Below are positions 1-24,508 of a DNA stretch of 24,508 nucleotides, one piece after another (position 1 is the first letter of the stretch; the number at the start of each line of letters is the position of its first letter). The translations under genes were made by a program, and so were the position numbers. This stretch comes from a virus. The notes under the pieces were generated by a model. That model was not told the origin of the DNA, ran no database searches, and saw only the letters and a program-made list of their open reading frames with translations. The stretch covers positions 1 to 24,508 of the IMG/VR virus record IMGVR_UViG_3300048596_000029. One strand, given 5' to 3'.

Positions 1-3
1 CTG

Positions 4-279
4 ATGGCCGGAACACGCCGCGGAGCTGGGGGCAGCGGCCGGGTCACCCGGGCCGACGCCCGGCCGGTCGAACGACGGGCCCGGCTGCAAGAGCGGCTGG
101 ACAACGCGAAAACCGCCCGGGAGAAGGTCAGCTGGGTCTCCGCTCACCTGCGGTCGATCATGGCCGACCCGGATGTGGACGACGCCAACAGCAACCGGGC
201 CGCGGAGCAGGCCGTGATCTACCTCCTCCGCCTGTCCGACGACCTGGAAGCCACGATCACGCGGAAGGAGAAGAAATGA
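4..279 (+). CDS. Small charged hypothetical protein
   Basis: This encodes 91 residues. The N-terminus is basic and Gly/Arg-rich; from about residue 25 it is a charged, probably helical protein (Arg, Glu, Asp and Ala rich). No catalytic motif is visible. The start is 4 bases from the window edge, so an upstream start or RBS cannot be judged. Its stop overlaps the next ATG (ATGA at 276-279), which suggests translational coupling with the membrane protein that follows. It opens the block that leads to the FtsK/TraB-like translocase, so a role in that module is inferred from position only. Confidence 0.6.
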   Translation: MAGTRRGAGGSGRVTRADARPVERRARLQERLDNAKTAREKVSWVSAHLRSIMADPDVDDANSNRAAEQAVIYLLRLSDDLEATITRKEKK

Positions 280-716
280 CCACCGACACCGACACGGACC
301 TCTCCCCCCGGGGGAGTGGAGCTACTGAGGGTGAACCCACACCCACACCCCACAGTGTGGGTTCGGAAGCCGATGGGGGTGGGGGGAGGGGGCTAACGGG
401 CACACGTGCACGCGTGCGCGCGAGACTACAGGTTCCCTCCGCACCGGAGCTACTGCACACCCTCTTCGTCGGTGACGGAACGTCACCGTGGCCGTCGACG
501 TTGCCGCGGTGCAAAAACCGGATCGACTACGCCCGGCACGGCCAGTGGTGCGCACCGGACAGCACCGGGCTGCGCTGGGCCTACCTGCTGCTGTTCACGC
601 TGCCGATCGCGTGCCCCGTCGCGCTTGCCGTCGACGTCCTCGACTGGGCCACGCACCCGGCCGGCCGCCTGGCCGTCACCGCCCTGATCGTCTGGATCGT
701 CGCGGTCAGCCTCTAA
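276..716 (+). CDS. Membrane protein of the transfer-like module
   Basis: This encodes 146 residues. The first 60 residues are low-complexity (Thr, Asp, Pro, Gly, Arg). A conserved-looking middle follows (CKNRIDYARHGQWC), and the C-terminal 50 residues form two hydrophobic segments (about 98-118 and 128-146). The start overlaps the previous stop and has AAGGAG just upstream. The arrangement of a short soluble head followed by two membrane segments beside a TraB-like gene resembles the small spread (Spd-type) membrane proteins of actinomycete conjugative elements; that identity is inference. The N-terminal coding DNA has unusual structure (G-rich run, alternating purine-pyrimidine tract, inverted repeat). 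Confidence 0.7.
   Translation: MTTDTDTDLSPRGSGATEGEPTPTPHSVGSEADGGGGRGLTGTRARVRARLQVPSAPELLHTLFVGDGTSPWPSTLPRCKNRIDYARHGQWCAPDSTGLRWAYLLLFTLPIACPVALAVDVLDWATHPAGRLAVTALIVWIVAVSL
333..364 (+). repeat. Inverted repeat inside the membrane-protein gene
   Basis: Perfect 10-bp arms GAACCCACAC (333-342) and GTGTGGGTTC (355-364) flank a 12-base C/A-rich loop. It lies in the low-complexity coding region, 10 bases upstream of a G-rich run (375-392) and a 23-base alternating purine-pyrimidine tract (400-422). Confidence 0.7.
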
Positions 717-737
717 CCAGGAAGGACATTCAAGGTC

Positions 738-1250
738 ATGAGTTCGTTTCTGCTTCAAATGGGCACCACGATCGGCGGTGGACTGGCGTTCATCACGCTC
801 GCGCTGATCTTCAAGCGCCTCAAGCCGCAGTGGCACGGTTTCCGGGCGCTACTCATGCTGGCCGGAGGCGTGATCGCGATCATCCCGATCGCGAAGGTCA
901 TCGGGTTGGTGACCGGGTGGCTCCAGGACCTGTTCCGCCTGTTCGCGATGTGGGCCAGCGGCATCCCCACAGCAGGCACCGTGTTCCAGGACATCTTCAC
1001 CGCCATCGCGGCGGGCATGCCGTGGATCATCGCCGTCGGTTTCGCCGGCTGGGTCATCCACGACATGTTCCCCCGGCTGACGGCGCTGCGTTCCAGTGGC
1101 GGGGGCACCTTCGGGGACCGGCTGGGCAACATGAACGCCGCCGCACCCCGCACGATGTGGATCGCCCTGGTCGTCCCCGCGTCGCTGGCGCTGCTGGCGC
1201 CACTGTCGTTCCTGCAACAGCTCGGCGCGTCGCCGCAGGCCGGCGGCTGA
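738..1250 (+). CDS. Multi-pass membrane protein of the transfer-like module
   Basis: This encodes 170 residues. The hydrophobic profile suggests four membrane segments: about residues 7-24, 35-60, 84-110 (GMPWIIAVGFAGWVIHDMF) and 145-163. The segment order and the Gly/Ala-rich helices fit a small inner-membrane protein. ATG 738 follows a purine-rich stretch (GGAAGGACATTCAAGG). It ends one base before the next start at 1252. Proteins of this size between a small Spd-like protein and a TraB-like ATPase are common in actinomycete mobile elements; a pore or anchor role for the translocase is inference. Confidence 0.75.
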   Translation: MSSFLLQMGTTIGGGLAFITLALIFKRLKPQWHGFRALLMLAGGVIAIIPIAKVIGLVTGWLQDLFRLFAMWASGIPTAGTVFQDIFTAIAAGMPWIIAVGFAGWVIHDMFPRLTALRSSGGGTFGDRLGNMNAAAPRTMWIALVVPASLALLAPLSFLQQLGASPQAGG

Positions 1251-1251
1251 C

Positions 1252-2478
1252 ATGGACCCCATCACGTTCTGCCTCATCGTCGGCTGGCTGGTCGCCTACC
1301 GGACCACGATCGGCGCGTACTGCGTGGTCGCCGACAAGGAAACACCGTGGGCCAAAGCCCGCACCGCACGCACGGCCCGCCGGGACGCGAGCACCACATC
1401 CCCCAAACGCACCGCGCGAGGATTCCTCGGCCGCCTCTACGGCGACATGTGGGAAGACCTGCACGACTGGCGGGAACACGCTCGGGCCCGCCGTATCAAC
1501 GACCGCCTCACCGGCGGTCGCCGGCCGACCCTGCGGGAACGGGCCGCCCGGCTGATGGACCTCGTCCGCGGCACCTTCCGTAGACCCGACAACACCGAAG
1601 ACGAGGAATTAGGGGAAGAGGAACCTATCCAGACCCCCGACGTGCCCACGGTGGAGACCACGCCCGCGGTTGATGACCAGGCCGCCCCCACGTCGGCTGG
1701 CGAGACCACACCGACCGCGCCCACACCGACCGCGCCCAACAACACGTCCCCGACCAGTAGCCAACCCAGCAACGGCCCGGCCGACGAGGAACTGACCGAC
1801 GACGTAGAAGCCGGCAGCGACTTCGCCCAGGCCCCGGACCTCCCGCCCCGGTCCTGGTGCACGTGGCCTACCCCTAGCGCCGAGCTGGGCCAGTGCGGCC
1901 TCCGAACCGACCCCGGCGAGCGTTTCTGCCCCGCACACCTGCGCGCCATCGTCGAGACCGCCAAGAACTTCGCCGAGACCCGCGCTGCGCCCGCCCCGAC
2001 CGGCCCCGTGCCGATCGCAGGCGACACCGAAACGAACCCGCCCGCACCGGCGTTCCCGGCTGAACGACCGCGCCTCAGCGTCGTGCCAAACCCCACCCCA
2101 GACCCCGAACCGGTACCTGCCGGGTCGGTGCACAACCCGGACAACGGAGGAAACATGACCACCCCCACGCAAGCCCCCCTGACGGATGACACGCCCAGCG
2201 TGCAGAACATCACCCAGTTCGCCGATGACGTCTGCAAGAGCGGCGGCGAGGAATGGCCGGCGACGCTGGAGAACGCCGAGACCAACGTGGCCAGCGCGGG
2301 CCTGGGCGGCGACCCGGAGATCGCGGCCGCGCTCGGCACCATCAAGGAAAGCGCGGCTGCGATGGCCGCCGCCGGCGCAGACCTCAAGCAGGCCATGGCG
2401 AAGCACGTGGCCCTCGCGGCGAACGTGTCCGACACCCAGCACGTCGGCACTCAGATCGGCGCCTACCAGAACCAGTAA
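1252..2478 (+). CDS. Membrane-anchored Pro/Thr-rich protein with Cys/His motif and helical C-terminus
   Basis: This encodes 408 residues in three parts. Residues 1-25 form one membrane segment (FCLIVGWLVAY) followed by a basic region. Residues 120-180 are a Pro/Thr/Glu linker. Residues about 202-227 hold a Cys/His cluster (WCTWP, QCGL, FCPAH), which could bind zinc. After another Pro-rich stretch, the last 107 residues are Ala/Glu-rich and probably helical. ATG 1252 follows the previous stop by one base. An independent start with a much better RBS lies in frame at 2155, so the C-terminal part may also be made alone. The family is not recognised; position before the translocase suggests an accessory of that module. 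Confidence 0.65.
   Translation: MDPITFCLIVGWLVAYRTTIGAYCVVADKETPWAKARTARTARRDASTTSPKRTARGFLGRLYGDMWEDLHDWREHARARRINDRLTGGRRPTLRERAARLMDLVRGTFRRPDNTEDEELGEEEPIQTPDVPTVETTPAVDDQAAPTSAGETTPTAPTPTAPNNTSPTSSQPSNGPADEELTDDVEAGSDFAQAPDLPPRSWCTWPTPSAELGQCGLRTDPGERFCPAHLRAIVETAKNFAETRAAPAPTGPVPIAGDTETNPPAPAFPAERPRLSVVPNPTPDPEPVPAGSVHNPDNGGNMTTPTQAPLTDDTPSVQNITQFADDVCKSGGEEWPATLENAETNVASAGLGGDPEIAAALGTIKESAAAMAAAGADLKQAMAKHVALAANVSDTQHVGTQIGAYQNQ
2155..2478 (+). CDS. Possible nested in-frame product: small helical protein
   Basis: ATG 2155 is preceded by GGAGGAAAC, one of the best ribosome sites in this block, inside the reading frame that starts at 1252. The product would be 107 residues: a Thr/Pro-rich start, a DDVCKSGGEEWPATLE segment and an Ala-rich helical region. 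Either a separate protein is made from the same frame, or the longer frame is a read-through of two genes without an intervening stop. Which of these is real cannot be decided from the sequence. Confidence 0.5.
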   Translation: MTTPTQAPLTDDTPSVQNITQFADDVCKSGGEEWPATLENAETNVASAGLGGDPEIAAALGTIKESAAAMAAAGADLKQAMAKHVALAANVSDTQHVGTQIGAYQNQ

Positions 2479-2501
2479 CCGGCTGATACGGCCGATCCCG
2501 C

Positions 2502-2529
2502 CGGGCCAGAACACGCCTGTTCTGGCCCG
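2502..2529 (+). terminator. 12-bp hairpin before the translocase gene
   Basis: A perfect inverted repeat, CGGGCCAGAACA (2502-2513) and TGTTCTGGCCCG (2518-2529), closes a CGCC loop. It lies in the 121-base gap between the nested protein and the translocase. No T-run follows, so it may be a weak terminator, an RNA processing or stability element, or a protein site. Confidence 0.55.
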
Positions 2530-2599
2530 TGCGGAACCAGCCGGCACCCGCCCCGCCCCTCCTTCTCCTGCCTTCCGCCAAACAGGGAGTCCCACCGCA

Positions 2600-4753
2600 A
2601 TGGACGACACCGCAACCCTCGACACGAGCACCGCGGGGGCACCTATCACCCAAGGCGACCTCGACGGGTCCGGTCACCACGACGCCGACAGGACGAAGCC
2701 GTGGGTGACCCAGGCGATCAAACAAGCCGTGCCGCTGCCTGTCGCCGCGATGCTGTGGGGCGCCGCGGAGGCCGCACATGCCACCGCCGATGTGTGGCCG
2801 TGGGGGGTACCTGTGACTGTGGCCGTGTACGTCGTCGGCGCGATCGCGGCCTGGACGTCATGGGCGAAAAACCACCCCGAGAACCGGGCCCAACGCCGCC
2901 GCTGGGTACGGACCGTCATCGCATCCAGCGGGACGTGGCTGCTGTGGGCGGCGCTCACCGGCCCCGGCCAGTGGGCGGGCCTGCTTCTCGTCGCTGGCGG
3001 TGCCGCGACGATGCTGCCGTACTGGACGCGTAACAGTCCGTGGCAACCCGACACGATCTACGCCACCCCCAACGACGGCGGGGACGACCCGGAAGAGGAC
3101 ATGGAGGTCCCCGACGCCCCCGTCCTGGAAGTGGTCGAGCATCGGACCGCCAACCAACTCCACTGGGACACCGTCGTCGCCGGCCCCCACGGCACCCCCG
3201 GGCTCGCCGGGACCAGGCTGGTCGACCCGGACATCACCGACGGGTACGAGGAGTACACGATCCAACTCGTCGCCGGGAAACAGACATCACTGGCGGCCAC
3301 CACCAATGTGCGGAACATCGCGTCCGCGTACGGGCGGTCCATCACCACGATCGCCGTCATGCCACACCCCTCCGGTGTGGAAAACAAAGCCAAGATCCGG
3401 TTCGCGAAAGACAACCCGCTCGCGAAAACGTTCTGGTGGCCCGGCCCCGAACAAGCCCTGGACCTGCGAGGAGGCAACATTCGGGCGATCTTCGGCTACC
3501 ACGGCGACGGATCCCCAGTGTGGTGGGAGTTCTACCGAAACGGGTGGGGCGCCAAAGGCGGCGGCGTGTTCGGCGACACCGGCTCCGGCAAGTCCGAACT
3601 GCTCCGCAGCCTGATCACCTCAGCCGCCTACTCCGGCCTGATCCTGCCGGTCGTCGGCTGCCCCCAGGGCGGCGCGTCGTTCCCCATGTGGATCGAACAC
3701 TCCGACTGGTCCGCGCCGACCGCCGACGAGATCCTGCTCCAAGCCCGCGGACTACGCCGCGCCCACGCAACCCGATCCATGATCAACCGGTTGATGAAGC
3801 GGGAACTCCACGTCCCCACCCCCGACGAACCGATGCTGCTGTGGACCATCGACGAACTCCACAAAATGCGGGAACACCCAGACGCCGCCGAGTTCTACCA
3901 AATCCTGGACCTGATCGAACGGGAAGGCCGCAAGACCGCAGTCCGCGCCCTCGTCGCCGACCAGGACATGTCAGTCCCCGCGACCTTCTTCAACATCGGC
4001 ACGATCCGCCGGTCACTCCTAGCCGCCCAGGTCGTCACCTTGCGGATGGGCGCCCAGCTCGACGCCCAAGTGGGAAGCGCGCTGCTGGTCAACCCGCGAG
4101 CCTTGCCGAAAGAGTTCCCGGACGGCACCCCGACCTCCGGGCTTGGCGCCCTGGTCGGCGACGCCGAGACGATGCGCGTCGGCCGGCTGCGGGACGCGTG
4201 GGCGCTGGCGAAGAACGCACCCCGACTCACGATCGAGAAAGCGGTCGCGAACGCGATCGGCCCGGACTACCTCGACCGCCACGCCCGCGGCCTGCGGCAA
4301 GACGGCGAGGCCGCCGCCGAGATCTTCGAGGTCGACCCGGAATTGTTCGCCCAGATCGTCGCGGACAAACCGGAACTGGCCGCGGCGGCTGAAGCGGCAC
4401 GCCTGGAGAAGATCGCCCGCACGTTCCAGCTGACCGGCGACGAGACCACTCACCTGCGTGACCTGGCCCGACCAACGGACCCGCTCGCCCCTCGCATCGT
4501 GATGCCCGCAGTGCCTCGCTGCCAGGTCACGCCACTCCGCCCGGTACCCGCAGCGACATGGACCTGCCTGGAGCGCGTCGAGGAGCTCTTGAAGAACGGT
4601 GTCACCCGGTTCGGCGAGATCGAGGCGGCAGCCAAACGCCCCGACGGGAAGACCTACAGCGAGACCGCGATCCGGGAAGCCCTCAAGGAGTTGATCAGCC
4701 AGGGGCGCGCGGAAGACGGAGGCCACGCCCACTACCGATTTCGTGCCGCCTGA
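2600..4753 (+). CDS. FtsK/SpoIIIE/TraB-like DNA translocase
   Basis: This encodes 717 residues from ATG 2600. The N-terminal 150 residues hold hydrophobic segments (about 47-90 and 110-150) that would anchor it in the membrane. The Walker A motif GDTGSGKS is at 325-332 and the Walker B motif LLWTIDE ends at D418/E419, typical of FtsK-HerA ATPases. The last 65 residues (CLERVEELLKNG onward) look like a winged-helix domain, as in the DNA-reading gamma domain of FtsK and the C-terminus of Streptomyces TraB. Such proteins pump double-stranded DNA across membranes during cell division or mycelial conjugation. The neighbouring membrane proteins favour a TraB-like transfer role over chromosome partition. 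A frame-open extension upstream of 2600 looks like shadow sequence. Confidence 0.9.
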   Translation: MDDTATLDTSTAGAPITQGDLDGSGHHDADRTKPWVTQAIKQAVPLPVAAMLWGAAEAAHATADVWPWGVPVTVAVYVVGAIAAWTSWAKNHPENRAQRRRWVRTVIASSGTWLLWAALTGPGQWAGLLLVAGGAATMLPYWTRNSPWQPDTIYATPNDGGDDPEEDMEVPDAPVLEVVEHRTANQLHWDTVVAGPHGTPGLAGTRLVDPDITDGYEEYTIQLVAGKQTSLAATTNVRNIASAYGRSITTIAVMPHPSGVENKAKIRFAKDNPLAKTFWWPGPEQALDLRGGNIRAIFGYHGDGSPVWWEFYRNGWGAKGGGVFGDTGSGKSELLRSLITSAAYSGLILPVVGCPQGGASFPMWIEHSDWSAPTADEILLQARGLRRAHATRSMINRLMKRELHVPTPDEPMLLWTIDELHKMREHPDAAEFYQILDLIEREGRKTAVRALVADQDMSVPATFFNIGTIRRSLLAAQVVTLRMGAQLDAQVGSALLVNPRALPKEFPDGTPTSGLGALVGDAETMRVGRLRDAWALAKNAPRLTIEKAVANAIGPDYLDRHARGLRQDGEAAAEIFEVDPELFAQIVADKPELAAAAEAARLEKIARTFQLTGDETTHLRDLARPTDPLAPRIVMPAVPRCQVTPLRPVPAATWTCLERVEELLKNGVTRFGEIEAAAKRPDGKTYSETAIREALKELISQGRAEDGGHAHYRFRAA

Positions 4754-4783
4754 CCGCCACCGGCCACCGAAAGGAGACCTCCG

Positions 4784-5344
4784 TTGACGACCACGTTACG
4801 AGTGCCCGCACCACCCGCCAGGCCCCACCGAAACCGCAGGCACTCCCTGACCGCCCGCCGTCGGCCCGGTCGGCGGGGCCCGCTATCGACTGTGCTCGCC
4901 ATCGCCGCCGTCCCTCTTGTCGCGTACGGCTTTGTCAACACCACCAGCACCGGCGGCGGCACACCCACCGGTGGGCCAGCCACACCGCCCCAAATCCAGG
5001 TGTGGATCACCGAAGCCGACCAGATCCTGCAAGCGAACGGCACCCCCACCAGCGCCCTCGATGACTCCGCCGTCGCCCTGATCATCCAACACGAGTCCGG
5101 CGGCAACCCCGCGGCGATCAACCGCACCGACTCCAACGCCGCTGCCGGCACCCCCAGCATCGGGCTGATGCAAACCATCGGGCCAACGTTCCAGCGCTGG
5201 GCGGTGCCGGGTCACGGCGACATCCGCAACCCGGTAGACAACATCGCCGCCGGGGTCCGGTACGCCATCGGCCGCTACAAGTCCCTCGGCAACGTCCCCG
5301 GGGTCCGCTCTGTCCGCGCGGGCGGCCCCTACCGCCCGTACTGA
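4784..5344 (+). CDS. Membrane-anchored lytic transglycosylase (SLT/GEWL fold)
   Basis: This encodes 186 residues from TTG 4784, which has AAAGGAG eight bases upstream. An Arg-rich cytoplasmic start is followed by one membrane segment (about 35-52) and a Gly/Thr linker, so the catalytic part lies outside the membrane. The transglycosylase pattern is visible: IIQHESGGNP with the catalytic Glu at 104, then SIGLMQTI (125-132) and NIAAGVRYAIGRY (153-165). Enzymes of this type cut the glycan strand of peptidoglycan. Directly behind the translocase it probably opens the cell wall for a transfer channel; a role in phage entry or lysis is the alternative. Confidence 0.88.
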   Translation: MTTTLRVPAPPARPHRNRRHSLTARRRPGRRGPLSTVLAIAAVPLVAYGFVNTTSTGGGTPTGGPATPPQIQVWITEADQILQANGTPTSALDDSAVALIIQHESGGNPAAINRTDSNAAAGTPSIGLMQTIGPTFQRWAVPGHGDIRNPVDNIAAGVRYAIGRYKSLGNVPGVRSVRAGGPYRPY

Positions 5345-5379
5345 CCCCCACCCAGAAACTGAACCAGTACCCCCCGTGC

Positions 5380-5422
5380 GCCAGTGGGCCTGTGACCTTT
5401 CCCCGGTCACGGGCCCACTGGC
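5380..5422. terminator. Long hairpin between convergent genes
   Basis: Two 18-base arms (5380-5397 and 5405-5422) pair with a single G-U type mismatch around a TTTCCCC loop. The hairpin lies between the plus-strand transglycosylase and the minus-strand gene ending at 5436, so it can serve both directions. There is no T-run. Confidence 0.75.
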
Positions 5423-5435
5423 ATGTTCAGACGGT

Positions 5436-5669
5436 TCACCCGCTGTCAGCAGCCAACCAAGCGCGGACAGTGGCGCCCTCAACCATCCACGCATCCCAGG
5501 CGTCGAGGTCTGCCTGAATGTAGAAGGTGTCCCGCGATGGCTGGGTGTCGGCCACGTTCAGGACCCACTCGGCGTACAGCCGGTCGTCCGCGATTCGACG
5601 CGGCGGGCAGAGAGCGTTGATTGCGGGGTTACGGACCAGCGCGGTGGGGGAAGAGGTGGTGGAGGCCAT
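5436..5669 (-). CDS. Small hypothetical protein, minus-strand island
   Basis: This encodes 77 residues, with many Ala, Asp and Trp (LDAWDAWMVEGATVRAWLAA near the end). No known motif was recognised. ATG at 5669 has GGAG about eight bases upstream on the minus strand. It is the last of three minus-strand genes and ends against the convergent hairpin at 5380-5422. A GC hairpin between it and the gene before it may reduce its transcription. Confidence 0.6.
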   Translation of the reverse strand: MASTTSSPTALVRNPAINALCPPRRIADDRLYAEWVLNVADTQPSRDTFYIQADLDAWDAWMVEGATVRAWLAADSG

Positions 5670-5721
5670 GGAAGTTGCTCCATTCGGGTGCGGACAGGCG
5701 GAGACGGTGCGACGTTAGGAG

Positions 5722-5742
5722 GGCCCCGGGGAAACCGGGGCC
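5722..5742 (-). terminator. GC hairpin downstream of the 5751-6035 gene
   Basis: Perfect 8-bp stem GGCCCCGG / CCGGGGCC with a five-base loop, nine bases beyond the stop of the minus-strand gene. There is no T-run on the minus-strand side, so it may be a weak terminator or attenuator ahead of the 77-residue gene. Confidence 0.5.
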
Positions 5743-5750
5743 AGTCGGCG

Positions 5751-6035
5751 TTACTTCGTCATCACCCGGATTCGGCGGTCGGCGGGGTGGATGATCGTGC
5801 GGTCGCCATCCGCGCTGTAGCCGATCAGCGAGCCGTCTTCCTGAGCGATGAACCGGGTGCGCACGTAGAGGTTCACGCCCTGGACGGTGCCGCTGTGCTC
5901 CCAGACCACGAGCGGGGTGCCGGGGGTGGCCATGGCGGAGAGTTCCTTGGCGGTGAACACGTCGCTGCGGCGCCTGTTGCTCCGGAGGGTGTGGCGGCCG
6001 TTGTAGGTGGTGTCGGGGGTGATGTAGGTGGTCAT
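5751..6035 (-). CDS. Small beta-rich hypothetical protein under operator-type promoter
   Basis: This encodes 94 residues when started at ATG 6035, which has AAGGAG upstream (minus strand). An upstream in-frame ATG at 6074 would place the start inside the promoter, so 6035 is preferred. The sequence alternates polar and hydrophobic residues (LVVWEHSGTVQGVNLYVRTRF), typical of a small beta fold. No family was recognised. Its promoter at 6074-6102 carries an inverted-repeat operator shared with the upstream minus-strand gene, so the two probably respond to the same repressor. Confidence 0.7.
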   Translation of the reverse strand: MTTYITPDTTYNGRHTLRSNRRRSDVFTAKELSAMATPGTPLVVWEHSGTVQGVNLYVRTRFIAQEDGSLIGYSADGDRTIIHPADRRIRVMTK

Positions 6036-6069
6036 CGTCGGACTCTCCTTGGCGTCGCCCTGCAGTAAG

Positions 6070-6100
6070 GACAACGTTACGCGCGCCCGGTAACTTTGTC
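6070..6100 (-). promoter_or_regulatory. Promoter with overlapping inverted-repeat operator (copy 1)
   Basis: On the minus strand TTGACA (6102-6097) and TAACGT (6079-6074) are separated by 17 bases, a near-consensus housekeeping promoter. Arms GACAACGTTAC (6070-6080) and GTAACTTTGTC (6090-6100) are inverted around nine bases with one mismatch and cover both promoter boxes, so a bound protein would block RNA polymerase. It drives the gene starting at 6035. Confidence 0.8.
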
Positions 6101-6142
6101 AACACGTCGCCGTGTTGAGGTCACCGGGCGGCTGGCGCACCA

Positions 6143-6631
6143 CTACAGGCCGAGAAGGGCCGCTTCACTCAGGACCGCACGCTTGCGCTCCAACATTTCC
6201 GCCGCGCGGTCGCGCCAGGTCGGATTGCCGTTCCTGCCCACCTCATACGCCCACATAGCGAACCGGTGCACGTGGAAGTAGGTGAGTTCGGCCTGGAACC
6301 ACTGGGCCCCGGTCGGGTCTCCGGTCTCCGGCAGCCCGTAGTGGCGCAGCATCCGCCGCGCGTCATCAGCGTCACCCCGCAACTTCTCGGTGGCCCACTG
6401 GGCGCGCTGCAGGATCTCCCTGCCGCCACCCTTGACCCGCATGCCCCGGGCGGACAGGGCGCGGGCGGCGCAGGTGGAGCCGTAGTAGGTGACCTCTTCG
6501 GTGTTCCCGTCGGCGTCGAGGATCGCGAGGACCACCGTGGACCGCAGGCCCGACTTGCCGCACTTCTCGCACACGATGCACTCATCAGTCACGCCGATGT
6601 ACCGGAAAGCGGGGGCGGTGGTGGCGGTCAT
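6143..6631 (-). CDS. Cys-rich, probably zinc-binding hypothetical protein
   Basis: This encodes 162 residues from ATG 6631 (GGGAG upstream). The N-terminal half has CIVCEKCGKSGLRST and a later YYGSTCAAR, so four cysteines could hold a zinc ion. The C-terminal half is helical and charged and has an aromatic patch (WFQAELTYFHVHRFAMW). It is the first gene of the minus-strand island, preceded by a promoter with an operator. In-frame sequence before 6631 runs through that promoter and is not counted. The family was not recognised; lysogenic (moron-type) expression is a guess from orientation and promoter. Confidence 0.75.
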   Translation of the reverse strand: MTATTAPAFRYIGVTDECIVCEKCGKSGLRSTVVLAILDADGNTEEVTYYGSTCAARALSARGMRVKGGGREILQRAQWATEKLRGDADDARRMLRHYGLPETGDPTGAQWFQAELTYFHVHRFAMWAYEVGRNGNPTWRDRAAEMLERKRAVLSEAALLGL

Positions 6632-6663
6632 CTTCAGTCTCCCTGACATCGTCCGGCAACAAG

Positions 6664-6696
6664 GACAACGATACGCGCGCGGCTTAACGTTGTCTA
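6664..6696 (-). promoter_or_regulatory. Promoter with overlapping inverted-repeat operator (copy 2)
   Basis: On the minus strand TAGACA (6696-6691) and TATCGT (6673-6668) are spaced by 17 bases. Arms GACAACGATAC (6664-6674) and TTAACGTTGTC (6684-6694) repeat the architecture of copy 1: 11-base arms, nine-base GC-rich spacer, both boxes covered. It drives the gene starting at 6631. Confidence 0.78.
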
Positions 6697-6783
6697 GTGG
6701 GTATCTCGTGTAGCCGACCGGCGCCGAACCTTTCACCATGCGGGGGTTTCACTGTGTCGTCCCACGTCAGGTCAGGGTTAGGT

Positions 6784-6844
6784 CACGACGCGGGCCCTGT
6801 CAGCGTCGTGGTGACGCGGTGTCACACCACTGTGGGGTAATAAT
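6784..6844 (+). promoter_or_regulatory. Possible promoter region of the small-gene operon
   Basis: TAATAAT (6838-6844) is a rare AT-rich patch 31 bases before the ATG at 6875 and could be a -10 box; no convincing -35 box is spaced correctly. Upstream lie an 8-bp inverted repeat (CACGACGC 6784-6791, GCGTCGTG 6803-6810) and the small palindrome GTGTCACAC (6819-6827), both possible regulator sites. The gap from 6632 to 6874 is the divergent control region between the minus-strand island and this operon. Confidence 0.4.
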
Positions 6845-6874
6845 GCGATCAACATCCCCAGGGAGGCGCCTGAC

Positions 6875-7000
6875 ATGCGTAAACGCAGGTATCGGCCGGT
6901 CACTCGGTTCGGGATGTACGGGGCGTTCCTCGGGGGTGTGTTCGGGACGCTGCTGCTGGCTGGGTGCGCGGTGGGTGTGGTCAGGGCGTGCACGCCGTGA
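6875..7000 (+). CDS. Candidate mini-lipoprotein (41 residues)
   Basis: ATG 6875 is preceded by AGGGAGG at a good distance. The product has a basic start (MRKRRYRP), a hydrophobic stretch and LLLAGC, a lipobox with the cysteine at residue 31, leaving an 11-residue mature tail with a second cysteine. If processed it would be a tiny outward-facing lipopeptide; otherwise it is a single-span membrane peptide. Its stop overlaps the GTG of the next gene (6997), suggesting coupled translation. Small lipoproteins in phages can block superinfection (T5 Llp is one example); that role here is speculative. Confidence 0.6.
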   Translation: MRKRRYRPVTRFGMYGAFLGGVFGTLLLAGCAVGVVRACTP

Positions 7001-7176
7001 CCGGCCGGAGCCTCGACCGGATGTTCATGGCCCTGGGTGCGCTCGCCGTCGGGTTCATCGTGGCCGCGCACGTCTTGCCCAGCCCCTGGACGATCGCCTA
7101 CGCGGGTGTGGTCCAGGTCGTGGTTCTCGCCATCGTCGTGCGGCTTGTCGCCGCGTTCTGGCGGGACCGCCGGTGA
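6997..7176 (+). CDS. Small two-span membrane protein
   Basis: This encodes 59 residues from GTG 6997, overlapping the previous stop. Two hydrophobic segments are seen (about 10-25 and 32-53, AYAGVVQVVVLAIVVRLVAAF), followed by a basic tail WRDRR. The end overlaps the next GTG at 7173. No family was recognised; the tight coupling to the mini-lipoprotein suggests they act together at the membrane. Confidence 0.65.
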   Translation: MTGRSLDRMFMALGALAVGFIVAAHVLPSPWTIAYAGVVQVVVLAIVVRLVAAFWRDRR

Positions 7177-7361
7177 CCGCGGTCCCGATGTGCTGGTGCA
7201 ACCTGTGCCGCAACCCCGTACCGGTAGTCGAGCTGCTCGCGCACCTGGTGATCCAGCACCCGGACCGCTATGACCCGCCCGCCACATGGCCGGACGGGAA
7301 ACCGGTGGTCATAGACCTGTGCCCCACACAGGACGACTTCCGGGCATGGGAGGCACAGTGA
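7173..7361 (+). CDS. Small Cys/His zinc-finger-like protein
   Basis: This encodes 62 residues from GTG 7173. The start CWCNLCRNPV followed by HLVIQHPDRY gives a C-x2-C plus H-x5-H spacing that fits a small zinc finger. The gene overlaps its neighbours by four bases at both ends. Small zinc proteins of this kind are frequent in actinophage early operons; no specific function can be assigned. Confidence 0.65.
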   Translation: MTAVPMCWCNLCRNPVPVVELLAHLVIQHPDRYDPPATWPDGKPVVIDLCPTQDDFRAWEAQ

Positions 7362-7639
7362 CTGGCCCCGAAGACACCCCCGTACCGGCGTCGCAGCAGT
7401 CCCGCGGCCCGACCATCACCATCGACGGCCTGATCGGGGAGTTGCTCGCCGCGGCCTGGTATCAGGGCGTGCTACCCGCCCGGGTCACGGTGTCCGGGTG
7501 GGAGCGGTGGAAGTCCCGCGGCCACGGCGTCGAACTGTTCCGAGACCCCCAGGACGGGTCCTGGTCCCTGATCGCGGTCAACCACCCCTGGACCGGCGCA
7601 CCCACCCAAACAGTCACCGTCCAGAAAGGGACGCCCTGA
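7358..7639 (+). CDS. Hypothetical protein, small-gene operon
   Basis: This encodes 93 residues from GTG 7358, overlapping the previous stop (GTGA). After a Pro/Ser-rich start come a helical segment (IDGLIGELLAAAWYQG) and a beta-like part with several Trp (SGWERWKSRGHGVELF). No motif was recognised. It overlaps the next ATG at 7639 by one base. Confidence 0.6.
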   Translation: MTGPEDTPVPASQQSRGPTITIDGLIGELLAAAWYQGVLPARVTVSGWERWKSRGHGVELFRDPQDGSWSLIAVNHPWTGAPTQTVTVQKGTP

Positions 7640-7872
7640 TGCCGGACACGCCACCTGACATCCCCAGCGACAACCCGCTGGGCGCGGTGCGACGCCATCC
7701 CACGGACGGCAGGGTCGCCCAACACCTGTACTTCCCACCCCGCTACCTCCCACCCGGCGAGTGGAAGTGGGTGTGCCTGCACATCCCCGGAGATTCAGAC
7801 CTCACCGTCACTCTCCTCACAGAGGACGAGGTCGCCGACTGGCTGCCAATGACCACCAGTGGTGGGAGCTGA
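7639..7872 (+). CDS. Hypothetical protein, small-gene operon
   Basis: This encodes 77 residues from ATG 7639 with AGAAAGGG upstream. The sequence is rich in Pro and aromatic residues (YFPPRYLPPGEWKWVCLHI) and ends acidic. No family was recognised. The stop lies one base before the next GTG start. Confidence 0.6.
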   Translation: MPDTPPDIPSDNPLGAVRRHPTDGRVAQHLYFPPRYLPPGEWKWVCLHIPGDSDLTVTLLTEDEVADWLPMTTSGGS

Positions 7873-7873
7873 C

Positions 7874-8323
7874 GTGCCGTACACGACACATGGCTGGTGG
7901 TTCGGGCATGACGCCCCCACCGCACCCACACCGGACACGGTGACCGCCTGCGGCGGGCCGCATGTGTGCCCTGACTGCGCCTTGGAGGCGCACCGAGCTG
8001 AAAGCGAGAACCCCACCGTGACCGAACCCCTCGGCGACCGCCACCCGTATGTCGGCGCCCACGTCCTCTATGTCGAGTCCTACCCTCACGGCGGCCCGGT
8101 TGTGCCGGTGGACCGCGCCGCGATCGTCACCGAGGTCGCCCCCGAACCGGACACAGACCGGGTCGGCCTGATCGTGTTCAACCCGCTTGGCCTGATCCAC
8201 AAACCGTTGGTGCACAACGGCGTCGAACGACACGACGGGGACATCGGCGTCGACCACACCGGTGAGGAGATCCCGGCCCGTTCCTACCGTGGCGGGACCT
8301 GGCACTGGTCGGCGACCCCATGA
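7874..8323 (+). CDS. Hypothetical protein with N-terminal Cys/His region
   Basis: This encodes 149 residues from GTG 7874 (GGTGGGAG upstream). The N-terminal 45 residues contain CGGPHVCPDCALEAHR, which could bind metal. The rest reads like a beta-barrel domain: HPYVGAHVLYVESY, an acidic loop, RVGLIVFNPLG and a C-terminal RGGTWHW. No family was recognised. The stop overlaps the next ATG by four bases. Confidence 0.6.
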   Translation: MPYTTHGWWFGHDAPTAPTPDTVTACGGPHVCPDCALEAHRAESENPTVTEPLGDRHPYVGAHVLYVESYPHGGPVVPVDRAAIVTEVAPEPDTDRVGLIVFNPLGLIHKPLVHNGVERHDGDIGVDHTGEEIPARSYRGGTWHWSATP

Positions 8324-8667
8324 CCACCCCACCACCGCCGGACTTCGAACCACCAGCCAAGATCCTTACCCCCGTGTTCACCCCGCTGCGAAACCTGCGC
8401 GACCCGGAATCCCGGCGGCGCGCACAGGAAGCCCATGATCGAGAGGTCACCGAACAACTCGACCGCTGTCGGGCCGAGTGGCTGCGTCTGCGGGAACGCC
8501 TCACCGATCCCGGCCACCTCGCCGTCCTCGACCTGCACCAGCCCACCAAGACATACAGCGGCGTGACCTGCGAAGAGTGCGCTTCTTACGACGGGGAGGG
8601 GCTGTCTGTGCCGGACTGGCCGTGTCCGACCGTCCAGGCTATCGCTGCCGCATTGGAGAACTCGTGA
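8320..8667 (+). CDS. Hypothetical protein with C-terminal CxxC
   Basis: This encodes 115 residues from ATG 8320. A Pro-rich start is followed by a charged helix (about 27-65, many Arg and Glu) and a C-terminal part with TCEECASYDGEG and a later Cys (WPCPTVQAIAAAL). This C-x2-C plus Cys pattern occurs in small actinophage and actinomycete proteins of unknown role. It overlaps its neighbours by four bases on both sides. Confidence 0.6.
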   Translation: MTTPPPPDFEPPAKILTPVFTPLRNLRDPESRRRAQEAHDREVTEQLDRCRAEWLRLRERLTDPGHLAVLDLHQPTKTYSGVTCEECASYDGEGLSVPDWPCPTVQAIAAALENS

Positions 8668-8948
8668 CCGGCGTAGTCCACATCGCCGGCATCGACCTGC
8701 AGATCAACAACCACCTACGCCAACGCTGCGCCTGGTGCGGCGCCGTACTCGTCGACTACGACCTCGACCGCCTCATGGTGCCAACCCACCAACTCCCAGC
8801 CGACGGCAGCGACTTCCGGCCCCGCACCTGGCCGGTCGGTGACCTGATCGAAGTCGACGGCCCTCTCTCAACTGTCGTGCCACACGTGGACGGCGACCAA
8901 CTGCCGCTGCACGCGTGCGGCCGGCTCGACCCGGACGTCACCGGCTGA
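8664..8948 (+). CDS. Hypothetical protein with CxxC
   Basis: This encodes 94 residues from GTG 8664. RCAWCGAVLVDYD near residue 22 is a likely metal-binding knuckle, with a later LHACGR near the end as possible partner. The central part has RPRTWPVGDLIEVDG. No family was recognised. It is the fourth Cys-knuckle protein in this operon. Confidence 0.6.
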   Translation: MTGVVHIAGIDLQINNHLRQRCAWCGAVLVDYDLDRLMVPTHQLPADGSDFRPRTWPVGDLIEVDGPLSTVVPHVDGDQLPLHACGRLDPDVTG

Positions 8949-8987
8949 ACGAGCACACCTGGATCAAGACAGAGAAGTGGAAGGACG

Positions 8988-9686
8988 GTGGCGGGCGTGG
9001 TGGATGACCAGCAAGAACGAGCCCTGTGCGTCCTCGGGTGCCGGTCCCGCTCCGGCCACCCCTACCCAGCGGACAACGGCTACCTCACCTGTGACCGCTG
9101 CGCCGAACGTCTCCGCGCGACCGTGGGGGAGCTCCCGGCGCTCTACGCGGCGATCATGGACCCGGACGTGCTGCTGTACCGCGAGACGACCGGCGCCCGG
9201 CCGGTGAAAGGGTTTCGGTCCACGCCACCGGCGAACATCCACCTGATGAGCTTGCGGGACGTGCGCACGAAGTGGATCGAACCAGGAGATCCACACTCCG
9301 CCCTGAACGTCACGTGGTGGTACGCGGCGCAGGTCCGCGACCAACGCGGCCTGCGCACCCCGCCCGGCCCGGTCACGGTCGACACCGAGACCAGCACGCT
9401 GCTGTTCCACTGGGACTGGATCATGCGCCGGGCGTGGGTGGTCAACTTCGCCCGGGACATGCGGGAAGTCGCACGGCAACTCCGCCACGCCATCCCAGGA
9501 AGCGAACCAGCCCCGAAACCAGTCGGCACCTGCACCCACCCCACCGACCTGGCGGTGTGCGCCCACGCCCTGTACCTGCCCAAGACCGGGAAAACCATCA
9601 CCTGCCAGGGATGCGGCCACACCTACAACCCCGCCGACATGATCGCCCTGCACCTCGCCACCCAGCAACACGCCGGCCCGCCATGA
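8988..9686 (+). CDS. Protein with two terminal zinc-binding regions
   Basis: This encodes 232 residues from GTG 8988, with AAGGA upstream. The N-terminus has CVLGCRSRSG and YLTCDRCAERL; the C-terminus has CTHP...VCAH, TCQGCGHTYNPADMIALHL. The middle (90-170) is helical with many Trp and Arg. Two separate zinc modules around a helical core suggest nucleic-acid binding. The last module resembles the small regulatory or RNA-polymerase-binding zinc folds seen in actinophages, but no family can be named. The stop overlaps the next ATG. Confidence 0.7.
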   Translation: MAGVVDDQQERALCVLGCRSRSGHPYPADNGYLTCDRCAERLRATVGELPALYAAIMDPDVLLYRETTGARPVKGFRSTPPANIHLMSLRDVRTKWIEPGDPHSALNVTWWYAAQVRDQRGLRTPPGPVTVDTETSTLLFHWDWIMRRAWVVNFARDMREVARQLRHAIPGSEPAPKPVGTCTHPTDLAVCAHALYLPKTGKTITCQGCGHTYNPADMIALHLATQQHAGPP

Positions 9687-9904
9687 TCATCCGCTATGAG
9701 CAGGCCCACGTCCTCATGGACCGCGAAGCCCTCGCCGCCATCACCGGCCGCTCCCCGAACACCATCCGCGCCCGACTCACACCCACCCTCCGCGACGAGA
9801 CCGGCCGCCCTTTTTACATCTACGACGAAGCCCTCGCCCAGTTGCGGGAGATCCCGACACGCCGACGCGCCGAACCCGAGCAACCTCCCGACACGAGCGA
9901 CTGA
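9683..9904 (+). CDS. Small helix-turn-helix protein (excisionase/MerR-like)
   Basis: This encodes 73 residues from ATG 9683. The segment DREALAAITGRSPNTIRARLTPTLRDETGRPFYIYDEALAQLREI has the helix, turn, helix and wing order of small MerR/Xis-like DNA-binding proteins: a helix choosing DNA (SPNTIRARL) and a hydrophobic strand at the wing (PFYIYD). It ends the small-gene operon, just before the tRNA gap. It may be a regulator of late genes or an excisionase; no integrase is in view. Confidence 0.68.
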   Translation: MIIRYEQAHVLMDREALAAITGRSPNTIRARLTPTLRDETGRPFYIYDEALAQLREIPTRRRAEPEQPPDTSD

Positions 9905-9996
9905 TCGCGCTATATCATCCGAACCGTTGCGGAGCTATGCCCCCGAACCGTGTTGTCCCTTGGACCGGATATGCATCTCGGAGTCGAAGACCGCAC

Positions 9997-10031
9997 GTTG
10001 TGGGGGCCCGATTGTGACGGGCCCCCACAAC
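9997..10031 (+). terminator. 14-bp hairpin just upstream of the tRNA
   Basis: Perfect arms of 14 bases (9997-10010 and 10018-10031) flank the loop ATTGTGA. It ends eight bases before the tRNA 5' end. There is no T-run. It may end the upstream operon or guide processing of the tRNA precursor. The rest of 9905-9996 shows nothing else clear. Confidence 0.65.
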
Positions 10032-10038
10032 ACCCCGT

Positions 10039-10115
10039 CGCGCTGTGGAGCAGTTCGGTAGCTCGTTGGGCTCATAACCCAGAGGTCGCCAGTTCGAATC
10101 TGGCCAGCGCCACCA
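10039..10115 (+). tRNA. Initiator-type tRNA-Met (anticodon CAU), CCA encoded
   Basis: The cloverleaf is complete: acceptor CGCGCTG / CAGCGCC, D stem GAGC / GCTC, anticodon stem TTGGG / CCCAG around CTCATAA, T arm GCCAG-TTCGAAT-CTGGC, A73 and an encoded CCA (10113-10115). Three bacterial initiator marks are present: position 1 and 72 do not pair (C against C), the second D-stem pair is A11-U24, and three G-C pairs end the anticodon stem. It therefore should be formylated and used to start translation. It lies between the early operon and the late genes, in the same direction. A host attachment-site tRNA is the alternative. Confidence 0.93.
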
Positions 10116-10154
10116 CCCGTCATGCCCGCCCCATGATCACGAAAGGGGCGGCAC

Positions 10155-11246
10155 GTGACCCACCCCCCGATGCAGCTCGGCCGCCGGGCCCCGAAGAACG
10201 CCCCCGCCCTGCACGCCGCGAGCTTCCTCATCGTCGATACCCCCACACCCACGCATCCCGCCGCCTGCGACAACCTGACCCAGGTCACCGACTGGGGCCT
10301 GTACGGAAACGACCAGTACGGCGACTGCGGGCCGGTATCGGTCGCGAACCAGCGGAAACAGGTCACCCGCTACCTCGCCGGCCGGGAGCAGAGCCCCACC
10401 CAAGCCGACGTGTTCGACCTTTACCGCCGCTCCGGGAACCCAGACTTCGACCCGGCCACCGGCGCTGGCGACAACGGTGTGGACCTGCAAACCATGCTGG
10501 AAGCCGTCCACACCGGCGGCCTCGCAGGCGTCACGTGTGTCGGGTTCGCGAAAGTAGACACGTCGAACCTCGACGAAGTCCACGCCGCGATCTCGCTCTT
10601 CGGGTCCGTGCTGCTCGGCGTGAACCTCCAGGTCGCCCAACAAGCCCAAACCGCCCGGCACCTGTGGGAATACACCCCAGGGTCCGCCGTGTGGGGCGGT
10701 CACGCCGTCCTCGCTGGCAGCTACACCGCGAACCCTGGCGCGGACGTCGCCGTCATCACCTGGGCCGACACCGTCACCACCACAGACCCGTTCTGGACCC
10801 GCCAAGTCGAAGAGGCATGGGTCGTGATCTGGCCGGAACACCTCAGCACCGTGGAATTCCAGACCGGGGTGGACATGGCCGCGCTCGCCAGTGACTACCG
10901 TGCCCTGACCGGGCGCCCGTTTCCCATCCCCGCGCCCAGCCCGCAGCCTGATCCAGCGCCTGTGGGCATGGCTGACCGAGCTTTCGCGGCGGCACTGCGC
11001 CCGTGGGTAGCGCAACACCACATCGGCACCAACGGCCAAGTCGCCGTCGCCGCACGCAGGTGGCTGGCCACGAAGAACCTCACCACCCACACCAGCACCC
11101 ACCGGTACGCCACCAGCCTCGAACTGGCCGGGATCCTCGCCGAAGTCGACATCGACCCGATGCTGGTGACACAGGTCCTGGCCCGACTGACCGACCTCGG
11201 GGTCCCCACAGACCGGCTGGTCACGATCACCGAGGGGACCACGTGA
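10155..11246 (+). CDS. Papain-like (C1/C39-type) cysteine peptidase, candidate endolysin
   Basis: This encodes 363 residues from GTG 10155 with AAAGGGG upstream. The likely catalytic residues are Cys58 in QYGDCGPVSVAN, His183 in GGHAVLAGSY and Asp205 in ITWAD, in the order and spacing of papain-like peptidases. After a Pro-rich linker (about 253-268) a second helical domain (270-363) could bind cell wall. It starts the late block and is followed by an unknown protein and two small membrane proteins. Position suggests a peptidoglycan-cutting endolysin; a protease for virion or host proteins is possible. GTG of the next gene overlaps its stop. Confidence 0.75.
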   Translation: MTHPPMQLGRRAPKNAPALHAASFLIVDTPTPTHPAACDNLTQVTDWGLYGNDQYGDCGPVSVANQRKQVTRYLAGREQSPTQADVFDLYRRSGNPDFDPATGAGDNGVDLQTMLEAVHTGGLAGVTCVGFAKVDTSNLDEVHAAISLFGSVLLGVNLQVAQQAQTARHLWEYTPGSAVWGGHAVLAGSYTANPGADVAVITWADTVTTTDPFWTRQVEEAWVVIWPEHLSTVEFQTGVDMAALASDYRALTGRPFPIPAPSPQPDPAPVGMADRAFAAALRPWVAQHHIGTNGQVAVAARRWLATKNLTTHTSTHRYATSLELAGILAEVDIDPMLVTQVLARLTDLGVPTDRLVTITEGTT

Positions 11247-11767
11247 TCGAATACCAGGTGCGGCTGTTCTCCCAGCCCCTACCGAACAACCCCGGCCACG
11301 GCGCGTTCACCCCCACCACGTTCACCGAATGGATCGGCCACGAGGTCGTCGTCACCGGCCTCGCCGGATGGCCATTCCGGCACATGCTGGCCGGCGTCGA
11401 GAACAGCGCGGACGGCATGGAATCCCGGCTCACCATCCACACCACCAAAGACCCCGGCGCTGATCTCACCGCCGACCTATCCATCCGGGTCGGCACCCCC
11501 AAAGCGCAGATCCGCGCCTACCTCGTTGACGACCCCGACACCTTGGTGACCACCGCGATGCTGGACGCGCCCCTCACCATGCAGCAGACGGTCACCGTCA
11601 ACGGCCTCAAATGCACGGTCCAGGAGATCACCTACCCGTACCGGGACCCGGACCACCCCGAGAACACCGAGGACTACCAGCGGGTGGTCCTCCGGGCCGA
11701 ACCCGACCCGCCCGACGTGGCGCCCGCCATGCCGCCGATGGCTGGCCCGCTGCTCGGATTCATGTAA
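11243..11767 (+). CDS. Beta-rich hypothetical protein in the lysis region
   Basis: This encodes 174 residues from GTG 11243, overlapping the peptidase stop. The pattern alternates strands and acidic turns (HEVVVTGLAGWPF, MESRLTIHTTKD, TVTVNGLKCTVQEI), then a Pro/Met-rich tail (PPMAGPLLGFM). It has no signal peptide or membrane segment. The family was not recognised. Its place between the peptidase and two membrane proteins suggests a partner in lysis, or a small structural protein. Confidence 0.65.
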   Translation: MIEYQVRLFSQPLPNNPGHGAFTPTTFTEWIGHEVVVTGLAGWPFRHMLAGVENSADGMESRLTIHTTKDPGADLTADLSIRVGTPKAQIRAYLVDDPDTLVTTAMLDAPLTMQQTVTVNGLKCTVQEITYPYRDPDHPENTEDYQRVVLRAEPDPPDVAPAMPPMAGPLLGFM

Positions 11768-11794
11768 GCCGACCCCCGGGGAAAGGGCCTTGTG

Positions 11795-11947
11795 ATGGAC
11801 GCCTTCCACCTCCTGTTCGCCCTGCCCGCGATCGGCGTGCTGTTCGCCGGTCTCGCCATCGTGATCGGTGGCCGGGTAGGCCAGATCCTGGGAGTCCTCG
11901 CCGCTGTCGCCGGTGGCGTGGTCATAGTCCTGTCCGTCCTCTCATAA
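11795..11947 (+). CDS. Small two-span membrane protein, candidate holin
   Basis: ATG 11795 is preceded by GGGGAAAGGG. The product is 50 residues, nearly all hydrophobic: two segments (about 5-24 and 29-49) joined by GGRVGQ. This size and topology match small phage holins. It follows the peptidase block and precedes a second membrane-anchored protein, forming a plausible lysis cassette. No sequence family can be named. Confidence 0.65.
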   Translation: MDAFHLLFALPAIGVLFAGLAIVIGGRVGQILGVLAAVAGGVVIVLSVLS

Positions 11948-11963
11948 CCAGGCCGAAGAGGGG

Positions 11964-12311
11964 ATGGGTCCTTCCGTGGGCGAGCCCCCCAGCGACTACG
12001 ACCGGGGTGTCATCGCGGGCGCGATCGAAACCCGCCTGGCCGGTCACGACAAGCACTTCGAGACGATCAACGGATCCATCGCGCGGGTCGCGGACGAGCT
12101 CCACGGCCTCAAGTTGGCGATGCAGCGTCTCGCTGACCAGGCAGTCGCCCGCGACGCGACGGTGATCACCACGGCGGCGGCGTTGAAGGACGCCGACGAC
12201 GCGCGGCGCCGCATGGCGGATCAACGCTGGTCGCCGTGGCAGAAGGCGTTCGCGGTGATCGCCGCGCTGGGTGTCCTGGCGGGCCTGTACTTCGCTCTCC
12301 GAAGCGGCTAG
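11964..12311 (+). CDS. Coiled-coil protein with C-terminal membrane segment, holin-like
   Basis: This encodes 115 residues from ATG 11964; GTG 11976 is an alternative start. The middle (20-80) is a long helix with heptad-like spacing (ETRLAGHDKHFETINGSIAR, VADELHGLKLAMQRLADQ), followed by one membrane segment (about 92-112) and a short basic end. A soluble coil with a terminal membrane span is the layout of XhlA-like haemolysin/holin accessory proteins. With the 50-residue protein before it, it would complete the lysis cassette. Confidence 0.65.
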   Translation: MGPSVGEPPSDYDRGVIAGAIETRLAGHDKHFETINGSIARVADELHGLKLAMQRLADQAVARDATVITTAAALKDADDARRRMADQRWSPWQKAFAVIAALGVLAGLYFALRSG

Positions 12312-12589
12312 GTGCCGCGTTTCCGCAGGCCGCACCCGTACCGGCCGGTAACAACGGGGAGGTGGGGGGACCGCCATCAGGGTGACCCCCCACGACAAGG
12401 CACCCCAGGCCGCGCGACCATGGTGTTGCTAGGCGAGGGACGAACCGCGAACACGGCGGACGACCGGCGTTGATGGTCAGGGCGTCGCGCCCCGGATCCT
12501 TTTGGACCCCGGGGCAACACAACGACCAGACCCTCGCCTAGCAGCTACCCCACTCCCTGCCCCTTCTGGTCACCGAGGGGAGAGCGGGT
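12312..12589 (+). ncRNA. Structured non-coding region, candidate RNA
   Basis: This 278-base gap has no credible gene but strong pairing. TACCGGCCGGTA (12339-12350) is a perfect palindrome. GTGGGGGG (12362-12369) pairs with CCCCCCAC (12386-12393). TGCTAGGCGAGGG (12427-12439) pairs perfectly with CCCTCGCCTAGCA (12531-12543), enclosing about 90 bases. Inside, GCCCCGG and CCGGGGC form a hairpin around TCCTTTTGGA (about 12489-12515). GTGTTGC (12423-12429) can also pair with GCAACAC (12514-12520), competing with the long-range stem. It lies before the methyltransferase gene. It may be a structured RNA, a leader or a packaging-related site; no known class was recognised. Confidence 0.5.
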
Positions 12590-13939
12590 ATGCCGGCAGC
12601 GAAGCGCACCAAGACCAACCTGGATGTCGCACCGCGGTACGTCGACTACGTCCCCCTGGCCGACGTGCAACTCGCACCACGCAACGCCAAAGGCCACGCA
12701 GCGGACGCGATCAACAAGTCGATCGGCCACTTCGGGTTCGCGGAACTCCCGCTGCTCGACGAACGCACCGGCCGCCTCGTCGCCGGCCACGGCCGCCACG
12801 AACAGCTGGTCGCCATGCACACCGCTGGCGGCGATCCACCAGACGGCGTACGTGTCGACGACACCGGCACCTGGTTCATGCCCGTCATCCGCGGCTGGGC
12901 CTCCCGCTCCGACGCCGACGCCGACGCCGACGCCTACTTGATCGCCTCCAACCAGCTCACCACCAAAGGCGGCTGGGAAGACCGCGGCCTCGCCGAAATC
13001 CTCGAAGAACTCCAGGACGCACACCTGCTCGAACTCACCGGGTTCGACGACGACGACCTGACCCGCCTACTGGACGACATTGCCAGCGAGGAGCCCGAAC
13101 CGACTGGCGCGGGCGGCGACGCGGACAGCGTTCCCGACGCCCCAGCCGATCCGGTATCCAAACCGGGGGATCTGTGGCTGTTGGGCCGACATCGGCTGCT
13201 GTGTGGCGATGCGACCAACCCGGACGACATTGACCGGGTGCGCGGCGGCGAGGAACCGTCCGTGATCTACACCGATCCGCCTTACGGGATCAGCATCGTT
13301 AAGGGCACAGGGAAGGTAGGCCATCACCCGGGCATGCCGTTCGGTGGGCGCGTCGGTGGCGGCTTGGTCGTTCCGACCACAAAGTACTTGCCAGTCGCGG
13401 GGGACGACACCACTGATGTTGCTGCGGATACCTTTCGTCTGCTCACCACCATGTACCCATCTGCCAGGCACGTTTGGTGGGGCGGCAACCACTATGCAGG
13501 ATCAGCGGGACTTCCTGACGCGTCGTGCTGGCTGATCTGGGACAAAGAGAACAACGGCCACTTCGCTGACGCGGAGTTGGCGTGGACCAACCACCCTGGC
13601 GCCGTGCGGCTGCTACGGCACATGTGGAACGGCATGCTGCGCGCTTCCGAACGCGGCGGTGGCGTTCGGGTTCATCCGACCCAGAAGCCTGTCGCGCTCG
13701 CCGAGTGGGCGTTCAGTGTCGTCGACTCCGACAACGAACGCCGCGTCGTGCTGGACGTCTTCGCTGGTTCCGGCTCCACCCTGATCGCGGCTCACCGGAC
13801 GGATCGGACGGCGCTGCTGATCGAGATGGAGCCGCACTACGTGGACGTGATCTGTCGCCGGTTCCAGGAGTCCACCAGCACGCTGCCGGTCCTTGAGTCG
13901 ACTGGCGAAGAGCATGACTTCACCACCACCGACGACTAG
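12590..13939 (+). CDS. ParB-like domain fused to beta-class DNA methyltransferase
   Basis: This encodes 449 residues from ATG 12590 (GAGGGGAG upstream). Residues 15-130 resemble a ParB/Srx N-terminal domain (VPLADVQLAPRNAKGHA; GRLVAGHGRHEQL at 61-73). A hexanucleotide repeat (GACGCC four times, about 12910-12933) codes Asp-Ala repeats. The methyltransferase part has the target-binding motif TDPPYG (DPPY 229-232) before the AdoMet motif FAGSGST (391-397), which is the beta-class order; DPPY suggests an amino-methyltransferase (adenine N6 or cytosine N4). The likely role is protection of phage DNA from restriction. No cognate endonuclease is adjacent. Codon use in the methyltransferase half looks less GC-biased than the ParB half, hinting at a mosaic origin. 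Confidence 0.9.
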   Translation: MPAAKRTKTNLDVAPRYVDYVPLADVQLAPRNAKGHAADAINKSIGHFGFAELPLLDERTGRLVAGHGRHEQLVAMHTAGGDPPDGVRVDDTGTWFMPVIRGWASRSDADADADAYLIASNQLTTKGGWEDRGLAEILEELQDAHLLELTGFDDDDLTRLLDDIASEEPEPTGAGGDADSVPDAPADPVSKPGDLWLLGRHRLLCGDATNPDDIDRVRGGEEPSVIYTDPPYGISIVKGTGKVGHHPGMPFGGRVGGGLVVPTTKYLPVAGDDTTDVAADTFRLLTTMYPSARHVWWGGNHYAGSAGLPDASCWLIWDKENNGHFADAELAWTNHPGAVRLLRHMWNGMLRASERGGGVRVHPTQKPVALAEWAFSVVDSDNERRVVLDVFAGSGSTLIAAHRTDRTALLIEMEPHYVDVICRRFQESTSTLPVLESTGEEHDFTTTDD

Positions 13940-13962
13940 GTCCACTGGGAAGGTGATGTCCG

Positions 13963-14421
13963 ATGGCGCGCAGGACCACCGCCCAGGCCACGATGTCCGC
14001 CGCTGAACGCCGCGCGCAGGTCGTCCAGCTGAAACGCACCAAACTCAGCTTCGCCGAGATCGGGCGTCGGCTCGGTATCACTGGGCAGCGCGCCGGGCAG
14101 CTCTACCGCGAAGCCCTCGCGCAGGTCCCGCGCATGGCCGTTGAAGAGCACCGGGTGGAAGAGCTTGAGCTGTACGACACGGCGATCCACCAGCTGATGC
14201 GCATCGCCAGCAGCCAAGACCCGACCGTCACCCCTCGCACGAAAGTGGAGGCGTGGACGGCGATCCGTGGGTTCGCGGAGCGGAAGGCGAAGCTTCTCGG
14301 CCTGGACGCGCCGGCGCGGCATGAGGTGATCAGCCTTGACGCTATCGACGCCGAAATCGCGGAGCTCACGCGCGCGCTCGCTGGTGGAGCTGAAGCTACA
14401 GAAACTTCAGCTTCTCCGTGA
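13963..14421 (+). CDS. terS: Terminase small subunit (DNA-binding)
   Basis: This encodes 152 residues from ATG 13963. An N-terminal helix-turn-helix is visible at about residues 25-50 (LSFAEIGRRLGITGQRAGQLY), as in phage small terminases that bind the packaging site. A central helical part (60-115) would serve for oligomer formation, and the C-terminus is acidic and Ala-rich. It directly precedes and overlaps the large terminase by about 86 bases. The call rests on motif plus position. Confidence 0.82.
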   Translation: MARRTTAQATMSAAERRAQVVQLKRTKLSFAEIGRRLGITGQRAGQLYREALAQVPRMAVEEHRVEELELYDTAIHQLMRIASSQDPTVTPRTKVEAWTAIRGFAERKAKLLGLDAPARHEVISLDAIDAEIAELTRALAGGAEATETSASP

Positions 14422-15916
14422 CCTGCAGGCGGAGGCGGAACGCCGCGAACTCGAACGCAACCGGGCCCTGGACCCGTTCGAGATCCTCGACTTCACCCCC
14501 AACCCCGGCCCCCAAGCCCGGTTCCTCGCCCTGCCGGACGAGAACATGGACATCTTGTACGGCGGCGCCGGCGGCGGCGGGAAGTCCCACAGTTTGCTGA
14601 TGCTCGCGATCCGCACCTGTGTGCGGCACCCCGGGATCCAAGTGTTCTGGTTCCGGCGCAGCTTCCCGGAGCTCAACCAGTCGGTGTTGCGGATGCTGGC
14701 CCGCTACGGCTACGCCAAAGACCTCGGTGCCCGGTGGGACGGCTCCAAATACGAACTCCGGTTCCCCGGCGGGGCGTCGCTGACGTTCGCGCACGCCAAG
14801 AACCTCAAAGAAGCGTCCGCGTTGCAGTCCGCCGAGATCAACCTCCTGCTCTTGGACGAACGCACCACCATCCCCCCGGATGTCGTGGACTTCCTGTACA
14901 CGCGGGTGCGGTCCGGTGTGGTCGGTGTGCCCTGTCTCGGGATCAGGTCGGCGAGCAACCCCGGCAACATCGGCCACGGCCGCGTGAAAGCCGGGTATGT
15001 CGACCCGACCGAGTACGGCGAGAAGGAGATCACCGACGCCGCCGGCCGCCGCCGGATCTTCATCCCCGCCAAGGTCAGTGACAACCCGTTCGTCGGCGAG
15101 TACGAAGCCACCCTGGACGGCATCGAGGACCCCGACCTGCGCCGCATGATCAAAGACGGGGACTGGTCCGTGATGCCCAACCAAGCGTTCCCCGACTGGC
15201 GCCGCGACCGAATCATTGTCCCGCCGCTCGAACTGCCGCTGTCCTGGTCGCGGTACATGGGCCTGGACTACGGCTGGACAGCACCGTCGGTGGCGCTGTG
15301 GGCCGCGCGGGACAACGACAGCAGGATGTGGTTCTACCGCGAACTGAGCATGCGGCAAACCCCGGAGCGGGAGCAGGCCCGCCGGATCATCGCCGCCGAA
15401 CAGCCAGGGGAGCGGGTGGTGTGCCGCGCCGCGGACCCGTCCATGTGGGGCAAGTCCGGCAGCGCGTTGCCACCGGCGTCGCAGTTCGCGATCGAAGGGT
15501 GCGCGCTCACCCCGGCGGACAACGACCGGCTCGGCGGCAAAGGCCGCGTGCACACCTACCTGGCGGAAGCCCCGGCGTGTGCCTACCACCGGTCGCTGGG
15601 GTGGGACCTGTGCCCGATGCTGCATGTCCTGGACGGCACCTGCCCGGACCTGGTCCGCACGATGCCGGAACTGCCGCGGGATGAGAACCGCCCGGAGGAT
15701 GTCGACACCGCCGCAGATGATCATTGGTATGACAGCAGCAGGTATTTGCTGCTGTCGGTGGGTGGCGCCGCACGGTTCCACTTCCCCGTCGACCCCGGCC
15801 AGGTCACCACCCTGGACCCGACAGCGACCAACCCGAACCCCTCCACCGAGCCCGCACCGTTGCCGCGCACGTTCGGTGGGTTCCCAGTGCTGGAGGGGGG
15901 GTCCCCGTGGGGGTGA
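14336..15916 (+). CDS. terL: Terminase large subunit (packaging ATPase and nuclease)
   Basis: This encodes 526 residues from TTG 14336, preceded by GAGGTGA; GTG 14384 (residue 17) is an alternative start and has a hairpin just after it (14388-14395 with 14405-14412). Walker A GGAGGGGKS is at 76-84 and Walker B LLLLDE ends at D174/E175. The nuclease part begins at MGLDYGW (Asp311) and continues with further acidic residues (for example DAADDHWYD-like region near 470). It would cut and pump phage DNA into the prohead. Length and order match HK97-type phages. Confidence 0.95.
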   Translation: MTLSTPKSRSSRARSLVELKLQKLQLLRDLQAEAERRELERNRALDPFEILDFTPNPGPQARFLALPDENMDILYGGAGGGGKSHSLLMLAIRTCVRHPGIQVFWFRRSFPELNQSVLRMLARYGYAKDLGARWDGSKYELRFPGGASLTFAHAKNLKEASALQSAEINLLLLDERTTIPPDVVDFLYTRVRSGVVGVPCLGIRSASNPGNIGHGRVKAGYVDPTEYGEKEITDAAGRRRIFIPAKVSDNPFVGEYEATLDGIEDPDLRRMIKDGDWSVMPNQAFPDWRRDRIIVPPLELPLSWSRYMGLDYGWTAPSVALWAARDNDSRMWFYRELSMRQTPEREQARRIIAAEQPGERVVCRAADPSMWGKSGSALPPASQFAIEGCALTPADNDRLGGKGRVHTYLAEAPACAYHRSLGWDLCPMLHVLDGTCPDLVRTMPELPRDENRPEDVDTAADDHWYDSSRYLLLSVGGAARFHFPVDPGQVTTLDPTATNPNPSTEPAPLPRTFGGFPVLEGGSPWG

Positions 15917-17526
15917 GGTCATGGATTCGCCACACATTCCGCAGGCAGGACCCGACCCCCGTCACCGAAGCGGCACCGAACATGCCGACCGCGTCACAGG
16001 TCCGGCGCCTGGGCTACGAGTACGGCATCGCCCTGACCCAGACCGCGTCGCAGTCCGCGCAGGTCGCGGCCAGTAACGAACGCCAACAGGTCTTGAACCA
16101 GCTGCACCAGCTGTACATGACCTGTAACTGGGTGTCAGCGCCGATTGACGTGATCGCCCGCACGGTCACCGCGGGCGGTTTGCAACTCGTGTCCACCCTG
16201 GACGATCCGCCTGACGCGGACGTGCCGGACCCGCCGCAGGTGGTGCGGATCAAACGCCTGATGCGGTTCTGCAACCCCCGCGAGGACATGGTCCAGCTGC
16301 TCCGCAACGCGGTCACGGACCTGCTGCTGTTCGGCGACGCCTACCTCGAAGTGGTCACCCTGCTGGGCGAGCCGGTCGCCCTGTACACCCTGGACGCCAC
16401 CACCATGACCGTCCTGTCGGACGAGCACGGCGAAGTGTCGGGGTACGTGCAGGACGTCGACGGTTTGCGGTCCGCGACGTTCGCCCCTGAGCAGGTCATT
16501 CACATCAGCTTGGATGCCCCGCGTGGTGGTTTGTATGGTGTCGGCCCGGCGCAGAAGATGTTGCTGCCGGCGACCGCGTGGCTGTTCACCATGGCGACGA
16601 TCAAGGAGTGTTTCCGGCGGGGGGATCCGCCCCGGATCCACGTCGACCTGGCACACCTGCAGGACACTGAGGTGCAGAAGTGGCGGGAGCAGTACAAGGT
16701 CTTCAACCTGGGTCCGAAAGCGGTTGGGACCCCGGTCGTCACCACCGGTGGCGGTCAGGTCGGTGTGCTGGACCCGCGCAAGGTCACGGACTATCTCGAC
16801 ACAGCCCGGCAGTTGCGGGACGAGTTGATCTCCGGGTTCGGTACCCCGCCCGCGAAGCTGGGAATCATCGAAACCGGGAACCTCGGCAGCGGTAGCGGTG
16901 AGGCGCAGGACAAGACGTTCCGGGTGAACACGATCATCCCCATCGCCGCGCTGCTGCTGGAGAAACTCAACTACCACCTCGTGCAACTAGGGTTCGCCGT
17001 CGAGGATTGGCAGTTCCAGTTCGCGGAGATCGACATGCGCGACTCCAAGATCGTGGAAGAGATCCGCGACATGCGGCTGCGCAACGGCTCCTACACCCTC
17101 AACCGGTACCGCGACGAGATCGGCGAACCCGCTGTCGACGGCGGCGACGTCCCGATCCTCGTCGACCGGCAAGGCGTCACGACCTGGGACGACATGGAAG
17201 ACATGTCCCGCGCCACCGTCGGTCACCTCGCGGCCGGCCTGTCAGCGGCTGGGCTCACGGCCTACGTGCCGGGCCTACCGGAACCCGACCGGCCCGACCC
17301 GCCGCCGATGCTGCCCCTGCACATGCTCGGCCAGCAGCCGACGCCGCCAGGGGACCCGGAAGACAAACCAGGCGCCGCGAAAGACGCCACCCCAGGTAAG
17401 CCACCCATCGAGTCCCGGCTCGGCCGCGACCAAAGGGTCCTGTCGGAGGCGTGGCACCGCGCCTACCGTGCACGCCGCAAGCAAGCCCTGCGAGACCTGC
17501 CCGAACGCGAGAAGATCCCAGCATGA
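15907..17526 (+). CDS. Portal protein
   Basis: This encodes 539 residues from GTG 15907, with a strong purine-rich RBS (GGAGGGGGG), overlapping the terL stop by 10 bases. Features of the HK97-type portal family are visible: NWVSAPIDVIARTV near 75-90, LLLFGDAYLEVV near 140, EQVIHISLDAP...GLYGVGP near 195-220, and a region with FGTPPAKLGI near 315. The last 100 residues are Pro-rich, then basic. The portal forms the ring through which DNA is packaged and to which the neck attaches. It sits in standard order between terminase and head genes. Confidence 0.93.
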   Translation: MGVRSWIRHTFRRQDPTPVTEAAPNMPTASQVRRLGYEYGIALTQTASQSAQVAASNERQQVLNQLHQLYMTCNWVSAPIDVIARTVTAGGLQLVSTLDDPPDADVPDPPQVVRIKRLMRFCNPREDMVQLLRNAVTDLLLFGDAYLEVVTLLGEPVALYTLDATTMTVLSDEHGEVSGYVQDVDGLRSATFAPEQVIHISLDAPRGGLYGVGPAQKMLLPATAWLFTMATIKECFRRGDPPRIHVDLAHLQDTEVQKWREQYKVFNLGPKAVGTPVVTTGGGQVGVLDPRKVTDYLDTARQLRDELISGFGTPPAKLGIIETGNLGSGSGEAQDKTFRVNTIIPIAALLLEKLNYHLVQLGFAVEDWQFQFAEIDMRDSKIVEEIRDMRLRNGSYTLNRYRDEIGEPAVDGGDVPILVDRQGVTTWDDMEDMSRATVGHLAAGLSAAGLTAYVPGLPEPDRPDPPPMLPLHMLGQQPTPPGDPEDKPGAAKDATPGKPPIESRLGRDQRVLSEAWHRAYRARRKQALRDLPEREKIPA

Positions 17527-17738
17527 CACGCCAACCAGTACCAGTAGATCTGGAGAAAGACAGCCTGCTGTGGCTGATCAACCGGGTCGTCTTCCATCCC
17601 CGCGGCTACGCACTCACCTACGACCCAGAGACCGGCGAGTTCACGCTGCTCGGCGATGGGACTGAACCATGGGTGTTCGCAAACTTCGGCGCCGGTGAGG
17701 CACACCACCTGCAGCGGACGCGGGAGCTCATGCCATGA
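17523..17738 (+). CDS. Small hypothetical protein after portal
   Basis: This encodes 71 residues from ATG 17523, overlapping the portal stop (ATGA). It has helix- and strand-like stretches (DSLLWLINRVVFHPRG; ALTYDPETGEFTLLGDG). No family was recognised. Small accessory genes between portal and head genes in phages often act on the host rather than in the virion; its end overlaps the start of the Tad2-like gene, so joint expression is likely. Confidence 0.65.
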   Translation: MTRQPVPVDLEKDSLLWLINRVVFHPRGYALTYDPETGEFTLLGDGTEPWVFANFGAGEAHHLQRTRELMP

Positions 17739-18175
17739 CGGGCCACCCGACCAGGGCCGCCGACGCCGCACCGTTCACCCCTGGCGTTGTACCCGGCGAA
17801 CCATTGCCCAACCAGGACCAGGAGGTGACTGATGGACCCGGGGCACCCGACCAGGGCGCAGGACGTGCAAGCCCTGATCGCCAAGAGGATCGACTGACCG
17901 GGTTCGGTCCCGCGCTCGACGCACTGAAAGCCGGCCGGGCGGTCACCCGCCACAGTTGGGATGGGCTGCAGGGGACAACCGTGTGGCTCGTCCTCGTGCC
18001 CGGCTCCCGGGTCACCGTCGAGGCCGGGCGCCCGCTCGCCGTGGCGGCACCGCACATGATCGGGCAACCCTTCAACTACGGCACCCACATCGATCGATTC
18101 GACGCTGGTGTCCTGGCGCCGTGGGCACCCACCACCGCAGACCTGCTCGCTGACGACTGGTGGACCATCCCCTAA
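17735..18175 (+). CDS. tad2: DUF2829/Tad2-like protein, candidate Thoeris anti-defence
   Basis: The frame is 146 residues from ATG 17735. Residues 57-146 match the DUF2829 layout: FGPALDALKAGRAVTRHSWDG, VWLVLVPGS (83-91), THIDRFD (117-123) and WAPTTADLLADDW (130-142). Tad2, the characterised member, binds the cyclic ADP-ribose signal of Thoeris defence and so prevents abortive infection. The first 55 residues are Pro/Gly-rich and unlike the family, so the start is uncertain: GTG 17825, or CTG 17894 overlapping the stop of a 21-codon frame with a strong RBS, are alternatives. The family call is good; activity here is inferred. Confidence 0.8.
   Translation: MTGHPTRAADAAPFTPGVVPGEPLPNQDQEVTDGPGAPDQGAGRASPDRQEDRLTGFGPALDALKAGRAVTRHSWDGLQGTTVWLVLVPGSRVTVEAGRPLAVAAPHMIGQPFNYGTHIDRFDAGVLAPWAPTTADLLADDWWTIP
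17832..17897 (+). CDS. 21-residue ORF with strong RBS overlapping the Tad2-like gene
   Basis: ATG 17832 has AGGAGGT five bases upstream, stronger than most sites here. The product MDPGHPTRAQDVQALIAKRI plus Asp is in a different frame from the Tad2-like protein and stops at the point where the DUF2829 domain begins. Its HPTRA segment repeats that of the frame starting at 17735, because CACCCGACCAGGGC occurs at 17744-17757 and exactly 100 bases later at 17844-17857. It may be a leader peptide that couples translation, or a leftover of a duplicated gene start. Confidence 0.4.
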   Translation: MDPGHPTRAQDVQALIAKRID

Positions 18176-18234
18176 CTGGGGCCCGCCGCACCCTGTCACC
18201 TCCCCAACCCTGCACACGGAAAGGCGGGCGCGTT

Positions 18235-18930
18235 GTGTCCGGCGACCAGATCCCCCTCGTCACCAACAGGTCCAACTCGGGCGCGGCCATCGCAGACACG
18301 CTCGTAGCCACCCAGTCCGCCACCGCCCCCGTCATCACCCTGACCAACCAAGGCACGGCCCCCGGCACCCCATCCGGTGGGGACGTGCTCTACGCCACCT
18401 CAGCGGGTGTGTTGACCTACAAGAACCCGCAGGGCCTCGTGTCCACCCTGGTCGGCTCCCAAGGCGGCCTGACCGCAACCACGACCGTCGCGACCACTAC
18501 GGCCGCGACCGCGCTGCAGTCCCTGGCCATCCCCGCCGCCGACGCCATCGCAGGCGCCGTATACCGGCTGGTCGGGTGGGGCGTCTACTCCGACACCGGC
18601 ACACCCACCCTGGCGTTCACCTCAACATTCGGGGCCACCGGTATCGCCGCGGTTCCTGCGGTCACCCTCGGGTCCGGGGTGTCCAACGTCCCGTTCCGGT
18701 ACGAGGCGACCCTGGACTTCTACACGACCACCACAGCCATGGGCAGCATCCAGCTGTCACTCGGCACCTCGGCCAGCACCAACGCCGCAAGCCTGTTCGT
18801 GTCCACCCCGACCGCAGCCGTCACGGTGGGTGTCACGGCGCAAGCGTTCGCCGTCAACGTGACCTGGTCCGCGTCATCCGCGTCGAACACGATTTCTTTG
18901 CTCGGTGGCTACTCGGAACGCGTCGCCTAA
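18235..18930 (+). CDS. Beta-rich Thr/Ala protein, candidate minor structural protein
   Basis: This encodes 231 residues from GTG 18235 (GGAAAGG upstream). It is rich in Thr, Ala, Ser and Val with alternating strands. LYATSAGVLTYKNPQGLVSTL near residue 55-75 resembles the linker found in many phage fibre and tail-associated proteins. The C-terminal 140 residues look like a single beta-sandwich (VYRLVGWGVYSDTGTPTLAF, FRYEATLDFYTTTTAMGS). It sits between the anti-defence gene and the MuF-type gene. A head decoration or fibre role is plausible; no family could be fixed. Confidence 0.65.
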   Translation: MSGDQIPLVTNRSNSGAAIADTLVATQSATAPVITLTNQGTAPGTPSGGDVLYATSAGVLTYKNPQGLVSTLVGSQGGLTATTTVATTTAATALQSLAIPAADAIAGAVYRLVGWGVYSDTGTPTLAFTSTFGATGIAAVPAVTLGSGVSNVPFRYEATLDFYTTTTAMGSIQLSLGTSASTNAASLFVSTPTAAVTVGVTAQAFAVNVTWSASSASNTISLLGGYSERVA

Positions 18931-18968
18931 CCAGGTGGTGGTGCCGTGGTGCCAGCTACAGTCACCAG

Positions 18969-19061
18969 GTGAAGCTGCTGTTCGTGGGGGTGGTCGGGCT
19001 GTACGCGATCGTGATCGTGGGCGCGCCGATGTGGGTGGAACTCGTGCGGTTGTTTCAGTGA
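18969..19061 (+). CDS. Possible 30-residue single-span membrane peptide
   Basis: GTG 18969 opens 30 codons: VKLLFVGVVGLYAIVIVGAP followed by MWVELVRLFQ, one membrane segment. The upstream ribosome site is weak. It lies in the short gap between the structural candidate and the minus-strand tRNA-like gene. The frame is also open upstream, so coding status is uncertain. Confidence 0.35.
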   Translation: MKLLFVGVVGLYAIVIVGAPMWVELVRLFQ

Positions 19062-19063
19062 AG

Positions 19064-19124
19064 TGGCGGGTGGGACCGGATTCGAACCGGTGACCCGGGG
19101 CTCTAGCCACTGAGCTACCCACCC
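19064..19124 (-). tRNA. tRNA-like gene lacking the anticodon arm
   Basis: Read on the minus strand, the 7-bp acceptor stem is perfect (GGGTGGG / CCCACCC), followed by T8 A9, a perfect D arm (GCTC-AGTGGCTA-GAGC), then only eight bases (CCCGGGTC) where about 22 are normal, then a perfect T arm (ACCGG-TTCGAAT-CCGGT), discriminator G and an encoded CCA. The whole is 61 bases. No anticodon stem-loop can be formed, so it cannot decode. It may be a tRNA gene with a precise internal loss, or a tRNA mimic that still serves as a substrate for tRNA enzymes. It is opposite to the flanking genes. Confidence 0.8.
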
Positions 19125-19147
19125 CGCGTCAGCAAGTGTAGGCGGGG

Positions 19148-20665
19148 GTGGCGGTTGTGCCCGGCTGCATGGTCGCCCTCTACCCGCCTGCCGAGACCGC
19201 GAACCTGCTGTGCCGTGCGGACGGGGAACCGGTCGGCGACCTGCATTGCACGGTCGCCTACCTCGGGTCCGCCGACGACGTGGACCTGGAAGCCGTCCTC
19301 GCCGCGGTCACGCCGCTCGTGGGGCGGCCCCCGGTCGAAGCGGTGATCTCGGGGCATGGCCGGTTCACCGGCGGCCCGGATGGGGATGTGCTGGTCGCGT
19401 TGGTCGACGCGTCGGCATTGGAGCAGCTCCGGCGGGACGTGGTAGACGCGCTCACCGGGGCGGGCATCAAGATCCCTGCGGAGCACGGCTACACCGCGCA
19501 CGTCACCCTCGCCTACCTCCCGGAAAGCACGCCGTCCGGTGTTCACCGCATGCCACCCATGGAGGTGTCGTTCGGGGCGTTGACGGTCAAGCACGGCGAC
19601 AACCGGATCGATCTCCTGTTCGGGGGTGACCCGGCCGCGGCCGAAGCGATCGCACCGTACGCCCGTACCGCATACGCGCAAGGGTGGGCCGCGTCCGGCG
19701 GCCCCATGACAGACACGGTCCGCGCGGGATGCGTCGCCGCGGTCGAGAACGCGATCGACCACGCCGGTGACCCGGCCATCCTCGAAGTCACCCTCCGCCT
19801 CGGCCACCTCGAAGGGACCTGGGCCGCCGTCTACGACCGGCGGGAACGACTCGCCGCGAAACACATCACGGCGGTCGCCGCGGCGTGGCGGTCCGCGGCC
19901 CGGCGCCTGGACCTGTCGGTGGCGATCGCCCGATACCGGGCATCGATCGGCCTCACCGAAACCGCCGACGACCAGGCGGCGAAAGACCACCGGAAGATGG
20001 TCGCCAAAGCCATCGCCAACGCCGTCCTCTACGCCATCGCCTCCGCCGAGGCCGCGTCACCCGCAGCGCGGGACCCGGTGATCACCGCGTTGGCGGACGC
20101 GTTGAAAGACGCCCAAGCCGAGGGGTGGGCCGCCGCGGTCGCGGTGTCCGCGGACCGGGTCGGCCTGATCGGCATCGACTTCGACCTCGCGTTCCAGGAC
20201 GCCTGGGACGCCCTCGGTGACCTCGGCGTGTATTGGGCGGACGCCGCCGGATGGTTGGGGGAGATCACCAAAGGCCTCACCCACGACCTCGGCACCGTCC
20301 TCGCGCGCCTCGGCCAGGAACGCGCCAGCTACAGCGACATGCTCGACGAGGCCGAACAGATCCTGACCGGGGTTGATCTCGGCACCGTCTCCACGGTCGT
20401 CGATATGGCCATGGCCCAGTCCTTCTCGCGCGGCGCACTCACCCTCTACCAGCGTGAAGGCGTCCAAACCGTCGACTACATCACGGCGGGCGGCGCACGG
20501 GTGTGCCCGCGCTGTGAGGACTACGAGGCGAAGAACCCGTGGCCCATCACCGACGTCCCGTCACCGGCCGTGCATCCGCATTGTCGCTGCGTGCTCGCCG
20601 CATCCAATCCGCTGGAAGCGCTCGACACGCTCACTGCCTACGCCACCGGAGGAGGCGCGACGTGA
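19148..20665 (+). CDS. 2H phosphoesterase domain fused to MuF-type minor head protein
   Basis: This encodes 505 residues from GTG 19148 (GTG 19157 also possible). Residues 1-160 are a 2H phosphoesterase (LigT/CPDase-like) domain, with the two catalytic motifs H33-C-T35-V in LHCTVAYLG and H118-V-T120-L in YTAHVTLAYLP. A long helical middle (180-440) leads to the MuF-type C-terminus: VCPRCEDYEAKNPWPI (Cys453, Cys456) and HPHCRCVL (476-482), the metal-binding end typical of SPP1 gp7/Mu F head proteins. 2H enzymes open cyclic or 2'-5' phosphodiester bonds; MuF proteins are built into the head and can enter the cell with the DNA. An injected nucleotide-cleaving enzyme is the inference. Confidence 0.88.
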   Translation: MAVVPGCMVALYPPAETANLLCRADGEPVGDLHCTVAYLGSADDVDLEAVLAAVTPLVGRPPVEAVISGHGRFTGGPDGDVLVALVDASALEQLRRDVVDALTGAGIKIPAEHGYTAHVTLAYLPESTPSGVHRMPPMEVSFGALTVKHGDNRIDLLFGGDPAAAEAIAPYARTAYAQGWAASGGPMTDTVRAGCVAAVENAIDHAGDPAILEVTLRLGHLEGTWAAVYDRRERLAAKHITAVAAAWRSAARRLDLSVAIARYRASIGLTETADDQAAKDHRKMVAKAIANAVLYAIASAEAASPAARDPVITALADALKDAQAEGWAAAVAVSADRVGLIGIDFDLAFQDAWDALGDLGVYWADAAGWLGEITKGLTHDLGTVLARLGQERASYSDMLDEAEQILTGVDLGTVSTVVDMAMAQSFSRGALTLYQREGVQTVDYITAGGARVCPRCEDYEAKNPWPITDVPSPAVHPHCRCVLAASNPLEALDTLTAYATGGGAT

Positions 20666-20880
20666 TCGAAACCAGACTGATCCGCCTTGTCCGCGAACGG
20701 CAAGAACGAGACGACGAAGACACCGACATCGAGTTGATCACCGACGTTGTTCGGGAAGTCCTGCCACAAGTCCTGCAGGAACCCGACATCCAGGCCGCTA
20801 TCGCCAATGCCTGCACCATCGGCGAACTCCGTGCCGCGAAACGACACCACCCCACCGCGAGAGGAGCACGCCGTGCCTGA
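20662..20880 (+). CDS. Small charged helical protein
   Basis: This encodes 72 residues from GTG 20662, overlapping the stop of the previous gene (GTGA). It is charged and helical (RLIRLVRERQERDDEDTDIE; VVREVLPQVLQEPDIQAAIA) with a basic end. It overlaps the protease start by eight bases. No family was recognised; position suggests a head-assembly accessory. Confidence 0.65.
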   Translation: MIETRLIRLVRERQERDDEDTDIELITDVVREVLPQVLQEPDIQAAIANACTIGELRAAKRHHPTARGARRA

Positions 20881-22576
20881 ACCAACCGTGATCGCCACCA
20901 GGACCGGCACCATGCTCGTCCCCGGCGTGTCCCGCAACGGGCGCCTCTACACGGCCGACGTGATCGGTAAAGCGGTCGAGCGGATGCAAGCCCGGATCGA
21001 CGACCCTGCCGGCCTGCCGATCGTGATGCGCACCCACCACGACGCCAAAGACGATTCCCGGCTCGTGGTCGGCCGGATCGCCGGCGTATCGATGGATGAG
21101 AGTGGGACCGCGAAGTACACGGCCGAGTTGTTCAACACCACACCCGGGCAGGACATCGCGACTCTCACCGCCGGGCCAGTCCCGGCGTTGCGGTCGACGT
21201 CGATCCACGGGTACTGGCTGGGGCCGGTCCGGACGGTGCAGCACGCGGGGGAAACGGTGGAGACCGCCGATGACCTCGAAGTCGACAAAATCGACTTCAC
21301 GGCGACACCGGGTGTGGTCGGTGCCGTGCTCGACGTCGGGGAACACACCACTCAGGAAACTGCGGCGCCTGCGCGGACCCCGATCGCTGAGTCGTGGGAC
21401 CCCACCGATGACGTGGTGACAGAAGCGAAGGACGCCGCCCCGAAGAAGCCGTACGGGAGTGTCCAGTACGCCGACCCCGGATATCAGGCGGACAAGAAAC
21501 CGCGGTACCCCCTCGACACAGCCGACCACGTCAAGGCCGCTTGGTCCTACATCAACCAGCAGAAGAACGCGGCGGCCTACTCCCCGAAACAGCTGGTCAG
21601 GATCAAACAGAAGATCAAGGCGGCGATGAAAAAGCTGGGGGCGAAAGTGTCCGACGAGACCGCCTCGACTCGGTTCGGTGAGATCCGCGAGTACTACCCG
21701 GACGGCCCGGATGGGCAGGCCGGGTTTTGCATCGACGCCCACAACGGGCCCCTGTCGGTCACGATGCGCGGCTACTCCATCGACCCCATCGACCTGCGCG
21801 TGATCGCCGCTGCGGCGATGGCGGCGGCGTGTGACGCGCTGCAAACGATGGACCCGGACTGGGACGCCGACATCGACGTGCCCGGCATGGCCGGCGAGAA
21901 GGACACGGTCAGTTCGGATGACGACATGAACGAGACCACAACCCCCGCCGACACCGCGGCCGTCACGGTCACCCCGGCCACTGAGACCACCCCCGCCACT
22001 GAGACCACCCCCGCCACGGGGGCCAGCACCACAATTGAGGAGGTGCCCGCCGTGAGCGAGGCACAGCAGACGGCCGAGACCACAGCGGCCCCCACCGGTC
22101 GGACCTTGTCCGACGCTGACATCACCGCCCTGGGCGCAGTGTTCGCCCAGGCGTTGAAGGAAAACGCCCCCGCACCCACCACCCCTGCACCTGCCGCTGT
22201 ACCGGCCCCGGTGACCTCCGAGACCGCGCCCGCGCCCGCCGAGAGCACCACGAAGGCGACGCCCGGTGACGCGTTGAAGGAGACCGTGGACGCCGCTGTC
22301 GCGAGCGCAGTGGCTGCGATGCGAGGCCAGTTCGACACCCAGCTCACCGAGGCGCTCACCCAGCAGCGCAACGACCTGCGGGCCGAACTGATCAAGGAGC
22401 ACGGCACGCCGGCACGAAAGGGCTACCGGGTCCACGAGAACGACACCACCACCGGTGAACCGTCGATCGACGACGTGTTCGCCGGCCGCGCGGAGGCGCT
22501 GCTCGGCTCCTTCGGCCGGACCCCGGTTCCGATGCCCGGCACCGGGATCGGCGCACCGGTGACCACGCCCGCCTAG
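20873..22576 (+). CDS. Capsid maturation protease with C-terminal scaffold-like region
   Basis: This encodes 567 residues from GTG 20873 (GAGAGGAG upstream). The N-terminal 160 residues have the prohead protease pattern: VSRNGRLYTADVIGKAVERM, a candidate catalytic His in MRTHHDAKDD (55/56), VVGRIAGV and a candidate Ser in ALRSTSIHGYWLG (108 or 110). Residues about 185-260 form a separate basic module (KKPYGSVQYADPGYQADKKP through LVRIKQKIKAAMKKL), resembling a domain seen in other phage proteases. After an Ala/Thr/Pro-rich linker, the last 130 residues are helical like a scaffold. The protease matures the capsid; the tail would guide assembly of the protein encoded next. Confidence 0.85.
   Translation: MPEPTVIATRTGTMLVPGVSRNGRLYTADVIGKAVERMQARIDDPAGLPIVMRTHHDAKDDSRLVVGRIAGVSMDESGTAKYTAELFNTTPGQDIATLTAGPVPALRSTSIHGYWLGPVRTVQHAGETVETADDLEVDKIDFTATPGVVGAVLDVGEHTTQETAAPARTPIAESWDPTDDVVTEAKDAAPKKPYGSVQYADPGYQADKKPRYPLDTADHVKAAWSYINQQKNAAAYSPKQLVRIKQKIKAAMKKLGAKVSDETASTRFGEIREYYPDGPDGQAGFCIDAHNGPLSVTMRGYSIDPIDLRVIAAAAMAAACDALQTMDPDWDADIDVPGMAGEKDTVSSDDDMNETTTPADTAAVTVTPATETTPATETTPATGASTTIEEVPAVSEAQQTAETTAAPTGRTLSDADITALGAVFAQALKENAPAPTTPAPAAVPAPVTSETAPAPAESTTKATPGDALKETVDAAVASAVAAMRGQFDTQLTEALTQQRNDLRAELIKEHGTPARKGYRVHENDTTTGEPSIDDVFAGRAEALLGSFGRTPVPMPGTGIGAPVTTPA
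22052..22576 (+). CDS. Likely nested scaffold protein (internal start in protease gene)
   Basis: GTG 22052, in frame with the protease, has GAGGAGGT eight bases upstream. It would give a 174-residue protein: Thr/Ala/Pro linker, helix with TLSDADITALGAVFAQAL, then a coil (AMRGQFDTQLTEALTQQRND) and the conserved-looking end. Nested scaffold genes inside the protease gene are known from lambda (C and Nu3). The strong internal RBS supports the same trick here. Confidence 0.6.
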   Translation: MSEAQQTAETTAAPTGRTLSDADITALGAVFAQALKENAPAPTTPAPAAVPAPVTSETAPAPAESTTKATPGDALKETVDAAVASAVAAMRGQFDTQLTEALTQQRNDLRAELIKEHGTPARKGYRVHENDTTTGEPSIDDVFAGRAEALLGSFGRTPVPMPGTGIGAPVTTPA

Positions 22577-22607
22577 CAAGGCCCGTCTCACCCTTCTTCT
22601 TCCATCG

Positions 22608-22637
22608 AAGCCCCCACCCCTTGTGGTGGGGGCTTTT
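22608..22637 (+). terminator. Rho-independent terminator before the major capsid gene
   Basis: An 11-bp stem (AAGCCCCCACC 22608-22618, GGTGGGGGCTT 22625-22635) with loop CCTTGT is followed by TTTT (22634-22637). It is the clearest terminator of the window and lies 18 bases before the major capsid ATG. It may limit read-through from upstream or leave a protective hairpin at the capsid mRNA 5' end. No clear promoter is seen between it and the ATG. Confidence 0.85.
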
Positions 22638-22655
22638 GCGTGAACGGACACAATC

Positions 22656-24026
22656 ATGACCACCGAGCTCGAAGAGGCTCTCACCACCGCCGCGACCGTC
22701 GGCCCCCTGATCCCGAAGGTCATTGACCCGATTCTCCTGGAGTACCAGCGCAGGTACGCCCCGCTGCTGGCGGCGATCCCCACGAAGCAGTGGAACTCGA
22801 CGCAGTACTTCTTCAACCGGCGCGTGACCCGGCCGGACTCGGGTGGTGTCACCGACGGTGGCGCACGCCCGATCGGCAACAGCACCTATGAGCAGGCGAG
22901 CTTCAACATCCGCCTGTTCCAGGCCGTCGGGTCGGTGACCGGGTTCGCGCAGACCGTCACGCGGGACATCGTCGGCGACCTCCGGCAGCTGGAACTCGAC
23001 GGCACATTCGCGTCCATGCTGTGGACGCTGGAAAACAGCATCGTGTGGGGCAACGACGGCGCGACCGCCAACGGGCTTTACCCGATCTGCTCCGGCCTGG
23101 ACTACCTCGTGTCGAACTGGACGGCCGGTTCGGGCAGCCTCAACTACGTCAACGCTGTTGACCTGGCGGGCGCGAACTTCGCCCTCAAGCACCTCGACCA
23201 GCTGATCGACCTGGTGGAGACCAACGCGGGCATGCCGATCAACGGGCCCGGCTGGATGTTCGTCATGTCCCCGCGCATGAACAGCGCGGTCGGCCAGCTG
23301 CTGCTGAACCAGCAGCGGTTCCAGGCCCCCACCGTCACCATCGGCGCAGGCCTGAACGTCCCGACCTACCGGGACATCCCCATCTCCAAGACCTCGTTCC
23401 TCTCCCCGCGGACGAACCAGATGGGCACCGTCACCACCGCGACGTCCACCACCGGGGGAACCCTGGCGGCGGCGACGTACTACTACCAGGTAGCGCCGGT
23501 CGTAGCCCGCTTCGGGGAGATCTCCGCGTCCACCGAGGTGTCACAGACCACCACCGGCACCACCAGCACGGCAACCCTGTCGTTCTCCACCCCGACGAAC
23601 CTGCCGGACGGTGCGACACCGGTGCTGTACAAGGTTTACCGCAGCACCGCGACCACCACGGAAACCCTCGTCGGTGTTGTGGACGCGTTCGACACCACCG
23701 GTGTCGCCGTCACGTCGATCATCGACACGGGCACCAACCTGCAAACCAACAGTGCCGGCAACACCGGCCCGACCGTGTACCAGGGCGGCAACACGGGTGC
23801 GAAACCGCGGACGGTCACCAACCCGCTGGAAGACATCTACCTCGTCCCCCGCGACCCGAGCTTCCTTGTGCGCCCGTACACGCGGGACATGCAGGTCGTG
23901 CCCCTCGCAGCCACCACCACCAGCCCGGACTCACTTCCATTCGCCGTGCTGACGGACACTTGCCTGGCAGTTCGGGGCCCGAAATTCGTGGGCCGTATGA
24001 GCCGGGTGGTCGCGAACCTTTCGTAG
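22656..24026 (+). CDS. HK97-fold major capsid protein with inserted FN3/Ig-like domain
   Basis: This encodes 456 residues from ATG 22656. Residues 1-250 and 365-456 read as one HK97-type capsid protein: VIDPILLEYQRRYAPLLAAI near the start, PGWMFVMSPRMNSAVGQLLL near 200-217, and IYLVPRDPSFLVRPYTRDMQ near 394-413. Between them (about 257-362) lies a Thr-rich module with GTLAAATYYYQVAPVVARFG and PVLYKVYRS, the strand pattern of fibronectin-III/Ig-like domains. Such inserts usually stick out of the capsid surface. No basic delta-domain is obvious at the N-terminus, fitting the separate scaffold region of the protease gene. The RBS is weak for such an abundant protein. Confidence 0.9.
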   Translation: MTTELEEALTTAATVGPLIPKVIDPILLEYQRRYAPLLAAIPTKQWNSTQYFFNRRVTRPDSGGVTDGGARPIGNSTYEQASFNIRLFQAVGSVTGFAQTVTRDIVGDLRQLELDGTFASMLWTLENSIVWGNDGATANGLYPICSGLDYLVSNWTAGSGSLNYVNAVDLAGANFALKHLDQLIDLVETNAGMPINGPGWMFVMSPRMNSAVGQLLLNQQRFQAPTVTIGAGLNVPTYRDIPISKTSFLSPRTNQMGTVTTATSTTGGTLAAATYYYQVAPVVARFGEISASTEVSQTTTGTTSTATLSFSTPTNLPDGATPVLYKVYRSTATTTETLVGVVDAFDTTGVAVTSIIDTGTNLQTNSAGNTGPTVYQGGNTGAKPRTVTNPLEDIYLVPRDPSFLVRPYTRDMQVVPLAATTTSPDSLPFAVLTDTCLAVRGPKFVGRMSRVVANLS

Positions 24027-24086
24027 GTGAGACGGTAAGATCGCTGATACGAAAGGACCCTGGCGGGTGTGCTACCACCCCCAGGG
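24017..24086 (+). repeat. Two hairpins after the capsid gene
   Basis: CCTTTCGTA (24017-24025) and TACGAAAGG (24048-24056) are perfect 9-base inverted arms spanning the capsid stop codon. Directly after them, CCCTGG-C-GGGTG (24058-24069) pairs with CACCC-CCAGGG (24076-24086), an 11-bp stem with one bulged C. Neither has a T-run. They could slow transcription or protect the capsid mRNA 3' end. Confidence 0.6.
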
Positions 24087-24110
24087 CGTGGCCGACTAGT
24101 TGGAGTCGAC

Positions 24111-24451
24111 GTGCATCAGCGTACCGTCGCTGCGTTTTGGCAGCGCGTAGAGAAGATCCCCCTGACCGGCTGCTGGCTGTGGACTGGCTACATCAGCAAG
24201 AACCGTTACGGCCTCTGGTCTTTTTCCGTGAGTGGCAAGACCAAAACCGTGTACGCCCATCGGCTCTCGTATGAACTGATGGTGGGCCCAATCCCAGATG
24301 GTCTCGTTCTCACTGCAAGGCTGGACACGAGTTGACGCTGGAGAATGCGTACATCCGGCCGTCGAACGGCCAGCGTGTATGCCGACCATGCCACGCGGCC
24401 CGCACGCTGGCGGACTATCACCGCAAGAAGACAGCCACGACGACGGCCTAG
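24111..24451 (+). pseudogene. HNH endonuclease remnant with core deleted and frame shifted
   Basis: GTG 24111 (GGAG upstream) encodes an intact HNH-family front: FWQRVEKIPLTGCWLWTG, then YGLWSF and [19 protein letters not shown]. At about 24309-24314 the frame breaks and ends at 24335. In another frame, from 24314 to 24451, the usual C-terminus follows: [20 protein letters not shown], then [19 protein letters not shown]. Intact relatives have the DHLCRN...CVNP.HLE catalytic core between these parts; it is missing here. The join looks like an internal deletion of a few tens of codons. The gene is probably dead, and marks a homing insertion behind the capsid gene. Confidence 0.82.
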
Positions 24452-24473
24452 TCAGCAGAGTTACCCCCTCCGT

Positions 24474-24500
24474 GGCCCCCCCCGGTCAATGGGGGGGGCC
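24474..24500 (+). terminator. Strong GC hairpin at the window end
   Basis: GGCCCCCCCC (24474-24483) and GGGGGGGGCC (24491-24500) form a perfect 10-bp stem around GGTCAAT. No T-run is visible before the window ends. It lies 22 bases after the HNH remnant and may end the head-gene transcript. Confidence 0.65.
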
Positions 24501-24508
24501 GGGGCTGT

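What the first reader, a model, noticed from the sequence alone, without database searches (positions are those of the whole stretch)
19064..19124. tRNA-like gene with perfect arms but no anticodon arm
Acceptor (7 of 7 pairs), D arm (4 of 4) and T arm (5 of 5) are intact, with U8, discriminator and encoded CCA, but only eight bases join the D and T arms. Random decay would be expected to damage stems too. Either the deletion is very recent, or the element is kept as a tRNA mimic: a decoy for tRNA-cutting anticodon nucleases or aminoacylation/CCA enzymes, or an RNase P/Z processing signal antisense to the head operon.
Basis: seen in the sequence. Interest (0 to 1): 0.72.

Follow-up and report, generated by a model that had tools for sequence, protein, structure and literature searches.

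The report
Phage tRNA mimic without anticodon arm
This stretch of a bacterial virus encodes a small RNA folded like a transfer RNA but lacking the part that reads the genetic code; near-identical designs turn up in dozens of unrelated bacterial viruses, so it is a maintained, apparently undescribed class of RNA rather than a broken gene.

Summary
In detail: window 19124→19064 (minus strand) has 7/7 acceptor, 4/4 D and 5/5 T pairs and encoded CCA, with 8 nt where the anticodon arm should be. With permissive filters Rfam's tRNA model scores it 46.7 bits (E 2.6e-9). It is not a recent deletion. A diverged relative (L011; capsid protein 80%, MuF 52% identical) carries an armless element at the same gene junction and orientation, with compensatory stem changes. 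An unbiased scan of IMG/VR for connectors of 2-15 nt peaks sharply at 8 nt. In all I collected 39 distinct 8-nt elements, from phages or prophages of Actinomycetota, Bacillota, Bacteroidota and probably Pseudomonadota, including cultured Polaribacter phages. 99% of stem cells pair, with double changes in 13 of 17 pairs. The tRNA-core 15-48 pair covaries. A diagnostic Watson-Crick 26-44 pair (27 of 34, against 5 of 32 in ordinary tRNAs) replaces the arm. Stem sequence is free but shape is fixed; orientation varies. Best reading: a trans-acting, tRNA-shaped RNA (decoy or mimic) binding a protein that recognises acceptor and elbow. Partner unknown; expression untested. An anticodon-nuclease decoy is unlikely. 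I found no published description in the library searched.

The parts
19064..19124 (-). armless tRNA-like element, whole (61 nt including encoded CCA)
   Evidence: sequence; RF00005 46.7 bits; one copy in the record
19118..19124 (-). acceptor stem, 5' strand GGGTGGG, pairs with 19068-19074
   Evidence: 7/7 pairs; covariation across class
19100..19115 (-). D arm GCTC AGTGGCTA GAGC
   Evidence: 4/4 pairs; double changes at two of four pairs in the class
19092..19099 (-). 8-nt connector CCCGGGTC in place of the anticodon arm: C26-G44 pair closing a 2-nt loop, then 45-48 (C48 pairs with G15)
   Evidence: 26-44 WC in 27 of 34 class members against 5 of 32 ordinary tRNAs; 15-48 covariation
19075..19091 (-). 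T arm ACCGG TTCGAAT CCGGT
   Evidence: 5/5 pairs; covariation
19068..19074 (-). acceptor stem, 3' strand CCCACCC
19064..19067 (-). discriminator G and encoded CCA
   Evidence: few class members encode CCA
19135..19140 (-). possible -10 hexamer TACACT, 10 nt upstream of the element; TATACT in relative L011
   Evidence: seen by eye in both sequences; the MAFFT alignment does not put the two hexamers in register; no sigma-70 match at scan threshold; weak
19148..20665 (+). neighbouring head gene (2H phosphoesterase domain plus MuF-like minor head protein), opposite strand
   Evidence: Pfam and PHROGs
18160..18930 (+). other flanking gene, 256 aa, no family match, opposite strand

Best explanation
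The element belongs to a recurrent class of phage-borne anticodon-armless tRNA-like RNAs: a complete tRNA core (acceptor, D arm, T arm, elbow contacts, 15-48 pair) in which a single Watson-Crick 26-44 pair with a two-base loop replaces the anticodon arm. [Shown: anatomy, recurrence, covariation.] It is probably transcribed like a phage tRNA gene, trimmed by host RNase P and 3' tRNA-processing enzymes, given or keeping CCA, and accumulates as a ~58-61 nt RNA that cannot decode. [Inferred.] It most likely acts in trans as a tRNA-shaped mimic that occupies a protein recognising the acceptor/elbow half of tRNA irrespective of sequence: a tRNA-3'-end-modifying toxin or defence enzyme, or a host tRNA maturation or turnover enzyme. 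[Inferred; partner not identified.]
For: Unbiased IMG/VR scan: the connector distribution peaks at 8 nt, and of 27 distinct 8-nt elements in the first viral and genome scans, 22 have 7/7 and 24 at least 6/7 acceptor pairs, although the acceptor was not part of the search pattern. Final set: 39 distinct 8-nt and six 9-nt elements. Relaxing the D stem in a further scan gave a clean split: 33 distinct hits have both acceptor >=6 and D 4/4, one has the acceptor only, 9 the D stem only, 5 neither. Covariation on 32 elements: 99.1% of cells paired, 150 cells with double changes (40.6 expected), 13 of 17 pairs with double changes; 15-48 is G-C in 27 and A-U in 5 with no exception. 26-44: WC in 27 of 34, shuffle mean 14.7, 0 of 20,000 shuffles reach it; in 32 ordinary tRNAs with the same D/T motifs only 5 are WC and position 26 is nearly always a purine. 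Window against L011: same junction and orientation, compensatory stem changes, neighbours 52-80% identical. Shape without sequence: six acceptor pairs take five or six of the six standard pair types (7-66 is mostly G-C), and discriminators are A, T, C and G, which argues against recognition by one synthetase. Four elements are antisense to both neighbours and 25 of 37 sense to both, which argues against a purely cis role.
Against: No expression data. No partner or phenotype. The window's lineage keeps it in only 2 of the ~25 relatives that cover the site, and 23 related records show none elsewhere with a stricter pattern, so it is dispensable. The pattern is rare in bacterial genomes (2 of 398 and 4 of 397). 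The own-promoter evidence is weak.
Confidence: 0.55

Rival explanations
1. Cis-acting processing or regulatory element: RNase P / 3'-processing cleavage at the tRNA-like fold cuts late mRNAs, setting their ends and stability, comparable to MALAT1/mascRNA 3'-end formation.
For: 25 of 37 elements are sense to both neighbours, and 15 of 42 end within 60 nt of the next start codon. In several lineages the element sits directly next to the major capsid gene (L006, L010, L172) or between genes that look like tail genes by position (L033), sometimes right after a strong hairpin.
Against: The window, L011, L026 and L175 are antisense to both neighbours. Upstream hairpins and distances to start codons are no different from ordinary phage tRNAs (p 0.29; 15/42 against 11/40). 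RNase P would not need the D arm, the 15-48 pair and the 26-44 pair kept.
Confidence: 0.17
2. Remnant of a tRNA gene that recently lost its anticodon arm; no function.
For: The tRNA model matches strongly. Most relatives lack it, as for disposable genes.
Against: L011 is armless at the same site with compensatory changes; connector length converges across unrelated phages; stems covary; position 26 is mostly a pyrimidine paired to 44, unlike clipped ordinary tRNAs.
Confidence: 0.05
3. Attachment site or integration remnant: a tRNA fragment kept as attP or as a target of other elements.
For: Lactococcal P335-group phages carry a tRNA-like with a short arm beside the integrase/lysin region. attP sites often hold tRNA halves (PMC10865867).
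Against: No tyrosine-integrase box II motif within 3 kb of any class member tested, nor anywhere in the window. attP needs only one tRNA half, while here both halves covary as RNA.
Confidence: 0.04
4. Decoy specifically for anticodon nucleases.
For: Phage tRNAs with altered anticodon loops are proposed to evade such enzymes (PMC10264068, title and abstract).
Against: The substrate loop and stem are absent, so such enzymes have nothing to cut and little to bind (established knowledge of PrrC/VapC-type enzymes; not tested here).
Confidence: 0.04

Closest known systems
Ordinary phage-encoded tRNAs (Rfam RF00005)
   Same: Acceptor, D and T arms, core contacts, genomic setting as a small gene between phage genes; model score above the gathering threshold
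   Different: No anticodon arm; 26-44 is a Watson-Crick pair with a 2-nt loop instead of mostly purine-purine; cannot decode
tRNA-like domain of tmRNA (SsrA)
   Same: tRNA upper half without a normal anticodon arm
   Different: No mRNA part or tag and no linking helix; complete D stem; no tmRNA called; no shared alanine identity pair G3-U70 (window is G3-C70)
mascRNA / MALAT1 3' tRNA-like RNA (from memory)
   Same: About 61-nt tRNA-shaped RNA, not used in translation, RNase P substrate
   Different: Eukaryotic; retains a small anticodon-like arm; a 3'-end processing signal of a long RNA, which the antisense window element is not
Armless mitochondrial tRNAs (Romanomermis, PMC7730189)
   Same: Minimal tRNA lacking arms
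   Different: Those lose the D and/or T arm and keep the anticodon arm; the reverse here
tRNA-like near integrase in lactococcal P335 phages (L193, L194, L198, L199)
   Same: 7-bp acceptor, T arm, shortened middle
   Different: Has a mini hairpin in place of the arm and an altered D stem; sits near the integrase; probably a separate thing

Membership tests
tRNA (RF00005) | Covariance-model score above gathering | tested here: met
   46.7 bits against 29 with permissive filters; missed by default filters
tRNA (RF00005) | Anticodon arm able to read a codon | tested here: not met
   8 nt between D and T stems; no ARAGORN call
tRNA (RF00005) | Aminoacylated and used in translation | not testable with these tools
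   needs biochemistry
Phage armless tRNA-like class (defined here) | 7-bp acceptor, 4-bp D, 5-bp T stems and 8-9 nt connector | tested here: met
Phage armless tRNA-like class (defined here) | 26-44 Watson-Crick pair and 15-48 pair | tested here: met
   window C26-G44, G15-C48; class statistics
tmRNA | tag reading frame and tRNA-like domain | tested here: not met
   ARAGORN finds no tmRNA in the window
attP in a tRNA gene | integrase encoded beside it | tested here: not met
   no tyrosine-integrase motif near any element or in the window; serine integrases not tested
mascRNA-like processing signal | cleaved out of the transcript it borders | not testable with these tools
   the window element is antisense to its neighbours

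The most novel reading that the evidence does not exclude
Phages of at least three, probably four, bacterial phyla deploy a dedicated small RNA, a tRNA core with the anticodon arm replaced by one base pair, as a sequence-independent decoy that blocks a host defence or toxin enzyme (or host tRNA enzyme) recognising the acceptor end and elbow of tRNA.
Probability: 0.3. Interest if true: 0.88.

Novelty: new variant of a known kind. Interest (0 to 1): 0.74.

Why it matters
Phage tRNAs have long been explained by codon use or by resistance to tRNA-cutting enzymes. A conserved tRNA shape that cannot read codons separates the tRNA fold from translation, and gives a clean, testable handle on which host or defence proteins see the tRNA body. 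Standard tools (ARAGORN, and Rfam at default filters) miss this element, so the class may be much commoner than annotations suggest. The consensus given here (8-9 nt connector, 26-44 pair, 15-48 pair) allows it to be annotated.

Tried and rejected
Close DNA relatives of the head region in GenBank phages: none. Hairpin or terminator just upstream as a class feature: present in L006 group, L010, L167, L195, but no commoner than before ordinary phage tRNAs. Distance to the next start codon as a class feature: no different from isolated tRNAs. A link with the 2H domain of the neighbour: many relatives have the 2H-MuF protein without the element. attP: no integrase motif nearby. Rhodococcus REQ3, Streptomyces Raleigh, Gordonia Angelique and GMA1, relatives of the Microbacterium prophages, lack the element. 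The consensus core has no match in plasmids or complete E. coli genomes at 1e-4. The second population in the bacterial genome scan (unpaired acceptors, connector about 11 nt) is not this class but largely permuted tRNA-like units. Some other hits in that scan hold masked N inside and were left out.

Full report
What is there. The minus strand of the window from 19124 to 19064 reads GGGTGGG TA GCTC AGTGGCTA GAGC CCCGGGTC ACCGG TTCGAAT CCGGT CCCACCC G CCA: acceptor 7/7, D stem 4/4, T stem 5/5, U8, discriminator G and encoded CCA, with eight bases where a tRNA has 23. ARAGORN and Rfam at default filters miss it. With permissive filters the Rfam tRNA model covers it end to end at 46.7 bits against a gathering score of 29 (E 2.6e-9), the anticodon part shrunk from 18 model positions to 3. 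The record is an IMG/VR fragment. It has terminase, portal, MuF-like head protein with an N-terminal 2H phosphoesterase domain, and major head protein on the plus strand. The element lies antisense, just upstream of the MuF gene.

It is not a recent deletion. Contig L011 is a real relative (major head protein 80%, portal 67%, MuF 52% identical). It carries an armless element at the same junction and in the same orientation, GGCGGGG TA GCTC AGTGGTCA GAGC GAGTGGTTGC GCAGG TTCGACT CCTGC TCCCGCC. By direct reading, acceptor pairs 3-70 and 4-69 and T-stem pairs 49-65 and 51-63 differ on both sides yet stay paired, and the connector is 10 nt rather than 8. Both have a -10-like hexamer (TACACT / TATACT) upstream on the element's strand; this is by eye and weak, since the promoter scan finds nothing and the alignment does not put the hexamers in register. 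About 25 other relatives that cover the portal-to-MuF stretch lack it, and 23 related records have none elsewhere with a stricter pattern, so it is an accessory element.

It is a class. A scan of 2.9 million viral contigs for a tRNA-like D arm and T arm joined by 5-18 nt (connectors of 2-15 nt) found 61 loci, with a sharp peak at an 8-nt connector. Of 27 distinct 8-nt elements have 7/7 acceptor pairs and 24 at least 6/7, although the acceptor was not in the pattern. Further scans and one on 84,980 bacterial and archaeal genomes brought the set to 39 distinct 8-nt elements and six with 9 nt. Carriers include prophages of Microbacterium (L094, L113, L122), Corynebacterium flavescens (L067), Streptococcus porci (L080), Lactobacillus xujianguonis (L120), Lacticaseibacillus (L066, L076) and Weissella bombi (L082); an Oleispira MAG (L069); and the cultured Polaribacter phages Danklef_1-5, where the element is annotated as tRNA-OTHER with undetermined anticodon. 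Recurrence in cultured phages and independent assemblies rules out an assembly error.

Selection on the RNA. On 32 aligned 8-nt elements, 99.1% of stem cells pair, 13 of 17 pairs show changes on both sides, and 150 cells are double changes against 40.6 in shuffles. The elements were chosen partly for acceptor pairing, so the acceptor count is somewhat favoured; the D, T, 15-48 and 26-44 results are less affected. The tertiary Levitt pair 15-48 is G-C in 27 and A-U in 5, with no exception. A new diagnostic feature is a Watson-Crick pair between connector positions 1 and 4 (tRNA positions 26 and 44), enclosing two bases: 27 of 34 elements, in all four pair types, against 14.7 expected, and no shuffle of 20,000 reaches it. 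In 32 full-length tRNAs with the same D and T motifs only 5 are Watson-Crick and position 26 is nearly always a purine. These RNAs are therefore not ordinary tRNAs with an arm clipped out. They have their own core, in which one base pair and a dinucleotide replace the arm. The window fits (C26-G44, G15-C48).

Where it sits. Neighbours, by PHROGs: major head protein then head-tail adaptor (L006 group), major head then tail protein (L010 group), scaffold then major head (L172), scaffold and major head (L176), minor head protein (L059), terminase (L014, L016, L027, L031, L055, L061, L076) and DNA polymerase (L004, L042, L169). Most carrier loci have no other tRNA nearby. Of 37 elements with genes called on both sides, 25 are sense to both and four, the window among them, antisense to both. 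Upstream hairpins and closeness to the next start codon do not differ from ordinary phage tRNAs. There is no tyrosine-integrase motif near any of them.

How it may work. Shown: a conserved tRNA-shaped fold that cannot decode, with freely varying acceptor sequence and discriminator and variable orientation. Inferred: because the shape is fixed and the sequence is not, the partner recognises the acceptor/elbow body rather than an identity element, and because orientation varies the RNA acts in trans. The simplest mechanism is a decoy or inhibitor, matured by the host's own tRNA-processing enzymes, that occupies a tRNA-body-binding protein. Candidates from established knowledge are toxins or defence enzymes that modify the tRNA 3' end, or host maturation and turnover enzymes. 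Anticodon nucleases are poor candidates since their target is missing. A cis processing role in late operons is the main rival, but it does not fit the antisense cases.

Known or new. Nine literature searches found no report of anticodon-armless tRNA-like genes in phages; subscription papers are not covered. Nearest known things are ordinary phage tRNAs, the tmRNA tRNA-like domain, mascRNA and armless mitochondrial tRNAs (which lose other arms). I rate it a new variant of a known kind. That the class is real and under selection I hold at about 0.95; the trans-acting mimic mechanism at about 0.55; a defence decoy at about 0.3.

Noticed in passing
L105, L114, L089, L137, L101 and others (Bacteroidota genomes); L196 ~1501-1567 (Enterococcus Schiekvirus); L197 1507-1560 (Microbacterium phage BAjuniper); 37 loci: Units in the order T arm - acceptor 3' strand - short loop - acceptor 5' strand - D arm, with perfect 7-bp acceptor hairpins: they look like circularly permuted tRNA genes or hairpin-linked tRNA arrays in phages and Bacteroidota.
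   Followed up: partly
L193 ~197-260, L194, L198, L199 (lactococcal P335, bIL309, D2544, ul36): A tRNA-like with 7/7 acceptor and a mini hairpin (ACC GTTC GGT) instead of the anticodon arm, near integrase, lysin or repressor genes in many P335-group phages; might be an attP or the 'Lacto-int' motif listed in PMC2864571 (not verified).
   Followed up: partly
L040 3288-3365, L054 708-782, L066 5026-5100, L166 10720-10793, L188 3854-3929: Several carriers of armless elements also have tRNAs that ARAGORN reports with 2- or 4-base anticodons (6- or 8-nt anticodon loops), i.e. other tRNAs that may not decode normally.
   Followed up: no
window 19148-20665 and relatives L202-L246: The N-terminal 2H phosphoesterase domain of the MuF head protein is a variable module: present in some relatives, absent from others that keep the MuF part.
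   Followed up: partly
window 12590-13936: Fusion of a ParB-like domain with an N6/N4 DNA methyltransferase.
   Followed up: no
window 10039-10115: Solitary ordinary tRNA-Met(CAT) in the same record; relative L240 has a similar CAT tRNA at 6735-6812.
   Followed up: no
window 18969-19061: 30-aa, one-helix hydrophobic ORF between the 256-aa gene and the element; could be a small membrane protein.
   Followed up: no
L006 group, L021, L038 just upstream of the element: Very strong hairpin (MFE of the upstream stretch about -35 to -40 kcal/mol) ending 4-6 nt before the element in Microbacterium-type prophages; not a class-wide feature.
   Followed up: yes

Follow-up and report, generated by a model that had tools for sequence, protein, structure and literature searches.

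Phage head proteins that carry a 2H phosphoesterase domain have been described before. Fusions of 2H domains to MuF or portal proteins were reported by Iyer et al. 2017 (PMC5512222), who suggested RNase action or the degradation of counter-invader nucleotides as their function; no association of these versions with RNA ligases is reported there. Iyer et al. 2022 (PMC9503650) took the fusions to suggest packaging, injection and the countering of nucleotide signalling. The core idea considered here, a virion-borne 2H enzyme directed against nucleotide-signalling defence, is therefore not new, having been published in 2017 and 2022; we found no experimental test of it in the literature searched. 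Among 2H enzymes that act on defence signals, the anti-CBASS nuclease Acb1 has a C-terminal lid with aromatic base-stacking residues (W147, E141 of FBB1) (PMC9117128). New here are three observations. Members of a single MuF family that have the 2H domain and members that lack it occur in phages whose capsid proteins are about 75% identical; no 2H copy has lost either HxT motif; and related 2H domains are also found on portals, XkdF and Mu-I proteases and capsid proteins.

The window, by which we mean the whole stretch of DNA analysed, is one 24.5-kb IMG/VR virus record. It contains a 505-residue reading frame with a GTG start at 19148, the true start possibly lying a few codons downstream (Table 1). 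The first-pass annotation had described two HxT motifs and a MuF-type Cys/His end in one frame, and all three were recovered in that frame, with the HxT motifs 85 residues apart. The head operon runs in the order terminase, portal, DUF7415 gene, Tad2-like gene, 256-residue ORF, 2H–MuF fusion, DUF6582 ORF and major capsid protein. The DUF6582 ORF between the fusion and the capsid gene has a weak head-protease match, and the fusion gene sits between the portal and the protease/capsid genes, which is the position of a MuF gene. PADLOC gave no match among the window proteins.

Table 1 Features of the window and of related loci (positions are those of the window unless a locus is named).
Feature	Position	Strand	Evidence or remark
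Lytic transglycosylase gene, upstream of head operon	4784-5344		SLT, E 2.2e-12
Strong palindromic stem-loop	5380-5422	+	weak mraW RNA motif likeness, 27.7 bits, below gathering score
DNA methylase gene, upstream of head operon	12590-13939		PF01555 E 3.3e-15
Terminase	14336-15916		head operon
Portal protein	15907..17526	+	PF04860 E 6.7e-24
Portal–MuF cargo interval	17527-19147
Tad2-like gene	17735..18175	+	PF11195 E 1.8e-12, 48 versus cut-off of 25 bits; in portal–MuF cargo interval
tRNA-like gene without anticodon arm	19067..19124	-	Rfam RF00005 46.7 bits; counterpart in L088
2H–MuF fusion ORF, 505 aa	19148..20665	+	full-length relatives L088, L007, L008, L091-L096, L105
N-terminal 2H phosphoesterase domain, residues 1-165	19148..19642	+	PF13563 and PF02834 above cut-off; AF2; Foldseek
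First HxT motif (LHCT, H33/T35)	19241..19252	+	invariant in 71 aligned 2H domains; on strand 34-41 of AF2 model
Second HxT motif (H118/T120)	19499..19507	+	invariant, partly selected by retrieval pattern; on strand 118-124
Helical middle region, residues 166-437	19643..20458	+	also present alone, without 2H, in L097-L104 and L106-L111
MuF-type Cys/His motif CPRC...HPHCRC, residues 453-481	20504..20590	+	invariant columns in alignment; hhalign to MuF 90%
Major capsid protein	22656..24026	+	phrog_752 E 1.5e-29; 67-79% identical in most family members
HAD_SAK_2 (Swiss Army Knife RNA-repair type) phosphatase gene	L095 6323-6724; L105 6458-6874	- (both)	PF18143
tRNA-like counterpart, directly upstream of 2H–MuF	L088 6256-6315	-	Rfam 46.2 bits
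Further armless tRNA-like genes	L164 2781-2838; L172 7793-7850	+ (both)
Portal–2H fusion, Streptomyces albipurpureus, prophage-like	L087 7585-10191
2H and Walker A motif in one chain	L081 4662-6338; L033 930-5618

The N-terminal domain almost certainly has the 2H fold, as the first-pass annotation had claimed. Residues 32–129 match 2_5_RNA_ligase2 (PF13563; E 1.5e-10, 41.8 bits against a cut-off of 27) and residues 89–133 match LigT_PEase (PF02834; E 3.3e-6, 27.6 bits against a cut-off of 23.3). An AlphaFold2 model of residues 1–171, made with an alignment of 71 sequences drawn from the fetched loci only, has a pLDDT of 93.7 and a pTM of 0.88, and the HxT/HxT tetrad is intact. Its residues, H33 and T35 in LHCTVAYLG and H118 and T120 in YTAHVTLAYLP, are invariant together with F73 across an alignment of 71 diverse 2H domains. 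Because most of these rows were retrieved by a pattern spanning the second HxT motif, the first motif is the sole unbiased test of conservation for them. Both motifs are also kept in the rows fetched through the MuF part (L088, L091, L094, L095, L096 and L105) and are intact in every 2H–MuF copy. A comparison of L091 with L092 indicates purifying selection on both parts of the protein (dN/dS about 0.07 for 2H and about 0.10 for MuF). The domain is very probably an active 2H enzyme.

In a Foldseek search of the PDB, the top match to this model is the Deinococcus radiodurans CPDase (drCPDase; 5h7e, E 1.9e-8, TM 0.66). Further matches are Thermus thermophilus TT0787 (1iuh, E 4.7e-8), Escherichia coli LigT (5ldm, E 1.6e-6), viral 2'-5' phosphodiesterases (4ye2, E 7.8e-6), the Burkholderia phage BCSR5 phosphodiesterase (9q2y, E 7.8e-6), Acb1 (7t27, E 2.4e-5, TM 0.51) and, weakly, Usb1 (5v1m, E 1.6e-3); a PDB sequence search gave no useful match. 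As the best matches are CPDases, the enzyme is nearer to LigT/CPDase than to Acb1, the profile of which (PF23474) scores 14.7 bits, far below its cut-off of 27. The comparison with Acb1 and LigT that had been proposed as a check thus upholds the 2H fold and places it close to LigT/CPDases, and a particular kinship with Acb1, which gives the weaker match, is not supported.

The C-terminal part is, on its sequence profiles, a MuF-type minor head protein. The assignment takes this form because matches of a full-length model (pLDDT 89.9), in which long helices and the Cys/His end follow the 2H domain, to solved structures cover the 2H part only. The Cys/His pattern, comprising C453 and C456 of VCPRC and H476, C479 and C481 of HPHCRC, is invariant in 21 family members (alignment columns C92, C95, H115, C118, R119 and C120). 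A profile of the C-terminal part of these 21 members aligns by hhalign with three MuF proteins of Arthrobacter phages, all scoring above the Pfam cut-off (90%, E 1.4e-6), and PHROG head-morphogenesis families match the C terminus of the fusion (E 8e-5 to 1e-3). The Pfam Phage_Mu_F model itself gives 12.7 bits on the fusion ORF, below its cut-off of 29.6, and 21.5 bits on the best family member, L097. We therefore use the label 'MuF-type', since the Pfam score is below the cut-off while the Cys/His pattern, the profile similarity and the gene position fit.

A single-sequence scan of viral contigs with the 505-residue protein found no relatives, its patterns being too specific; alignment queries succeeded, and a scan with a 2H–MuF alignment found 25 loci. 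The 2H domain is carried by L088, L089 (contig of L007), L090 (contig of L008), L091–L096 and L105, L112 being a cut copy of L096. The other loci, L097–L104 and L106–L111, begin at the MuF part with no 2H domain in frame, and the part shared by the family begins in the helical middle region with IxPYARTAYAQGWAxSGGPMT. No PF13563 match was found elsewhere in the records of these MuF-only relatives, among them records of 33, 95 and 103 kb. Capsid proteins are 75–77% identical to that of the window in MuF-only L097, L098 and L102, and 79% and 76% identical in the 2H carriers L088 and L091. When the presence of 2H is mapped onto a tree of the MuF part, five changes are needed; well-supported branches force at least four of them, and a topology that joins all 2H carriers in one clade is rejected (AU p 1.8e-6). 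In one sister pair, L105 with the domain and L101 without it, the MuF parts are 76% identical. Heads with and without 2H are thus closely related and the carriers do not form one clade; judged from these sequences, the 2H domain is therefore an optional passenger, gained and lost, with which head assembly can dispense. The fusion proposed at first reading stands, as a 2H fold with an intact tetrad on a MuF-type protein, inside a head-gene operon and behaving as an accessory.

The passenger itself may also have been exchanged. The nearest relatives of the window in the MuF part are L091, L092, L094 and L096 (52–57% identical), and their 2H domains are only 23–30% identical to that of the window, as against 56% for L088. 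This suggests, short of proof, replacement of a window-type 2H domain in L091, L094 and L096. A tree that keeps their 2H domains with the window type is not rejected (AU p 0.25), so fast divergence stays possible.

Related 2H domains occur on other head proteins. Among 63 distinct 2H ORFs of the viral set, 19 also match Phage_portal, 10 XkdF protease, 5 MuF, 4 Mu-I protease, 3 Portal_Mu and 2 Phage_capsid, a set skewed to head modules because the query domains came from head modules. Two members match Zeta_toxin/AAA_33, probably the two chains with a Walker A motif (L081 and L033). In L013, portal, 2H and MuF are all in one chain. A solo 2H gene adjoins the portal gene in L009, L010 and Brevibacterium phage Cantare (gp9), and such an arrangement is a plausible precursor of the fusion. 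The sole match in a scan of genome contigs is a Streptomyces portal–2H prophage-like locus.

The interval between portal and MuF genes is variable in the window and in relatives L088–L111 (approximately 0.1–3.7 kb), and holds Tad2-like genes, tRNAs, HAD_SAK, dCTP deaminase, an Rv2179c-like exoribonuclease and spike-like proteins. The first-pass annotation had noted a nearby Tad2-like gene, alongside which the 2H enzyme would target a second signalling defence; Tad2 is characterised by sequestering gcADPR. The gene is real, and its link to 2H is weak: Tad2-like genes occur with 2H in the window, L105 and, weakly, L095, and without it in L102 and L104. The link was rejected as non-specific; the Tad2-like gene therefore marks the cargo region and lends no special support to any reading of the 2H domain.

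The gene immediately upstream of the fusion ORF is tRNA-like: it has an acceptor stem of 7 bp, a D arm, a T arm and an encoded CCA, and it lacks the anticodon arm; ARAGORN missed it on the window. The T and acceptor stems of the counterpart in L088 differ in sequence, with pairing kept. The minimum free energy of the window gene is not unusual on its own (z -1.1), so the case for an armless tRNA-like gene is built on the covariance model together with the counterpart in L088. A pattern scan for such genes returned 13 viral contigs, among which L162, L163, L165 and L173 are not clearly armless; further armless tRNA-like genes are found in L164, L172 and L166–L171. In several of these other contigs the gene is in or near head genes, and in L172 and L169 it closely follows a putative major capsid gene.

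We propose the following mechanism. The MuF part would dock at the portal or inside the head, and each particle would for that reason carry copies of the enzyme. The enzyme would then reach the cell interior together with the DNA and be at work ahead of phage gene expression. Most likely it would cleave 2'-linked, 2',3'-cyclic or cyclic oligonucleotide signals without need of a metal ion, and in this way blunt nucleotide-activated defence. The fusion protein is probably present in the virion, and we give its delivery into the cell an even chance. Signal removal, rather than another function, is put forward tentatively, at somewhat less than an even chance, and we favour it over healing of RNA ends. 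For it we count that virion proteins carry the domain as an accessory that has come and gone, and that in most of the records with it no RNA ligase was found; here, calls of absence rest in part on contig fragments, and one search of other 2H-head records matched no genome. Against it we count that the best fold matches are 2',3'-CPDases and not Acb1 or other signal-cleaving enzymes, that RNA-repair-type neighbours are present in two relatives and RNA ligases in two large relatives, and that Tad2-like genes do not track 2H.

The strongest competitor, a serious one though rated less probable than signal removal, is that the domain heals RNA ends. As a 2',3'-cyclic phosphodiesterase it would open the cyclic ends left when an anticodon nuclease or RNase toxin cuts host tRNA, and phage or host enzymes would then religate them. 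The nearest solved folds (drCPDase, TT0787 and E. coli LigT) fit such a role. So do some neighbours: in L095 and L105 the HAD_SAK_2 gene lies between a tRNA array and 2H–MuF, and a tRNA-like gene adjoins the fusion ORF of the window. Both T4-type RNA ligase 1 (Rnl1) and an Rnl2-type ligase are present in the records of L095 (100 kb) and L091 (115 kb), whereas two large 2H-less relatives (103 and 95 kb) lack Rnl1. These counts of RNA-repair genes are small, however, and large phages often carry RNA-repair-type genes. Against healing, HAD_SAK_2 was found in only 2 of 48 records, RtcB is found in none of 14, and a ligase match in neither the window record nor the 54-kb relative G002. Among 29 other 2H-head records, none has Rnl1 and two have PF09414, and no RNA-ligase match was found in four complete isolate genomes (Shrooms, Cantare, Ottawa and Kovu). 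Moreover, tRNA arrays also adjoin 2H-less MuF genes (L101–L103), and a virion without ligase gives a healing enzyme no obvious use. As a general rule for the set, a link between 2H and RNA ligases was rejected on the Rnl1 and PF09414 counts, though two large relatives have ligases.

Two further readings are improbable, and we rank them equally. One is that the domain cuts host RNA after injection in the manner of Usb1, aiding host take-over, as proposed by Iyer et al. 2017 (PMC5512222) by analogy with PBECR–MuF fusions; Usb1 is among the fold matches, but its match is far weaker than those of the CPDases, and no RNA-binding extension was recognised in the protein. The other is that head assembly co-opted the 2H fold as a structural part, its activity being irrelevant. 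That 2H rides on many head proteins would suit this role, but closely related heads do without it and both HxT motifs are intact in all 2H–MuF copies. In the weakest reading, a long shot, a kit for tRNA repair and counter-defence would be split between particle and genome. 2H–MuF would be its end-opening enzyme, brought first by the virion, and the genome would supply the remaining components (tRNAs, a SAK-type HAD phosphatase, RNA ligases, a Tad2-like sponge and the armless tRNA-like RNA), encoded in the same cargo interval or at least in the same genome.

If the preferred reading, virion-borne signal removal, is true, an anti-defence enzyme carried in the head would already be at work when phage genes have yet to be expressed, something out of reach for early-expressed inhibitors. 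The MuF family offers a clean test case, with closely related heads that have or lack the enzyme, and the pairing with RNA-repair-type genes in some relatives points to first substrates worth testing.

Among known systems, the polyvalent 2H–MuF and 2H–portal fusions (PMC5512222, PMC9503650) belong to the same architecture class, with 2H and MuF in one phage late-gene protein; the present family differs in that one MuF lineage exists with and without the domain, and in the RNA-repair-type neighbours of some members. With LigT and the 2',3'-CPDases (PF02834, PF13563; drCPDase, E. coli LigT) the domain of the window shares a common fold, the HxT/HxT motifs and a profile score above cut-off, but it is fused to a head protein and is known from sequence and model. 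Acb1 (PF23474) belongs to the same 2H superfamily and has the HxT/HxT tetrad, whereas it is a stand-alone protein, which the domain of the window is not, and its profile scores the latter below cut-off (14.7 versus 27 bits). The 2H–XkdF protease fusions of Arthrobacter phages (Shrooms gp18 and relatives, phrog_14859) likewise place a 2H domain, 30–36% identical, in the head module and adjoin a separate MuF protein; there the passenger rides on an S78-type capsid protease, here on MuF. Finally, the MuF polymorphic toxins of temperate phages also carry an enzyme domain on a MuF protein, but their effector is C-terminal, whereas the fusion of the window has its enzyme at the N terminus, with no immunity gene identified.
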